NCBI RefSeq assembly: GCF_003364255.1
Contig: NZ_NXLR01000010.1
Location: forward strand, 1 to 64,000
Source: Helicobacter marmotae
GTDB lineage: Bacteria > Campylobacterota > Campylobacteria > Campylobacterales > Helicobacteraceae
Direction: 5' to 3'
Length of the DNA stretch: 64,000 nucleotides
Made by a program: the position numbers and the translations under genes. Positions 1-64,000 of this stretch are shown one piece after another (position 1 is the first letter of the stretch; each line of letters opens with the position of its first letter). Below the pieces are notes generated by a model that worked only from the letters and a program-made list of their open reading frames with translations, made no database searches and was not told the origin of the DNA.

Positions 1-85
1 AATTAATGAAACCTAACCAAAAGAAGAAACCAGAAGCCCAATCAAATGGGAATGAAATATTACATATTTGAAGCTTAAATGGGGC
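1..85. other. left-edge intergenic stretch
   Basis: Short non-coding stretch downstream of the lpxL-like gene. I see no gene, RNA or clear terminator in it. Confidence 0.5.
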
Positions 86-1000
86 TTAAGGGGTGTAAAT
101 GTCTCTGTAGGCTGACTTCCAACGTTTATGAAACCAAAACCAATCTTTGGGCTTGTTTCTTATCACATTTTCTATCACATTCGCTTGGGCTTGTGTCGCC
201 TCAAGTATATCAGCTATACTATCTTTGCTTTTTGTGCAATAAATAGGTGGATAATAGCGCACTTCAAAGCTTTTATAGTCTTCATTAATGCTAATTATCA
301 ATGGCACAATGCCTACGCCAAAACGTCTTGAAAGCACAGAGGCAATAGTAGTATGTGTAGCCCTCTTGCCAAAAAATTCAATCCACACACCCTCATTTTC
401 TGAAATATTCTGATCAACCAAAATACCAGCAACTGCATTATCCTTGCTATAAAGCTTGAGTAAATGCTTGAAAGCTCCCCGCTTATCAATAAATTTTACA
501 TTTTGTGCCTCTCTACGTGCAATAATCATCTGATTAATCGCATCAAATGGCGTTAATCGCCCTAAAGAAGCCATATTGCAAAACGCATAGCGCGGGGGTA
601 GGACATTTGCAATCGCCTCCCAATACCCATAATGTGCGGAAATAACAACCGCGCCATTATCGTGCTTCAAAGTATCTAAAAAGTAATGCTCATCAACAAA
701 AGAAAATCTCTGCGTATGCTTCTCTAAAGGGATAAATACCGCCCTTATTGTCTCTAATAGCACAAAGGCAAAATTCTCATAGCAAGTTTTAATAATATGC
801 TTTTTTTCTTCTTCGCTCATTTGCGCTCCATAGACAAAGTCTAAATTTGCCTTTGCGTCCCTAAATCGCCTCCTATCACAAACCCTCATTATAAAAGCCA
901 AAGCCTTGATATGCCCCACAAAAAGCCGATGAGGCATTTTAGCAAGGCAAAAGCCCATACTATTAGCTATAACCCAAACAAGCTTTGCCCATATATTCAT
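86..1000 (-). CDS. lpxL: lipid A biosynthesis late acyltransferase (LpxL/HtrB family)
   Basis: Predicted to transfer a secondary acyl chain to the lipid A precursor at the cytoplasmic face of the inner membrane. The 304-residue protein has the family's H-X4-E/D catalytic motif (HYGYWE, about residues 121-126), an N-terminal hydrophobic anchor, and the Trp-rich C-terminal WFWFHKRWK signature. Length is normal for the family. It starts at ATG with an upstream GAGG-like site and follows waaC by 3 bp on the same strand, so the two are probably co-transcribed. The order lpxL-waaC-gppA-ferredoxin matches H. pylori HP0280-HP0277, where the enzyme is called WaaM/HtrB. Which acyl chain is transferred cannot be told from the sequence. 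Confidence 0.88.
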   Translation of the reverse strand: MNIWAKLVWVIANSMGFCLAKMPHRLFVGHIKALAFIMRVCDRRRFRDAKANLDFVYGAQMSEEEKKHIIKTCYENFAFVLLETIRAVFIPLEKHTQRFSFVDEHYFLDTLKHDNGAVVISAHYGYWEAIANVLPPRYAFCNMASLGRLTPFDAINQMIIARREAQNVKFIDKRGAFKHLLKLYSKDNAVAGILVDQNISENEGVWIEFFGKRATHTTIASVLSRRFGVGIVPLIISINEDYKSFEVRYYPPIYCTKSKDSIADILEATQAQANVIENVIRNKPKDWFWFHKRWKSAYRDIYTP

Positions 1001-1003
1001 TGC

Positions 1004-2068
1004 CTATCCTCTTATAGAATCTAATAATGTATTTGCACTCATACAAATAGCCTCTGGCGTAATGTTGCTAATAGAAAAATCGCTCTTTTGATAACTTGGC
1101 TTTTCACTCCCGCATAAAAACTGATTGTATGGGCTATTAAGCGCGAAACGTTCAGGGGCGGTATTGCCATAAAGCGTAAGGGAAGCTCTTTGCATAGCCC
1201 ATGCTAAGTGCGTAACACCCGTATCTCCGCCAATCACCAAATGCACCCTTTGCATAAGAGCTTTTAGGCAATCCATTGAAAGAATTGGCAGCACAAATAC
1301 CCTATCTTGCGTGCTAAAATGCTCTTTGATACGCCATGCTTTATTACTACTATGCTGCAGAAGCAAAATCTGCGCATTGGAGCGAGAATCTAAGAGCTGC
1401 GTAATGACTTGAACAAATAAATCTACAGGATAACTTTTTGATTCTAAACTCGCTTCAAGCACTAATAGCAGCGTCTCTTTATTATCTTGCGCCGAGCCAA
1501 AAGCTTGCTTCAACACTCCCTCTACTTGTATTTGCGACTTTGCACTTACTCCAAAAGCCTTAGCACGATTGGCATAAAAGCCTTTTTCATCATATTCTCC
1601 TATCTCAAATGCAGTGTTTATGAGTGCAAAATTACGTTTTAAAATATGCTCCTTGTAGGGGATATGCACCTTATGCGTGTAGCACACACTCCCGAGGGGT
1701 TCTTTTATAGAATCTCTAGCAAATCCCCAAAATTCATCTTTGCAAATCATCGCCCCACATAGGGCTGACTTCACTAAACCCTGCATATCAATAAGCTTAT
1801 GATAGCACCCTAAAGAACGCAATAGAGCCATTATGCGAGGGACTGCTCTAAGCCCGCCTTTTTTGAGATCTATATAAATAAGCTTATCAATGCATGGGCT
1901 ATCTTCCAGCACTGCGCCAAAAGCACTATCTACAATCCAGCTTAAATGCACACCTTGCGGATACTTCTGCTCCAAATGCGCCCTTAAAGCAGGCAATACG
2001 CATGCCCCAACAATCACATCACCAAGACTTGAAAGTCGTAAAAGCGCGATCTTTATCGGTGCTGACAT
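1004..2068 (-). CDS. waaC: lipopolysaccharide heptosyltransferase I
   Basis: GT-B fold glycosyltransferase (family 9) that adds the first L,D-heptose to Kdo in the LPS inner core. Seen here: an N-terminal LLRLSSLGDVI segment typical of ADP-heptose:LPS transferases and a C-terminal VIGGDTGVTHLA motif of the nucleotide-sugar site. I choose the ATG at 2068 (354 residues). The open frame extends to a TTG at 2104 inside gppA, but the family start motif lies directly after the ATG. It sits between gppA and lpxL on the same strand, an LPS pair inside a conserved Helicobacter operon. Confidence 0.88.
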   Translation of the reverse strand: MSAPIKIALLRLSSLGDVIVGACVLPALRAHLEQKYPQGVHLSWIVDSAFGAVLEDSPCIDKLIYIDLKKGGLRAVPRIMALLRSLGCYHKLIDMQGLVKSALCGAMICKDEFWGFARDSIKEPLGSVCYTHKVHIPYKEHILKRNFALINTAFEIGEYDEKGFYANRAKAFGVSAKSQIQVEGVLKQAFGSAQDNKETLLLVLEASLESKSYPVDLFVQVITQLLDSRSNAQILLLQHSSNKAWRIKEHFSTQDRVFVLPILSMDCLKALMQRVHLVIGGDTGVTHLAWAMQRASLTLYGNTAPERFALNSPYNQFLCGSEKPSYQKSDFSISNITPEAICMSANTLLDSIRG

Positions 2069-2081
2069 ATACTTCTTACTC

Positions 2082-3557
2082 TTAAAAAGCCTTGATAAAC
2101 TCAATATTTAGAGGCTCTGGCTTATGAAGCTTTATGATATTCTCTCTAGCCAAATACAAATCTGCTGTGGTATAAATCTTTAGTGTCTTTGATTTGAGAT
2201 ATTCATAACGTATCTGCACATTCCCCTCACTTCGGCAAAGCGTCTCGCTCAAAGCTAGCATAAAGCTTAACCACTGCAAACTTAAGAGTTTTGGCATCAT
2301 ATCGCTTATGCCCCTGATGCTTTCATCTTGGGGAATCTTCTTGCCGCTATATTCTACAAGTAAGCAAATACTCATACGTTCTGCATGTGAAAAGCCATAT
2401 TCCAAAGCATTTAATAAGAAGTATGAGCCATGATAGGAGGCATTATAAAAATTTAGAATCCTTCCAATACTTGAGAGATACGAAGCGGTATGAAGCAACT
2501 TTTTACATTGCTCATCAAGCTTGTGCATAGGAAAAAGTGCATCAAAAATTTTTAAAGATTCTTTGCGGGTCATTTCTGCATATCGTTTATCAAGCATAAA
2601 GCGATCTTCTATCGCGCTAATGGAGGGATTAAATGCTTTAGGGAAAGTATTCTTATGCCCACGTAATAAATCACTCAAATACACGCCCTCTCGCACACCC
2701 ACGCCACTTGTAACAATCTCTTTTGTACCAAAATGCATAAGAAACATTTGCAAAATAAGCGCCCCGCTGCGAATGTTATCGATTCTATCTTGCGGTACGC
2801 CCATTTCTTGGAGTTTATCAAGCGAAGAATGCGAAATCTTTTCAAAAAACTTGAGATTCTGCATAACATCTACCTCATAGCCATGCACCTCTTCAATGGG
2901 ATACCTTTTATACTTCATAATCATTTTTGAAAGTGCCCGTATCGTGCCTCCCACGCCAAATACACGATGATGTTTAAAATGCTGCGGAATATCTTTTAGC
3001 TGCTCTTGGATAAAGCCAATAGCCCCCTCTATATTATCTTCCTTATCAAAAAAAAGCTCTTTTAGCCGAATGGTGCCAATATTAAGAGAAATGAGATCAA
3101 TTATCTTGCCATCTTCAATCAAAGCACATTCCGTACTTCCTCCGCCTATATCCATAGTAATGCCATCTTTATAGTGCAAGAGATTAGCACATGCTATCCC
3201 TCCATAAAGTGCCTCTTTTTTTCCATCAATCACTTTCACAGAGAGGGCACATTCTCTCCGTGCTCTCTCTAAAAATACTTTTGCATTAGGCGCATCACGT
3301 AATGCAGATGTAGCTACGCAGAAAATCTTACGACTCTTATGGGCTTTAGCAATTTGCACAAATTCTTTAAGCGCACAAATGGCTCGCTCCATAGGCACCT
3401 CACCAAGAACCCCTCCAGATTCATAACACCCCTCCGAGATACGCACTTTTGACTTTACTTCATAAATAAGATGAAATGCAAAACGCGAAGTTTTGCGAAA
3501 AATCGCCATACGTACAGAGTTTGAACCAATATCAATAACTGATGTAATTTTCGCCAT
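2082..3557 (-). CDS. gppA: Ppx/GppA family phosphatase (exopolyphosphatase / guanosine pentaphosphatase)
   Basis: ASKHA-fold hydrolase acting on polyphosphate and/or pppGpp, linking to the stringent response. The 491-residue protein begins with the phosphate-1 motif VIDIGSNSVRM, has the phosphate-2 loop DIGGGSTECAL near residue 137, and a C-terminal HD-like helical region. It overlaps the ferredoxin stop by one base, so coupling is likely. In H. pylori the equivalent is HP0278. Substrate preference between polyphosphate and pppGpp is not decidable here. Confidence 0.88.
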   Translation of the reverse strand: MAKITSVIDIGSNSVRMAIFRKTSRFAFHLIYEVKSKVRISEGCYESGGVLGEVPMERAICALKEFVQIAKAHKSRKIFCVATSALRDAPNAKVFLERARRECALSVKVIDGKKEALYGGIACANLLHYKDGITMDIGGGSTECALIEDGKIIDLISLNIGTIRLKELFFDKEDNIEGAIGFIQEQLKDIPQHFKHHRVFGVGGTIRALSKMIMKYKRYPIEEVHGYEVDVMQNLKFFEKISHSSLDKLQEMGVPQDRIDNIRSGALILQMFLMHFGTKEIVTSGVGVREGVYLSDLLRGHKNTFPKAFNPSISAIEDRFMLDKRYAEMTRKESLKIFDALFPMHKLDEQCKKLLHTASYLSSIGRILNFYNASYHGSYFLLNALEYGFSHAERMSICLLVEYSGKKIPQDESIRGISDMMPKLLSLQWLSFMLALSETLCRSEGNVQIRYEYLKSKTLKIYTTADLYLARENIIKLHKPEPLNIEFIKAF

Positions 3558-3808
3558 TATTCCCCTCTTTGAAGGGTTTCAAACTTATATTTTAATTCTT
3601 CAATACTCTCAATATTATCAGGATCTGGCACAATAGCATCTACGGGGCATACCGAGAGGCAACTTGGCTCATCATAGCTCCCCACACATTCTGTACAAAT
3701 ATCCGGATCAATGCTATATATAGGGTCTCCCTCCTCAATCGCACTATTAGGGCATTCTTCAGCACATGCATCACATGCAATACATTCATTATTTATCATT
3801 AAAGCCAT
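3557..3808 (-). CDS. 2[4Fe-4S] ferredoxin, YfhL/Allochromatium type
   Basis: Small electron carrier of 83 residues. The first cluster motif is C-X2-C-X2-C-X3-C-P (CIACDACAEECP); the second is the unusual C-X2-C-X8-C-X3-C (CTEC...CLSVCP) that defines the YfhL/Fdx subgroup. The start is placed at the ATG at 3808 because the family begins MALMI; an in-frame extension to 3823 adds only five residues. It is the equivalent of H. pylori HP0277. Its redox partner is not evident from the neighbours. Confidence 0.88.
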   Translation of the reverse strand: MALMINNECIACDACAEECPNSAIEEGDPIYSIDPDICTECVGSYDEPSCLSVCPVDAIVPDPDNIESIEELKYKFETLQRGE

Positions 3809-3850
3809 TTTGTACTCCAACATTGATTTAAATAAAATCTTATCTTTTAG

Positions 3851-4582
3851 CTAAAGATTCTTTAAGTTTAGCTTAACCTTATTAACCTTATCGCTCTCAT
3901 CTCTTACCCATACATCGACGCCATATTCATCGCTGGCATTCGTGGCAATTACCTGAGTATTTGGCACAAGGCTTAAAAGTTCGCTAAAGTTTTCTTGCAG
4001 GATAAAAAGCATATCTGCGCCATTAAAAATTGCTCTTTTAAGCTCATCTTTATCCCTTATAAACACAAATACATCAAGCTCTAATCGCCTTGCAAAATCT
4101 AAAAGCTGCTTAAAGTCCTTGCCATCAAGTGGAGCAATGGGCATAAAAAGCATATCTGCGCCAAAAAGGGCAGATTCTAAAACCTGATATACATCAAGGA
4201 AAATATCTGCATGTATGATAGGCAATGTGCTATGGCGACGTAAAAGAGAGATGGGCTCTAAATGACTCATACACTCCTCATCTTGATTTTGTGCATATTG
4301 CGCAGACAAATCAAGCATATACGCATGAGGCTCTTTATTGGGATTCTCTTTAGCACAAGCATAAAGCAAGGGGGTGTGCTGCGATGAATTTGCAATGGAA
4401 TATGTATGAATCACCTTAGGCATATTCCGCAGTTCTGTGCGAATGAAAAATTCCCTTTTAATGCGAGGCATATAAGGACTATAGCTCAATGTACGCCCTA
4501 GGGTATCAAAATCAATCATACCTTTACGCGCTTTAAGCTTAGCACTAGCTTGCAAGATACATTCCCTATTTATTTCTATCAT
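3851..4582 (-). CDS. TrpC-like (indole-3-glycerol phosphate synthase fold) protein, probably non-canonical
   Basis: The protein follows the layout of indole-3-glycerol phosphate synthase. Segments such as LPIIHADIFLDVYQVLESALFGAD and ELKRAIFNGADMLFI match the beta/alpha pattern PVLRKDF-x-IDEYQIYEARAFGAD and ELERALEAGADIIGINNRNL. Several usual active-site positions differ: the Lys of the RKDF motif is replaced (IHAD) and the C-terminal phosphate-binding part is weak. It is 243 residues, a little short. The start is ATG 4582, preceded by GGAG; a GTG lies one codon upstream. It occupies the place of HP0276 next to the ferredoxin, not a trp operon. It may be a conserved TIM-barrel paralogue with another role. 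Confidence 0.55.
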   Translation of the reverse strand: MIEINRECILQASAKLKARKGMIDFDTLGRTLSYSPYMPRIKREFFIRTELRNMPKVIHTYSIANSSQHTPLLYACAKENPNKEPHAYMLDLSAQYAQNQDEECMSHLEPISLLRRHSTLPIIHADIFLDVYQVLESALFGADMLFMPIAPLDGKDFKQLLDFARRLELDVFVFIRDKDELKRAIFNGADMLFILQENFSELLSLVPNTQVIATNASDEYGVDVWVRDESDKVNKVKLNLKNL

Positions 4583-5028
4583 CACTCACTCCATTATTTC
4601 ACGCTAGATTCTACCATAATCGATAAACCGCTAAGACACTTCTATTCCTTTATCCTGCAAGATATGGCTAAGATTCTCTACAAAGCTTAAAAATGCCAAC
4701 TCGAATTCTTATGACCAAATTGCCATATTGAGCCTTTTGCAAAATATCTCTATTTGAATCACTAACGACTCTGCCCTTTTTGTTATGTCTTAGGGCTTGT
4801 AAAGCCCTAAGAATCTCTATTGGAGCCATCTAGTGCTTCGGGTAGAAATTCTCCTCCTTAGGGGACTAAATATGAAAAGCCATCTCCCCTCTTCCTTGTC
4901 TGCTAAGATTTGCAAATCTACCAAACTATCGCATTTGAGTGCTATATTTACTCTCAATGTAAATGCTTTTTTAAGCCTCTATATTCTAAGATAGCAAAAA
5001 TTTTGCAAGAAATTTTATAGGACATAAA
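4583..5028. other. 446-bp intergenic region with a dispersed repeat and a hairpin
   Basis: There is no credible gene here. The middle holds a dispersed repeat copy (listed separately). The right end, next to the oxidoreductase gene, has a TAGGACATAAA-ATG ribosome site and is AT-rich, so the promoter for that gene probably lies there. The left end should carry the promoter of the TrpC-like to lpxL operon. Confidence 0.5.
4756..4852. repeat. dispersed intergenic repeat, copy A, with perfect hairpin
   Basis: This stretch aligns with 23188-23276 and with blocks inside the Type III mod gene: GACTCT..C..TTTTGT-ATGTCTTAGGG, then GAAT-CT-TTGGAG--ATCTAGTG-TTCG-GTAGA-ATTCT. Within it, 4789-4798 and 4802-4811 form a perfect 10-bp inverted repeat (CTTAGGGCTT / AAGCCCTAAG) around a 3-nt loop. 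No T-run follows, so a plain Rho-independent terminator is unlikely. Confidence 0.6.
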
Positions 5029-6027
5029 ATGGCAAAGCTACTCAAGTGTGCTCTCATTGGCTATGGATATTGGGGTCGTAATGTCGCCAAAGCTCTGCAT
5101 AATAGCACTGATTTTAAGCTTATGACTATTTATGATAATGACAAACAAGCACAACTTGAAGCTACCCAAACTTATGCCCTTAAAAGCTATGAGAGCTATG
5201 AGGCGATTTTATTAGACAAAAGTATCCAAGCAGTTTTTATTATCACTCCCCCGCATACGCACTATCACCTTGCCAAAGCCGCTTTAGAATCTAGCAAGCA
5301 TACGTTTGTAGAAAAGCCCCTTACGACACAAAGCGCGCAGGCAAGATACCTCTATGACCTAGCAGATTCACAAAATGTAAAACTTTATTGCGATCATATA
5401 TTTTTACACTCACCTGCCATAGCTTATCTTAAAGCACATATACAAAGCTTTGGGGAAATTGTCTATATCAATGCAAGGCGCATTAATTTAGGCTTATTTC
5501 AAAGCAATGTTGATGTGATTTGGGATTTAGCCATCCATGATCTAAGCATTATTGACTATCTTGTGGGGCTTGAGATTGAGGAGGTCTCTACCTTTGGGGC
5601 TAAGTACCTTGACTATCCTAATGACGCCCTAGCAAACATCAACCTATCCCTTAAAAATGGCATTATCATCACGCTTAATCTCTCATGGCTTAGCCCCATT
5701 AAGGTGCGCGAAATGATTATTGGAGGGAGTAAAAAAACAGCCATTTATGATGAAACAAAAAGAGACAAAATCACCATTTTTGATACAGGCGTAGTGATAA
5801 AAAATACATTTGATAAAACAAATCTCTATAAAAAAATGGTTGAATACAAGCTTGGGGTGCAATTCTGCCCTACTTTACCCCATAACCTAGCACTCGATAA
5901 CTCTATAGCTTACTTTGGGCACTACATTCTAGGGCATACAAAAGAAGTCAAAAATGACAAGGCACATGTATTAAGGGTAATTGAAGCCTTAGAGCAAATC
6001 AGTTTGGCGAAGTCGCCTCCACTATAG
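5029..6027 (+). CDS. Gfo/Idh/MocA family NAD(P)-dependent oxidoreductase
   Basis: Predicted dehydrogenase acting on a sugar or nucleotide-sugar. The 332-residue protein has an N-terminal Rossmann fold (ALIGYGYWGRNVAKAL, GxGxxG type) and the family EKPLTT motif near residue 94, where the Lys is catalytic. The C-terminal alpha/beta domain follows with a YDH..LHS..I region. The start is an ATG with GGA upstream. It stands alone and its 3' end overlaps the convergent M16 gene by 29 bp. Related enzymes (WbpB/WlbA) serve LPS or glycan synthesis, but no neighbour confirms that here. Confidence 0.8.
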   Translation: MAKLLKCALIGYGYWGRNVAKALHNSTDFKLMTIYDNDKQAQLEATQTYALKSYESYEAILLDKSIQAVFIITPPHTHYHLAKAALESSKHTFVEKPLTTQSAQARYLYDLADSQNVKLYCDHIFLHSPAIAYLKAHIQSFGEIVYINARRINLGLFQSNVDVIWDLAIHDLSIIDYLVGLEIEEVSTFGAKYLDYPNDALANINLSLKNGIIITLNLSWLSPIKVREMIIGGSKKTAIYDETKRDKITIFDTGVVIKNTFDKTNLYKKMVEYKLGVQFCPTLPHNLALDNSIAYFGHYILGHTKEVKNDKAHVLRVIEALEQISLAKSPPL

Positions 6028-7306
6028 CAAAGCTCATCTGCAAGACTTCTTTATGTGATTTAATGTATGCATTTAATGCCTCCAAACTTAAATCCTTAAT
6101 GAGTGCTAACTCTCTTTTACGATTATCTAAAGGCAAGCCTTGAAAATAATTGACAAATTTCGCGCTCAAGCGGGAAGCAAGTGTTTCTTCCAGCAATGGC
6201 TCACTCCCTAACAAAAAGGCTTTAGCCGCTTGAAGCTCCTCATCTTTTGCGCCATTGGTGATAAAATCATTCACCACCTCTTTAACAACTTTTATTGCCT
6301 CATCTTTACTTTCAAGCTTTGTTTGCAAATATCCGCTCGCATAGTTTGCACTGCCTGAAACATTAATACGCATTGAAGCAGAATATGCCAAACCTCTCTT
6401 TACACGCACTTCTTCCAATATGCGCGAGCCAAAGCCCGAGGCGCCAAGTATAAAGCCCATCACCTTAGCCATATAATTTTTCTCTTTATCTCCCACATCA
6501 AAGGGTGCGCCAAAATATATAAAAGCCTGTTCTGTTGGTTTTTGTATCACAATAGAATCTGCATCTCTTGAGGCTTCAAAATGCAAGCGTGCTTTTGCCT
6601 CTCCTTTGGGCAAATGTTCTAAAAGGGTTGTAAGTTCCTTTTTAAGTTTCTCCTCTTGCATATCACCGCCTGCTACGATAATCAAACGATTTAGCACAAG
6701 ATTACGTTTTAAAAATGCCTCTATATCTTCAAGTCTGATAGATTCTATACTTTGTTTATCCCCAATAAGTGGAATAGCTAAAGGTGTGCCTTTAAAAAGG
6801 ATTTTATTTAGATTTTTCTGTGCTACATCATCAAAATCGCTCTGGGCACGAGCTAACTTACTTAGGCTAAGCATTTTGATTTTCTCTAAGGATTCCATTG
6901 TGAGGTTTGGATCATCTAAAAGCATACCTAAAAACTCAAAAGCATTATGCTCAAATTCCTTAAGATAAGAGAGGCTAAGACTTAGCGTTTGTAGCCCCAC
7001 ACTTGCTTGCAAGCTAATAGCCTTACTCTCTAGCTTTTGGGCAAATCCTACATTGCCTAGCCCCTTAGTGCCCTCATTAAGCATATTAGCACTCATCGCT
7101 CCTAGCCCTGCTATCTCACCATCAGCGCTTCCGCCTACAAAGACTAGCTGTAGATTCCCTATTGGAAGATTCTTACTCTCTTCAAAGATAAGCGGCACAG
7201 CCACATCATTGATTGTTATAAAATCCGCCTCTACTTTGTCTTTATCTTGTGCATTCATACTGCCTCCTAATATCGCCATTATCATTAAGCTCAAAAAAAC
7301 TCTCAT
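5999..7306 (-). CDS. M16 family peptidase-like protein lacking the zinc motif
   Basis: Exported protein of 435 residues with an N-terminal signal peptide (MRVFLSLMIMAILGGSMNA). Both M16 repeats are present: a strand-rich N-half and a C-half with the FGAPFDVGDKEK and SRILEEVRVKRGLAYS segments, the latter the family R/Y region. The inverse zinc motif HXXEH expected near residue 68 is missing; that position reads GLGAMSANML. It therefore resembles the non-catalytic partner of an M16B pair. It overlaps mqnC by 4 bp (ATGA) and lies in a block with mqnC and bamA as in H. pylori (HP0657 region). Confidence 0.8.
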   Translation of the reverse strand: MRVFLSLMIMAILGGSMNAQDKDKVEADFITINDVAVPLIFEESKNLPIGNLQLVFVGGSADGEIAGLGAMSANMLNEGTKGLGNVGFAQKLESKAISLQASVGLQTLSLSLSYLKEFEHNAFEFLGMLLDDPNLTMESLEKIKMLSLSKLARAQSDFDDVAQKNLNKILFKGTPLAIPLIGDKQSIESIRLEDIEAFLKRNLVLNRLIIVAGGDMQEEKLKKELTTLLEHLPKGEAKARLHFEASRDADSIVIQKPTEQAFIYFGAPFDVGDKEKNYMAKVMGFILGASGFGSRILEEVRVKRGLAYSASMRINVSGSANYASGYLQTKLESKDEAIKVVKEVVNDFITNGAKDEELQAAKAFLLGSEPLLEETLASRLSAKFVNYFQGLPLDNRKRELALIKDLSLEALNAYIKSHKEVLQMSFAIVEATSPN

Positions 7307-8403
7307 TCATATCGCTCCAAAATTTCATAAGCTGTATTGCGCTTTGCAGGATAACTGCCAATATCCTTAATAAGGGCTATCATTTCTTGGGCATTCATTG
7401 AGTTACACACTCCCGCACTTGATACGACATTTTCTTCCATCATCGTGCTTCCTAAATCATTTGCCCCAAAAAGCAATGCCAACTGCCCTATATGCGAGCC
7501 TTGTGTAACCCAACTACTTTGTATATTCTTAAAATTATCAAGATAGATTCTACTACATGCCAAAAGCCGTAAATAGCGATTTGATGAGGCTTTATGGATA
7601 TGAGGCATTTCTTTTTGTAAAGGTGTGTTATCAGGCTGAAAGCTCCACAAAATAAATGCTCTAAATCCACCAAATTCATCTTGCAAATCACGCAAAACCC
7701 TCCAATGAGCGAGAATATCTTCATCACTCTCCACACTGCCAAACATCATCGTAGCTGTGCTTTTCATACCTATGCGATGGGCTTCTCTATGCACTTCTAG
7801 CCATTCTTTTGTATCAAGTTTTTTAGGGGCGATAATATCCCTTACCCTATCACTTAAAATTTCTGCCCCTGCACCCGGGATAGAAGATAGTCCCGCTGCT
7901 TGAAGACGCTTTAAAACCTCAGGGATAGAGATCTTAGAAACCTTAGCAATATAATTTACCTCAATGGCAGAAAATCCATGAATGGTAATCATAGGATACT
8001 TTTGTGCGATATGTGAGACAAGCTCCTCATACCATTCAATCTTTAATTTAGGATGTACCCCTCCTTGAAAGAGAATTTGCGTCCCACCAATCTCTAAAAG
8101 CTCATCAATTTTTTTATCAATTTCTTCAAAGCTTAAAATATATATGCCCTCTTCACCTATTCTACGTTTAAATGCACAAAATTTGCAATCTACCCAACAA
8201 ATATTGGTATAGTTAATATTCCTATCAATAATAAAAGTAGTGATATTTTCAGGGTGAAGTTTGGCTTTTATGGCATTTGCCATACGTCCAAGCTCACGCA
8301 AATCCCCATAACGCATTAAATCTAAAATTTCTTTATCACTCACGCGTTGTATATTTTGATACTGCTCTGAAGATGTGCTTAATGCGCCCTGTAAATCACT
8401 CAT
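7303..8403 (-). CDS. mqnC: cyclic dehypoxanthine futalosine synthase (radical SAM)
   Basis: Radical SAM enzyme of the futalosine menaquinone pathway that cyclises dehypoxanthine futalosine. The cluster motif C-X3-C-X2-C is present as CWVDCKFC inside DRNINYTNICWVDCKFCAFKR-like context, and the C-terminal FRAFILWSFQPDNTPL segment is characteristic of MqnC rather than MqnE. The start is ATG 8403, 366 residues, preceded by AAGGAG; the frame extends further upstream into bamA but the ribosome site fixes this start. It is co-directional with bamA (13 bp gap) and the M16 gene (4 bp overlap). Confidence 0.9.
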   Translation of the reverse strand: MSDLQGALSTSSEQYQNIQRVSDKEILDLMRYGDLRELGRMANAIKAKLHPENITTFIIDRNINYTNICWVDCKFCAFKRRIGEEGIYILSFEEIDKKIDELLEIGGTQILFQGGVHPKLKIEWYEELVSHIAQKYPMITIHGFSAIEVNYIAKVSKISIPEVLKRLQAAGLSSIPGAGAEILSDRVRDIIAPKKLDTKEWLEVHREAHRIGMKSTATMMFGSVESDEDILAHWRVLRDLQDEFGGFRAFILWSFQPDNTPLQKEMPHIHKASSNRYLRLLACSRIYLDNFKNIQSSWVTQGSHIGQLALLFGANDLGSTMMEENVVSSAGVCNSMNAQEMIALIKDIGSYPAKRNTAYEILERYE

Positions 8404-8416
8404 ATATACTCCTTGT

Positions 8417-10657
8417 CTAAAATCTCGTCCCCATTGTAAATTCAAAACGTGATGTCCTATCACCGGGCTGGGGATCAATAGGTTGAGGGAAGACTAGCAC
8501 AATAGGACCCATAGGGCTTATCCACTCAATAGCAAAGCCCCATGATGAGCGAGTGGTCTCACTCAAGCTATCTGTGCCAATCATACCATAATCCACAAAG
8601 AGGGCTAAACGCATTTGAGCTTTCTCTAAGATTCCATAACTTAGCTCTGCAGAATGTGTCATCATATAATTCCCACCAATACGAATAATCCCTGTGGGGT
8701 CTCTAGGTGTAAGTGAGCTTACTTGATAGCCTCTCACACTTGAAATCCCCCCCATGTAGAATTTTGAAGTAATGGGCACATAGCCATTTGATAAAATAGC
8801 CCCGCCTTGCGTCTTATAACGCGCGATTAAATCAATGCCCAAAAATGACTTAAGATGATAATAAAGTGCCATTTTTCCATAAAATTTCGTATATTTCTCA
8901 TCTCCACCAAGCCCCGCATACTCGACATATGCAGAGATAATAGCCCCATTTTTAGGAAAATAGTAGTCATCAGTGTTGTCAAAATAAAGACTCGGGCTAA
9001 TGGCAGATTTAAGCGGTCTATCGATCGTCAAATAATCTCTATAAAGAAATTGCAAAGTGCTATCATAAAAGTCCAATACACGCGTAGTAGAGAGGGTATA
9101 GCCAAGTGAGGCACGCAAGGTATTGGTAAGTAATCGCCCCGCTGTTATCGTGCCACCGGTAGTTTGCTCCCTATAATCCCAGTTCCAATAAAGCGAGTGA
9201 AACACGCTTAAAGACGCACTATATTTAGAATCTAGCACGCGAGGATTGCTAAGGGTGAGATTCACTAATTGTCGGCGATAACTCCAATCTGCATAAATTT
9301 GCCCACTTTGCCCTGTACCAAAGAGATTGCGCTCGCGTATGGAAGCATTGACCATGAGTTTATCATAACTCCCATATCCTAGCCCAAACATCAATTCGCC
9401 CGTGCGAGATTCCTCGACACTCACAAGCAAATCCATAGCATTCTCACTCACGCGCCTCTCATCAATCTGCACTTTGCCAAAATACCCCAATCTCTTCAAG
9501 GCATTTTCAGATTCTCTTAAATATGAAAGTTTATAGGTATCTCCCGGGGCTAAAAGCAGCTCGCGCCGTATGATTCTATCTGCTGTGCGGGAATTCCCCG
9601 AAATAATCACGTCATGAATTTTAACTTTCTGCCCGACTTGTATTAAATAAATGACTTTTACTTCTGACGTTGAAACATCTTTATCTAAATCCGGACTCAC
9701 ACGCGTAAAGGCATAGCCCAAATCGGCTATCTTTTGCCGTATGGTTTCTATATCAGCGCGCACATCTTCGATATTAAAATATTCGCCCTTTTTGACCTTG
9801 AGAGCCTTACGCAACTCACTTTCTTCAATCACAGGCACATGCAAAACAATCTGAATTCCAGATACCTTATAGCGTTCCCCTTCTGTAATTTTATAATATA
9901 GATTTGCACTATAGTCATTAAAATCCGCATCTAAAAGGGCTTGAGAGACACTAGCATCTAAAAATCCTTTACGCATATAGACATCTTGAATTCTTGCATT
10001 ATCATATTCTAAATCTGCGAGTTTAAGCTTACCATCATTGCGCCCCCATAGCCACCCCATAAATTGCCTCTGCTTATTGGCACTTAATTGCTCTAAATCC
10101 TTCACTTTGACTTTCTGCCTGCCATCATACATCGCATTTTTGATAATGATATTTTCGCCTTGATTGACATTAAAAGTAATCGCGTATGCACTATCGCTGC
10201 CCACTTTGACTATATCTGATTCTACAACCGTGCCATAATAGCCCTGATATTCTAAGATGGTGCGTATGATAGTCTTTGCACGCACAAGCTTTGTCTCATC
10301 ATAGCTATCACCCTTTTTAATACCAATTTGAGAATAAAGCGTTTCTTTCTCTTGCTCACTTCCATAGCCCTTAATCTCCACACTAGCAACCTTAGGCTTT
10401 TGCACCACATGAAAAGTCAGCACACCTTGCTCAAAGCTTGCATACACATCTTCAAAATACCCCTGTGAGTAAAGAGCTCGCACTGCCTTATCAACTTTAC
10501 TCACTACAAGCTCATCGCCTGCTTTAATCTGCACAATCTCATCGGCAAGCACATTTGAAATCGCACTCAAGCCCTCATATCTCACCGCACTAATCTCTCT
10601 AGCCCATAGAATATGAGAGCATAAAATAATGTAGAAACAGATTTGCCTTATTTTCAT
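8417..10657 (-). CDS. bamA: outer-membrane protein assembly factor BamA
   Basis: Omp85 protein that folds beta-barrels into the outer membrane. The 746-residue protein has a signal peptide ending near residue 19 (ILWA-REI), five POTRA-like repeats over roughly residues 20-345, and a C-terminal 16-strand barrel ending in the aromatic signature TMGTRF. The conserved lid-lock VRGY motif is seen as SSVRGYQ. The length is normal. It is probably the first gene of an operon with mqnC and the M16 protein. Confidence 0.95.
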   Translation of the reverse strand: MKIRQICFYIILCSHILWAREISAVRYEGLSAISNVLADEIVQIKAGDELVVSKVDKAVRALYSQGYFEDVYASFEQGVLTFHVVQKPKVASVEIKGYGSEQEKETLYSQIGIKKGDSYDETKLVRAKTIIRTILEYQGYYGTVVESDIVKVGSDSAYAITFNVNQGENIIIKNAMYDGRQKVKVKDLEQLSANKQRQFMGWLWGRNDGKLKLADLEYDNARIQDVYMRKGFLDASVSQALLDADFNDYSANLYYKITEGERYKVSGIQIVLHVPVIEESELRKALKVKKGEYFNIEDVRADIETIRQKIADLGYAFTRVSPDLDKDVSTSEVKVIYLIQVGQKVKIHDVIISGNSRTADRIIRRELLLAPGDTYKLSYLRESENALKRLGYFGKVQIDERRVSENAMDLLVSVEESRTGELMFGLGYGSYDKLMVNASIRERNLFGTGQSGQIYADWSYRRQLVNLTLSNPRVLDSKYSASLSVFHSLYWNWDYREQTTGGTITAGRLLTNTLRASLGYTLSTTRVLDFYDSTLQFLYRDYLTIDRPLKSAISPSLYFDNTDDYYFPKNGAIISAYVEYAGLGGDEKYTKFYGKMALYYHLKSFLGIDLIARYKTQGGAILSNGYVPITSKFYMGGISSVRGYQVSSLTPRDPTGIIRIGGNYMMTHSAELSYGILEKAQMRLALFVDYGMIGTDSLSETTRSSWGFAIEWISPMGPIVLVFPQPIDPQPGDRTSRFEFTMGTRF

Positions 10658-10771
10658 AAATCCCTTAGTCCCCTACGCAGCATAAAGCACGATTATATTA
10701 AAAGTTTCTAACAATCCAAATAACTAGATTCTGAAATATGAATGTGCATTGCTAGAAAGATTCTCAAAATG

Positions 10772-11620
10772 TTATAAGAACTTCTGCAAGGTATTTGCAC
10801 GTGCCATAAACTCCTCTAAACCATCCCAATCATCATGCTCTAGCAAAGATCTCGCCAAATCAAACTTCTCTTGAAAATAGCTCATCGCTTCAAGGACATT
10901 TTGCTTATTTTGCTTAAATATATCTTTCCACATCTGCGGAGAACTTTTAGAGAGCCTACTCATAGAGCGAAACCCTCCTCCCACAAGGGCAAGGATCGTT
11001 TGAGGATCTTCTTGGGAGAGTGTGGCATTGGCTAGGGCATAGCTCATAATATGAGGCATATGCGAAATAAGTGCGATATGCTTATCGTGTTCATTTGAGC
11101 TCATTTTAAGAATCTTCATACCAATGCCTATAAAAATATCCTTTGCTACCTCAACCTGATAGCTCCCACTTTGCTCCACATCAGCAAGAATAACGATATT
11201 GTTCCTATAAAGCTCACCAAAGGCAGCACTTGGACCAAAAAATTCTGTCCCGCACATAGGGTGTGCCCCCACAAAAGACTGCCTAAGCCATGAGGGGATA
11301 CTTTTAAGAATCTCCACCTTAGCCCCGCCTAAATCAATAAGTGTGATATTTGATTGCAGCATATCAGGGCTAAGGCTATGTATGAGCTCTACAATGCCAC
11401 TCACAGGCACGCTTAAAAACACCACATCACATTGCCAAATCTCACTTAACTCCACACATTCATCAACTAAGCCTAAATTTAAAGCTTGCTGGGCATGCAG
11501 AGGATTATTGTCATACCCTAAGATTCTATGAATGGGCTCATTATGCACTTGAGATAAATCCTTTAAAGCCAAGCCCATAGAGCCTCCCATAAGTCCTAAA
11601 CCTATAATGCCTATTTTCAT
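10772..11620 (-). CDS. tyrA: prephenate dehydrogenase
   Basis: NAD(P)-dependent enzyme converting prephenate to 4-hydroxyphenylpyruvate for tyrosine synthesis. It starts with a dinucleotide-binding motif GIIGLGLMGGSMGLAL, then has the conserved GAHPMCGTEFFGPSAA substrate motif (about residues 118-133) and a helical C-terminal dimerisation domain with ALISHMPHIMSYALAN. It is 282 residues and monofunctional, with no chorismate mutase or ACT domain visible. It overlaps rsmE by 4 bp, so it is translationally coupled. Confidence 0.92.
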   Translation of the reverse strand: MKIGIIGLGLMGGSMGLALKDLSQVHNEPIHRILGYDNNPLHAQQALNLGLVDECVELSEIWQCDVVFLSVPVSGIVELIHSLSPDMLQSNITLIDLGGAKVEILKSIPSWLRQSFVGAHPMCGTEFFGPSAAFGELYRNNIVILADVEQSGSYQVEVAKDIFIGIGMKILKMSSNEHDKHIALISHMPHIMSYALANATLSQEDPQTILALVGGGFRSMSRLSKSSPQMWKDIFKQNKQNVLEAMSYFQEKFDLARSLLEHDDWDGLEEFMARANTLQKFL

Positions 11621-12324
11621 ACCAATCCTTTCTGGCTACCATGCCATACCCTAAATATACTCGCAAGCAACACACATGCACTCTCACTGCGTAAAATTAA
11701 ATCATCCCCTAAACTAATACTTTGCTTAAATTTAGCCCTCTCACTCGCACTAAAACCCCCCTCAGGACCTACCATAATCCTCACATCTGTTTGCACACAC
11801 ACAGGGGATAGAATCTCCCTTATATCCTCCCCACCAAAATCAAAGGCATAAAAGGGCATGTATTGGCTACATATAGCATCAAAGTCTTTATACACCTCAA
11901 GCCTCATCAACGAGCTACGTCCACACTGCTGGCATGATTGGATAAGAATCTTATACATTCGCTCTAAAGAGAGTTTAAAATGCCCTTGTGAAAACTGCGC
12001 ATAAAAAAAGCTAATAGCAGCAATTCCTAGCTCATTTAGCATAGGGAGAGCTTTTTCAACTACCTTTGGCTCAACCACTGCCCATAACAAATGCAGATTA
12101 TTATAAACTTGGCATGGAGTTTGGACTTTATGCAATAAAGTTAAGGCAGCACCTTTTTTTTGCATTTGCGTTATTTCATAACTATATAAGTACATATCAT
12201 TTAAATTACGCAAGGCTAGCCTATCTCCCTCCTTAAGGCGTCGGGCTTTACATATATAAGTAAAATCCTCTTTTTCTATATATAAAAGCCTATCTCCTGC
12301 GTGTTGATGATATAAAAACTGCAT
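11617..12324 (-). CDS. rsmE: 16S rRNA (uracil1498-N3)-methyltransferase
   Basis: SPOUT-class RNA methyltransferase modifying U1498 of 16S rRNA. An N-terminal PUA-like domain (HQHAGDRLLYIEKEDF...CKARRLKEGDRL) is followed by the SPOUT domain with MVGPEGGFSASE and the knot segment LGDDLILRSESACV. The start is ATG 12324, which overlaps the upstream stop by one base (TAATG); the longer open frame upstream is inside the neighbouring gene. It is 235 residues, normal size. Order is as in H. pylori HP0374-HP0375. Confidence 0.92.
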   Translation of the reverse strand: MQFLYHQHAGDRLLYIEKEDFTYICKARRLKEGDRLALRNLNDMYLYSYEITQMQKKGAALTLLHKVQTPCQVYNNLHLLWAVVEPKVVEKALPMLNELGIAAISFFYAQFSQGHFKLSLERMYKILIQSCQQCGRSSLMRLEVYKDFDAICSQYMPFYAFDFGGEDIREILSPVCVQTDVRIMVGPEGGFSASERAKFKQSISLGDDLILRSESACVLLASIFRVWHGSQKGLV

Positions 12325-12752
12325 TATGCTAACCAAAGCAAGCAGACGAAAAACACCAAATCCGCTATATATAAAGCCTTGCAAAATCGAATGTAGCTCT
12401 GCATAGCTGCAAAATTTGTGCGTCTAGCAACTTTAAGAATCTTTATGCGGAAAATCTCGCCCACCAATACAAAAATGCAAAATGTTATCATCATAATAAG
12501 CCCAAAATGCAAGGCAATATGCCCAAAAACCCATAAATTTACCCCACTTAACACACTTACAGAGAGGAGAAAAAATGTAATAGGGGCTATAAAGTATATT
12601 TTTTTATTCATCGATACAAGATTGGCAGAAGCAAAAAAGAGCACTAAGAGATTAAGGATAAAAGGAATGGCAAAAAAATAGGCAAAAATCTTGTGATATT
12701 GAAGTAAGCTTATAAAGGTTTCCTGCAAAATCGCTGAATCAAATGCCTGCAT
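12324..12752 (-). CDS. small four-helix membrane protein, unknown function
   Basis: A 142-residue protein with four hydrophobic stretches: about 24-45, 51-71, 76-100 and 121-142. There is a short basic loop between helices 3 and 4 and no recognisable catalytic motif. It is the first gene of the unit that continues into rsmE and tyrA, with a one-base overlap to rsmE. The same position in H. pylori is occupied by the small protein HP0375. Resembles membrane proteins near haem genes in other bacteria, but I cannot assign a role. Confidence 0.7.
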   Translation of the reverse strand: MQAFDSAILQETFISLLQYHKIFAYFFAIPFILNLLVLFFASANLVSMNKKIYFIAPITFFLLSVSVLSGVNLWVFGHIALHFGLIMMITFCIFVLVGEIFRIKILKVARRTNFAAMQSYIRFCKALYIADLVFFVCLLWLA

Positions 12753-12836
12753 ATTTTCTCCTTAGTTACTTTAGAATGATGATTAACTTTAGTATTTTAT
12801 TATCACTTAAAATTTTTAACCTAAAAAGGATTTCCC

Positions 12837-13790
12837 ATCAAATCACAGGCGGTTGTTTTACTTAATATGGGTGCTCCAAATAGCATATTTGAGGTGGAAA
12901 GCTTTTTAAAAAATATGTTCAACGACCCCCTCATTTTAGGAATCAAAAATAACTTCATACGCAAAATGCTAGCAAGCTTTATTACACATAAACGACTTGA
13001 AGATACAAAAAAAAATTACCAAGCTATCGGGGGTAAATCCCCACTCACTGCCCATACTTTTAACCTCATCAATAAACTAAACGTCCAAGATAACAAACGT
13101 CTTTATACATATGCTATGCGCTATACGCCGCCATTTGCTTATGATGTGCTAAAAGCATTACAAAGCCAAAATATCAATTCTCTTATCCTTTTTAGCCTAT
13201 ACCCGCAATTTTCCTACTCTACTATCTACTCTTCCCTGCTTGATGCGAAGGCGGCATTAAGCAAACTCTCCTTTACTCCCAAACTACAAGAAATCTCTCA
13301 TTTCCATACCCATGCTGGCTATATCGAGTGCATTGTGCGCAGCATAAAAGAGACGTTGGGAGATGATAAGGCAGGGGATTTTATACTTCTCCTTTCAGCC
13401 CATAGCCTGCCTCAATCTCGCATAGATGAGGGCGACCCATATGAGCAACAATGCAAAGAAAACAAGCTCGCCTTAGAATCTGCCCTCCACAAAAATGGTA
13501 TGGTATTTAAAAAAGTCGCCCTTGCGTATCAATCTAAAGTAGGCAATATGAAATGGCTTGAACCAAGCACAAAAGAGAGTATTACATATTATAGAAGAGA
13601 TAAAATCATTGTATTTCCACTCTCTTTTAGTCTTGATAATTCTGAAACGGACTATGAGCTTAAAATCCTCTATGCAAATCTCGCACGCACGCTCAATGTG
13701 CCAGAGTATCGCGTATGCAAATGCTTTAATGATGATATACACTTTGTTGAAACCATTATCTCTATCATAGAGCAAAAGGAGGAAAAATGA
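12837..13790 (+). CDS. hemH: ferrochelatase, apparent ATC start codon
   Basis: Inserts Fe(II) into protoporphyrin IX, the last step of haem synthesis. Family blocks are present: NMGAPNS, FLKNMFNDPLIL, YAMRYTPPFA, the catalytic His region (LLSAHSLPQS) and the NSETDYEL Glu region. The first ATG in frame is 12867, but the ten codons before it read IKSQAVVLLN, the conserved first beta strand of the family. The only position with a ribosome site is the ATC at 12837, preceded by AAGGA six bases upstream; no ATG, GTG or TTG exists between it and the in-frame stop at 12822. I therefore annotate an ATC start. The gene runs into the thioredoxin lipoprotein with a 4-bp overlap. Confidence 0.85.
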   Translation: MKSQAVVLLNMGAPNSIFEVESFLKNMFNDPLILGIKNNFIRKMLASFITHKRLEDTKKNYQAIGGKSPLTAHTFNLINKLNVQDNKRLYTYAMRYTPPFAYDVLKALQSQNINSLILFSLYPQFSYSTIYSSLLDAKAALSKLSFTPKLQEISHFHTHAGYIECIVRSIKETLGDDKAGDFILLLSAHSLPQSRIDEGDPYEQQCKENKLALESALHKNGMVFKKVALAYQSKVGNMKWLEPSTKESITYYRRDKIIVFPLSFSLDNSETDYELKILYANLARTLNVPEYRVCKCFNDDIHFVETIISIIEQKEEK

Positions 13791-14380
13791 AGATAATCTT
13801 AATGCTTGGGGCTATAGGTTTGCTCCTTTGTGGTTGCTCACAAGAAGAAGAGGTGAAGCTATCTAGCGATTCAAAAGATAAAACACATCTTATCACACAG
13901 GCTGAAAATATCGACAAATCAAGTTATGCGGGGCTAGAAGATGTATTTTTAGACACAAAACATCTCTACACGCAAAAAGACAATAAGCTCACACTCTTTA
14001 TCTTTGGCAAAAATAACTGCCCCTATTGCGATAAACTCAAAGATGACATTAAGGCAAATAGCACTCTCAAATCTATGCTGCAAGAGCATTTTTTGCCCTA
14101 TTACATTAATGTAAGCTATAACAAAAAACATATTCTCTCTATAGGTGAGGACACGCAAGAAGCCAATACCCCCGAACTTATGGAATTATATGTCAAATCC
14201 CCTATGCGCCCCACACCTAGCCTTATTTTCATTAATGCACAAGGTAAAAGTATTTATGAATTACCCGGCTATCTCCCACCAGAGACTATGCAAAAACTCT
14301 TAGCATATATGGCAAGTGGGGAATGGAAGGGTAAAAGTGAAGAAGAAATCGCTACTCACATCAATGGAGCGCTCTTATGA
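13787..14380 (+). CDS. periplasmic thioredoxin-fold lipoprotein (cytochrome c maturation reductant)
   Basis: The N-terminus has a lipobox (LLLCGC, Cys17), so the protein is probably anchored in the inner or outer membrane on the periplasmic side. A thioredoxin-like domain follows with the redox pair C78-P-Y-C81 and a cis-Pro region RPTPSLIF. It lies between hemH and ccsBA with 4-bp overlaps on both sides, which points to keeping apocytochrome c thiols reduced for haem attachment. It corresponds to HP0377 of H. pylori, described as a DsbC/CcmG-like protein. Exact redox role is inferred from context. Confidence 0.83.
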   Translation: MKIILMLGAIGLLLCGCSQEEEVKLSSDSKDKTHLITQAENIDKSSYAGLEDVFLDTKHLYTQKDNKLTLFIFGKNNCPYCDKLKDDIKANSTLKSMLQEHFLPYYINVSYNKKHILSIGEDTQEANTPELMELYVKSPMRPTPSLIFINAQGKSIYELPGYLPPETMQKLLAYMASGEWKGKSEEEIATHINGALL

Positions 14381-17211
14381 AGATTCTAAAAGCACTCTTT
14401 TGTGAGGTGAAAACCGCCCTTGTATTAGTCGCCATATACGCATCTGCTTGTGCTGTGGCGACATTTATTGAGAAATTCCATGGCACTATATCAGCGCGCT
14501 ATTGGGTATATGATAGCTTGTGGTTTGAAGTGTTGCATATATGGCTAGCAGCCTGCTTGGTGGGCTGCTTTATCACCTCTAAGGCATGGCAAAGGAAGAA
14601 GTATGCCTCCTTGCTACTGCATGCCTCATTTATTATTATCATTTTAGGGGCGGGCATTACGCGCCATTATGGATTTGAGGGCATTATGAATTTGCGCGAG
14701 GGAGAGAGCTCAAACCTCATTAGCACCAATGAGCATTATATTTTTATCCAAGTAAAAGACCCACAAGGCAATGTCCAATATAAGCAAATCCCCACTTATA
14801 TTGATGAAAATATCAACAAAGGCATTCATAGCACATTCTACTTTTTTAACGATAAGGCTTTAAACATTTACACTAAAGAGCTTGAAATAGAGGGTATGAG
14901 CAAAGATCGATTTATACTCCATACTGATATTGCATTTTTAGACCAAAGCTTTGAAACACAGATTATAAGAAATGGTGATGAAGCCCCTACAAAAGAGAGT
15001 ATCACTATACTTGAGAGCAATGGCTATAAAATCTTTCTCGCATGGGGTGTGGATAAAATCAGCCTGCCCTTTAATATTAAGCTTGATAAATTTGAGCTTG
15101 AACGTTATCCCGGCTCACATTCTCCGGCTTCTTATGCCTCAGAGGTAGAAGTGCTAGATCCAAGCAATAATGTTCAAATGCCTTTTAGAATCTATATGAA
15201 TCATGTCCTTGATTATGGCGGTTATCGCTTTTTCCAATCTTCATATCACCCCGATGAGCAAGGAAGTATCCTCTCTGTTAATAATGACCCGGGCAAAAAC
15301 CCCACATATTTAGGCTATGCTATGCTTATTTTAGGCGTGATATGGCTACTTTTTGATAAAAATGGACGTTTTCAGACATTGGGGAGATTCTTAAAAACCC
15401 AACAATTCTTCGCCCTCACTCTTTTTATCGCTTTAAGCCTAAACGTGCCCCTGTATGCCACACAAGAGCTACAAGACCTCCCAGAAGAGCAAGAAACACT
15501 CCAAAACACACCATCTATTGATATGCCATCCATGGACATACCCTCCATGGTAAAAGCCCTAAAAAGTGCTACCTCTCTCTCACTTGCATTTGATAAACTC
15601 CTTGTGCAAGACTTTGGCGGGCGCACCAAGCCTATTCATACACTAGCAAGTGAATATATCCATAAAATCACGCAAAAAAATACATTTTTAAACCTCACAC
15701 CCACACAAATGTTTTTAGGTATGATTTTTTATCCACAAGAGTGGCAGAATATCCAAATGATAGCGACTAAAAGTCCCAAACTTAGGGAGATTCTAGGTAT
15801 AGACCCAAGTCAAAAATATATCGCCTATAGTGATGTATTTGTCAATGGGCAATATCTTTTGCACAATTATGTCGAAGAAGCGAATCTTAAAAACCCCGCC
15901 TCACGCAATACTTTTGAAAAAGATATTATTAGTGTAGATGAACGTATTAATTATGCCTTTCTCATTTACACAGGGCAGGTGCTAAGAATCTTCCCTGATA
16001 GCAAGCTAGAGAGTGGCAAATGGCTCTACCCGCTTGAGGCAGTAAGCTCTGCAGTAGCACAAGCTGATATGAATAAAGCTATGCAACTTCTCACTATTTA
16101 TAAACATTTCGCAGAGGGTATGCAGCAAGGGCTAGAAGCAGAGCAATGGGAAGAAGCCATCCAAGCGGTGCAAGAAATACACGACTACCAGCAAGCAAAT
16201 GCCGGCTCCACGAATATATCAAAAACAAAGATATATTGGGAGATTATGCTAAATACCTATAATCCATTTAGCCAACTTATCTACCCCTATATTCTTATAA
16301 GCCTTGTGCTTTTTATCATTGTCTTAAGTAGCATTATCAAAAACAAACCCCTTAAGCCATTCTTGCACAAGGTATTTTATGTCCTCTTACTCGGGCTCTT
16401 TATCCTCCATAGTGCTGCCTTGGGATTACGTTGGTATGTAGGCGGGCATGCCCCTTGGAGCAATGCCTATGAATCTATGCTTTATATCGCATGGGCGGCG
16501 ATTCTCTCTGGTGTGGTGTTCTTTAGGCATTCTAATCTCGCCTTATGTGCAGCAAGCTTTTTATCAGGTATTACGCTTTTTGTGGCTCATCTTGGCTCTA
16601 TGGACCCACAAATTGGGAATCTTGTGCCCGTGCTTAAATCATATTGGCTTAATATCCATGTATCAGTCATTACAGCAAGTTATGGATTCTTAGGATTATG
16701 CTTTATGCTAGGGCTTATTACACTTTTAATGTTTATCCTTAAATATCCCAAAATACCGCTTAAAGAGAGCGCAAGAGAGAATATCGCACACTCTATTATC
16801 TCCCTTAACGTGTTAAATGAAATGAGTATGATTTTGGGCTTATTTTTACTCACTATTGGGAATTTCTTAGGTGGTGTATGGGCAAATGAATCATGGGGGC
16901 GCTATTGGGGCTGGGATTCTAAAGAGACTTGGGCTCTTATTAGCATAGGTGTATATGCCATTATCTTGCATTTGCGCTTTGTATGCAAGAAAAACTTTCC
17001 TTTTATCTTTGCCTCTGCTTCTGTGCTAGGCTTTTTCTCAATTCTTATGACATATTTTGGTGTGAATTTTTACCTCTCTGGAATGCATAGCTACGCTGCT
17101 GGAGAGGCTGTGCCTATCCCATTATGGGTTAAACTCATGGTGGTAAGTATTCTTGTGCTTATCATCGCTGCAGGTAAAAATAGACAACTAGATATGCCCA
17201 AAATATCATAA
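14377..17211 (+). CDS. ccsBA: fused cytochrome c synthase CcsBA (ResB-ResC fusion)
   Basis: System II cytochrome c biogenesis protein that carries haem to the periplasm and joins it to the CXXCH motif. It is 944 residues: a ResB half (membrane segments near residues 10-30, 55-100, a large periplasmic loop, then around 310-350) and a CcsA half after about residue 640 with many membrane helices. The tryptophan-rich haem-handling WWD segment is seen as WGRYWGWDSKETWAL, and conserved His positions lie nearby. Length fits the fused Helicobacter/Campylobacter form. It is the last of the hemH-thioredoxin-ccsBA unit. Confidence 0.93.
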   Translation: MKILKALFCEVKTALVLVAIYASACAVATFIEKFHGTISARYWVYDSLWFEVLHIWLAACLVGCFITSKAWQRKKYASLLLHASFIIIILGAGITRHYGFEGIMNLREGESSNLISTNEHYIFIQVKDPQGNVQYKQIPTYIDENINKGIHSTFYFFNDKALNIYTKELEIEGMSKDRFILHTDIAFLDQSFETQIIRNGDEAPTKESITILESNGYKIFLAWGVDKISLPFNIKLDKFELERYPGSHSPASYASEVEVLDPSNNVQMPFRIYMNHVLDYGGYRFFQSSYHPDEQGSILSVNNDPGKNPTYLGYAMLILGVIWLLFDKNGRFQTLGRFLKTQQFFALTLFIALSLNVPLYATQELQDLPEEQETLQNTPSIDMPSMDIPSMVKALKSATSLSLAFDKLLVQDFGGRTKPIHTLASEYIHKITQKNTFLNLTPTQMFLGMIFYPQEWQNIQMIATKSPKLREILGIDPSQKYIAYSDVFVNGQYLLHNYVEEANLKNPASRNTFEKDIISVDERINYAFLIYTGQVLRIFPDSKLESGKWLYPLEAVSSAVAQADMNKAMQLLTIYKHFAEGMQQGLEAEQWEEAIQAVQEIHDYQQANAGSTNISKTKIYWEIMLNTYNPFSQLIYPYILISLVLFIIVLSSIIKNKPLKPFLHKVFYVLLLGLFILHSAALGLRWYVGGHAPWSNAYESMLYIAWAAILSGVVFFRHSNLALCAASFLSGITLFVAHLGSMDPQIGNLVPVLKSYWLNIHVSVITASYGFLGLCFMLGLITLLMFILKYPKIPLKESARENIAHSIISLNVLNEMSMILGLFLLTIGNFLGGVWANESWGRYWGWDSKETWALISIGVYAIILHLRFVCKKNFPFIFASASVLGFFSILMTYFGVNFYLSGMHSYAAGEAVPIPLWVKLMVVSILVLIIAAGKNRQLDMPKIS

Positions 17212-17232
17212 ATCTAAAAATTGGAGGATAAA

Positions 17233-19275
17233 ATGAAAAAGTTTCTTATATGGCTTATTGGCATTATTTTTGCGCTATTAGTGCTTATTGTGGTGGTGCT
17301 TTTTACCCCTCCGGGAAATGCCCTTGTAAAAAGTATCATTCAATCACAGATTGATAAATACGCTCCCATTAAGCTTGATGTCAATACCTTTTCACTAGGT
17401 TTTTCTCGCATAGATGTAGCCATTGCCCATAGTGATAAAATTTTTATCACCCTTAATGGCGATTTTTCACTTTTTTCACAAACGCTTGATTTAGCCCTAA
17501 AGGTTGATGCCAAAGATATATCTGTATTAGGAGAGCTTGCAGATACCCCACTGCAAGGAAGCTTTATTATCAACACCACTGCTAAGGGTGCGATTAATAA
17601 TATAGAAATCAACACAACAAGTGATATTGCAAAATCTTTTACAGATATTAGAGTACTTTTGCAAGAATATAGCCCAACTTCCATTATCGCTCATATTAAA
17701 GACGCTCAAATTAAGGAAATCCTAGCAATGGCTGGGGTAAAGCCATATGCAAATGGCTTGCTTAATCTTGAGGCTGACATTAAAGGCGATAAGGATATGA
17801 ATTTTAATGGCAATGCCCTTTTAAGTATCGCTCAAGGCTTAGTTGATAGCACACTGATTAAAAATGACTTTGGCGTTGATGTGCCTAAAACAACTTTTGT
17901 TACCACCCTCAATGCGCTTTTTGATATGGATAAGCTCAACCACGACCTAAGCTTCAATGCTAATATTGGTAATATCCACTCAAGCGGGCAAACACTCATT
18001 AAAGACCTAAGCACAAAAACAACTTATGATGTCAAACTTAGTGACCTTTCGGCTTTCACGCCATTAGTAGGTATGCCTATAAGAGGGGCTTTTGAAACAC
18101 AAGGTGAAATCAATGGCAATATGGAAAGCCTTCATATCAAAGGCAGCTCCAATATAGCAAGCTCTCATACCACCTATGAAGCCACCTTGCAAGATTTCTC
18201 ACCTAAAAGCGCACAAGCAAATATCAAGAATCTCCGCCTTGATACGCTCTTATGGATGATATATATGCCACGTTATGCCACTATGAATCTTGACCTTGAT
18301 ACAGAAGTGAGTGATTTTGATGCGGGCATTTCTACTGAGAGTAAGCTTACCCTTACTGGCACAACAACCAATGCGGTAATGAAAAAAGAGCTCGACTTAG
18401 ATATGCCTAATACCAATTTCACAATTCATTCAGATATTAGCCTTAATAAAGGCGTAGGAGTAGCAAATTCAACCCTTAATGCTGATATAGCACAAACTTC
18501 AACTCAAGCAAATATCAACTTAAATGATATGCTATTTAATGCTAATTATGAAGTGAAGATTCCCAATCTTAAAAAGCTTAAATTCCTAACCGGCATAGAG
18601 CTTGCAGGGGATTTTGTAGCAAATGGTGTGGCAAAGCTAGATGAAGCACTTTATGCGGACTTCCATACGCAATCTCTAGGAGGAGCGATAGATGCCATCC
18701 TTAATAATAACAAGCTAAATGCCACGCTTAAAGATGTAAATACCCTAAAATTATTCCAACTCACACAACTCCCTGAAGTCTTTAGCTCCGATATGAATGG
18801 TGCCTTAGAGTATGACACACTCACAGAAAAGGGCGAGCTTAAAGCCATTATTAGCAATGGCAAGCTTATGCCTAATCAAATCACCGAGCTTGCAAGCAAA
18901 TACCTTAAGACAGACATTACCAAAGAGGCGTATGAAGATGCAGCACTCAATGCCACCATTGATAAACAAATCATCAAAGCAGATATTGCATTAAAAAGTA
19001 ATAACACCACTATCTCTGCGCAGGGAGCAAGCATTGATACAGATAAGGGTACCATTAATGCAGATATGAAGTTTCAAATCAAAGACCAATATATTTATCT
19101 CAAAGCCCGCAATCAACTCTCCTCCCCTAACATTAGCATTGATGCTGGAGATTTAATTAAAGCAGAGGCAGGTAAAGCTATCAGCAAGGGAGCCCAGCAG
19201 GCTATTGATAAATATATCAAAGATGATTCGGTAAAAGAAAACGCACAAAAGCTCCTTAATAATCTCTTTAAATAA
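17233..19275 (+). CDS. AsmA-like / repeating beta-groove inner-membrane protein
   Basis: Has one N-terminal membrane anchor (about residues 3-24, LIWLIGIIFALLVLIVVV) followed by some 650 residues of repeating beta strands with alternating hydrophobic residues and many Asn, Thr and Ser. This is typical of AsmA/YhdP-type bridges thought to move phospholipid between membranes. The C-terminus is helical and charged. The start is the ATG at 17233, twelve bases after GGAGG; the TTG upstream overlaps the ribosome site. Ten bases after ccsBA in the same direction, but no functional tie is clear. Confidence 0.65.
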   Translation: MKKFLIWLIGIIFALLVLIVVVLFTPPGNALVKSIIQSQIDKYAPIKLDVNTFSLGFSRIDVAIAHSDKIFITLNGDFSLFSQTLDLALKVDAKDISVLGELADTPLQGSFIINTTAKGAINNIEINTTSDIAKSFTDIRVLLQEYSPTSIIAHIKDAQIKEILAMAGVKPYANGLLNLEADIKGDKDMNFNGNALLSIAQGLVDSTLIKNDFGVDVPKTTFVTTLNALFDMDKLNHDLSFNANIGNIHSSGQTLIKDLSTKTTYDVKLSDLSAFTPLVGMPIRGAFETQGEINGNMESLHIKGSSNIASSHTTYEATLQDFSPKSAQANIKNLRLDTLLWMIYMPRYATMNLDLDTEVSDFDAGISTESKLTLTGTTTNAVMKKELDLDMPNTNFTIHSDISLNKGVGVANSTLNADIAQTSTQANINLNDMLFNANYEVKIPNLKKLKFLTGIELAGDFVANGVAKLDEALYADFHTQSLGGAIDAILNNNKLNATLKDVNTLKLFQLTQLPEVFSSDMNGALEYDTLTEKGELKAIISNGKLMPNQITELASKYLKTDITKEAYEDAALNATIDKQIIKADIALKSNNTTISAQGASIDTDKGTINADMKFQIKDQYIYLKARNQLSSPNISIDAGDLIKAEAGKAISKGAQQAIDKYIKDDSVKENAQKLLNNLFK

Positions 19276-19281
19276 TCAACC

Positions 19282-19307
19282 TAAGGGAATGCCTTTTGCT
19301 TCCCTTA
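19282..19307. other. hairpin between the AsmA-like gene and the flagellar rod gene
   Basis: A perfect 8-bp inverted repeat, TAAGGGAA (19282-19289) and TTCCCTTA (19300-19307), with a 10-nt loop. It directly follows the AsmA-like stop. There is no T-run after it, so it may be a processing or weak termination element rather than a standard terminator. Confidence 0.4.
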
Positions 19308-19334
19308 TGGTATATATTGGCACAAAGGGGCTTT

Positions 19335-20165
19335 ATGCAAAGTGGATATTATAACACCGCAGGCGGTATGGTAACGCAATTTAATCGCCTTGATTTAATC
19401 TCAAATAATCTTGCTAATCTCAACACTTCAGGCTTCAAACGAGATGATGTAGTCATTGGCGATTATTTACGACTTTATGAAACACACAAAGAGCAACTCC
19501 CCATAGAAGACCATACACGTAAGGCTGCAAAATTCTTAAACCGCACCCTTAACCGCGTGCCTATTATTAGTGAAGAATACACCGATAGAAGTGTGGGGAA
19601 TCTCGCCCAAACAGACAATGCCCTTGATTTTGCCCTGCAAAGAGAAAATGCCTTTTTTGTTATTAAAACCCCCGATGGCATTCGCTACACACGTGATGGG
19701 AGCTTTAAGCTTGATAGCGATGGATGGATTGTAAATAAAGATGGGCATTTAGTTTTAAGCCGCGATGAGCTTGAATCTCAAGGCGGTATTCAAGTCTCTA
19801 CAGGGCTTAATATCGAAGCTGACCAACATGGAAATATCTCATTGCGTAATCTCAATAATGACGCGATCGCTGAGCAAATCAATATGGGCGCGCTTGCCAT
19901 AGTGGGCTTTGAAAATCCACGATATTTAAAAAAGGTAGGCAATAACCTCTATGAATATCCACAAGAGCGCGAAAATGAACGTAAGATTGTGCAAGATAAT
20001 GTCCTAGCACAAGGCTTTATAGAAAAAAGTAATGTCAATGCTGTGCGGGAGATGAGCTCACTCATTGAAACCAATCGTCTTGTGGATATGTACTCTAAAG
20101 TGATGAAAAGCCATATGGATGAGCTCAATACAGAGGCTATTACCAAACTCGCCCTAAGAGCTTAA
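19335..20165 (+). CDS. flgF: flagellar basal-body rod protein, FlgF/FlgG family
   Basis: Distal or proximal rod component. The 276-residue protein has the rod family N-terminus with NNLANLNTSGFKRD near residue 24, a central beta domain with FFVIKTPDGIRYTRDGSFKLD, and the C-terminal coiled region SSLIETNRLVDMYSKVMKSHM that pairs with the N-terminus. The start is ATG 19335 after AAAGGGG. The N-terminus lacks the MLRSL/MMRAL start of true FlgG, so FlgF (called FlgG-like in some Helicobacter genomes, HP1092) is the better fit. Isolated from other flagellar genes. Confidence 0.78.
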   Translation: MQSGYYNTAGGMVTQFNRLDLISNNLANLNTSGFKRDDVVIGDYLRLYETHKEQLPIEDHTRKAAKFLNRTLNRVPIISEEYTDRSVGNLAQTDNALDFALQRENAFFVIKTPDGIRYTRDGSFKLDSDGWIVNKDGHLVLSRDELESQGGIQVSTGLNIEADQHGNISLRNLNNDAIAEQINMGALAIVGFENPRYLKKVGNNLYEYPQERENERKIVQDNVLAQGFIEKSNVNAVREMSSLIETNRLVDMYSKVMKSHMDELNTEAITKLALRA

Positions 20166-20180
20166 GCGCAAAGGAGAGCC

Positions 20181-21872
20181 ATGCAAGAAGATACTCAAAG
20201 CATGAAGGCACTTTTAAACTGCTTTGAATATATCAAACGTTACCACACAGATATGCTTGATTCTATAGCGATCATTTTGGAAATGTTTTGGCTAAAAAGG
20301 CATTCCCCTATGCTTATAGAATCGCTCATTATGCTTGCCTCAAAGAGAAAGCCTATTTATGAATCATGTATAAATGCTATCAAAAAGGGTTTAGGAGAAG
20401 AGCTCTACACGCCTCTTAATCCCCATGCCAATTTGCTTAAAATCCTTAAAGTAATCTCCGCTCATGATGCCTCAAACCACGCCATTGAGGAGTTCCTCCA
20501 TATCGTTACACAAAAGAAAACCACCCATAAACTCTTCTCATACTCTACTCCGCTTGAAATTAATGAACTCTTAGTGGGGCTACTTGATATTAAGCCCACT
20601 CAAAGTGTATATAACCCATGCTATGGTATGGGGAGTTTGTTTTTTGCTATAGCTAATACCACTCATAATTTTGAGCTCTATGGTGAGGAGCTAGAAGAAA
20701 CGCTTGCACGTATAGCAAAGATTATTTGCAAGATTTTAAGCCTGCATTCAAATCATCTCCTTGTGAATAATATCCTTAAAAATGAGCAATTTGAGGGCAA
20801 GAAATTTGATAAAATCATTTGCAATCCCCCGCTTGATAGCCATATAGGCACACAATTTTTAAAAGAAGACAAACGTTTTTGCAATTATGAGACGTTAATT
20901 AAAACCTATCCCGAGCTACTTTTTTTGATACATTCCCTCTCTCATCTTAAAGATAAAGGCGTGTTTATCCTCCGCACACAAACACTTCTTAAATCCTCCC
21001 TTGAGGGCAAACTCCGTGAAAGACTTTGTGAGGAGGGATTGATAGAATCTATAATCGAGCTCCCCAAAAATATATTCCCACATCAAACCCATGATTTTTC
21101 CATTGTCGTGCTTTCCCAACACAATCAAAGCATTTTACATATCAATGCAAATACGCCATATTTCTACCACAAAGACGGCAAGTATAATCGAATCATTCAC
21201 CTTGATACCTTGCTTGATATTTATCATCATAAGCGCGTAGGGGAGCATTCCTCCCTCACTCCCCTAAGTCAAATCAATCCCCATGATCTCAGTGTGGCTG
21301 CCTATGTGCATAAACACACTTCCCATCAAAGCGACCATGCCCCTCTATGCACACTTGGGGTGAGTGTATTTCGTGGGCAGCGCGTATATGGCGGGAATAA
21401 AGATGAGCAAATATCGTATTTTGATTTGGGTATCGCTGATTTTAAGGATTTTGGCTTTTGCTCTGAATTTTCTACCGAGCGCTTAAGGGGCGATGTGCAT
21501 AAGATTGATAAATACCACTTAAAACCCTATGACATAGCCCTATCCATTCGCGGCACAACGGCTAAATTCACTATCCTAAGCCCAAGTATTGCAGCATATA
21601 AAGTCGTAGCAAATGCGGGCATTATTATTATCCGCTCGCCTAAGCCAGAAGTCGCCATAGGCATTTACTGCTATCTCTTTTCTAAAGAGGGGCAAAGCAC
21701 GCTTGCTAAACTCTATGAGCGCAATCTTGGGAATCTTAACCCACTTGATTTAGAGCAACTCCCTATTCCGCATAACTTTATGGCACATTCACAAACAATG
21801 TTTGCTCAAATTGAGCACTATGCCTTAGAACTTAAAGCCTTGCAAGATAAACTTGAAAGCCTAAGGGGATAA
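20181..21872 (+). CDS. orphan N6-adenine methylase fused to a Type I specificity-like domain
   Basis: A 563-residue protein. The N-terminal third is helical, as in HsdM. The methylase core has a degenerate SAM motif (YNPCYGMGSLFFAI, normally DP-C-G-G-F) and the catalytic motif IICNPPL. From about residue 395 the protein resembles one Type I HsdS target-recognition domain: TLGVSVFRGQRVYGG..., LRGDVHKIDKYHL, then ANAGIIIIRSPKP and LNPLDLEQLPIP. No restriction subunit is adjacent; neighbours are a rod gene and an acetyltransferase with zero to few bases between. It may be a regulatory or solitary methylase. Motif I changes (Tyr for Asp, Met-Gly-Ser) make activity uncertain. Confidence 0.7.
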   Translation: MQEDTQSMKALLNCFEYIKRYHTDMLDSIAIILEMFWLKRHSPMLIESLIMLASKRKPIYESCINAIKKGLGEELYTPLNPHANLLKILKVISAHDASNHAIEEFLHIVTQKKTTHKLFSYSTPLEINELLVGLLDIKPTQSVYNPCYGMGSLFFAIANTTHNFELYGEELEETLARIAKIICKILSLHSNHLLVNNILKNEQFEGKKFDKIICNPPLDSHIGTQFLKEDKRFCNYETLIKTYPELLFLIHSLSHLKDKGVFILRTQTLLKSSLEGKLRERLCEEGLIESIIELPKNIFPHQTHDFSIVVLSQHNQSILHINANTPYFYHKDGKYNRIIHLDTLLDIYHHKRVGEHSSLTPLSQINPHDLSVAAYVHKHTSHQSDHAPLCTLGVSVFRGQRVYGGNKDEQISYFDLGIADFKDFGFCSEFSTERLRGDVHKIDKYHLKPYDIALSIRGTTAKFTILSPSIAAYKVVANAGIIIIRSPKPEVAIGIYCYLFSKEGQSTLAKLYERNLGNLNPLDLEQLPIPHNFMAHSQTMFAQIEHYALELKALQDKLESLRG

Positions 21873-22349
21873 ATGCAAATTAAACATGCCCAAGTAGTCA
21901 ATGTCCAATATGGCACCAATGTAGTGCTCATTCACCCAAGCAATCTCTATGGCTGCACATTAGAAGATGATGTATTTATAGGTCCATTTTGTGAAGTGCA
22001 ATCTGATGTGTTTATAGGCAAACGCACACGTGTGCAGTCTCATAGCTTTATTTGCTCATCTGTGCATATTGGGGAAGATTGCTTTATCGGACATGGAGTA
22101 ATGTTTATTAATGATAAATTCTCACTTGGTATGCCCTCCCCTAGCCAAGATTTATGGGAGCGCACAAAAGTGGGGAATCGCGTATGTATCGGCTCAAATG
22201 CAACCATTCTCCCTGTGTCAATTTGTGATGATGTAGTGATTGGAGCAGGTGCGGTAGTAACAAAAGACATCACGCAAAGCGGATTCTATATAGGCAATCC
22301 AGCGTATTTTCTCCGCCCATTACCTAAGCACTCAAAAGGGCAAGTATGA
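21873..22349 (+). CDS. left-handed beta-helix (hexapeptide repeat) acyltransferase
   Basis: A 158-residue protein built of hexapeptide repeats (VFIGPF, VFIGKR, VHIGED, CFIGHG, VCIGSN, VVIGAG, FYIGNP), the pattern of trimeric N- or O-acetyltransferases of the WbbJ/WlbB type that modify nucleotide sugars. A His in the GHGVMF turn could be the general base. It starts directly after the methylase gene and overlaps uppS by 4 bp. The acceptor sugar cannot be named; LPS or glycoprotein glycan synthesis is likely. Confidence 0.8.
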   Translation: MQIKHAQVVNVQYGTNVVLIHPSNLYGCTLEDDVFIGPFCEVQSDVFIGKRTRVQSHSFICSSVHIGEDCFIGHGVMFINDKFSLGMPSPSQDLWERTKVGNRVCIGSNATILPVSICDDVVIGAGAVVTKDITQSGFYIGNPAYFLRPLPKHSKGQV

Positions 22350-23059
22350 AAAGCCCCTTGCCACAACATATTGCTATGATTATGGATGGCAATGGACGCT
22401 GGGCAAAGAATCAAGGCAAAAAGCGCACATCTGGGCATAAAGAGGGGGCGAAAATCGTGCGTGACGTAACGCAATGGTGTGCTTCAAAGTCTATCCCTTA
22501 TCTTAGCCTCTATGCGTTCTCCACAGAGAATTGGAAGCGACCTAAAGTCGAGGTAGATTTCCTTATGGGACTTTTAGAAAAATATCTCCATAATGAGCGC
22601 GCTATGTATATTAAAAATGGCATTAGATTCCGTGCTATTGGCGATATTAGCATTTTTAGCAGCACGCTTAAAAATGCTATTTTAGAGCTAGAGCATATCA
22701 CGCAAAATCACACCAAGCTCACGCAGATTCTTGCACTCAATTATGGCGCACATGATGAGCTAGCACGAGCTTTTATCAAAATCACTCACACACTAGAGGC
22801 TAAAGAGCTCTCAAATCTCAAACCTGAGCAAGTAATCAAACTCATTAATGCAAACCTCGATACCGCCTTTTTGCCAGATGTGGATATGCTTATCCGCACA
22901 GGCGGAGAAATGCGTATATCAAACTTTTTGTTATGGCAAGCAAGCTATGCAGAATTATTCTTTACCCCCACTTTGTGGCCAGATTTACGCACAGATGAGC
23001 TAGATTCTATGCTTGAGCAGTTTTGCCAAAGGCAGCGGCGCTTTGGGGCTTTGGGCTAG
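22346..23059 (+). CDS. uppS: (di-trans,poly-cis) undecaprenyl diphosphate synthase
   Basis: Makes the C55 lipid carrier for peptidoglycan and LPS by adding isopentenyl units to farnesyl diphosphate. The 237-residue protein carries all family blocks: IAMIMDGNGRWAK (Asp and Asn for diphosphate binding), LYAFSTENWKRP, LIRTGGEMRISNFLLWQ and ELFFTPTLWPD. It is coupled to the acetyltransferase by an ATGA overlap. Confidence 0.95.
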   Translation: MKSPLPQHIAMIMDGNGRWAKNQGKKRTSGHKEGAKIVRDVTQWCASKSIPYLSLYAFSTENWKRPKVEVDFLMGLLEKYLHNERAMYIKNGIRFRAIGDISIFSSTLKNAILELEHITQNHTKLTQILALNYGAHDELARAFIKITHTLEAKELSNLKPEQVIKLINANLDTAFLPDVDMLIRTGGEMRISNFLLWQASYAELFFTPTLWPDLRTDELDSMLEQFCQRQRRFGALG

Positions 23060-23187
23060 TGAGTTATGAGCAATAAACACTTGTTAAAACCAACAAGCTT
23101 ACTTCCTTTGTTAAAATAGCCTTACCCTTATTGTTACACTAGGCTTTCGCAAGAGGGCGAAGAAACTCTGCGGGCTTTACTAGAGAC

Positions 23188-23276
23188 TCTACCACTTTTG
23201 TCATGTCTTAGGGAGTGGTAATGACCGAAGAATTGCTGTTGGAGTATCTAGTGATTCGAGTAGAGATTCTAAAAAT
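23188..23276. repeat. dispersed intergenic repeat, copy B
   Basis: Lies between uppS and the lysozyme-like gene. It matches copy A (4756-4852) and shares the block GAAGAATTGCTGTTGG...CTAGTGATTC...AGAGATTCT with the repeat units inside the Type III mod gene near 44030-44075. No gene of its own is credible; the short frame across it is made of repeat. Confidence 0.6.
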
Positions 23277-23295
23277 GGGGCAAGGGGAGGAAAGG

Positions 23296-23988
23296 TTATT
23301 CTTCAAGTATGATAAATGTATTCTTTGGTTTTACATTCTTTTTGATATTTCTCTCTTGCATGATCTTATTTTGCAAAGTTTTATTTTTAAGAAATTCTAA
23401 GGCGTGGTCCTCTTTTGCAAGTCTTGCAGTGCTTGGGCTGACTTTAGGAATATAATCTTGCAAAGCCTTTATGCGCTTGATAATATCTTCCACATACTCT
23501 AGTGCCATTTTATCGCGCTCTTTATCTTTCTCCCAACTAAAGCCCTTATTATAAGACTTTATCACCTCATACCAATTCCCCTTACGCACCCTATGCCAAT
23601 AGCTAAGCTCTTCAAGTGCGCTTTGAGAGGCAAATTCATCATCTCTCATCAAAAGCTCGCCTACCATATTGCGCATAAAATTACTATCTTTTTGTTTATG
23701 CTTTTTAAGAATGCCGGGTATATGCGCATGGTAAATCCCCGCACTTGGGTCGGCAAAATTCACACGATATTCCCCCGCACAAGATTCTTTATAAGCAATA
23801 GCTGCCATAGTATAGCCAAAGCCGCTTTTTGCCCCATATTTAAAGGCTTTGAGAATCACTTGCTTTTGGTTTTTATTAAAATCTTTAGGCATAACGCATT
23901 TACCCTCAATTTTATAAAGTGGCAAAGCATAAAGTGTATTTATGCCACATAGCATAAACATACATAATATACAAACTCTACAGCCCAA
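23296..23988 (-). CDS. secreted lysozyme/lytic-transglycosylase-like protein
   Basis: 230 residues with a signal peptide (CILCMFMLCGINTLYA) and a small lysozyme-like domain. The segment AIAYKESCAGEYR places a Glu followed by Ser as in SLT catalytic ES motifs, and DPSAGIYHAHIPGIL follows where SLT enzymes have the G-x-x-Q-I-M turn. Later comes a SYNKGFSW segment reminiscent of the family's YNxG motif. The C-terminus is basic and repetitive in Lys. It probably cuts peptidoglycan in the periplasm. The start is a TTG at 23988 with GGGG upstream; an ATG at 23961 is the alternative. Confidence 0.62.
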   Translation of the reverse strand: MGCRVCILCMFMLCGINTLYALPLYKIEGKCVMPKDFNKNQKQVILKAFKYGAKSGFGYTMAAIAYKESCAGEYRVNFADPSAGIYHAHIPGILKKHKQKDSNFMRNMVGELLMRDDEFASQSALEELSYWHRVRKGNWYEVIKSYNKGFSWEKDKERDKMALEYVEDIIKRIKALQDYIPKVSPSTARLAKEDHALEFLKNKTLQNKIMQERNIKKNVKPKNTFIILEE

Positions 23989-24076
23989 CTCCTACCCCTT
24001 CATCTCTCTCTAAATAACTTTTTAACAACTCTGCGTTACAATCACATAATCATATCTAAAATTTAAAGGAATATCC

Positions 24077-26149
24077 TTGAAAGCGCCACACTTACCATTG
24101 CTTGTTGAAATCTTTACCGAAGAGCTACCTGCTCTTGCCTTACTTAAAGAACTTCCCTTTATGGTAGAAAAATGGCAGAAAATTGCCAAATCCCATGAAA
24201 TCATCTCCGCCCCCACACTTTACTTCACGCCCCGCCGCATTGTGCTATATGAAGAGCATTTCATCAGTGCCACACAAGATAGCTTTATAGAACTCTATGG
24301 TCCTCCTGTGCATATTGCTTTTATTGATGGGCAAAAGGAGAAAGGCTTAAGCAAGGCAGGGGAGAGCTTTTATGCTAAAAATGGCTTAAGCCTTGATACA
24401 CCAGCACAAACAAAGCATAAAGACAATAAAGAAGTGCTTTATTATGCCTATACCAAAAAAGGCGTGCCAAGCAGTGAAATATTAAAGCAAATCATTCCAC
24501 AATGGCTAGAATCGTTGCATTTTGGCAAAAGTATGCTTTGGGGCTGGCAAAAGCAGGGCTTTATCCGCCCTATACGTAATATCTGCGCCCTGCTTGGGGA
24601 GGAGTGCATAGATGTGCAAGCCTTTGGGCTTCAAAGCAAAGCCCAAACTTACATTCATAGAGATATAAGCTTTGAGCCAATACCTATTAGCTCGCCTGAA
24701 ATGTATTTTGAAACGCTTCAAAATGGTAAGGTAATCTTAGAGCAAGATAAAAGAGCGGCGATGATACAAGAGCAAATCGCCCTTATAGAATCTACGCATA
24801 ATGTCAAAGTGGAGCTTGATAAGCATTTACTTGATGAAATTGTGGCTATCACAGAATACCCACGTGCCGCTTATGGGAGCTTTGACAAAGCATTTTTACG
24901 CCTCCCACCTGAAGTGATTATCACCTCTATGAAAGAGCATCAACGATATTTTGCTACCTATGTGGAGGATGGGCTAAATAATGGCTTTGTGCTGGTAGCA
25001 AATAGCACTACACAAGATCTCTCTCCCATTGTGCAAGGCAATCAAAAGGTGCTTAAAGCGCGCTTAAGCGATGCGATGTTTTTCTATGAAAATGACTTAA
25101 AAAATGGCTTTAAACCCCAAGAATTATCACAAATTATATTTGTCGAGGGTTTAGGCTCTTTGCTTGATAAATCCCAACGCGAACGCACTATCGCCAATAT
25201 GCTTTTAGAGCTTTATGCACATAAAATCCCTATGCCATTTGATAAGGCTAAAGATATTATAAATAATGCCCTCCAATATGCAAAAGCAGACTTACTCACA
25301 CAAATGGTATATGAATTTACCGAATTGCAGGGGATTATGGGCTATTACTATGCACGTAGTTTTGGGTTTGATGATTTAGTCGCCCTAAGTATCAAAGAGC
25401 AATACCTCCCTATAGGGGAAGATTCTCCCCTGCCTAGTCATATCTTAAGCGCGATTGTCGCCCTAAGTATTAAGCTTGATAATATCTTTGCCCTCTTTAG
25501 TATTAATAAGATTCCCACAGGCTCAAAAGACCCCTTTGCCTTAAGGAGGGCTGCTAATGGTGTGCTTAAAATCATTAGCCACTATGCCTTAGATTTTGAT
25601 TTAAAAAGCGATATGCCTAGAATCTATCAAGCTACACAATATAAACCAAGCGATATGCAAGCTATAGAAACTTTCTTTTTAGAGAGATTAGATGGATTCT
25701 TAAAAATCAATCCATCTCTTGTACGTTGCGTGCTTAATGGACGTAATGAAAATGGAGCTATACGCAACCTTTATAGCATTATCTCATATGCCCAAAGCCT
25801 AAGTGAATTTTTTGAAAAAAGTGATAAAGAAGCTCTTGTGGGGCTTTTTAAAAGAGTGGCTAATATCTTGGAAGATGATTTGCAAGGGGAGGTAGATGAG
25901 GCTTTACTCCAGCTTGATGAAGAAAAAGCCCTCTATCACGCATTGCAAAGCCTAAGGGCACAAACATTTAATAACGCTAACGAGCATATCGCCGCACTTT
26001 TTGCCCTTAAAACCCCTTTAGAGCAATTTTTTGAATCTGTGCTTGTTAATGTCGAGGACAAAGCACTTAAGGCAAATCGCCAAGCATTGATTTTGAATGT
26101 ATATAATGAATTTTTACGCATTGGAGACATTAAGGATATTACATTGTGA
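24077..26149 (+). CDS. glyS: glycine-tRNA ligase beta subunit
   Basis: Tetrameric bacterial GlyRS beta chain, which binds tRNA-Gly while the alpha chain (not in the window) carries the class II core. It has 690 residues, the normal length. Clear family blocks: LLVEIFTEELPALAL at the N-terminus, FTPRRIVLYEE, LPPEVIITSMKEHQRYFA, VQGNQKVLKARLSDAMFFYEND and KDPFALRRAANGVLKII. The start is TTG, preceded by AAAGGAAT; no ATG fits the conserved N-terminus. Overlaps the ABC-2 permease by 4 bp. Confidence 0.94.
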   Translation: MKAPHLPLLVEIFTEELPALALLKELPFMVEKWQKIAKSHEIISAPTLYFTPRRIVLYEEHFISATQDSFIELYGPPVHIAFIDGQKEKGLSKAGESFYAKNGLSLDTPAQTKHKDNKEVLYYAYTKKGVPSSEILKQIIPQWLESLHFGKSMLWGWQKQGFIRPIRNICALLGEECIDVQAFGLQSKAQTYIHRDISFEPIPISSPEMYFETLQNGKVILEQDKRAAMIQEQIALIESTHNVKVELDKHLLDEIVAITEYPRAAYGSFDKAFLRLPPEVIITSMKEHQRYFATYVEDGLNNGFVLVANSTTQDLSPIVQGNQKVLKARLSDAMFFYENDLKNGFKPQELSQIIFVEGLGSLLDKSQRERTIANMLLELYAHKIPMPFDKAKDIINNALQYAKADLLTQMVYEFTELQGIMGYYYARSFGFDDLVALSIKEQYLPIGEDSPLPSHILSAIVALSIKLDNIFALFSINKIPTGSKDPFALRRAANGVLKIISHYALDFDLKSDMPRIYQATQYKPSDMQAIETFFLERLDGFLKINPSLVRCVLNGRNENGAIRNLYSIISYAQSLSEFFEKSDKEALVGLFKRVANILEDDLQGEVDEALLQLDEEKALYHALQSLRAQTFNNANEHIAALFALKTPLEQFFESVLVNVEDKALKANRQALILNVYNEFLRIGDIKDITL

Positions 26150-27267
26150 GAGAATTCTATTCTACCTTTATCCTAGAGGCAAAAAGCATATTCACCTCCG
26201 TATCAGCTATGCTCATCATCTTTGGGGGCTCGCTGTTTTATTTATTTTTATACCCCACACCCTATTATGCTGATGTAGTAAGCCCGCAGAGAGTGGCGAT
26301 TGTAGATTATGATATGAGCAGTTCTTCAAGGGAGCTTATATCATTTTTAAGGGCTAGCCCACATTTAGAAATTGTGCAAATCCTAAGCCACCAAGAACAA
26401 GGGCAAAAACTTATAGAATCTCAAGCAATCTATGGGCTTATCATTATCCCCCATGATTTTCAAAAACATCTCTATGAACGTATCCCTCCAGTGGTGGCGA
26501 TTATGGCTAATGCCTCATATCTCCTTATTTATGGAGCTATAGTCAATGCAAGCACAGAAGCACTTGAGGCTTTTAACACACATCTTAAAAACAAGGCGCA
26601 AATACACGAGCATGAGATTCTCTCCCCTAAGCTAATTCCTCTCTTCAACCCCTCTATGGGCTATATTAACTACACGCTTGCGCCTATACTTATCTTTATC
26701 CTTCATCAAACACTTGTAGCAGGCGCAGGCATTATAGGAGGCACGCAAAATCAGCAGTTCGCGCAAGGCGTGCGGAACTACTACTCCAAAGCTAATCCCT
26801 TTGTGCTTGTGCTATCTAAAATTATGGTGTTTTTTTGCATTTATGTGCTGCTCTTTGCCTTTTATTTTGGCTTTGCCTATGAGTTTTATGGTGTATCTGT
26901 GCATGCGCATGTGCTTGATTTTTGGCTTTTTAGCATTGCTTTTATTCTATCAACTGCGGCATTTGGCGTGTTTTTTGGCACACTTTTACCCAAACGCGCC
27001 CTCTCCACGCAAATCATTATGCTTGCTTCTATGCCCATTGTGTTTTTACTGGGGTTTATATGGCAAGAGGCACAAATTGCCCCATGGGCTAGTAGTCTTA
27101 TCAGCTTTTTACCCGCATATCATGGCATTAATGGACTTTTAGAGCTTAATCAAATGGGTGCTAGCTTTGGCAGTATATGGGGGTATTTTGTAAGTTTGTG
27201 CATATTGGGGATTCTCTATAGTATTGCAAGTGCGCTTATCATTTACAAGAAAACATTGAGACTATGA
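26146..27267 (+). CDS. ABC-2 type export permease
   Basis: 373 residues: one N-terminal membrane helix (about 19-35), a periplasmic domain of about 140 residues (VAIVDYDMSSSSRELI...), then five helices in the C-terminal half ending in IYKKTLRL. This is the YhhJ/YbhS layout. No ATPase gene is adjacent. The start is GTG overlapping the glyS stop (GTGA). H. pylori has similar permeases (HP1486/HP1487). Substrate unknown. Its 3' end overlaps the convergent bioC by 6 bp. Confidence 0.8.
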   Translation: MREFYSTFILEAKSIFTSVSAMLIIFGGSLFYLFLYPTPYYADVVSPQRVAIVDYDMSSSSRELISFLRASPHLEIVQILSHQEQGQKLIESQAIYGLIIIPHDFQKHLYERIPPVVAIMANASYLLIYGAIVNASTEALEAFNTHLKNKAQIHEHEILSPKLIPLFNPSMGYINYTLAPILIFILHQTLVAGAGIIGGTQNQQFAQGVRNYYSKANPFVLVLSKIMVFFCIYVLLFAFYFGFAYEFYGVSVHAHVLDFWLFSIAFILSTAAFGVFFGTLLPKRALSTQIIMLASMPIVFLLGFIWQEAQIAPWASSLISFLPAYHGINGLLELNQMGASFGSIWGYFVSLCILGILYSIASALIIYKKTLRL

Positions 27268-27981
27268 TTTATAAACAAGCAGCATATAAATAGGGTGATA
27301 AGTAAGGGTGTTGTGAAAGCGCGCTTGATAGCACTCTAACATCTTTTTAGACAGAAAGGCTTTATGTGATAGGGCATTCACGCCTGTTTGCTTTAAATGC
27401 CTAAATACTTCAAGTGGCGAGGAAAACTGCAGGCAAAGCTTTTCTTCCTCTAACACAATAATCTCAAAATACCGCTCTAAAATCTCACGTATTGCTTCAA
27501 GGCTCAAATACTCTAAGCCATAATGTGTGATTTCCCTCACTTCTTGGCAGTTTGCCTGCCCAAATGTAGAGAGAAGACATAAGCCGTTGGGGGCAAGGAT
27601 TTGCCTAAGCTGCCCTATAGTTTGCCTAAAATCAAGCCATTGCAAACACGCATTTGAGGTAATTAAATCAAAGCGCATTTTCCATAAAGGAGTGCTGTGT
27701 ATCTCTGCTATATCAAAGACAAAATATCGCATATGGGGTATAAGCGAGGGGTTTAGCCCATAGTCATTTATATCGTTACATATATAGCTTTGATACCTAA
27801 TATGCCCACAAAGCAGCTGGGTAAATTCCCCATTACCCGCACCAAATTCAAAGATAGATTCAAACTCTAGCTTGCCATATAAACGCAGCATATCAAGCAG
27901 CTTATAGCGCATACGTCGCTGTATGGAGGCATTTTGCTCATAAGTATGCTTAGAGCGAACAAAGCGCTTTATATCAAACAC
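27262..27981 (-). CDS. bioC: malonyl-ACP O-methyltransferase
   Basis: SAM-dependent methyltransferase that caps malonyl-ACP to start pimelate synthesis. Motif I is IFEFGAGNGEFTQLL and a later segment ITSNACLQWLDFRQTI matches the BioC S-N-x-x-L-Q-W block. The family assignment is strengthened by the adjoining bioG and bioF. I choose the GTG at 27981, preceded by GGAAGAG; a TTG at 27993 without a ribosome site is the alternative. It overlaps bioG by 13 bp. Confidence 0.85.
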   Translation of the reverse strand: MFDIKRFVRSKHTYEQNASIQRRMRYKLLDMLRLYGKLEFESIFEFGAGNGEFTQLLCGHIRYQSYICNDINDYGLNPSLIPHMRYFVFDIAEIHSTPLWKMRFDLITSNACLQWLDFRQTIGQLRQILAPNGLCLLSTFGQANCQEVREITHYGLEYLSLEAIREILERYFEIIVLEEEKLCLQFSSPLEVFRHLKQTGVNALSHKAFLSKKMLECYQARFHNTLTYHPIYMLLVYKS

Positions 27982-28604
27982 AACTCTTCCCAACTACTAA
28001 AACTAAAAAACACAAAATGCTCTTCTTCAAGCAAATTTATATTTGAAAAACACGCACACAAAGCCTTTGGAGGGAAAATTTTATCCTCACAACTTGCATA
28101 AATTTTATCCCAAACAAAGTCCCTCTCATCTTGCTTTTTGACAAACTCAAACAGGCTTTCAAGCTCTTTTTTGAGACTTTCTTCTTCCTTAAAAACAAAA
28201 TCCTTTGCTTTGATCAAATGCCTACCAAATAGAGCCTTTTTAAAATCGCTCAAATTAAAGCTTTTCATTGTTTGCATAAAAAGAACAGGGTGAATGCCTT
28301 TTTGCTTATCAATGCCAAAATTTGTGCCATTAATGGCGATTTTTTGCTTGATTTTTGTGTTGATATTTGTATTTTTTAAAAGCTTGGAAGCCACGCAAAC
28401 CCCCATAGAAAAGGCTATTAAAGTAATATTTTCAAAATCTTTTAATACATTCTCATCAAAGCTAAATTGAGTATAATCATACACCATTAGCACACTGCAT
28501 TGTGAGCTTAAATGTGCAAAATGGCTAGGGTGGGAGGCAAAGCCTGCAAAAAACAAAATCAAATCTTTATTTTGCGAAGCGTGATGTAAAAAATGCGTTT
28601 TCAT
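27969..28604 (-). CDS. bioG: pimeloyl-ACP methyl ester esterase, BioG type
   Basis: Alpha/beta hydrolase that removes the methyl cap from pimeloyl-ACP methyl ester. The nucleophile elbow is IAFSMGVCVA (Ser in A-x-S-x-G form, about residue 77), and the N-terminal LILFFAGFASHPSHF gives the oxyanion region. BioG replaces BioH in many Campylobacterota. It lies between bioF (4-bp overlap) and bioC (13-bp overlap), a tightly coupled operon. Confidence 0.88.
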   Translation of the reverse strand: MKTHFLHHASQNKDLILFFAGFASHPSHFAHLSSQCSVLMVYDYTQFSFDENVLKDFENITLIAFSMGVCVASKLLKNTNINTKIKQKIAINGTNFGIDKQKGIHPVLFMQTMKSFNLSDFKKALFGRHLIKAKDFVFKEEESLKKELESLFEFVKKQDERDFVWDKIYASCEDKIFPPKALCACFSNINLLEEEHFVFFSFSSWEELCLI

Positions 28605-29737
28605 AAGATGTCTAATACCTTTTCTAAATCTTCTATCTCAAGCCCTGCATGGAGTGAAAAGCGGATTCTAGCAGCATTTTTAGGCACGCTTGGAGTTTTA
28701 ATAGCGGGAGCAAAAATGCCATTTTTAAGTAAAATGCTAGAAATTTCCCCTACTTTTTCATTAGAGCCACAAAGCAAGGAGACAATATAGCTTTGCCCTA
28801 GCATTTCACAACCCTTTTTTTGCAAATTTTGCCTAAAATAATTGCTTAAATCATATAGATGCTCCCTTTGGGCTTGAAAATTTGCAAGATTGCTAAACAC
28901 AAAATGACTCCAAGCCACATTTAAAGGTGGCAGGGCTGTGGAGTAGATAAAGCCTCTTGCTTTGTTGATAAAAAATGCTTTAAAATCCTTGCTTGTAATC
29001 ATACAAGCCCCCACTGAAGCAATAGCCTTACCAAAAGTAAAGACCAAAAAGTCAATCTCCCCCTCAAGTCCCAAGCTTTTCACTAACCCCAAACCGCTTG
29101 TATCAAAGCAGCCCACAGAATGTGCCTCATCAACATAAAGCAAAATATTTTTATAAGCCTTTTTAAGCCTTACAAGCTCCATAAGTGGGGCAAAATCCCC
29201 ATCCATACTAAAAAGTGCCTCACTCATAACAATGATATGTTCATAATTTTTATGATGTGCTTCAAGTAAAGATTCTAAATGCGTTAAGTCATTATGCCTA
29301 AAACGCAAGAATTTTGCCCCCCTCAAGCCGTCAATAATGCTTGCATGAATGAATTTATCCGCGATAAAAAGTGTGTTTTTTAGCGTGCCCAAAGCCGCGA
29401 TACAAGAGAAATTTAAATGATAGCCGCTATTAAAATGCAAGATTTCTTTATTTTTAAAATGCTTTGCAAGGCTAGATTCAAACTCCTCATAAATGCTAAA
29501 ATTCCCGCTTAAACTCCTAGAGCTTGAGCTTGAGAGATAAAAATCCTCTGCCCTTAAGCTTTCAAAAAATGCTTGTTTTAAGCCTTCATTTTTGGCGAGA
29601 TTTAAATAATCATTACTTGCAAGATTTAAAAGCTTTTTTTTATCTTTATAGACAAATTTCCCCTGATGAGTGAGAGTGCTTAGAGTGCGGTAATTATCCT
29701 CTGCTTTGAGTTTGGCTAAAATGTTTTTAGTGGGCAT
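28601..29737 (-). CDS. bioF: 8-amino-7-oxononanoate synthase
   Basis: PLP enzyme joining pimeloyl-ACP and L-alanine. The 378-residue protein has the family N-terminal block LLNLASNDYLNLA, the HFNSGYHLNF region, VDEAHSVGCFD with the PLP-binding Asp, and the Lys site in FVLFGKAIAS-like context (FTFGKAIASVGA). First gene of bioFGC. A decayed piece of a second bioF copy lies at 40481-40622, on the other strand. An eight-T run near the 5' end is too short to call a phase-variable tract. Confidence 0.93.
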   Translation of the reverse strand: MPTKNILAKLKAEDNYRTLSTLTHQGKFVYKDKKKLLNLASNDYLNLAKNEGLKQAFFESLRAEDFYLSSSSSRSLSGNFSIYEEFESSLAKHFKNKEILHFNSGYHLNFSCIAALGTLKNTLFIADKFIHASIIDGLRGAKFLRFRHNDLTHLESLLEAHHKNYEHIIVMSEALFSMDGDFAPLMELVRLKKAYKNILLYVDEAHSVGCFDTSGLGLVKSLGLEGEIDFLVFTFGKAIASVGACMITSKDFKAFFINKARGFIYSTALPPLNVAWSHFVFSNLANFQAQREHLYDLSNYFRQNLQKKGCEMLGQSYIVSLLCGSNEKVGEISSILLKNGIFAPAIKTPSVPKNAARIRFSLHAGLEIEDLEKVLDIL

Positions 29738-29807
29738 GGGTCGATCTTATTGAATTAAAATTATATTATTGGCTTTAATTTTTTCTATAAGTTTTCTTGT
29801 ATTCATA

Positions 29808-30704
29808 CTAAAGATCTTTAAATAATGATTGTTGCCCCATAAATTGAGTATCAACCATCTGAGTAACATTATAATTCTTAACAAGCGATTCTTTTATCGA
29901 ATTTCTATTATTTTCACTCGCTCCTAAATGATAAAAATGTTCAACAATATCGATATTAAATTGCCCCCATAGGGTTGTCATGTAAACATTTTGCCTATAT
30001 TGATTACTATGCCAAGTTGAGAGCATAAACTTTGCTTGTGTTTTAGATAAAACATCATAAAGTTCTCGTTCTTTGCTTTCGCTCCATGCATTAAAATAAT
30101 CTGAATGCCTATCAATATAAGGAGGGTCGCAATAAATAAAATCTCCTTCTTTGGCAGATTCTAAACTTTCTGTAAAATCACAGTTTCTAAATTCATAATC
30201 ATTAATTTTTAGCAATTTGCTAACCCAATCAATCTGATTGGTTATTTTGGTAATATAACTCTGTGAAAATCGATTGTCTTTCTTACAAAAAGGCACATTA
30301 AAACCTCCTTTGGAATTAAATCGCATTAACCCATTAAAGCAACTACGATTTAAAAATAAAAAATCAAAAGAATTGTGCGTTTCGTTGAATCTTTCTCGTA
30401 CTGCAAGATAATGTTTTTGCCCATATTTTTGCAAAAAAGAACCCTCTTTGTTAAGATATATTTTCATAGAATTTTTAGTGATAATTTCATTTTGAATATT
30501 TTTATAAAAGCGGATAATATGCGGATTATTATCACTAAAAATAGCTTTTTTGGGGGCAATATTAAAACCCACAACACCGCTACCCATAAATGGCTCAAAA
30601 TAAGTACCGCTATTTTTATCCCATTGCAAAAGCCTTTGAATATCTACAACCAACTTACTCTTAATGCCTTGAATCTTAAGCGGTGGAATTAGCACATTAT
30701 TCAT
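29808..30704 (-). CDS. Type II N6-adenine DNA methyltransferase, M.EcoRV-like (D12 class)
   Basis: Alpha-class (D12) methylase of 298 residues, the same length as M.EcoRV and alike throughout from memory of that sequence: PPLKIQGIKSKLV, EPFMGSGVVGFNIAPK (motif I), FLFLNRSCFNGLMRFNSKGG, IYCDPPYIDRHSDYFN (motif IV DPPY), STWHSNQYR and HFYHLGASE. It would protect GATATC by methylating adenine. It overlaps the endonuclease gene by 8 bp. It lies between bioF and a DUF262 gene, inside the restriction-rich zone. Confidence 0.88.
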   Translation of the reverse strand: MNNVLIPPLKIQGIKSKLVVDIQRLLQWDKNSGTYFEPFMGSGVVGFNIAPKKAIFSDNNPHIIRFYKNIQNEIITKNSMKIYLNKEGSFLQKYGQKHYLAVRERFNETHNSFDFLFLNRSCFNGLMRFNSKGGFNVPFCKKDNRFSQSYITKITNQIDWVSKLLKINDYEFRNCDFTESLESAKEGDFIYCDPPYIDRHSDYFNAWSESKERELYDVLSKTQAKFMLSTWHSNQYRQNVYMTTLWGQFNIDIVEHFYHLGASENNRNSIKESLVKNYNVTQMVDTQFMGQQSLFKDL

Positions 30705-31491
30705 TGTTTCCCCCTAGTTTTCCCCTATATGCAAGATATTCTTTAAGCTTGGTAATTTTCTTAATATTACCTTTGGAATCTGCAATATTGATCTGTCCAT
30801 AATTAATCCAATAATCATCAAAAATCTCTTCGCCTAATTCCGAAAAAGTACCTTTTTCACTAAGAATGTCATTGATATTTTTAATACTTCCTATGTTTGC
30901 AGTATTTCCACTACCACTAGAATCGCTTGCAATTTTATATTTTTCAACAAAAAAGAAATCGAGATTTTTAATGGCAGATTGAATGCTTCTTAAGTCTTGT
31001 AACGTATATTTTTGTAATTCATTAACAATAACTCTATCATAAATGACACCCAAACAAAAATGCCCTAGGTATTCTTTATAGGGGAATTGAATATTTTTAT
31101 GCGATTCTCTATTTCTAAAATATTCTCCATGAGAACCTAATGTAAAGCCATTGCAAAGTGCTGGGTTATTTTCAATACGATATGTTGTTTTTAAATCTAC
31201 AGCAAATTTAATGTGAGAATCTATCTTTGAAACGAAAGATAAGTCGGGATAATAATTTTGATGATTAGGCAAAATGACATTGAAATTGTATTGCATAGCA
31301 AAGTCTTGCACAAATTGAAAGATATGAATTTCTAAAATTTTGGAGATAATTTTAGTGTCATTAGAAATGCTAAAAATTGTCTTGTTTATATCAATAAATC
31401 CTTTAATTTTCCATTCATTGTTCTCGCAAATTTGTTCCTTGAGGTTCTGTAAGAATTTCCTAAAATAATTTTTAAAAATTTGCTTATCCAT
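30697..31491 (-). CDS. Type II restriction endonuclease, EcoRV family (predicted GATATC)
   Basis: 264 residues counted from ATG 31491. The catalytic triad is conserved with EcoRV spacing: Asp83 (in QNYYPD), Asp99 and Lys101 (in FAVDLKTTY), matching EcoRV D74, D90, K92. The DNA-recognition R-loop is kept as SGSGNTANIGSI, and the FTLG..., IQFPYKEYLGHF and DYWINYGQ blocks also match. One Thr of the loop is Ala. An ATG at 31515 overlaps the -10 box, so 31491 with AAGGGTC upstream is preferred. Gene order is endonuclease then methylase from the same promoter. Confidence 0.87.
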   Translation of the reverse strand: MDKQIFKNYFRKFLQNLKEQICENNEWKIKGFIDINKTIFSISNDTKIISKILEIHIFQFVQDFAMQYNFNVILPNHQNYYPDLSFVSKIDSHIKFAVDLKTTYRIENNPALCNGFTLGSHGEYFRNRESHKNIQFPYKEYLGHFCLGVIYDRVIVNELQKYTLQDLRSIQSAIKNLDFFFVEKYKIASDSSGSGNTANIGSIKNINDILSEKGTFSELGEEIFDDYWINYGQINIADSKGNIKKITKLKEYLAYRGKLGGNNE

Positions 31492-31507
31492 TCTTGACCC
31501 TTCATTT

Positions 31508-31535
31508 TTTATCATTATAGCAACTTAGTTTTATG
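31508..31535 (-). promoter_or_regulatory. shared promoter cassette, copy 1 (EcoRV-like unit)
   Basis: On the minus strand the stretch reads AAAACTAAGTTGCTATAATGAT, with a perfect TATAAT -10 box at 31514-31519. The same block precedes the orphan methylase (34896-34921) and the TaqI-like methylase (38855-38877). The TSS would fall about 15 bases before the endonuclease ATG. Confidence 0.7.
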
Positions 31536-31667
31536 AAATGCTTATCGCATTGGCTTATTCTGGTGGTAATTAAACTTTAATATTTTAGAATTTCTAAAAC
31601 AGAATCTTGCCTCTCTTTTTCCTCCCAAATACTCCTCCTTAAGAGCTATAGCATAAAAATACACAAA

Positions 31668-31704
31668 GCATTAAAAAATCGTTTTTTTTTTTTTTTAATA
31701 TACT
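31668..31704 (+). promoter_or_regulatory. phase-variable promoter cassette with T15 tract, left copy
   Basis: A 37-bp element: GCATTAAAAAATCG, then fifteen T (31682-31696), then AATATACT. TATACT (31699-31704) is a good -10 box about 36 bases before the DUF262 start codon. The T-run ends two bases before it and so fills the spacer and -35 area, where length changes would alter promoter strength. An identical element lies inverted at 48105-48141 before the second DUF262 gene. Confidence 0.72.
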
Positions 31705-31739
31705 GGGTAGAAATGATTAAAAATCGCAAGGGGTGTAAA

Positions 31740-33530
31740 ATGGATTTTTTTAAACCAGACAAGGAGTGTGTGGCGGAGTTGCTTGGGGAAGATAAAAGAA
31801 AGTTTATTATCCCTGAGTACCAAAGACCTTATCGTTGGGAGAAAGATCAATGTGAAACACTATGGAATGACATTATGCGAGTGTTTGGTGATAGCGAAGA
31901 TGATGAAGGCAAAGATATTGAAGAATATTTTTTGGGCTCTATTGTTGCCTATGAAAACGAAAACAAAGAGCTAGAAATTATCGATGGACAACAGCGCATT
32001 AGTACTTTTATTTTGCTTTTTAGAGCATTTTATGAATGTTTTAAGACCGAAGATAAAGCAGATGATTATTTTAAAGATTTTGGCAAATGTATTTGGGATT
32101 ATGAAAGAAACGTAGGTTTTTCTTATGATGCAATGCGCTTAGAAAGTAGAGTAGCAATAAAATCTGATGTGGAGAGTTTAAGAGCAATTTTAAGCAAAGA
32201 CATAGATATTGATAACCTCAATAGGGAGTCTTTGTATGTGAATAATTATCTTTTCTTTTATGAAAAGCTTCGAGAGTTTAAGCAAAATAAATCAGGGAGC
32301 TGGATAAAACTTTGTGATTTTGTTTTAGGAGAAAGGCTTTTTATTTTACGTGTGGTTTGTGATAGCCAAGAATCAGCAATGACTATTTTTAATACTCTTA
32401 ATTCGCGCGGTATGCCTCTTAGCAGTGCAGATATTCTCAAAGGACATATATATAAAGAGAAGAAAAATAAGCAACAAAACACTGAAGAATTTGTAAAAGA
32501 TTGGCAAGAGTTAGAAAGTATTGTCGAAGATGATAAAGAAATTAAAGACGTTGATTTTTTCTTTTTGCAATATATGCACATCATAAGGGCATTGAACGAT
32601 GATTATGATACAACCACACCGGGTGTATTGGAGTTTTTTACCAAAAAAGATAGTAAGGATAAAAAAGATAAGAAAGCCACAAAATATGGAGCAAATGATG
32701 GGTGGCTTTTTAAAGATAAAACTATACCTTTCATTATGGATTTAGCAAAATTTTGGGCAAAACACCAAAACTATTTGAGTGATTTATCTTGTCGCTATAT
32801 AAGTATTTTGTATCTTTTTGAAAATACAAGTTGGAAAAGTTTTGTGAGTTGTTTAGTTTGGAAAAATAAAGATTACTTTAATAAAAGCGATGAGTTTGAT
32901 AAAGAGGGATTTAGCAAGGATTTTGATAGGCATTTGCTAGAGCTCATTAAACATATAACCTTACCACTTTTGAACAATAATGCAGGCACAAGTGTAATGA
33001 ATGATATTGCTTTTAGACTGAATGCAAATGTATTGCAAGAGAGGGACTTGTATTCTAGTTTTGAAAATTTTGAGCACAAGTACAGCTTTCCAACTTTTGA
33101 AAATTTCAAGGAGTTTTGTTTTTGTCTTAAAAATCCAAGAAAAATGAAATATCTTTTATATCTTTACGCCTTTATTTATAGTGATTTTAAGGAGAATATA
33201 GAAGTCTCAAAGTTACAAATAGAGCATATCTTGCCGCAAAAATGGCAGGGATATGATTTTGATGGCTGGACAGAAGAACTCCATAAAGCATACTTAGAGC
33301 AAATTGGCAATAAAATTTTGCTTGATGGTAAAACAAACAATAAATGTAGAGACAATTTCTTTTCATATAAGAAAAGATTCTATAAAGAAAACGCAGATGA
33401 ATCCCTAAAAGAAATCAAAAACTTAGCTGAAAGAGTGTCAAACACTTGGACTAAAGAAGATATAGATGAGAGAAGTAAAGAAATGTATCAAAGATTGCAG
33501 AGATTTTTTGATAATAAAACAAAAGGTTAA
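31740..33530 (+). CDS. GmrSD-like DUF262/DUF1524 restriction protein, left copy
   Basis: A 596-residue protein with an N-terminal DUF262 (ParB/Srx-like) domain: FIIPEYQRPYRWEKDQ near residue 23 and the nucleotide-handling IIDGQQRISTF near residue 81. The C-terminus is a DUF1524 His-Me/HNH nuclease with IEHILPQKWQGYDFDG and IGNKILLDGKTNNKCRDNFF. This layout is that of GmrSD/BrxU-type Type IV restriction enzymes that cut modified DNA upon NTP use. Start ATG 31740 has GGGGTG upstream; an ATG at 31713 lies near the expected TSS. Faces inward in the zone, mirrored by a paralogue at 46224-48071. Confidence 0.85.
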   Translation: MDFFKPDKECVAELLGEDKRKFIIPEYQRPYRWEKDQCETLWNDIMRVFGDSEDDEGKDIEEYFLGSIVAYENENKELEIIDGQQRISTFILLFRAFYECFKTEDKADDYFKDFGKCIWDYERNVGFSYDAMRLESRVAIKSDVESLRAILSKDIDIDNLNRESLYVNNYLFFYEKLREFKQNKSGSWIKLCDFVLGERLFILRVVCDSQESAMTIFNTLNSRGMPLSSADILKGHIYKEKKNKQQNTEEFVKDWQELESIVEDDKEIKDVDFFFLQYMHIIRALNDDYDTTTPGVLEFFTKKDSKDKKDKKATKYGANDGWLFKDKTIPFIMDLAKFWAKHQNYLSDLSCRYISILYLFENTSWKSFVSCLVWKNKDYFNKSDEFDKEGFSKDFDRHLLELIKHITLPLLNNNAGTSVMNDIAFRLNANVLQERDLYSSFENFEHKYSFPTFENFKEFCFCLKNPRKMKYLLYLYAFIYSDFKENIEVSKLQIEHILPQKWQGYDFDGWTEELHKAYLEQIGNKILLDGKTNNKCRDNFFSYKKRFYKENADESLKEIKNLAERVSNTWTKEDIDERSKEMYQRLQRFFDNKTKG

Positions 33531-33577
33531 AGCCTGCCTAGGCAACACTTAACACACATCACCCATAAAGGAATGCT

Positions 33578-33810
33578 ATGAATGCGGAGAATTTACAATC
33601 TGTGCTTAAAATCTTACCCAAAGACTTTGAATTTCGTGCAGTCTATGAAGAGAAGCTTCCAAGCCTTTCTTCAAAGCAGGTGCTAATATCCGCATAGATT
33701 ACTTTATTATGAATTTAGGGAAAAATGATTACAGCTTCTCCGACAAGGAGCATGAGGAACTACGCGAGATTCTTTATACTAAAGAGGTTTTAACTCTATT
33801 AGAGAATTAA
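33578..33810 (+). pseudogene. small frameshifted gene remnant
   Basis: An ATG at 33578 with AAAGGA upstream opens a frame of 39 codons ending in a stop at 33697. The adjoining +1 frame continues with GANIRIDYFIMNLGKNDYS... to a TAA at 33810. The two parts join near the run TCTTCAAAGCAGG, consistent with one small gene of about 77 codons broken by a one-base change. I do not recognise the product. It fills most of the gap between the DUF262 gene and the orphan methylase; the rest (33811-33957) shows nothing clear. Confidence 0.45.
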
Positions 33811-33957
33811 TATAGCCCTCTGATATAGCCATCCTGCATTGAGCTTATGCCTTTAATACTAAAATGCAAAGTTCATATTAGAAGAGAAGTTGTGTTCTCA
33901 GCTCTAGCAGAGGCAATATTTGAGCAAAGAGTTAATCGCTTAATTTATTCATATTTT

Positions 33958-34878
33958 TCATACCTTATTTATTCTATTTTTGGCAATTTCAAAATATTTT
34001 TGCTCAATTTCATAGCCTATAAATTTTCTTTTATTTTGTAAGGCTGCAAGGGCGTGAGAACCACTCCCCATAAAGGGGTCAAGCACAATTTGCCCCTCTT
34101 GTGTAAAAAGTTTAATCAAATGAGAAATCAAACACACAGGTTTTCTTGTAAAATGTGCTATTTTCTCATCACTTTCATTTTTACGACTTTGCTTAGAAAC
34201 CTCCATTACATTACCCGGAAATTTGCCATCTAAGCTTTCTTTAGTGTTCATAAGCCCTAATTTGTATTGTTGCCAATTTTGCACAAATGTACCCACTTTT
34301 GGTTTTTGAGCCATTACCATAGGCTCAATTTGAGGCTTAAGCTGAGGCGTTTTATAACCCTCTAACTCTTTTGTTAATAATTCTTTTTGTTCCTCGCTTA
34401 ATGTTTTGTCTTTGCGAATAAAATGAGTTTGTGAAAAAGCTTTCGCCTGCCCTTCGTATTTCCAGGCAAGCATATCTCGTATTTCAAATTCTGCTAAATC
34501 TAAACTCATAGCCATTCTGTGATAAAGCCTTGCTTGCGAAAATACTATGCAAAATCCACCGGGTCTTAAAACTCTATAAAATTCTTTTGCCAAAAGATTC
34601 ATAAAATCTTGCAATCTTTGCCCTTGATTTTTATCAAATTTCATACCTACAGGCAAACCCCCTATTACACCACTTTTTGCTGCTTTATTTTGCAAGTTTT
34701 TATCATTCCATTCATCGCCCATTCCGTCTATAAAATAGGGTGGGTCAGTTACGATAAAATCTACACATTCATTGGGTAAATCTTTTAAACCAATGCGACA
34801 ATCTTGCTTATAAATTTGAAAATTTGAAGTTATGAACTTATCATTCTCATAAGAAATATTCTCAAATACCTTTGTCAT
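33958..34878 (-). CDS. orphan beta-class DNA methyltransferase
   Basis: 307-residue-class methylase with the catalytic motif early (VTDPPYFID, about residue 46) and the SAM motif late (LDPFMGSGSHALAAL, about residue 268), the beta order used by N6-adenine or N4-cytosine enzymes. No endonuclease is adjacent: the left neighbour is a small pseudogene, the right neighbour bioA. I use ATG 34878; a GTG lies one codon earlier. It is read from the shared promoter cassette. The target site cannot be told from the sequence. Confidence 0.82.
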   Translation of the reverse strand: MTKVFENISYENDKFITSNFQIYKQDCRIGLKDLPNECVDFIVTDPPYFIDGMGDEWNDKNLQNKAAKSGVIGGLPVGMKFDKNQGQRLQDFMNLLAKEFYRVLRPGGFCIVFSQARLYHRMAMSLDLAEFEIRDMLAWKYEGQAKAFSQTHFIRKDKTLSEEQKELLTKELEGYKTPQLKPQIEPMVMAQKPKVGTFVQNWQQYKLGLMNTKESLDGKFPGNVMEVSKQSRKNESDEKIAHFTRKPVCLISHLIKLFTQEGQIVLDPFMGSGSHALAALQNKRKFIGYEIEQKYFEIAKNRINKV

Positions 34879-34895
34879 CACTCTACCCTTTACTT

Positions 34896-34921
34896 TTTAT
34901 CATTATAGCAACTTAGTTTTT
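34896..34921 (-). promoter_or_regulatory. shared promoter cassette, copy 2 (orphan methylase)
   Basis: Minus strand AAAACTAAGTTGCTATAATG then ATAAAA, with TATAAT at 34902-34907. Nearly identical to the copies before the EcoRV-like endonuclease and the TaqI-like methylase. Confidence 0.68.
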
Positions 34922-34956
34922 GTAAAATAGCGCCTTATTTTACAAAAAGGAAAGTG

Positions 34957-36258
34957 ATGAGGCATATAGGTCTGCAAGAGCATTTAACTAAGCTTGATTT
35001 AGCTCACATTTGGCACCCTTGCACGCAGATGAAAGACCATGAAAATCTCCCCCTTATTCCTATAAGAAAAGCCAAGGGGTTGTATTTATATGATTTTAAT
35101 GACAAGGCGTATATGGATTGCGTGAGCTCGTGGTGGGTTAATCTTTTTGGGCATGCAAATGAGTATATTAACCAAAAGATAAAAGCCCAGCTTGAGACTT
35201 TAGAACATGTAATTTTAGCGGGCTTTACGCATGAGGGTATTATCACGCTTTCTCAAAGGCTTTGCGCGCTTTTACCCACTCAGTTTCAAAAGTGCTTTTA
35301 CGCAGATAATGGCTCTAGTGCGGTAGAAGTAGCCTTAAAAATGAGCTTTCATTATCATCTCAATAAAGGGCAAAAAAGGTATAAATTCTTATCTCTTAGC
35401 AATGCCTATCACGGCGAGACTTTGGGGGCTTTGAGCGTGGGTGATGTGGCATTATATAAAGAGACTTACAAACCCTTACTTTTAGAGTGCTTAAGCACCC
35501 CTGTGCCACAAAGCGAGGACTTTGAAAAAGAGTTAAAAGCCTTAAAAAATACCTTAGAAAAAGAGGGTAAAAATATTTGTGCCTTTATCTTAGAGCCATT
35601 GGTACAATGTGCGGGGAATATGCACTGCTATAGTGTGAAATTTATCGATGAAGCCCTAAAACTTTGCCGTGAATTTAATGTGCAAGTGATTTTTGATGAA
35701 ATCGCAGTAGGTTTTGGACGCACAGGAGAGATGTTCGCGCTTGAATATTGCGAGCAAAAGCCCGATTTTCTTTGCCTCTCAAAGGGCATTACAGGAGGCT
35801 ACCTGCCCTTATCCGTAGTGATTACAAGTGATGAAATTTATAATGCCTTTTATGCACCATATGAAGCACAAAAAGCATTTTTGCATTCTCATTCTTACAC
35901 AGGTAATGCCCTTGCTTGTGCGGCTGCAAATGCCGTGCTAGATATATTTGAAAGTCAAAATGTGTTGGAAAATAATATGGTTTTATCAAGCTTTATTTGG
36001 GAGAAATGGCAAGGTTTAAAAAGCTTTGATTGTGTGGGCAATCTTCGGCATTGCGGTATGATTTTTGCCTTTGATTTAGTGGGATTTGAGGGAGTGCGTA
36101 AGGGCTTAGAGGTTTTTAAAAAAGGCTTAGAATATGGCTTGCTTTTACGCCCATTGGGTAATACTATCTACCTTATGCCTCCTTATATTTTAACCAAAGA
36201 GCAGGCAAGCTACATCATAGAATCGCTTGTAAAAATCCTTAAAAGCCTCACACGATGA
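34957..36258 (+). CDS. bioA: adenosylmethionine-8-amino-7-oxononanoate aminotransferase
   Basis: PLP aminotransferase using SAM as amino donor to make 7,8-diaminopelargonate. Class III aminotransferase blocks are present: [12 protein letters not shown] at the N-terminus, [46 protein letters not shown] and the PLP Lys in CLSKGITGG. It is 434 residues, normal length. ATG 34957 follows AAAGGAAAGTG. Its 3' end overlaps a broken methylase gene by 4 bp. It is separated from bioFGC by 5 kb of restriction genes, unlike compact biotin operons. Confidence 0.93.
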
Positions 36259-37001
36259 AATACAATGAGATTGATCTAAAACATTGGCGTCAATGTCAAA
36301 TTAATGTAGATTCTTTATGGCTTATTGCAAATAGAGATAAAAGCGGTAAGCATAAAAATATCTATCATGGGAATTTTATCCCTCAAGTTGCCCGCGAATT
36401 ATTTACACGCTATACCAAAAGGAATGAGATTGTGCTTGATGCGTTTTTGGGTAGTGGCACAAGTCTTTATGAAGCCCAAAATTTAGGGCGTAAGTGTATT
36501 GGTATGGATATAAATCCTAAGATTTTAGAATATGTCAAATCACAAATGGATGGAGAAAGTTGCTCTAGCACATATTATTTTGGATTCTGTGATAATACAG
36601 ATAGTTCTAGCGTAGATTGCTTTATGCAAGAAGGCTTAGAATCTCTAGGAAGCAAAAGTGTGCAATTTATAATTTTACATCCTCCTTATATGGATATTAT
36701 TCGCTTTAGTAAAAACGCTAATGATTTGAGCCATTTAGATAATCTCACAGATTTTATCTAAGCCTTTTTAAAAAGCACTCAAAATGTGATAAAATTTTTA
36801 GATGTTGGACGCTATTTTGCGCTTGTCGTTGGCGATGTATATAAACAAAGCGAAGTAAAGCCTTTGGGATTTTATGTAATGGATAGCATTAAAAAGCATT
36901 TTAATGTGAAGCTTAAGGGAATCATAGTAAAAAATATAGAGGGCAATCGCGGAAAATCTCGGACAATTAGTCAAAAAGGAATCGAAAAATGCAAGATTTA
37001 A
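36255..37001 (+). pseudogene. DNA methyltransferase gene interrupted by an in-frame stop
   Basis: The first 168 codons hold a SAM motif (LDAFLGSGTSLYEA, about residues 61-74) and the catalytic motif LHPPYMDII. A TAA at 36759-36761 then ends the frame. The same frame stays open afterwards: AFLKSTQNVIKFLDVGRYFALVVGDVYK..., giving 71 codons from the GTG at 36786 to the stop at 37001. No base shift is needed to join them, so one nonsense change (for instance from a Tyr codon) would explain it. The tail overlaps the next nuclease gene by 13 bp, as expected for a methylase-endonuclease pair. The product is probably inactive unless read through. Confidence 0.78.
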
Positions 37002-37714
37002 CCTACGAAGGAGCTATAGAGCAAGTGATGCGAAACAATGGTGGATTTGCTTCACTAAAACAAATCTATAATGAAGTTTGGCTTTTTAAGGATAAAAGCA
37101 AAATTAGCGGTAAAACCCCACACAACACCATTCAAGAAAGAGTGCAAAGAAGCAAAAAGTTTTTTAGAATCGGACTTGGTATTTATGGGTTAAGTGAGCT
37201 AAAAAATAAAATCTTGCTTAGCGAACAAATACCCAAAACCAAAGAAGAAAAGGTTGAAAAAACTCACGCAAGGATTCAAGGAATGCTCCTTGAGCTTGGA
37301 AATCTGCGCGGATTTGATACTTATACCAACGACAAAAGTTGGACTTTTGATGGCAAGAATCTTGGAATGCTAAGCTCTCTTAAAAGTGTGCCACCTTTTA
37401 CTTATCAGCAAATCATTGATAGAAATATCGCATTTTGTGATGTTGTGTGGTTTAGTGGGGAAGAGTTTTTATATCCTACAAGGATTTGTGAAGTCGAGCA
37501 TAGCACGGATTTTAGGGACGCACTGCTTAAGTTTAAAGAACTTGAATTTTTTAATGTTGAATTTTATTGCATTTCTAGTGAAAATCGCAAAACAAAATTT
37601 GATAGAGAAATCACAAGGGCGACATTTAAGAGCATAAAATCAAGGGTAAAATTTCTTACTTATGATGAAATTATTTCTGCTTATGAGTTTGAAAGGCAAA
37701 AAATAAATTTTTGA
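36989..37714 (+). CDS. restriction endonuclease with N-terminal HARE-HTH domain
   Basis: 241 residues. Residues 5-70 form a HARE-HTH winged helix (EGAIEQVMRNNGGFASLKQI...GKTPHNTIQERVQRSKKFFRIGLGIYGL). The C-terminal half carries a PD-(D/E)XK-like core around FCDVVWFS and ICEVEHSTDFRDALLKFKEL. It is fully open and follows the broken methylase with a 13-bp overlap, so it looks like the nuclease of that pair. An intact nuclease beside a dead methylase is unusual; another methylase may protect the sites or this nuclease may be silent. Confidence 0.7.
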   Translation: MQDLTYEGAIEQVMRNNGGFASLKQIYNEVWLFKDKSKISGKTPHNTIQERVQRSKKFFRIGLGIYGLSELKNKILLSEQIPKTKEEKVEKTHARIQGMLLELGNLRGFDTYTNDKSWTFDGKNLGMLSSLKSVPPFTYQQIIDRNIAFCDVVWFSGEEFLYPTRICEVEHSTDFRDALLKFKELEFFNVEFYCISSENRKTKFDREITRATFKSIKSRVKFLTYDEIISAYEFERQKINF

Positions 37715-37768
37715 AACAATAATTAATTTGACAAAATTAAAAAAAGGAAAATTTATCAGCATTATTGT

Positions 37769-38506
37769 ATGGGGCGGGAGCGGTTTTTGGATTCCCAAAA
37801 GGCAGAATCTAGCGTGTGCGATTCTCATAAGAGACAATATTTTAGCGACTATAATGGTGCAAAAATTGATGCGATTCGCACAAAGCTAGAGCAATGGCAA
37901 AAAGAGGGTAAAATCTCCTCACAAGCCTATTTTCACCTCCTTGCCTCACTTTTAGAATCTGCTGATAAAGTCGCAAATACCGCTTCTGTTTATGGAGCGT
38001 TTCTCAAACATCTCAAAAAAAGTGCGCAAAAGCCACTTGTGCTAAGCCCTGCGGTTTTTGAATACGATACACATTCGCACCCTGTTTTTAACGAAGATTC
38101 CAATACACTCATTCATAAAATCAAGGGTGATACTCTTTATCTTGACCCTCCATACAATGCGCGAGAATATGGGGCAAATTATCATTTGCTGAACACCATT
38201 GCACGTTATGATGACTTCACTCCAAAGGGCAAAACGGGCTTAAGAGAATATGAAAAGTCTAATTGGTGCAAAAAGGCAAAAGTTGCAAATGAGTTAGAAA
38301 GCTTAATCAAAAATGCAAATTTTGAATGGATTTTTTTAAGTTACAATGATGAGGGATTGCTGAGTTTAGAACAAATTGCAGAAATTTTAAAAAAATATGG
38401 CGCATATTCACTCAAAAGCCAAAAACACCAACGCTTTAAAGCAGATTCTAAAAGAATGCAAAAACAAGATTTCACAATAGAATATTTGCATATTTTAAGA
38501 AAATAA
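37769..38506 (+). pseudogene. N-terminally truncated D12-class adenine methylase
   Basis: 245 codons covering only the second part of a D12 methylase: YFSDYNGAKIDAIRTKLEQW, the ADKVANTASVYGAFLKHLKK block and the catalytic LYLDPPYNAREYGANYHLLN. The N-terminal part with the SAM motif (F-x-G-x-G) is missing; upstream lies only 54 bp and then the HARE-HTH nuclease. The first codons (MGRERFLDSQK...) do not look like the family and may be chance. Likely a remnant left by recombination. Confidence 0.72.
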
Positions 38507-38509
38507 ACT

Positions 38510-38590
38510 TTAGCTTTTTAAAAGCTCGTAGTTTGTCTTCTCTAAAATTTTATCCTCAACCCTTTGTTTTAAATCATTTGGCAATACTTG
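38510..38590 (-). pseudogene. remnant of a Type III Mod N-terminus
   Basis: The minus strand encodes DLKQRVEDKILEKTNYELLK followed by a stop. The intact mod gene at 45396 begins with KDLAQRVEDKILEQGNYELL, so this is a decayed paralogous fragment. It shows that another copy of the mod 5' end once lay here, or that recombination moved a piece. Confidence 0.6.
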
Positions 38591-38664
38591 CTCCTTTCTA
38601 AAGTATTCATTTAAGAGCTTCTGTATTTTTTATGATTGCAGCTTAAATGTGCTTTTTCAAAACT

Positions 38665-38801
38665 TTGAATGATTTTTTAAATTCTTTGCTGCGTGCTCCT
38701 ATGCTCATTACTCCGCAAAGATTGATATTTTTACACTCTCCTTTGATTTTAAGGCTTTATTAGGAGAGCATTATGGTTTGAAGTTGGAGATTGTGAGACA
38801 T
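38665..38801 (+). pseudogene. remnant of a methylase C-terminus
   Basis: An open stretch ends in FDFKALLGEHYGLKLEIVRH and a stop. The intact methylase at 38895-40001 ends in DYFKALLGEHYEN, and the nucleotide block AAGGCTTTATTAGGAGAGCA is almost the same as its 3' end (39967-39986). It is most simply a 3' fragment of a related gene. Confidence 0.5.
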
Positions 38802-38854
38802 TGAAAGCTTGAATAATGCGTAAGAATAAGCTTAAGATATAATAAAGATTTTAT

Positions 38855-38877
38855 AAAACAAAGTTGCTATAATGATG
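38855..38877 (+). promoter_or_regulatory. shared promoter cassette, copy 3 (TaqI-like methylase)
   Basis: AAAACAAAGTTGCTATAATG with TATAAT at 38868-38873, followed by ATGAAAGGCAAAGAGGCAAG before the methylase ATG at 38895. Same block as copies at 31508 and 34896 but on the plus strand. Confidence 0.68.
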
Positions 38878-38894
38878 AAAGGCAAAGAGGCAAG

Positions 38895-40001
38895 ATGAGT
38901 ATTCAAACGCATTTAGATACCAAGCAAACTATTAATTTAGGAAGTTTTTACACACCTGATTTTATTGTGCAAATTGCACATTCAATGCTTAAAAAAACAA
39001 TACGCAACACTAAAGATTATATCTTGCTTGATAGCTCTTGTGGATATGGGAGTTTTTTAAATTTACAAGGCTTTAAGCAAAAAATCGGCATAGATATTGA
39101 CAAAGAGGCTTTAAAAAGAGCAAAAGATCGCTTTAAAAATCATTCAAGCTCTCCTATTTTTTTGCACCTAAATGCCCTTTATCAAGTAAAAAGAGAAAAA
39201 TTTCAATTAAAGCAAGATGATAAGCTTATCATTATAGGCAACCCACCCTTTAATGATAAAAGCTCTATAGTGCAAAAGCATTTAAAAGAAAAACAAACAT
39301 TAAAGATTGACAAAGAGCTTCAAACAAGAGATATTGGCATTGGTTTTTTACGCTCTTTTGATGTACTAAATGCTGATTATATTTGCGTTTTACACCCTCT
39401 TTCTTATTTAATTAAAGAGACAAATTTCAAAACCCTCAAAAATTTTTCAAAGCATTATGTTTTAGTTGATAATTGCATTATTAGCTCGCAAATTTTCTGC
39501 CCCAAATCTTTAAGCTATTTCCCCATAATCATTGCTTTATATAAAAAAGATAAGCAAGGAATGGATTTTAATTTTATTTCAAATTTTAGTTTTAAAAGCT
39601 TGGAGGGCAGAACTTTTAAACTGAGTGATTTTGAGTTTATTTCAAAATATATTGATAAATATCCTAACAAAAATCGCATAAAAGATTCTCAAAAAATAGC
39701 GATGTTTTACACAATGCGTGATATTAATGCCCTGCGCCGCTCTAAAACCTTTATTGACAAAGATTGCACAAATGCACTTTATATTACAAAAGAAAAATAC
39801 AGCCTTTATTGCTATGTTGATGTTTTTAAGATGATGATTTCTTGTGTGCCTTATTATTTGGGTAATTGCGATATTTTAATTGATTTTAAGGCTTTTAAAA
39901 ATTTAGAATCTCATTTTATCAAAGCAAGTGAAAATAAAGTAATAGATTCAAAAATTGAGGATTATTTTAAGGCTTTGTTAGGAGAACATTATGAGAATTG
40001 A
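38895..40001 (+). CDS. Type II N6-adenine methyltransferase, gamma class (TaqI/HincII-like)
   Basis: 368 residues with gamma-class order: LGSFYTPDFIV near the N-terminus, SAM motif LLDSSCGYGSF (about residues 45-55), then IGNPPFNDKSSI (catalytic NPPF). The C-terminal part would recognise DNA. It is followed by a small open frame that overlaps by 11 bp, the usual place of the cognate endonuclease. Expression probably comes from the shared promoter cassette. The target is not predictable from reading alone. Confidence 0.82.
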   Translation: MSIQTHLDTKQTINLGSFYTPDFIVQIAHSMLKKTIRNTKDYILLDSSCGYGSFLNLQGFKQKIGIDIDKEALKRAKDRFKNHSSSPIFLHLNALYQVKREKFQLKQDDKLIIIGNPPFNDKSSIVQKHLKEKQTLKIDKELQTRDIGIGFLRSFDVLNADYICVLHPLSYLIKETNFKTLKNFSKHYVLVDNCIISSQIFCPKSLSYFPIIIALYKKDKQGMDFNFISNFSFKSLEGRTFKLSDFEFISKYIDKYPNKNRIKDSQKIAMFYTMRDINALRRSKTFIDKDCTNALYITKEKYSLYCYVDVFKMMISCVPYYLGNCDILIDFKAFKNLESHFIKASENKVIDSKIEDYFKALLGEHYEN

Positions 40002-40482
40002 AAAATTGGAAAATCAAAAGATTTTTATAGAAATTCCACTCACCGCACAAAGTGGCAAAACTCGAGTAAAGGAAAGAAATAGTTTCTATGAATACGGCTT
40101 GCCCGTAGCCACAAAAACAAAAAGTTTTTCTCAAAAACACTATGTAGAATGGCAAATTGGCTACGATGTGGATAAAAAAGATAAAGAAAAACTATCTCTA
40201 AGCACCTTGCAGGAAACAAATTTTTTAGGAGCAAATGGCAAAAATAAAGCCTTGTATGAATTAAGTGAATATTTATATTATTTTAAAAAATGGAATTTTA
40301 TCAGTAAAGAAGAGCTTAAAAACTTATGTGAATTTTTATCTAATGTTAAAAATAATGAATTTTTAGATTCCAACCCTAATTTATCAATTTTAAGAAGCCA
40401 CCCTATAAATAAAAATATTTTGCAAATGAATTTTTGTTATTGTGAAGTTAAATATCCAGCTTTAATGTATAAATTTAGCTAA
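39991..40482 (+). CDS. probable cognate endonuclease, likely truncated
   Basis: 163 residues, starting at an ATG that overlaps the methylase stop by 11 bp. I do not recognise the family. It is Lys/Asn/Glu-rich with no clear PD-(D/E)XK or HNH motif in what remains, though FIEIPLTAQSGKTRVKERNS and EWQIGYDVDKKDKEK look like a folded domain. The stop codon lies exactly where a bioF remnant begins, which suggests the 3' part was lost in a rearrangement. Position argues for a restriction endonuclease; sequence does not prove it. Confidence 0.45.
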   Translation: MRIEKLENQKIFIEIPLTAQSGKTRVKERNSFYEYGLPVATKTKSFSQKHYVEWQIGYDVDKKDKEKLSLSTLQETNFLGANGKNKALYELSEYLYYFKKWNFISKEELKNLCEFLSNVKNNEFLDSNPNLSILRSHPINKNILQMNFCYCEVKYPALMYKFS

Positions 40483-40622
40483 AAATGAGGGCTTAAAACA
40501 AGCATTTTTGAAGGCTTAAGGCAGAGGATTTTTCTCTCAAACTCTAGGAGTTTAAGCGGGAATTTTAGCATTTATGAGGAGTTTGAATCTAGCCTTGCAA
40601 AGCATTTAAAAATAAAGAAATC
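40481..40622 (+). pseudogene. bioF fragment (decayed second copy)
   Basis: About 140 bp matching the intact bioF coding strand at about 29447-29597 (minus strand). An uninterrupted match of about 66 bp spans 40542-40607, encoding the RSLSGNFSIYEEFESSLAK part of bioF. Small deletions break the frame elsewhere. It lies in plus orientation, opposite to intact bioF. Confidence 0.85.
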
Positions 40623-40702
40623 CTACGTGAAATTGAGGGAGCTTAACTCCTTTAATCTCCTTGCATTAATCCATAGGCTTTAAGATTTAAATCCTAGAGT
40701 CT

Positions 40703-42817
40703 TTAAGGTTTTTTCTCAATTTTTTTCTTAAATTGATCTTGTGTCAAATGCTCCTCCTCACTACTCCATATATCCCAAGAATCGCCCTTCTTAATGGGTA
40801 TATAAAAGCTATATTTTGTTTTTTGAGCGATTATTTTATAAAGCTTTTTTAGCTCTTGTATTTTGTCGTCATACTCGGTGCTGTTGATGTTTTGTTCGCT
40901 TGAGGTATTGAAACTTTTGACTTCAAAAATGTGGATTCTATCTGCCCAGTCTTTTAAAATAAAATCCGGATAAGAAAAATGATACCCCTCTAAATAATAT
41001 TCAAATTTCAATTGAGAATTAAAAGTAAAATTCTTACCCAAAAGATAAATTCTCTCATTGTTTATTTCAAGATGTTTTATCAGTCTTTGTTTTTTATCCG
41101 GAGCGTCCTCATCATAAAGATTAATTAAAAACCCTAGCCATTCTCTCTCCGATTCGCTGTCAAAGTAAAATTCCTTATTATTATTTTCCCATATCCATTT
41201 TATATCTTCTCTCTTAAAATCCGTTTTTTGCAAAACACTCTCCAAAGGCAAAACTTGCCCTTCGCCCACAAGCTCTAAGGTTTTTTCATAATCACACACG
41301 ATTTTTTCAAAGCCCTTTTTAATCTCATCAAAATGGACAGAGAATTTAAACCAATTTTTTACCGCTAGCTCCTCATTTTCTGCCTCTAAAACATAATTTT
41401 TGCAAAGTCCATAAAGAGGCTCATTGCCTTTATACTGCGCATAAAGTCCAAAAATATTATTTTTCCTTGCCTCTTTTTGCCCTAACTTTTGCAAAAAACT
41501 TTTTACATCAAAGGCATTTTGACTGCTTGTATCTTCTATTTTTTGAAGCCTTGAAGTGCGGATTGTAAATTCCTTTTGCACTTCATTTTCAAACAAGCCT
41601 CCCCTATTCTCGCCCCTTAGCCTCACACCCACGCTACTCTCACTCTTAGGCTTTATCCCATACACATACGCCACGCTTATAAGCTCTTGCAAACTCTCAC
41701 TTAAGTTCTCAAACTCAAGCAAATAAGGATTTCGCCTTACCCTGCCTATAACTTGCTCATCAAGTTGCTTTGACTGGCTATCTCGCATTTGATAAAGCAT
41801 ACAAGCCCTCGGTATATCCCAACCCTCGCTAATCACCATTTTAAAGATAATTATATCAATCGTGCTTTGATTGCTTTTTGCATAACTTTTCCATTTTTTC
41901 ACGCTTAAATTTTGCGTTTTTATCCTATCATTGGTATCGCTTTTATCTTTATTGCTCGCTTTGTCATCAACGATAAACATCCATTTTAAATGCGAAAACC
42001 GCTCTTTATTTAAGTTTTCTTTGATTACTTTTAACTCCTCATCTGCCTTGTTTTTATTAGAAATTTGTATGATAAGGCAAGGGTTTATCCCTAAATGTTC
42101 CACATAATCCTTTTTAAGTGCTAAAAACTTCTCTAAAGCCACTTCAAGCCCTGCCTCCTCATCATACTCCACTCTTTTTATAAGCCTTGCACTCATAGCT
42201 TCTTCCTCGCTTATACACACATCAGGGAATTGCCCTTTTGTAAGCTTTGGCGTAGCAGAGACATTCAGCACTTTCTCAAAATACCTCCCCTCTGTGTTTT
42301 TTGGTTTTATAATCAAATCATCTAAATTGCTTGTGGCGATATGGCACTCATCTTTTATCAAATAAATTTGTTTTTCCTTATACTCCTCCCCGCTTAGCTT
42401 CTCTTTAAAACCCTTTAAGCCTCGTAAAAACCGCACAAGCACACCTTGGTCTTTAAGCTTCTTTTTATCCGCATACAAATCCCTAGGTAGCACATAGACA
42501 TTATAATCTAAAGGGATATACAGGCTTTCTTCCTTTGTGCCTTCACTCTCTATTAAAAATGGCTTTAAATGCCTAAATTGCTCCTTAAAAGTGCAAAAAG
42601 CCTTGTAATTTTGCTCGCCTAAATCCCCCTTTGACAAGCTGGATACGACAAAAACGGCTTTTTCATTGCTACTTAGAATCTCATTCATAAATGAAGCCAT
42701 CATAAAAGTCTTTCCACTTCCTGTAGGGGCTTTGAAGGTCGTTTCTCTTTTATTTTTAAACACTTCTACAAGCTTAGCTACCGCCTGCTTTTGTAAATCT
42801 CTTGCTTCATTTGTCAT
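40703..42817 (-). CDS. Type III restriction enzyme Res subunit
   Basis: 704-residue SF2 helicase-nuclease that cuts DNA after ATP-driven movement when complexed with Mod. Walker A is FKAPTGSGKTFM (about residue 26), the DEAD-like box is LIKDECHIA, and motif VI is QVIGRVRRNP. Near the C-terminus FILKDWADRIHIFEVKSF gives the PD-(D/E)XK nuclease. It is shorter than many Res proteins (900-1000) but has both ends of the domain order. Its ATG overlaps the mod stop by 11 bp. It stays open regardless of the mod tract. Confidence 0.88.
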   Translation of the reverse strand: MTNEARDLQKQAVAKLVEVFKNKRETTFKAPTGSGKTFMMASFMNEILSSNEKAVFVVSSLSKGDLGEQNYKAFCTFKEQFRHLKPFLIESEGTKEESLYIPLDYNVYVLPRDLYADKKKLKDQGVLVRFLRGLKGFKEKLSGEEYKEKQIYLIKDECHIATSNLDDLIIKPKNTEGRYFEKVLNVSATPKLTKGQFPDVCISEEEAMSARLIKRVEYDEEAGLEVALEKFLALKKDYVEHLGINPCLIIQISNKNKADEELKVIKENLNKERFSHLKWMFIVDDKASNKDKSDTNDRIKTQNLSVKKWKSYAKSNQSTIDIIIFKMVISEGWDIPRACMLYQMRDSQSKQLDEQVIGRVRRNPYLLEFENLSESLQELISVAYVYGIKPKSESSVGVRLRGENRGGLFENEVQKEFTIRTSRLQKIEDTSSQNAFDVKSFLQKLGQKEARKNNIFGLYAQYKGNEPLYGLCKNYVLEAENEELAVKNWFKFSVHFDEIKKGFEKIVCDYEKTLELVGEGQVLPLESVLQKTDFKREDIKWIWENNNKEFYFDSESEREWLGFLINLYDEDAPDKKQRLIKHLEINNERIYLLGKNFTFNSQLKFEYYLEGYHFSYPDFILKDWADRIHIFEVKSFNTSSEQNINSTEYDDKIQELKKLYKIIAQKTKYSFYIPIKKGDSWDIWSSEEEHLTQDQFKKKIEKKP

Positions 42818-45396
42818 TTTTTAGCCTTTTTAACTCTTCTTTTAAAGCCTTTTCATAAACTGCTTCATCTTTATCTTGCATAGTAAGCTTTTTCATCGTG
42901 CTTTGGAAGTTCTCACACACCCACTTAATCTTTTCATGCATATTTTCAAATTTAGGCAGTCCATAAAGTCGCTCATCAATTTCTTGAAAAATTTCTTCAT
43001 TAAAAGCGCTTAAAACCTTCACCCGAGAAACTTCTAAATTACCCCCATAAGGTGCATTTTTCTCAAGCCATTTAAAATTTTTCTCTCCGTTGTAGCACTC
43101 TCCGCTCATTATTCTTTTAAGCCTTTTTGCCGTTACATCTTCAGCTATGCCATTAGGATTAAGTTCTGTTATCTCATCATTCGTTACTAAAATAAATTTT
43201 CTTTTGCCTCCGTCTTCTTTATTAAGCTCTAGCACAGCGTGAGCGGTGGTGCCAGAGCCGGCAAAGAAATCCAAAACAATATCTCCTTCTTCAGTGCTTG
43301 TCTTTTGGAGATAAAATGGCGATTGCTGCGTCTTGGCTTCGGTCATTACCCTTTGAGGTAACTCCCTTGCCTCGCCTTGCAAAGCCCCATTTTTATCTCC
43401 AAAATCCTGCTCACTTTTTGAAAACTCCTTTTTTAAGCCCTCGCCTTGTAAATTTCCAGAAACTCCACTTTTTGAAAAGTCTTGCGAACTTACTTCCGCA
43501 TTGCTTCCATTTTCACAAGCTAAAACGCTATCTTTTTGCAAATTCTCACTTTGCAAACCCTGCCCGTTTTTGTCATTCTGAGGCGAAGCCGAAGAATCTC
43601 TCTCAACATTGTCATTCTGAGCTTGTGAAACAAGCGAAGAATCTCTGTTAGAAATACCAGACTCATTGTCACCTCTAGCGGGAGTGGAAACAACCAAAGA
43701 ATTGCTGTTGGCATTTTTGTCATTCTGAACCCCTGCAAGGGGTGAAGAATCTCTCTTGGCGACTAGTGATTCTTTTAGAGATTCTTCGGTCGCACCTTGT
43801 GCTCCCTCAGAATGACAAAGTAACTGCCTTTCTAGTGATTCTATTTTTTCTTTTTCTATAAGGGGGAGGGGCTTGAATTGCGAAGTCGCTCCCTCCCCCT
43901 TATATATCCCCCACCCCGACGACGCTTTAAGAGGTGGCACTTCGTGCGATTTAATTTTATCGCAGTGAGAATATATCTCACTGCTGAAAGACGTTTGGGA
44001 CTTGTTGTCATCACGAACCACTGCAAGGGGTGAAGAATTGCTGTTGGCGACTAGTGATTCTTTTAGAGATTCTTCGGTCGCACCTTGTGCTCCCTCAGAA
44101 TGACAAGCCTCCTCCACACTTTCAGAATCTCCCGCCTTTACATTGGTAGAAATTTTGAGAAGATGCTTTATTAAATTTACGGGTTTGGGATAATCAAAAG
44201 CTTTTTTCATATTTAGCATTTCTAAATCATTATCCCCATATCTATTTGAAAATTTATTATCCACAAAAGTAAATTGAGAATAGTTTTTTTCTTTTTCCTC
44301 ATACTCTATATAATAACCATCTTTTTGGTCTCCTTTGATTGAGGCATACAAATATTTTTTTGGAAAAATTCTATTGTTTTTAAATTCTACAAAATCATTT
44401 TTAAGTGCAAATTCATACAAATCTTTTGACCAAGTCCAACGAAAAGCATTTTTTTCTTGTGTTCCACCGGGATAATATGTAGTTCCATTATGTATGATAG
44501 GATAGTCTAAGGAAGGGACATAACCTAAGCTACTTGTATCCAAAGCTTGTTTTGTGTGATATTTACCTCTTTTTGCTTCGTGTTTGTCGCTGTATTTAAA
44601 TGCATTATCTCCAACCATACTTATTTTATTAAATTTTAACGATTGTTTGTTTTTTGCATAACATAAAATATAGTCTAAATTATTTGTTGTTAAATTTGTT
44701 TGTGTTTTTCCTCCTTTAATTGTTAGTCTAGGGTATGTGCTCACAAAATTCCTCTCCCCAAACACTTCATCAAAAAGGCATTTTACATAGGCTTGATTTC
44801 TATCATCTATGGAGCAAAAGATTACGCCATCATCTTTTAAAAGCATTTTTGCCAAGTATAGGCGAGGGTAAAGCATGGAGAGCAAATTATCCCTTGAAAT
44901 GTCGTTTTCATAATTTGTGCTAGCGAAGTTTCCTAAATCATCTTTCCCGTATGGGGGATCTATATATACGACCTTTATGCGTTCCCGGTAAGTAATAAGC
45001 AGATTTAAAAGTGCCGGATAATTATCTCCGATAATCAGGCTATGAGTGAGCGGCTTTTGGGAATAGATATTTTTATAACCCCCCCCCCCCGGCGTTTGAA
45101 TCTACCTGTGTATCAGCATTTGAAGTATTTTGAATCTTGCTTTCAAAACTCAAACCTTCATCTTTTTTAAGGTAAAAAACTTCATCTGTAGCTTTCTCTA
45201 ACCTTTTATCAAAAGCAAAACCCGTGCGTTTCCAAGTCGTGCCAAGTGCGGCTATAGCAAAAGCCTCTTTTTCATTAATATTATCATTTAAAATAAGCTT
45301 TTCTAAAAGCTCATAATTTCCCTGCTCTAAAATCTTATCCTCCACCCTTTGGGCTAAATCTTTTAGAAGTGTTTCCTTTATCTCCTGTAGTTTCAA
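42807..45396 (-). CDS. Type III DNA methyltransferase Mod, phase-variable and OFF in this sequence
   Basis: Starts at TTG 45396 (AAAGGAG upstream) and reads 107 codons, then a G12 tract (45079-45090) throws it into a TAA. With eleven (or fourteen) G the frame continues: YKNIYSQKPLTHSL, GDNYPALLNLL, the catalytic VVYIDPPYGKDD (DPPY at residues 146-149) and on to the stop at 42807, in all 862 codons. Without correction only an internal 692-codon frame from 44885 remains, which lacks DPPY. The SAM motif is DIVLDFFAGSGTTAHAV. About 285 codons of repeat-derived sequence sit just before it. This is a classic phasevarion arrangement. Confidence 0.9.
43756..43818. repeat. 63-bp direct repeat, copy 1
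   Basis: Identical over 63 bp to 44044-44106, beginning TTGGCGACTAGTGATTC and ending CAGAATGACAA. It lies inside mod. Confidence 0.9.
44044..44106. repeat. 63-bp direct repeat, copy 2
   Basis: Second copy of the 63-bp direct repeat, 288 bp from the first. Recombination between the two would delete exactly 96 codons of mod without a frame change. Confidence 0.9.
45079..45090 (-). repeat. G12 phase-variation tract in mod
   Basis: Twelve C on the plus strand (twelve G in coding sense) after codon 102 of mod. G12 leads to a stop two codons later, G13 to a stop about 19 codons later, G11 or G14 keeps the full frame. Confidence 0.92.
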
Positions 45397-45435
45397 AACC
45401 GCTCCTTTGTAAAATAATGCGCATTATACTTACTT

Positions 45436-46041
45436 TTAACAAAGAGTTGTCAAATGTGGCATTTGCAATACTAAGTTTTGCACTTCTTGCTTGAAATTAT
45501 GCTGTGTATAAAACCCACAATGGATAATCTCCACCTCCGCATAAGCACGGATAAACTCATCAATTGCCTCATCTTTTTCCCCCATAAGGGCAAGGGCTAA
45601 GATAGGTATATCTCTGCTTTTGAGCGCTGCTAAAGAGAGTAAAATATGATTAATGCAGCCTAAATAATACTTCCCCACGACAATGCAAGGGTGCGTAAAA
45701 GCACTGATATAATCAATCATCGTATGCCCCTCATCAATAGGCGTAAAAAGCCCGCCCGCAGTTTCTATAAGCATATTTTCACTTTGAGGCAGGGTTATTT
45801 GCAAGGCTTTAAAATCTAGCCCCTCAAGCTTTTTACCCACATGTGGCGAAGCAGGAGTGTGTAAAAACACACCCTCTTTAAAAATGTGCGTTTTGGGGCT
45901 AAATGTGGCGATAAAATCACTATCCTTAGGAGAGCCCGCTTGAATGAGCTTAAAATAATCATACCCAAATGCCGCACAAAATGCGGCGCTAAAGTGAGTT
46001 TTCCCCGTGTCGGTATGAATGCCACAAATATAAATCTTCAA
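45436..46041 (-). CDS. bioD: dethiobiotin synthetase
   Basis: ATP-dependent enzyme closing the ureido ring of dethiobiotin. The P-loop region [17 protein letters not shown] is at the N-terminus, followed by the substrate Lys/Gln region [14 protein letters not shown] and [15 protein letters not shown]. 201 residues is normal. The start is TTG with GGAG upstream. It lies 40 bp after the mod start on the same strand, at the far end of the restriction zone and 16 kb from bioF. Confidence 0.9.
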
Positions 46042-46223
46042 TCTCTGCTCCTTCTTGCAAGCTTTTACTTATTAATCAACTCATAGCAAATTAAAGCAAG
46101 CGGTATTTTACAGCAGAAATTTAAAGGGAAAGAGTTTAGAGAAGCACTTTTATGCGCAGGGGAGAGAGTTTGTGCTTAGCCCTAACTGCCCAGCCTTACT
46201 GCCATTAATAAGCAGCATGGGCT

Positions 46224-48071
46224 TTAGCCTTTTTTATTATTATTAAAAAATGTCTGCAATCTTTGGTAAATTTCTCCGCTTCTCTTATCTATACCCTTTG
46301 TAGTCCATTTTTCATTTGGGTAGCGGCTTAAATCATCGCGGGCTTGCACAAAATGAGATTTTTTATATTCTTCTTTCTTTTTATGAAAGAAACCATTAGA
46401 GCAAGCAATATTTATTTTCTTTTCAAGTAGCACTTTATTCCCAATTTTCTCTAAATATTTTTTGTGTAATGCCTCATCCCAGCCATCAAAATTTGCTTTT
46501 TGCCACTCTTTTGGCAGGATATGCTCTACCTCACCTTCTTTGGCAAAACCGGTTTTATCATTGCCTTTTTTATCTTTACAGATCCAAGTTCTCTGCTGCT
46601 CCTCACTAAACAAATAGCTATCTAAAAGCAAGAGGTATTTTATATTTTTTTGGGCAGTATCCATGCAAAACTCCTCAAAACGACCTTGACTTGGCACTTC
46701 TTCTTTAATATTAAAGTCAAATTTCCCACTCTCATAAAGTGTTATATTTGTCTTAACAAAAATATTTTTTAAAGCTGTAGTTCCTCCCTTATTTTGAAAC
46801 AACTGCAAGCTTATACAAGTAATAAGTTTAGGAAAAAGCTCTTCAAAGACTGCCTCATTAATCTTTAACTCTCCTGTGTGGCTCTCTCTAAATTTATAAA
46901 TACACACACTCAATGGGATTTTCCAATAGTTATTTTGATATGTATCAAGCACATCATAATACTTCGCACCCTTAGGAGAGAGGTAGTTATAAGGATTGAG
47001 ATAGAATTGCGCAAGTTGCTTAATAAACTCAAAGCTCTCATCTGAAACTAATATATTTTCTATAGGTTCGCCCGATTTATCTTGCCTTAATTTACTCTTA
47101 CCTGCAAAAAATTGCAACATACCCGGCGTAGTGGTATCACTATCTCCATTTTTTGCACGCAAGATATGCATATAATGAGTCCAGAGCTCACTCATAAAAT
47201 TATAGCGATCACTCTCTGATTTGACATATTCGCTCTTTTTAATTTTATCCTCTAATGCTTTCCATTCTTGTGCAAATTGCTTTCTACCCTCTTTTGTTGT
47301 TTTAGTCAAAATCCTGCCCTTAATGATGTCAGAATCAGCAAGTGGCTTTCCTCTATTATTTAGGGTATTAAAAATTCTTAGAGCATAATCAAAGCCTTTG
47401 TCCTCTCTCCCATCTTCGCTTTCAACAAGAAGCACCTCGCAACGCTCTAAAAGTGTTTCACAAATCCCTTCCCATTTAGCTGCCCGATTATTCAAGTAAT
47501 CCCTAACCCAAAGGGTAAAATATAAATAATTTTTTTCATAATTTGATTTTGATTTTTTTATCGCTTTTTGCAACTCTATTTTTTCCGCGCTTGGATTATA
47601 TTGATCCATTAAAATTTGCTTCAACTTAGTTTCATCATCATCACTTACTACATCACTTTTTAAGCGATACTTATCAAACATTACATTGTTTTCTCGCGGA
47701 GCATTCTTATCAATCTCCCACAAACACTTGCATATCTCTCCTCCCCTCTCGCTATTTGCCTTTTTATTAACATCATATAAAGCTTTCAAAAGAAGCATTA
47801 ATGTCGTAGTTCTTTGCTGTCCATCGATGATGTCTAACTTATTATCTTTACTTCTATAGGCAACAATAGAGCCTAAAAAATAAGACTCTATACCTTTCTC
47901 ACCGCCACTTTGCGCCTCATAAAATTGAATAATATCCTCCCATAATGCCTCACATTCTCCTAGCCCCCATTCGTATGGTCTTTGATATATGGGTATCAAA
48001 AATTCATTCCCCGATAAAAACTCAAAAATACTTTTAGCCCTTGCGTCAATTTTTGATCTTCGTTCTGCCAT
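46224..48071 (-). CDS. GmrSD-like DUF262/DUF1524 restriction protein, right copy
   Basis: 615 residues with the same layout as the left copy: FLIPIYQRPYEWGLGECEALW, IIDGQQRTTTLMLLLKALY (DGQQR motif about residue 81), and a C-terminal DUF1524 nuclease with EVEHILPKEWQKANFDGWDE and IGNKVLLEKKINIACSNGFF. The two proteins are clearly paralogous but differ at most positions. ATG 48071 has GGAGT upstream, and the leader GCAAGGAGTAGAAAATG resembles the other gene's GCAAGGGGTGTAAAATG. Transcribed inward from the right T15 cassette. Confidence 0.85.
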   Translation of the reverse strand: MAERRSKIDARAKSIFEFLSGNEFLIPIYQRPYEWGLGECEALWEDIIQFYEAQSGGEKGIESYFLGSIVAYRSKDNKLDIIDGQQRTTTLMLLLKALYDVNKKANSERGGEICKCLWEIDKNAPRENNVMFDKYRLKSDVVSDDDETKLKQILMDQYNPSAEKIELQKAIKKSKSNYEKNYLYFTLWVRDYLNNRAAKWEGICETLLERCEVLLVESEDGREDKGFDYALRIFNTLNNRGKPLADSDIIKGRILTKTTKEGRKQFAQEWKALEDKIKKSEYVKSESDRYNFMSELWTHYMHILRAKNGDSDTTTPGMLQFFAGKSKLRQDKSGEPIENILVSDESFEFIKQLAQFYLNPYNYLSPKGAKYYDVLDTYQNNYWKIPLSVCIYKFRESHTGELKINEAVFEELFPKLITCISLQLFQNKGGTTALKNIFVKTNITLYESGKFDFNIKEEVPSQGRFEEFCMDTAQKNIKYLLLLDSYLFSEEQQRTWICKDKKGNDKTGFAKEGEVEHILPKEWQKANFDGWDEALHKKYLEKIGNKVLLEKKINIACSNGFFHKKKEEYKKSHFVQARDDLSRYPNEKWTTKGIDKRSGEIYQRLQTFFNNNKKG

Positions 48072-48104
48072 TTTCTACTCCTTGCAAGTTTTATAATCCT
48101 TCCG

Positions 48105-48141
48105 AGTATATTAAAAAAAAAAAAAAACGATTTTTTAATGC
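48105..48141 (-). promoter_or_regulatory. phase-variable promoter cassette with T15 tract, right copy
   Basis: Reverse complement of 31668-31704 over all 37 bp, including the same run length (fifteen A on the plus strand, 48113-48127). TATACT on the minus strand lies at 48105-48110, 34 bases before the DUF262 start. Confidence 0.72.
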
Positions 48142-48159
48142 AACAACTTTTGATTATTC

Positions 48160-48321
48160 TTAAACTTCTTTGAATCAAACATCTTCTTAAAATCTCTACT
48201 AACGCAAATAAGCAGAGGGAAATTCTTCACCTGCTATGCGGGCTATGGAGATGACAAAATTTCTATCTCTCAAGGGAATATCAGCTTCTCAACTCTTGCA
48301 GGTAAGTGTAAGCTTGGTTGT
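48160..48321 (+). pseudogene. possible 3' gene remnant
   Basis: One frame stays open to a TAG at 48319-48321 and ends KFFTCYAGYGDDKISISQG... with LAGKCKLGC at the tail. It has no start codon or ribosome site and follows a stop. It could be the last part of a lost surface-protein gene. Weak evidence. Confidence 0.25.
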
Positions 48322-48374
48322 TAGCGCGCAAACATTAAACCCACACAAGCAAATATTCCACCTATAAGACAAGG

Positions 48375-49571
48375 CTATTTTAGCCTTAAAAGTTCATAAT
48401 ATAACTTATCAGCGATAAGCTTATAGCCATTAGGGAGTAAATGCACATCTGGCTTGGCAAGATTAGCACTCTCCCATTTAGCCTTACCCCCGCTTTGATT
48501 GATAAAATCCTCCATACTAAAAAGCAAAGTTTGCTTCTCTTTGGCAAGTTTAGTAATGGCTCGGGCAGTGATATTGGCATTTTTGCTCTTTTTGTACACC
48601 ACCCTTTTGCCTTTGGTTGTCTTTTGCACCACTGGAGGCGGAGAGAGGAGCAAAATAGTCGTGTTAGGATTAGCCTCCCTGATATTATCAATAAGCTCGC
48701 CATAGTGTTTGATAAACACACTTTCATTGAAGTTATCATGCATTGCGTCATTTGACCCATAGCATAAAATATACAAATCCGCAGGCAGAATGCGCATCTG
48801 CTGCATAAAAAGCTCTCTATCCCATTTAAGCCAAATATCCGAGCGCGCGCCATTTATGCCAAGACTTTCAACGATATTATTGCCCCCATTGCGTTGTGTA
48901 ATATACATTCCCCCTAAAAGCACCTTTTCATTCAAGGCATAAATGCTAATAGGATATTGCAACTCCATACTGAGTATTTGCCAGCTTGAAGCCCTTTTAG
49001 CATTAATGATAAATTTTGCCTTAGCACTATCTTCAATCCGCAGTGCTGCCTTGGTATCAGGGGCTTTAAAAATAATTTTTGTCGTAGCGTTAGTGGGGTT
49101 AATGGGAGAGAGGGTAATATATGCGGGGAGGGCTGTGGGCTTTGCTATCACGCCCCCTAATGGGTAGGCAGTTGGCTCATTTATGCGAGAATTTAAGATT
49201 TCAAAATTTTGGCTTTGATATTTGAGTGCGATATGCTGATGATAAAGCGGATAGAGCGGGTAGAGCAGCCCAAAACTATAGTTTTTAAAAAGGAGATTCC
49301 TTAATCTATGAGAGAGAAAATCCCCAGCGATATGAGAATCCCCCAAAACCCTTATAACAAGATTCTCTCTCTTATGAATCTTTGCTTTAAGCAAGGGGGA
49401 GATTTGGGCTTGGTAACTTTGAATGCCGCTGGTAGATTCTAAAAGTTGCTTGCTTTGTGCGGGGATACTGGGTTTAGAATCCGCCAAAGCTAAACCTATG
49501 CTTTTAAGCGGATATTCTATGCCCAAAATCCCCACGCATATACAAAACGATAAACTCATAACCCTTAGCAC
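48375..49571 (-). CDS. SGNH hydrolase, peptidoglycan O-acetylesterase (Ape1-like)
   Basis: 398 residues with an N-terminal hydrophobic export signal. SGNH blocks: VIRVLGDSHIAGDF (block I, Ser), the ILCYGSNDAMHD segment (block III, Asn), and a late DVHLLPNGY (block V, Asp-x-x-His). It is third in a row with PatB-like and PatA-like genes, the order of the C. jejuni O-acetylation locus, where Ape1 removes acetyl groups so lytic enzymes can act. The frame starts at GTG 49571 (AGGGGG upstream); ATG 49559 is the alternative. Confidence 0.72.
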   Translation of the reverse strand: MLRVMSLSFCICVGILGIEYPLKSIGLALADSKPSIPAQSKQLLESTSGIQSYQAQISPLLKAKIHKRENLVIRVLGDSHIAGDFLSHRLRNLLFKNYSFGLLYPLYPLYHQHIALKYQSQNFEILNSRINEPTAYPLGGVIAKPTALPAYITLSPINPTNATTKIIFKAPDTKAALRIEDSAKAKFIINAKRASSWQILSMELQYPISIYALNEKVLLGGMYITQRNGGNNIVESLGINGARSDIWLKWDRELFMQQMRILPADLYILCYGSNDAMHDNFNESVFIKHYGELIDNIREANPNTTILLLSPPPVVQKTTKGKRVVYKKSKNANITARAITKLAKEKQTLLFSMEDFINQSGGKAKWESANLAKPDVHLLPNGYKLIADKLYYELLRLK

Positions 49572-49580
49572 GCCTGCCCC

Positions 49581-50876
49581 CTAATCCTCTCGCACTTGAA
49601 GTGAGTTAAGAAGGATATTTGCCATAATTTGATACCCCCTTGAAGTGAAATGCACACCATCATCAATGCGCACTTGCACGCTTTTGCCATCTCTGCCTTT
49701 GATAAAAGCAGAATACTTCCCGCCTTGAGTAACAATGCCATTACTTTGCAAGAAATACTCGCCATTTGCTTTGGTTACATCTTCATAGAGGCTATTAAGG
49801 TAGAGAATCTTATCATTAAGGGCTTTCTCCCTCACAGAGGGGACTTCATACCACGCTACGCGCGCACCATAGCTTTGAGCTATCTCAAGTATCTCCTCTA
49901 TACGTTGGCTATAAATCTCCTCCCATAATGGGCTTTTAAAGGCGATATTTTTTCTCATAGTCCATGGGTCATTTGCCCCTAAAAGCACGACTACAAGGCT
50001 GATATTCTCATACTCATTAAAGCATTCTTGCAAGCTTTGGGCGAAGTTAAAGTAATTTTTATAAGTAAGCCCTGTGCTATGTTTGCTAAGATTAATGCCA
50101 TGAATATCCATTTTCTTAAAAGCCCGAAGAATATAAGGTGCTACCCCTTGCATCATAGAATCCCCCATAAGCACTACAGAGCTACCACTCTCAATATCAA
50201 TGGAAGTTTTTTGAATCGGGCGAATAGGTGTATAACTCTCAACAATAGGCGCTGGCTCTTTCACTGGCTCTGTAATGAGATTTGGCTTTGTAGCTTCTTG
50301 TGAATCTCCGCCCTCTATTGCCCCGCTCGCTTCGCTGCTCTCTCCACTTTTTTCATCATTATTGGCTTTTGTGTTATTGCTCGCTTCATTGCTAGATTCT
50401 ATATTTCCCTCTACTTGTAACTCTCTTGCTCCCTCTACTTTTTCTTCTATTGTTGTGCTGATTTTTCCCTCCATCGCCTCATCTAACATTCCCCCTATTG
50501 TTGCATCTTGTGCCTCCTTTAGCTCCCCATTGACTGCTTCCTTTACTTGCTTGGCTTTCTCCGCTGCTTTTTGGGTGTGTTGGCTTTTATGCGCAAGCTT
50601 GAAATCCTGCCCTTGTGCAAGCTTTTTGGGAGATTCTTTACTATCTAACACTTGCGATAGAAACTCCGCTAAAGAGAGCTCACTCATCAAAGAATCCATA
50701 AAGTCAAAAACCGCATTCTCCCCTAGCATAAGCCTTTGATATATATCTGCTAGGACTTTAGATTCTGTAAAGTTATGGTACTTTTGCTCCACATATGTAA
50801 GTATAGAGCTATGCAGTATCACCACAAGCTGCAAAAATGTAAAACAAATGATAAAAACAAATTTCGCCTGCTGCAT
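49581..50876 (-). CDS. SGNH-family O-acetyltransferase (PatB-like)
   Basis: 431 residues from ATG 50876. One membrane helix at about residues 4-24, a long low-complexity linker rich in Glu, Ala and Ser (about 120-240), then an SGNH domain with VVLMGDSMMQG, VVLLGANDPW and DDGVHFTSRGY. It would transfer acetyl groups delivered by the MBOAT partner to muramic acid. It overlaps that gene by one base. A much longer frame upstream lies inside patA and has no ribosome site. Confidence 0.72.
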   Translation of the reverse strand: MQQAKFVFIICFTFLQLVVILHSSILTYVEQKYHNFTESKVLADIYQRLMLGENAVFDFMDSLMSELSLAEFLSQVLDSKESPKKLAQGQDFKLAHKSQHTQKAAEKAKQVKEAVNGELKEAQDATIGGMLDEAMEGKISTTIEEKVEGARELQVEGNIESSNEASNNTKANNDEKSGESSEASGAIEGGDSQEATKPNLITEPVKEPAPIVESYTPIRPIQKTSIDIESGSSVVLMGDSMMQGVAPYILRAFKKMDIHGINLSKHSTGLTYKNYFNFAQSLQECFNEYENISLVVVLLGANDPWTMRKNIAFKSPLWEEIYSQRIEEILEIAQSYGARVAWYEVPSVREKALNDKILYLNSLYEDVTKANGEYFLQSNGIVTQGGKYSAFIKGRDGKSVQVRIDDGVHFTSRGYQIMANILLNSLQVRED

Positions 50877-52282
50877 TAAAAACCCTGATAGATAAATTGA
50901 GGAATGCCCGATGGCATAATGGCGATAATAAGTGTCAGCGCAAAGGCTAAAACAAAGGGCTTTAAAACCCACGGGATAGCACTTGAGAGGCTTTGAGTGA
51001 AGCTTAGGCTTGGGCGCATTAAAGGGTAGCAAATAAAGCCTATACATAAAACCCCAAGAAACCACCATACATACGCAGGGGCTGGAGATTCTAACCCTTG
51101 AGCAAAGGCTAGCATAAAATCCCTCACCTCATCGAGTGAATGATAATAAAAGAAAATCCAGCCAAAACTCACAAATATAAATGTAAAAGCCCTCCCCACA
51201 AAAGGAATGCCCTCCATATTGATATGAAGCATTTTTAAGATGTTTAGCCAAATTACCCCAAAGCCGTGTAAAAGCCCCCAAATAAGGAAATTCCATGTAT
51301 TGCCATGCCATAAGCCTGAGAGGGCAAAACTAAGGAGCACAAAAAGCTGCGTGCATAAAAAGCCCTTAGCGCTCCCTCCAAGAGGGATATAAATATAATC
51401 GCGTATAAAAGTAGAGAGGCTAATATGCCATCTGCGCCAAAAATCTTTGAGATTGCTTGCCATATAGGGCATATGAAAATTTGGCGGGAGGATAAAGCCT
51501 AAAGAGAGCCCAAAGGCACAAACGAGATTCACATAACCGCTAAAATCACAATAAATCTGCACACTATAAGCAAAAAGCGCTGCTAAAAGCTCTAAGGCGT
51601 GGTATTCAAAGGGCGCATCTAAGATAGGAGAAGCATACATACCTAGATAATTAGCAATAATAGTCTTTTTCACTAAGCCAAAAAGCAATAAGGCAAAAAT
51701 AAGATTCATAGAGCCAAATTTGCGCTTTGCGTGGTATTGTCGAAAGAAATCTTCACTTCTCATAATAGGACCTGCAATAAATGTAGCAAAAAATGAAAGA
51801 TAAGTCGCTAATGCTAAAAAGCCCTCTAGCTTTGGATTCTCACCATTATTATAAGGAGTGGGGAATTGCGCACCTTCATATACAGAGCGCAAATATGTAA
51901 TAGAAGCAAAGGTATAAAAGCTAATGCCTAAGGGAAAAATAATATCTATGTCAAAAAAATCTAGCCCAAAAGTCTTAAGAAATACATCAAAAGCATCTTT
52001 AATATACGCATAATATTTAAAAAAGCACAAAAAGCACACGCAAAAACACACAGAAGCAAGGAAGATAAAACGCGCACGAAGCTCATCAATAAAAAATGCA
52101 AGGCAATACACACAGCATGTATAAAGCAACACAATGAGCGCAAAATACGGGCTAAAAAGCGAAATTACTACATAATTAAAGCACAAAAGCGCGAAATTAC
52201 GATAAGCAAAAGTGGGGATAAGCCAATAGAGCACAAAAAACAAAAGGAGAATTACACTAAATTCGATAGAGAAAAAACTCAT
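50876..52282 (-). CDS. MBOAT membrane acyltransferase (PatA/AlgI-like)
   Basis: 468-residue multi-pass protein that moves acetyl groups across the inner membrane. MBOAT features: DFSGYVNLVCAFGLSLG, FWRRWHISLSTFIRDYIYIPLGG and the catalytic His in ALSGLWHGNTWNFLIWG. With the two SGNH proteins downstream it forms a peptidoglycan O-acetylation module. H. pylori HP0855 is the corresponding family member. Start ATG 52282 follows AGCAGGTG. Confidence 0.82.
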   Translation of the reverse strand: MSFFSIEFSVILLLFFVLYWLIPTFAYRNFALLCFNYVVISLFSPYFALIVLLYTCCVYCLAFFIDELRARFIFLASVCFCVCFLCFFKYYAYIKDAFDVFLKTFGLDFFDIDIIFPLGISFYTFASITYLRSVYEGAQFPTPYNNGENPKLEGFLALATYLSFFATFIAGPIMRSEDFFRQYHAKRKFGSMNLIFALLLFGLVKKTIIANYLGMYASPILDAPFEYHALELLAALFAYSVQIYCDFSGYVNLVCAFGLSLGFILPPNFHMPYMASNLKDFWRRWHISLSTFIRDYIYIPLGGSAKGFLCTQLFVLLSFALSGLWHGNTWNFLIWGLLHGFGVIWLNILKMLHINMEGIPFVGRAFTFIFVSFGWIFFYYHSLDEVRDFMLAFAQGLESPAPAYVWWFLGVLCIGFICYPLMRPSLSFTQSLSSAIPWVLKPFVLAFALTLIIAIMPSGIPQFIYQGF

Positions 52283-52325
52283 CACCTGCTTCTTTAGAGA
52301 AAATAAGCAGGGATTATAGCATACT

Positions 52326-53132
52326 TCATTGGGCTTGCTCTAGGCTCTCCTTAAAGCTTTTAATATGCCCTACTATGCTCGGAGAGACGCGCAAGAGGGA
52401 ATATGTATAAGGATAGGCAATTATATGCTTATTTTGGGCGGCTTTGAGATTCTTAAAAGCTGGATTTTGCTGGAGCAATACTGCTGGGTCCTGGGCTTGT
52501 ATGCCCAAGATAATCATATCTGGATTGGCTTTTAAGATAAACTCGCTTGAAATGATAGGACGTTGTGCCTCGCTTGCGGGGGTTAGGTTTTCTACCCCTA
52601 TAATGCGGAAAATATCTGCTATAACAGAATTATCCGCAAAGCCCATGAGGGGATTGGTAGAGAAAAGAAAGATAGCACTTTTTTTAATCGGGTCTTTTTG
52701 AAGCCCAAGCAATGCCTCCCGGATAGAATCTTTTAGCTTCTCACCTGCTTTTTGCTTATGAAGCAAATCCGCCAAAGTAGTGATATTTGTAAATAAATCA
52801 TCTAACCTCTGGGCTTGAAGATATAAAGTAGCAATGCCTAGTTTCTCCAAACGTTCCTTTAGCCCTAAAGAATAAGAGCTAAGAATCACCAATGTAGGCT
52901 TAAAACTTAGAATCTTCTCAATAGAAGGGTTTGAGAAGCTCCCTACACTGGGGAGTTTCTCTGTCTTCTCCTTAGGGGCTATAGCACTCTGCTGCAAATG
53001 TGCAATAGCGACTATGTCATCTCCACTGCCTAATTCATAAATAATCTCAATGCTCGCTGGGTCAAGCACAACTAAGCGATTGCTCGCCAATAACATACAG
53101 GTAAAACTCATAATGCACAACAATATTCTCAT
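52326..53132 (-). CDS. periplasmic metal/siderophore/haem-binding protein (BtuF/FepB type)
   Basis: 268 residues with a signal peptide (ILLCIMSFTCMLLA). TroA-like two-lobe pattern: IIYELGSGDDIVAI, GSFSNPSIEKILSFKPTLVI and NPDMIILG. No lipobox Cys is seen. It overlaps the ATPase gene by 4 bp, third in a permease-ATPase-binding protein operon. Ligand (Fe-siderophore, haem, Ni or B12) cannot be told. Confidence 0.83.
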   Translation of the reverse strand: MRILLCIMSFTCMLLASNRLVVLDPASIEIIYELGSGDDIVAIAHLQQSAIAPKEKTEKLPSVGSFSNPSIEKILSFKPTLVILSSYSLGLKERLEKLGIATLYLQAQRLDDLFTNITTLADLLHKQKAGEKLKDSIREALLGLQKDPIKKSAIFLFSTNPLMGFADNSVIADIFRIIGVENLTPASEAQRPIISSEFILKANPDMIILGIQAQDPAVLLQQNPAFKNLKAAQNKHIIAYPYTYSLLRVSPSIVGHIKSFKESLEQAQ

Positions 53133-53908
53133 ACACTCTCCTTTGAAATAATAATATGCGCCCTGCCTTTATGGGGCATCACTTCGCACTCCAAGCCATA
53201 AATTTCCTTCAACACAGCAGGTACAAGCAAGTCGTTACTTTTGCCATCATAACGCAGAGCTCCATTTTTTAGAAAAATCAGGCGATGACAAAAAAGCGAG
53301 GCAAGATTCACATCATGCAAAATCGCAATGACCATAATATTATGCGTGCGGATATAGTGCTCGCATAAACTCAAAAGCTCAATAGCAAAATGCAAATCAA
53401 GCGCACTTGTGGGCTCATCTAAGCAGAGGATTTTAGGCTTTTTAAGCAAGGCACGTGCGAGTAAAACTCGCTGAAACTCACCCCCGCTTAAAGAGAGCAC
53501 ATTACGGAATAAAAATGCCTCTATTTTTAAAGCACAAGCCATTTCCTCTACTTGCTCTACATCATCTTTACTATAATGGGTAAAGGCATTTTGCAACGTG
53601 CCATATTTACCCATAAGCAGCACATCTCTTACAAGCAATGGCATAGTAATGCCTGATTTTTGCGGCACAAAGCCAATGAGTTTGGAGAGCTCTTTAATAC
53701 TATAGTCGCCTATAGGCTTATCAAAAAGTGTGATTTCACCCTTTTGTAGGGGCAAAATGCCTAGTATGTGCTTCAATAAAGTGCTTTTACCCGCGCCATT
53801 AGCGCCCAAAATCCCCAAAAACTCGCCTTGTGTAACACGAAATGATATATCATCTAAAAGCACCTTATGCCCTAAAGTATAGCTTAAAGCAGATACAGAT
53901 AGGCTCAT
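53129..53908 (-). CDS. ABC transporter ATP-binding protein, FecE/BtuD family
   Basis: 259 residues with Walker A GANGAGKSTLLKH, Q-loop GFVPQKSG, signature SLSGGEFQRVLLARAL, and Walker B ILCLDEPTSALD. It overlaps both neighbours by 4 bp. Energises the importer. Confidence 0.9.
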   Translation of the reverse strand: MSLSVSALSYTLGHKVLLDDISFRVTQGEFLGILGANGAGKSTLLKHILGILPLQKGEITLFDKPIGDYSIKELSKLIGFVPQKSGITMPLLVRDVLLMGKYGTLQNAFTHYSKDDVEQVEEMACALKIEAFLFRNVLSLSGGEFQRVLLARALLKKPKILCLDEPTSALDLHFAIELLSLCEHYIRTHNIMVIAILHDVNLASLFCHRLIFLKNGALRYDGKSNDLLVPAVLKEIYGLECEVMPHKGRAHIIISKESV

Positions 53909-54882
53909 AAGCTTCTCCTTGTGCAGAGTGCGAGATACAAAAAGAGCGGCGCACCAAAAAATGCAGTAATAATCCCTATGGGAATTTCCACATTAACAAT
54001 ACTACGTGCTATATCATCACAACAAAGTAAAAACACACCGCCTAAAGCAGTAGATAATGGCAAAACAAGTGCGTTGTTATAATCTTTAATCCATAATCTC
54101 ACAATATGAGGTATCACTAAGCCCACAAAGCCTATTAACCCACTAAATGCCACGCTGAAAGCCACGCTAAATGAAGAGACAATGAGGAGATTGCGCTTAA
54201 GCTTAGGGCTATCAACGCCGAGATTCCTTGCCTCATCATCACCACTAAGAATGATATTTAGCTCGTGGCGATGTATATAAAAATACGACATACATAGCAC
54301 AAGCGGGATAAAGAGCAGCACGACTTTATCCCATGAGCTTAAGCCCAAATACCCCATAAGCCAAGCTACGATTTTAAAGGAATCCTCTCCAATATAATAA
54401 ATTAAAAGCGAAGTAAATGCCCCTAAAAATGATGAAATAGCAATGCCCACAATGAGTAAGGTAGTGATATTGGCATAGCTATTAAGTTTAAAGATTACAA
54501 ATGCAAATGCACAGCAAAAAACAAAGCCAAATATCCCAAAGTAAAAATCAGCCAAACCTAGCACATACGCCACAACCGCGCCAAAAGTCGCCGCAGAAGC
54601 AATACCTATAATGTAAGGATCGGCTATAGGATTAGCAAAAACACTTTGAGTAACACAACCTGATGATGAAAGCAACATACCAATTAAAATAGCCATAACA
54701 ATGCGAGGCAAGCGCACATCAAACAAAATGCTTTTATCAATATCTGCCGCCTCTGCGCCAAAAAGCACTCCAAAAAGCCGAGATATGCTCCATATTTCAT
54801 CGCCTATAAGCATAGATATACATATAACAAAAATATACATACACACTAAAATAATGCTTATATGCTTATACTTTCCAATCAC
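53905..54882 (-). CDS. ABC transporter permease, FecCD family
   Basis: About 325 residues, ten predicted membrane helices, with LPRIVMAILIGMLLSSSGCVTQSVFANPIADPYIIGI and GLVIPHIVRLWIKD as family blocks. The frame opens at a TTG at 54939; I favour GTG 54882, preceded by TGGAGAG, because the first membrane helix begins shortly after it. First gene of the importer operon. Confidence 0.85.
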   Translation of the reverse strand: MIGKYKHISIILVCMYIFVICISMLIGDEIWSISRLFGVLFGAEAADIDKSILFDVRLPRIVMAILIGMLLSSSGCVTQSVFANPIADPYIIGIASAATFGAVVAYVLGLADFYFGIFGFVFCCAFAFVIFKLNSYANITTLLIVGIAISSFLGAFTSLLIYYIGEDSFKIVAWLMGYLGLSSWDKVVLLFIPLVLCMSYFYIHRHELNIILSGDDEARNLGVDSPKLKRNLLIVSSFSVAFSVAFSGLIGFVGLVIPHIVRLWIKDYNNALVLPLSTALGGVFLLCCDDIARSIVNVEIPIGIITAFFGAPLFLYLALCTRRSL

Positions 54883-54960
54883 AACCTGCTCTCCAATAAC
54901 TCCAAATAAAATAAGTCTAATAAATTGGGGAATAAACAAACATAATCATACAAAAATAAA

Positions 54961-54980
54961 AATAATAAATAATCTTATTT
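54961..54980. promoter_or_regulatory. possible Fur-box-like sequence
   Basis: AATAATAAATAATCTTATT resembles the Helicobacter Fur operator TAATAATnATTATTA, 80 bp upstream of an iron-type importer. The area is AT-rich, so chance is not excluded. Confidence 0.3.
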
Positions 54981-55038
54981 TATATATTTTCACTTGTGGC
55001 TCATTTCTACCTGCTTGCATTATGGCTTAAATGTGCTG

Positions 55039-55611
55039 TTATAATGCCTTTTTAGCCTTTGTGGAGACTTTAGAGACAATCACATACAAAAACACGCAGA
55101 GCACAAGCAAAACAATAGGCACAAAATATGAATGCGCATCAATTTTTTCAAGTAAGAGTATCACCCCACTACTTGCATAATGCCCAAATAGCCCGACAAA
55201 GACTGCCCAAAGCACACAAGCAAGAGCATTAATGATAAAAAACTTCTTTAAAGGAAATCGGCTAAAGCCAATGGCTAAAGGCACAAGCGTTTTCACTCCA
55301 TAGAGGTATTTGCCAAATATAATAAGCCAAAGTCCGTATTTTTTAAGCCATATTTGAGAGAGAGCGATTTTGCGTTTGTGATTTTGCAAATATGTTATTA
55401 AGTCCTTTTTTTGATAACGTCCAAGATATGCGAGGCTTGAGCTACCAACGATATTGCCCGCGCAAGCTACAAGCATCGCATAATACAAATCCATCTTATC
55501 CAATGCGCTCATTACCCCGGCGGTGAGTAAGCCTACATATCCCCCACCTAATGAATAAAGAAACAAAAGAATGTAGCCCCACTGCTCAAGTAAAGTAATG
55601 ACCTCTTGCAT
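55039..55611 (-). CDS. DedA family membrane protein
   Basis: 190 residues, four to five membrane helices. Family features: LGGGYVGLLTAGVMSA, GNIVGSSSLAYLGRYQKKD and FGKYLYGVKTLVPLAIGFSRFPLKKFF. DedA proteins flip or recycle lipid carriers and phospholipids across the inner membrane. ATG 55611 follows AGGGAGAG. Single gene between the importer and the LolD-like ATPase. Confidence 0.87.
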   Translation of the reverse strand: MQEVITLLEQWGYILLFLYSLGGGYVGLLTAGVMSALDKMDLYYAMLVACAGNIVGSSSLAYLGRYQKKDLITYLQNHKRKIALSQIWLKKYGLWLIIFGKYLYGVKTLVPLAIGFSRFPLKKFFIINALACVLWAVFVGLFGHYASSGVILLLEKIDAHSYFVPIVLLVLCVFLYVIVSKVSTKAKKAL

Positions 55612-55699
55612 ACTCTCCCTTTGTATGAATTTCTCTAAAAGTTTAACCTAATTACAATAATAAATCCTACTTTTTATCAAATGCTATACATACACTTTA

Positions 55700-56353
55700 C
55701 TATACTTGCACTTGTTGCAATGCCATATTGGAGAGTTGGTATGTTCTATTACAAGCAGAGGCGATGTCATTATCGTGTGTAGCAAGGATAAGCCCCGCTT
55801 TATGCGAGGCAATATAGGCAAGCAAAATATCCATAACATGCAATGCGGTTTGTTTATCAAGATTCCCCGTGGGCTCATCAGCAAAGATAAGCTTTGGCTT
55901 TTTAGTTAAAACCCGCGCTATGGAGAGCCTTTGCTGCTGCCCGCCGCTTAGCTCGCCTATAGGCTGCCCAAGCACCCCGCTAATGCCAAAAGATTCTAAA
56001 AGGGTATGGTCTATGGGCTCTTTAGAGAGAAGAGAGGCGACTTTGAGATTTTCCATAGCGTTAAAACCACGAAATAAATAATGTGATTGAAAGACAATGC
56101 CTATATGTAGCCTACGCAACAATAGCTGCTCCTTAGAGCTTAGGGCATAAATATTATCATAATCAAGTATGCCTACATACCCGTTTTTAGGAGGAAGTAA
56201 AGTGGAGAGGTTGTTTAAAAGTGTGGATTTACCGCTTCCGCTAACCCCCAAAATCGCTATGCTCTCCCCCTCATTCACTTGAAGATTCACATCCTTATAA
56301 AGCGTGGTTTCAAAACTATGAGAGAGATGAGAAGCACGAAGCAGTGGATTCAT
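55700..56353 (-). CDS. lolD: ABC transporter ATP-binding protein, LolD/MacB family
   Basis: 217 residues: Walker A ILGVSGSGKSTLLNNL, Q-loop IVFQSHYL, signature ELSGGQQQRLSIARVL and Walker B LIFADEPTGNLDKQT, the last typical of LolD/MacB/FtsE ATPases. LolD powers lipoprotein release to the outer membrane. No LolCE-like permease is adjacent, so the name rests on subfamily pattern only. Confidence 0.78.
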   Translation of the reverse strand: MNPLLRASHLSHSFETTLYKDVNLQVNEGESIAILGVSGSGKSTLLNNLSTLLPPKNGYVGILDYDNIYALSSKEQLLLRRLHIGIVFQSHYLFRGFNAMENLKVASLLSKEPIDHTLLESFGISGVLGQPIGELSGGQQQRLSIARVLTKKPKLIFADEPTGNLDKQTALHVMDILLAYIASHKAGLILATHDNDIASACNRTYQLSNMALQQVQV

Positions 56354-56456
56354 AACTATCCTTTATAAGACCCCTAGATAAAGCCCCTACCCTGCTATAT
56401 ATCAGAATCTCCAAGCAAAGACTCCTTAAAGCAAGGGTGTGTATGGCAAAAGCTTA

Positions 56457-57524
56457 TTATTGCATTTGTGCGGCAACTTCAGCGGCGAAATCCTCTACCT
56501 TTTTCTCAATGCCCTCACCAAGCTCAAAACGAACATACTGCACGATTTCAATCCTATCATCAAGCTCTTTACTTTTAGATTCTAAAACTTGTGCGATGGT
56601 CTTTTTATCATCCATTACATAAAACTGCCCTAGAAGTGTCATTCTTTGGTCAAGCAATGTACTATCAGCTATGAAACGTTCCATTTGCCCGGGTAATATC
56701 TTATCCCAAATGGCTTCTGGCTTACCCTGTGCTTTCAAATCCTCTCTTAGTTTTTGCTCTTGTGCTGCAAGGACAGATTCTGTAAGTTCGCTACGACTGA
56801 TGTATTGAGGGATTTTATGGAGCATTTTGCCAAGTCTTTTGAGCTCCTCGTTTTCTTTGGTAAGTTCAGCAATAATAGCAACCTTTTCTTTTTGTATAAA
56901 ATCACTATCAAGCTCTGCAGGGCTTAACACTTGTGGCTTCATCGCTGCTGCGTGCATACAAATACCCTTAGCAAGCTCCACACACGCATTTTTAGAGCCA
57001 TCTTTGCCATATTTCATAGCAATAAGCACCCCTACGCGCCCATTTGAATGCACATAACCATTGACAATCCCCTTGCCATCTGCTTGTATGCTTGCTATGC
57101 GGCGCACTACGATATTCTCACCGATTTTAGCAATATTTTGCTGGAGATACTCCTCAAATTTCACACCCTCAACACTCATACTATGAAGTTTTTCTGTGCA
57201 AGAGAGAGAATGCTCATGGACGATTTTTGCCGTCTTGCTTACAAGCTCTTTAAAGGTATCATTCTTAGCGACAAAGTCTGTTTCAGAATTTATCTCAATA
57301 ATACTTGCCTTTGTGTAATCACCTGCGACCTCTACACTTACCACACCCTCACTAGCTACTCTATCAGCCTTTTTAGCTGCTTTGCTTAAGCCTTTCTCTC
57401 GCAAGTATTCAACGGCTTTGTTAATATCACCTTGAGTTTCTACAAGTGCCTTTTTACAATCCATCATACCCGCATCTGTCATCTCGCGGAGTTGCTTTAC
57501 AAGCTGTGCTGAAATATCTGCCAT
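56457..57524 (-). CDS. tsf: elongation factor Ts
   Basis: Exchange factor that reloads EF-Tu with GTP. 355 residues from ATG 57524 (GGAGGAG upstream). The N-terminal UBA-like block QLVKQLREMTDAGMMDCKKAL and TDFVAKN (EF-Tu contact) are present. The gap to rpsB is one base; they form one unit, rpsB first. Confidence 0.96.
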   Translation of the reverse strand: MADISAQLVKQLREMTDAGMMDCKKALVETQGDINKAVEYLREKGLSKAAKKADRVASEGVVSVEVAGDYTKASIIEINSETDFVAKNDTFKELVSKTAKIVHEHSLSCTEKLHSMSVEGVKFEEYLQQNIAKIGENIVVRRIASIQADGKGIVNGYVHSNGRVGVLIAMKYGKDGSKNACVELAKGICMHAAAMKPQVLSPAELDSDFIQKEKVAIIAELTKENEELKRLGKMLHKIPQYISRSELTESVLAAQEQKLREDLKAQGKPEAIWDKILPGQMERFIADSTLLDQRMTLLGQFYVMDDKKTIAQVLESKSKELDDRIEIVQYVRFELGEGIEKKVEDFAAEVAAQMQ

Positions 57525-57525
57525 A

Positions 57526-58326
57526 TTACTCCTCCTCTTGCATATCTTTAGCAATCTCTTGTGTTACTTCATCAAGTATTTCTTCTTTTTCTGCATCTGT
57601 AACAGGAGCCATCTCGCCCTCACCTTCTGCAGCCTCTTGCATATCTTTATTTTCAGCTCTTCCCTCTAAAATCGCTTCACTAATCTCTTTACAAAAAAGC
57701 TGAATAGAGCGAATCGCATCATCATTCCCCGGGATAGGATAATCTACCATATCAGGATCGCAATTGGTATCTAATGGTGCAACCACAGGTATGCCTAATC
57801 TACGTGCCTCTGCTACGGCGATTTTCTCCTTTGCTGCATCGATTACAAAAATCATATCAGGGGCTTTCTTCATATGGCGTACACCGCCGAGATATTTATC
57901 AAGCTTTTCTTTTTTACGTTGGAGCATGAGCTTTTCTTTTTTGGTTAAAAGATCAATTTGCCCGCTATTTTCCATTTCTTCAATGATTTCAAGTTTGCGC
58001 ACGGACTTCTTAATCGTGCTAAAATTTGTAAGCATACCTCCAAGCCAACGATAATTCACATAAGGGGCATTTACAGATTCTGCATAGGTTTTAAGTGTTT
58101 CACTTGCTTGCTTCTTTGTACCCACAAACATAATCACCTTGCCCTCACTCGCGGCTTCTTTAACAATATTATATGTATAGCGAAAGTATCGTAATGTCTT
58201 TTGTAAGTCAATAATATGAATATTTTTCCTCACCCCAAAGATAAATCTCTGCATCTTTGGATTCCATCGGCGAGTTTGATGACCAAAATGCACGCCACAC
58301 TCAAGTAAATCTTTCATTGTTACCAT
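57526..58326 (-). CDS. rpsB: 30S ribosomal protein S2
   Basis: 266 residues starting [18 protein letters not shown], the family start, with AAGGAG upstream. Further blocks: [20 protein letters not shown] and [25 protein letters not shown]. The C-terminus carries an acidic tail. Upstream promoter for rpsB-tsf probably lies in 58327-58380. Confidence 0.97.
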
Positions 58327-58736
58327 AGTTGTCTCCTTAACAATAATGTAGTTTATCCGCCATACCCCTTAACAAAGATTCTTTAAATCTCTGCAACCTA
58401 ACATTCAAGGATTGGTATGTGTGAATTGTATTTGCAAATACACCCAAAACCCGCATATCACTATCATTGATGAATGAATACGGAATCATAGATTACATGC
58501 AAATAAGAGTGCGATTGTAGCTGTGCTTGTATAAAATTTTGCTTATAAAGTGCCTTCCTCTGCCCATAAGCCCATAATAAATATGCCCTTATTGTCCTAG
58601 TTTTAAACTCAATCAAAGAATTGCTTTTTAGGATTTATTGGAGACTCCACACTTGTAAAAGCGTGATAGAAATTAAACTTTTAATTAAGCCCAAAAAGCT
58701 ACAATAAATATTTTATTTTCAAAAGAGGCAAATATA
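58327..58736. promoter_or_regulatory. divergent rpsB/flhF control region
   Basis: 410 bp without a gene. Visible items: a perfect 16-bp palindrome TGTATTTGCAAATACA at 58427-58442, and a -10-like TACAAT at 58700-58705, 32 bases before the flhF ATG. AAGAGGC gives the flhF ribosome site. No tRNA-like fold found by eye. Confidence 0.5.
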
Positions 58737-60200
58737 ATGGCAAAAAAACTTCATACCTTTATGGGAGATACCCCAGCCCAAGCTATGCAAAAGGCAAAAG
58801 AGACTTTTGGAGATGAATTTCTTATTGTAGAAAACAAAGAAATACGGAAAAAATCGCTCAATCAATCTGGTTTATATGAAATGGTTATCGCCGTAGATGA
58901 AGACAATATAGAGCCAAAAGCCACAACCCAAGCCCAATCCCCCACACCGCAAGCAACAGCACAACCTCCACAAAATAGCGTGCAAAAAAAGCTTGATGAA
59001 ATCGCAGAGAAAAAAATGGCAAAAAAACGTAAAGTTGCCCAAAAGCCAAAAATCTATGATGAAGTTACCCTCCAGCTATCTGATGCAGTTAAACAAATTT
59101 CAAAAATTGCCAATGTCCCAAGCAATATGCCAGAAAATCCTAAGATTCAAACTTCTGCGCGCCCCTATCCTACAAGCACTCCCACACCCACCAATACACC
59201 TAAAAAACCCAATATTGATGAGCGGGCAAATGAGAAGATTCAAGACTTAGCCCAAAGCCGTTTAGCCCAAAGTATAAGTGAGAAAAATGAGTTAAGAGAG
59301 ATTAAAAATGAAATGAGCGAACTCAATGACAAAATAAAGATTATTCAAAATATGCTATGGGAAGAAAAATCTCCCAAAAATGAGCATATCAATATCCCAC
59401 AAGAATTTGCAGAAATTTATAGAATCGCCAAAAATAGCGGTATGAATAAAGAGCATTTAAATACCATTATGCAGCTCTCCTTAGAGCTTATGCCCCTAAA
59501 AATGCGCTCTAGCTCCCTCACCATTAAACGTTACTTCCGTGAAGTACTCCGTAAAATGATTTACTGCCGAAGTGAAAATCTCCAAAATGAGAGTAAAAAA
59601 ATTATGATGTTTGTAGGACCCACAGGCGTGGGTAAAACCACAACTCTAGCCAAACTTGCAGCGCGATATTCTCTTATGAATGCACGTTACCGCGTGGGGG
59701 TAATTACCCTTGATACATACCGCTTAGCAGCAGTGGATCAGCTTATGGCGTATGCACGTATGATGAAATTAAGCATCGATACCGTTATAGAGCCTGAAGA
59801 ATTTGGCAAAGCTATCGATTCGCTCAAATATTGTGATTATATCCTTGTAGATACAGCAGGGCATTCCCAGCATGACAGAAACAAACTCCAGCTACTTAAA
59901 AGCTACCTCAATAATGACTATAAAATTGACATACATCTTGTGCTTGCAGCAAATGCTAAATATGAGGATTTACGCGATACATATAATGCCTTTAGTGAGC
60001 TAAATATTGATACCCTAATCTTTAGCAAACTTGATGAAAGTCGCTATTTTGGCAATATTTTTTCACTTGTTTATGAAACCAAAAAGCCTATTTCTTATCT
60101 CTCTATTGGGCAAAGTGTGCCTAATGATTTAATCTTAGCAGGGAATGACTATTTAGTTGATTGCCTGCTTGATGGATTTAGAAAACCAGAATCTAAATAA
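58737..60200 (+). CDS. flhF: flagellar biosynthesis GTPase FlhF
   Basis: SRP-family GTPase that places polar flagella and is needed for flagellar gene expression. 487 residues: an N-terminal basic/Pro-rich region, an N domain, then the G domain with FVGPTGVGKTTTLAKLA (about residues 292-307), DTYRLAAVDQL and DTAGHSQHDRNK. First gene of the flhF-flhG-fliA-fliM-fliY unit, as in H. pylori HP1035-HP1030. Confidence 0.95.
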   Translation: MAKKLHTFMGDTPAQAMQKAKETFGDEFLIVENKEIRKKSLNQSGLYEMVIAVDEDNIEPKATTQAQSPTPQATAQPPQNSVQKKLDEIAEKKMAKKRKVAQKPKIYDEVTLQLSDAVKQISKIANVPSNMPENPKIQTSARPYPTSTPTPTNTPKKPNIDERANEKIQDLAQSRLAQSISEKNELREIKNEMSELNDKIKIIQNMLWEEKSPKNEHINIPQEFAEIYRIAKNSGMNKEHLNTIMQLSLELMPLKMRSSSLTIKRYFREVLRKMIYCRSENLQNESKKIMMFVGPTGVGKTTTLAKLAARYSLMNARYRVGVITLDTYRLAAVDQLMAYARMMKLSIDTVIEPEEFGKAIDSLKYCDYILVDTAGHSQHDRNKLQLLKSYLNNDYKIDIHLVLAANAKYEDLRDTYNAFSELNIDTLIFSKLDESRYFGNIFSLVYETKKPISYLSIGQSVPNDLILAGNDYLVDCLLDGFRKPESK

Positions 60201-60210
60201 AAGAGTAACG

Positions 60211-61083
60211 ATGATACAAAACCAAGCTTATGAGCTCCAATCTCTTGTGCAAAGCCAAGATAAGCGCAATTTTAGCTCCACGCGTTTTATCGCTATCACT
60301 TCAGGCAAAGGAGGCGTGGGCAAGTCTAGCATTAGTGCGAACTTAGCATACGCCCTATGGAAACAAAAAAAGCGAATAGCCATTTTTGATGCAGATATTG
60401 GCTTAGCAAACCTTGATTTGATGTTTGGGTTAAAAGTGCAGCATAATATCCTCCACGCTTTACGTGGGGAAGTGAGCTTTCAAAGTATTATTTATCCTAT
60501 AGAAGAGGGCTTATATCTTATCCCCGGAGATAGCGGGGAGGAGATTCTTAAATACGCTAATAGCGGTATGTTTGAACGTTTCTTGCAAGAGAGTGATATT
60601 TTAAGCGATATTGACTATATGCTTATTGACACAGGAGCGGGGATTGGCGGGGTTACGCAGGGGTTTTTGAATGCAAGTGATGTGATAGTAGTGGGTACTA
60701 TACCAGACCCCTCCGCACTTACTGATGCCTATGCGACTATCAAACTTAATAGCAAAACGCGAGAGAATATTTTTATGATTCTTAATATGGTCAAAAGTCA
60801 AAAAGAATCACAACTTGTGTTTGAACGTATCTTAAACGTAGCCAAAAAGAATCTGCCATCTTTACATTTGCAATCACTTGGATTTATCGAGCAAAGTCAA
60901 GTGATTGCAAAAGCTGTGCGCTCAAGGGAGCTTTTTGTCAAATCTGAGCCTCTAAGTGCTGCTAGCGGACAAATCCAATTTATCGCTAATAATCTCATTT
61001 CTTATTTGGAACACAATATGCTTACCTCATCTCAAAAGCAGCATTTTACCGATTTCTTAAGGCGAGTGTTTGGCTACTTTTAG
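60211..61083 (+). CDS. flhG: flagellum number regulator FlhG (MinD-like ATPase)
   Basis: MinD/ParA-type ATPase restricting flagellar number and working with FlhF. 290 residues from ATG 60211, chosen because the family starts about 30 residues before the P-loop. Deviant Walker A SGKGGVGKSSISANLA (about residue 31), FDADIGLANLDLMFGL and LIDTGAGIGG. The open frame reaches into flhF; those starts have no clear ribosome site. H. pylori YlxH, HP1034. Confidence 0.94.
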   Translation: MIQNQAYELQSLVQSQDKRNFSSTRFIAITSGKGGVGKSSISANLAYALWKQKKRIAIFDADIGLANLDLMFGLKVQHNILHALRGEVSFQSIIYPIEEGLYLIPGDSGEEILKYANSGMFERFLQESDILSDIDYMLIDTGAGIGGVTQGFLNASDVIVVGTIPDPSALTDAYATIKLNSKTRENIFMILNMVKSQKESQLVFERILNVAKKNLPSLHLQSLGFIEQSQVIAKAVRSRELFVKSEPLSAASGQIQFIANNLISYLEHNMLTSSQKQHFTDFLRRVFGYF

Positions 61084-61101
61084 GCATGCAAGAGGAGCAA
61101 A

Positions 61102-61452
61102 ATGAAACCAGATAATTATATGAGCTTTAGCATTGTGGCTGGATTCTTTGTGGGGCTTGCTTGTGCCATTAGCAAATTTGATGAGCCAGAATTTATGGTG
61201 CTATGGACTATCATTACAACAATGGGCGTGTATTTGATTGTAGCTATCAGTGTGTCATTGTATTTTTGGTTTTTAGATTTTAGCAACTCTAAGCTCAAAA
61301 AAAGCAAGCTTGAGAGTAATTTAGAATTCTATCGACTCGAATTTGATAAGCGAGAAAAAGAATCCGCTAGAATCCGCAGCTTTATTAAAAGCATTAAAAT
61401 TGATGATGAAGATATAACCGAAGCACAAAATGGACAAACCAGAGGAGATTAA
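61102..61452 (+). CDS. small membrane protein of the flagellar unit
   Basis: 116 residues with two membrane helices (about 8-24 and 32-56) and a charged C-terminal tail (KKSKLESNLEFYRLEFDKREKE), probably coiled coil. Unknown function. The same place in H. pylori holds HP1033, so it is conserved between flhG and fliA. AGAGGAGC precedes the ATG. Confidence 0.8.
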   Translation: MKPDNYMSFSIVAGFFVGLACAISKFDEPEFMVLWTIITTMGVYLIVAISVSLYFWFLDFSNSKLKKSKLESNLEFYRLEFDKREKESARIRSFIKSIKIDDEDITEAQNGQTRGD

Positions 61453-61453
61453 A

Positions 61454-62161
61454 GTGAAAAGCATAAAACAAAACTATGGCTATACCCAAACACTCAAATA
61501 TGCTCAAGATGAGCTTGCTTTGCAATACTTGCCCGCAGTCAAAGCAATGGCTTTTCGCCTTAAAGAACGTTTGCCTAGCTCTATTGAAATGGCAGATTTA
61601 GTCTCTATTGGCACAGAAGAGCTAATCAAGCTTGCACGCCGCTATGATAGCAATATCAACGACTCCTTTTGGGGCTATGCTAAAACTCGTGTAAATGGAG
61701 CGATGTTAGACTATTTGCGCAGCCTTGATATTCTCTCTCGTGCTAATCGCAAGCTTGTTAAAAGCATTGATTATGAAGTCTCAAAATACTTTAATGAACA
61801 CCAAGAAGAGCCTAGCGATGAATACCTAGCAAAGATTCTTAATGAAGATATTGCGAAAGTAAAGGAAGCCCGCATAGCCTCTGATATATACGCGCTTGTG
61901 CCCATTGATGAGCAATATAATGTCATTTGTGCTGAAAATATTGTAGAAGATGTGCAAAAAGATGAACTTATGGAACTGATACAAAAGATTCTAAGCAAGC
62001 TTAGCAAAAGGGAGCAGACGATCATTCAGCTTTATTATTTTGAAGAGCTTAGCCTCAAGGAAATCAGCGAGATTCTCGAGATTACAGAATCGCGTATCTC
62101 ACAAATTGCAAAAGAAGTTATCAAAAAGATTCGACAATCATTAGGAGATATAAATGGCTGA
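61454..62161 (+). CDS. fliA: RNA polymerase sigma-28 factor FliA
   Basis: Sigma factor for late flagellar genes. Region 2 reads LPAVKAMAFRLKERLPSSIEMADLVSIGTEELI; region 4 reads EELSLKEISEILEITESRISQI. I pick GTG 61454 because AGAGGAG lies just before it and H. pylori FliA begins about here; an ATG at 61430 overlaps the previous gene and is the alternative. Overlaps fliM by 8 bp. Confidence 0.94.
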   Translation: MKSIKQNYGYTQTLKYAQDELALQYLPAVKAMAFRLKERLPSSIEMADLVSIGTEELIKLARRYDSNINDSFWGYAKTRVNGAMLDYLRSLDILSRANRKLVKSIDYEVSKYFNEHQEEPSDEYLAKILNEDIAKVKEARIASDIYALVPIDEQYNVICAENIVEDVQKDELMELIQKILSKLSKREQTIIQLYYFEELSLKEISEILEITESRISQIAKEVIKKIRQSLGDING

Positions 62162-63215
62162 TATATTAAGTCAAGAAGAAATTGATGCCCTCTTAGAGGT
62201 TGTCGATGATGAGGGCGATACCGCCGAGATAGAAAAGCAAGACCTCACACATCAAAAACAAGTTACCCTCTATGACTTCAAACGTCCAAATCGTGTAAGC
62301 AAAGAGCAACTCCGTGCCTTTAAATCCATCCATGACAAAATGGCAAGAAGCCTCTCGTCGCAAGTTTCTGCGGTGATGAGAAGTATTGTTGAGATTCAGC
62401 TCCATAGCGTGGATCAAATGACTTATGGGGAGTTTTTGATGAGCTTGCCAAGCCCTACAAGCTTTAATATCTTCTCTATGAAGCCCTTAGAGGGCGCTGC
62501 CATTTTAGAGATAAACCCCAGCATTGCTTTTCCTATGATTGATAGACTTTTAGGAGGGAAAGGCGACCCGTATGAAAATTCGCGTGAGTTTAGCGATATT
62601 GAGCTTAATCTCCTTGATACACTTTTACGTCAAATTATGCAAAATCTCAAAGAAGCGTGGAGCTCGATTACAGAGATATTCCCCTCTGTGGATTCTAAAG
62701 AATCTAGCCCAAATGTCGTGCAAATCGTGGCACAAAATGAAATTGTCATTATGGTGGTTATGGAGATTATCATCGGGCATAGCAGCGGTATGATGAGCAT
62801 TTGCTACCCTGTGATTTCACTTGAAACCGTCCTCTCACGTCTAGCAAGCCGCGATTTGATGCTAAGTGATACAAGCTCTAAAAAGAGCCGTAATAAAGAG
62901 CTCCAAGCCCTCATAGCTGGAGCAAATGTCATCATCAATGGCTATTTAGGCAATGCCACGCTTACATTAAAAGAAGTGCTAGATTTGCAAGTAGGAGATA
63001 TTGTGCGCCTTGATAGGGCTGCTGATGATACGATTCTTGTATCTGTCGATGGACGTGAAAAATACATAGCAAGCATTGGTTTGCAACGTTATCGCAAAAC
63101 CTTACAAATCAAAGAAGTGATAAAAACAGAAAAAGATCAAGTTAAAGAAGTCCTTGAAATGCTTGAATCACAACGTAAAAACAGAATCGCTGATATTGCA
63201 GAGGAGGGAGAATGA
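62154..63215 (+). CDS. fliM: flagellar motor switch protein FliM
   Basis: C-ring protein that binds phospho-CheY. N-terminal CheY motif DILSQEEIDALL, middle domain with PLEGAAILEINPSIAFPMIDRLLGGKG, and a C-terminal SpoA-like domain ATLTLKEVLDLQVGDIVRLDR. 353 residues. It overlaps fliY by 4 bp (ATGA). Confidence 0.96.
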   Translation: MADILSQEEIDALLEVVDDEGDTAEIEKQDLTHQKQVTLYDFKRPNRVSKEQLRAFKSIHDKMARSLSSQVSAVMRSIVEIQLHSVDQMTYGEFLMSLPSPTSFNIFSMKPLEGAAILEINPSIAFPMIDRLLGGKGDPYENSREFSDIELNLLDTLLRQIMQNLKEAWSSITEIFPSVDSKESSPNVVQIVAQNEIVIMVVMEIIIGHSSGMMSICYPVISLETVLSRLASRDLMLSDTSSKKSRNKELQALIAGANVIINGYLGNATLTLKEVLDLQVGDIVRLDRAADDTILVSVDGREKYIASIGLQRYRKTLQIKEVIKTEKDQVKEVLEMLESQRKNRIADIAEEGE

Positions 63216-64000
63216 AGCCATTTATAGATTTAGTTGTCGCAGAAACCACGGCTACTATTGAGGGCTTAATGGGGAAAACCCCCAGCGTAACGCACACTAT
63301 GGATGGCGATATTAGCCTTGAGAATATCCCTGTGCCCTATGCTATTAGCTATATCGTTGCTAGTGGCGGAGGCGATGGCGAGCTTGGTATGATTATCCCT
63401 GTAGAGATGGGAACTGCCCTAGCAGATATGATGCTTGGCGGGGAGGGCGAAGTCAAAAAAGAAATGAATGATGATGACTTAGATGCCATTAAAGAAATTA
63501 CCGCCAATATTTTTGGGGCTATCTCCACAGCCCTTAATGCACAAAAAGAGCTCCCAAAGCTGAACTTCACTTGCACGAATATTGAATTTATCACGCAAAG
63601 TATGGATTTATCACGTTTTAATAAAGCCTATATATTTAATTTTTCACTTGATTCTATTCAATCAAAATTCACTATCCTAACAAGTGCGAATTTTGTCAAA
63701 CTCTTTGAGCAAGACAAGCAACCACAAAGTATAAATATAGAATCTCCCGCTCCTCAAGCCGCTGCTGCACTCACAAGCACAGAGTATAAAAATATCAATA
63801 TGATTTTAGATGTGCGCCTTAATGTCAAAGTGCGTATTGGGCAGAAAAGAATGCTCCTTAAAGATGTGATTGCTATGGATATAGGAAGTGTGATAGAGCT
63901 TAATCAGCTTGCCAATGACCCGCTTGAAATACTCGTAGATGATAAGGTTATTGCTAAGGGTGAAGTAGTGATTGTAGATGGGAACTTTGGAATCCAAATC
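63212..64000 (+). CDS. fliY: flagellar motor switch protein FliY (partial, runs off the window)
   Basis: ATG 63212 with GAGGGAG upstream. 263 codons are visible without a stop. The N-part is CheC-like (MKPFIDLVVAETTATIEGLMGK, GGEGEVKKEMNDDDLDAIKEI), and from about residue 193 a SpoA domain begins: NINMILDVRLNVKVRIGQKRMLLKDV. FliY is a fourth switch protein in Helicobacter besides FliG, FliM and FliN. The last residues are cut by the window edge. Confidence 0.93.
   Translation, partial: MKPFIDLVVAETTATIEGLMGKTPSVTHTMDGDISLENIPVPYAISYIVASGGGDGELGMIIPVEMGTALADMMLGGEGEVKKEMNDDDLDAIKEITANIFGAISTALNAQKELPKLNFTCTNIEFITQSMDLSRFNKAYIFNFSLDSIQSKFTILTSANFVKLFEQDKQPQSINIESPAPQAAAALTSTEYKNINMILDVRLNVKVRIGQKRMLLKDVIAMDIGSVIELNQLANDPLEILVDDKVIAKGEVVIVDGNFGIQI

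Follow-up and report, generated by a model that had tools for sequence, protein, structure and literature searches.

An intact winged-helix nuclease gene between two methylase relics in Helicobacter marmotae and its recurrence in the same slot of other genomes

In Helicobacter pylori, iceA1 and hpyIM form an NlaIII-like CATG system, and iceA1 and iceA2 share one slot (PMC13340068). The Campylobacter jejuni ST-677 cluster contains an adenine-methylase homologue (M1, fixL), an iceA1/nlaIII homologue and hpyIM (PMC4687069). For winged-helix fusion nucleases, 6mA-dependent type IV activity has been demonstrated; 87% have no methylase neighbour, and where a 6mA or 4mC methylase did directly adjoin, it was frameshifted (PMC11037411). 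For proteins uniting HARE-HTH and REase domains, recognition of modified DNA was predicted (PMC10853773). In S. pneumoniae the methyl-dependent nuclease DpnI and the methylase-bearing DpnII system are alternatives within one species (PMC3573125).

The locus described here lies in a stretch of 64,000 nucleotides of the Helicobacter marmotae genome (contig NZ_NXLR01000010.1), which we call the window. Its features are listed in Table 1, where G and L numbers are our handles for genomes and loci. It shares with the iceA1/iceA2 locus of H. pylori a slot ahead of a D12 CATG methylase, filled there by unrelated genes depending on the strain (PMC13340068), but the window has a winged-helix nuclease in the slot, a destroyed downstream methylase and an extra upstream methylase, M1. 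The three gene kinds of the ST-677 cluster, by description, match the intact operon of L023 and others (PMC4687069), whereas the window keeps relics only. With the winged-helix fusion endonucleases (DpnI-like PD-(D/E)XK-wH, wH-HNH, wH-GIY-YIG) the window family shares small size, a single chain, exchangeable nuclease domains and surroundings mostly without a methylase partner, in which adjacent methylases are sometimes frameshifted (PMC11037411). Here, however, a HARE-HTH-like winged helix precedes the putative PD-(D/E)XK domain in the chain, and the likeness drawn to those enzymes is one of architecture, not of sequence homology. The window nuclease appears to have the same domain pair as the HARE-HTH-REase fusions encoded close to Dnd phosphorothioate genes (PMC10853773). 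As with DpnI/DpnII, a stand-alone nuclease and a methylase-bearing restriction system appear as alternatives (PMC3573125), although the window leaves the old cassette as truncated relics and the methyl dependence of its nuclease is presumptive. On balance, we favour the reading that this is a wrecked CATG-type operon, in which a solitary, mobile, most likely modification-dependent (type IV-like) nuclease replaced IceA and left the methylase relics.

Table 1. Features of the locus, in window coordinates
Feature	Position	Strand	Basis
M1 methylase relic, residues 1-235 of about 266	36255..36956	+	PF01555 E 2.1e-14; 63% to intact L023 M1 over 1-235
In-frame TAA stop, codon 169 of M1	36759..36761	+	frame translation; homologue alignment
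Junction, end of M1 homology to start of nuclease leader	36957..36988	+	M1 homology end 36956; G074 leader alignment
Intact gene of the 241-aa nuclease, with a HARE-HTH-like winged helix (N-terminal) and a predicted PD-(D/E)XK-type domain	36989..37714	+	open ORF; profiles
Winged-helix (HARE-HTH-like) part, residues 5-70	37001..37198	+	common to HNH nucleases of G008/G115
Predicted active site, D151 (37439-37441) ... E168-V-E170 (37490-37498)	37439..37498	+	conservation in relatives
D12 methylase relic (hpyIM-like), residues 101-337 only	37748..38506	+	PF02086; L023 and G008 comparison

M1 is a methylase of the N6_N4_Mtase class with an HPPY motif. The 1.96 Mb genome has one copy, that of the window, whose start lies inside the bioA stop, likewise in G074. 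On translation, the frame 36255-36998 contains one TAA only, at 36759-36761, as the first-pass annotation had stated, and none of the 16 aligned homologues covering codon 169 (16 relatives taken from genome_contigs) has a stop in this column. That annotation also described the methylase frame as otherwise continuous, which did not hold: homology to the intact member ends at residue 235 and the last ~30 residues are lost. Full-length homologues (n=14, genome_contigs) measure 258-276 aa and carry an almost invariant C-terminal block, IWRYRAL..SDYYLFKHEYIFVFKK (pattern W..YRA......FKHEY..VF). The final codons of the window frame (SRTISQKGIEKCKI) are instead the upstream leader of the nuclease and align with the nuclease leader of G074, so M1 carries two lesions. 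When the intact L023 protein was modelled (14 sequences, mean pLDDT 75), residues 239-248 formed a helix and residues 257-264 the last strand; by this model the window M1 would be without its C-terminal helix and last beta-strand (beta7), and the stop precedes strands 5, 6 and 7. Even with a sense codon at 36759, M1 would not be restored, because the last strand is absent anyway. Resequencing of this codon, proposed earlier as the refutation, would leave helix and strand missing regardless. The suggestions that the stop is read through or that one base is wrong fail for the same missing C-terminus, and a single point mutation or read error is ruled out as the sole lesion. M1 appears inactive, broken twice, and its present role would be that of a leader ORF at most.

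The overlapping nuclease frame was reported as fully open, and we confirm this over all 241 codons. Its start lies inside the end of the M1 frame, behind a Shine-Dalgarno-like AAGGAA at 36976-36981. The HARE-HTH label given to the protein is fair for the family, since 9 of 9 aligned relatives match PF05066 at the same place (all below the cut-off, best E 7e-4), but weak for the window protein alone (13.1 bits, E = 0.13, against a gathering cut-off of 25.9 bits). The family profile searched against the PDB returned forkhead winged helices (E 0.04-0.5). The REase_II profile PDLC03534 of PADLOC matched the window nuclease with E 0.0023 and its relative G118 with E 8e-8. The putative PD-(D/E)XK domain is predicted from sequence, the model of the window nuclease built from sequence alone having pLDDT 36.7; of the predicted active-site residues, D151 and E168 are conserved in 9/9 relatives and E170 in 8/9. 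The nucleases of the window and G074 are 90% identical in amino acids with dN/dS of 0.09-0.105 at dS about 0.5, while dS of the flanking bioA genes is saturated; the protein sequence is evidently constrained by purifying selection. Coupled translation through the stop had been expected to reduce nuclease output. This is unlikely, because the gene has its own AAGGAA and because G074 retains the nuclease with a leader shrunk to a 22-codon ORF.

In intact homologous operons (L023/G062 and G083, also in other phyla) M1 is followed by IceA of 224-229 aa (PF05315, E 2e-129), with a D12 methylase of ~335 aa as the third gene, and the window nuclease occupies the IceA position. A profile search of the window genome gave no match to PF05315. 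The D12 relic matches PF02086 with E 2e-28 (profile 92-250) and is 70% identical to the intact D12 protein of L023 over 101-337 and 88% (aa) to the G008 remnant; its first 100 codons, the N-terminal SAM-binding part, are lost. Thus, IceA being absent and D12 only a remnant, the window holds no IceA/NlaIII-hpyIM operon, but its flanks derive from one. Through these lesions the old operon has lost both its methylases, and by analogy with the IceA/hpyIM literature the D12 gene would have been specific for CATG. In the intact M1-D12 operons L025, L026 and L028 other nucleases adjoin M1 on its downstream side: that of L025 has 220 aa, and the others have 375-391 aa, the L028 one with a weak EVE/RE_Alw26IDE match. 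The slot seems to accept several kinds of nuclease.

How far does this arrangement extend? A nuclease in the slot with cut-back M1 and/or D12 was detected in seven other genomes (Table 2). The occupant in G008, G115, G007 and G009 has the same winged helix with an HNH catalytic domain instead (HNH_2, PF13391, E 3.6e-7 in G115). Between G008 and G115 the HNH nucleases show 85% amino-acid identity, whereas the methylase remnants on either side show 56% and 61%; identity steps up at the edges of the nuclease gene, the D12 junction (residue 30) is identical in the two genomes and the M1 junction nearly so. Being far more similar than its flanks, the nuclease gene evidently moves between genomes alone. 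It is itself broken in G007, G009 and G064 and so is not always retained. These comparisons establish that the slot is occupied recurrently, and by a horizontally mobile nuclease that is conserved and, in the window, intact. In G007 (L146, about 2339-2270, minus strand) the winged-helix HNH nuclease is out of frame at a seven-G run near codon 16, and this frameshift could be phase-variable.

Table 2. Contents of the slot in the window and in seven other genomes (residues or codons remaining; PD-(D/E)XK as predicted)
Genome	Left flank	Occupant	Right flank
Window	M1 1-235	winged-helix PD-(D/E)XK nuclease	D12 101-337
G052	M1 to ~263	winged-helix PD-(D/E)XK nuclease	D12 261-337
G074	first 15 M1 codons after bioA	winged-helix PD-(D/E)XK nuclease	last 14 D12 codons
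G340 (another family)	M1 to ~124	winged-helix PD-(D/E)XK nuclease	D12 45-337
G008 and G115	M1 to ~201-210	winged-helix HNH nuclease	D12 from 30, frameshifts
G007 and G009	IceA 1-32 and 1-65 respectively	winged-helix HNH nuclease	

A profile search for the nuclease family matched 35 of 397 genomes of the phylum. At the loci examined, relatives of the f2 family (Campylobacter-type genomes) often lie between housekeeping genes with no methylase partner of their own: in the his operon (L185, L187, L188), behind carB (L190-L192, L196, L198-L200) or beside purH (L193, L203), where gene names were assigned by Pfam on one representative per context and in the others by size and order. At the carB loci a methylase stands further on, which in G306 (L192) is paired with its own DpnII gene. 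Distant relatives on Halobacterium, Deinococcus, Azospirillum and Enterococcus plasmids had no annotated methylase within 4 kb. The exceptions are G216 and G135, where an apparently intact D12 methylase stands beside the nuclease, in G216 overlapping its start. In none of the 7 Helicobacteraceae genomes that carry the close nuclease intact is there an intact hpyIM-like gene, as compared with matches in 62 of 121 genomes, a count that is no independent test since most losses were made by the insertions themselves. The distant nuclease relatives G118, G059 and G028 coexist with intact D12 genes. Phage records gave no match to the nuclease. A 51% relative of the G118-type nuclease is present on the IMG/VR viral contig L204 (5001-5687), and phage carriage is therefore possible.

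On the favoured reading, a solitary winged-helix nuclease gene replaced the IceA gene together with the inward-facing ends of both methylase genes, and the nuclease would work without a partner methylase. Its winged helix would recognise a DNA context that is modified, or foreign in some other way, and the putative PD-(D/E)XK domain would cut in a type IV, modification-dependent manner. Acting without a partner, it would require no protecting methylase of the host, and the stranded methylases would decay, or would be lost under selection if the substrate is of their making. The paradox of a nuclease without its methylase would dissolve, since nuclease and M1 were never partners. A modification-dependent stand-alone enzyme is favoured by the winged-helix fusion precedents (PMC11037411) and the HARE-HTH-REase prediction (PMC10853773), and like the winged-helix type IV enzymes the window nuclease is a stand-alone gene without partner methylase. 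The relatives in G216 and G135 count against it, as they adjoin apparently intact D12 methylases in the manner of an ordinary type II pair. Methyl-CATG is a possible substrate. G6mATC is an unlikely one, given two Dam-family methylases in the genome, one of them in an AlwI-like system, and is also disfavoured by the Campylobacter-type relatives beside DpnII and an intact methylase. There is a small chance that the close nuclease family is DpnI-like for methylated CATG and lives only where the hpyIM-type methylase is dead; IceA-hpyIM and the nuclease would then be mutually exclusive, and slot invasion would be an epigenetic takeover, the newcomer destroying the methylases that would make the host a target.

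The first-pass annotation was right that an intact nuclease stands beside an inactive methylase, but not in treating the two as partners, because M1 belongs to the M1-IceA-D12 operon. Comparison of operons rules M1 out as the cognate of the nuclease. The supposed dependence on M1 is also at odds with relatives that have no adjoining methylase or only methylase remnants. We find it scarcely credible that M1 and the nuclease were until recently a functional pair and that a single point mutation, or an error of sequencing, accounts for the loss of M1. The N-terminal 168 codons of M1 are indeed well kept (dN/dS 0.09-0.14 against G008), as are 48 of the 53 family-invariant residues within aa 1-200, but the C-terminal block is lost independently of the stop, M1 is also cut back in G052, G340, G074, G008 and G115, and after intact M1 come IceA or, in few cases, other nucleases, never the window type. 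For a type II pair, moreover, there is no active cognate methylase, M1 and D12 both being lesioned, nor a consistent pairing: intact M1 mostly accompanies IceA, and the relatives of the nuclease either stand alone or adjoin methylases of unrelated kinds.

The chief rival, which is also among the options of the first-pass annotation, is an ordinary type II endonuclease with its site protected by a different methylase, encoded elsewhere in the genome; it is rather unlikely, though it deserves some weight. At least five intact D12 and at least six intact N6_N4 methylases are encoded elsewhere in the window genome, and the overlap of genes in G216 would suit such an enzyme. So would G075 (L043, 3735-6809), in which a 56% relative of the nuclease lies in an AlwI-like operon directly behind a D12 methylase that has an intact 70% homologue in the window genome (C3:710-1837). 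However, the D12 methylase of G075 has its C-terminus cut, the second methylase of that operon is lost and its R gene is in pieces, while the C3 homologue is part of an AlwI-like system that has an R gene for itself. The majority of relatives have no adjoining methylase, and those that adjoin different relatives are unrelated. We see only a slim chance of a homing-type selfish endonuclease copying itself into restriction operons. Two unrelated operon types (CATG, AlwI) were invaded, and the common junctions and identity steps of G008/G115 would fit homing, but the same mosaic is obtainable by ordinary transformation, junctions differ in the remaining genomes, resident sequence was replaced rather than interrupted, and many of the relatives have a fixed place within housekeeping operons.

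When a restriction system decays, the nuclease is expected to go first, loss of the methylase being deadly. The reverse pattern, with methylase lost and nuclease kept, recurs across several genera, and its simple resolution would be that the surviving nuclease never belonged to the pair. This recurrent replacement is the noteworthy part of the finding. The locus may represent a repeatable exchange in which a stand-alone nuclease takes over from one that depends on a methylase, and it carries the iceA1/iceA2 slot story beyond H. pylori. The same winged helix joined to two catalytic domains also offers a candidate set on whether HARE-HTH-like domains read DNA modification.

The window as a whole is a restriction/defence island. 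On the minus strand, 29808-31515 holds an apparently intact EcoRV-like pair, a D12/Dam-family methylase with a PF09233 endonuclease (E 4.9e-111), and on the plus strand 31713-33530 encodes a GmrSD homologue (type IV, modification-dependent) with both domains present. Downstream, 38895-40482 (plus strand) carries an Eco57I-like methylase (E 1.4e-4, below the cut-off) and then an ORF of 163 aa whose match to R.PabI is weak and truncated (E 6.4e-5); this may be a further system, decayed or divergent. It is followed at 40703-44885, on the minus strand, by a type III-like pair of a ResIII helicase-like protein and an N6_N4 methylase.
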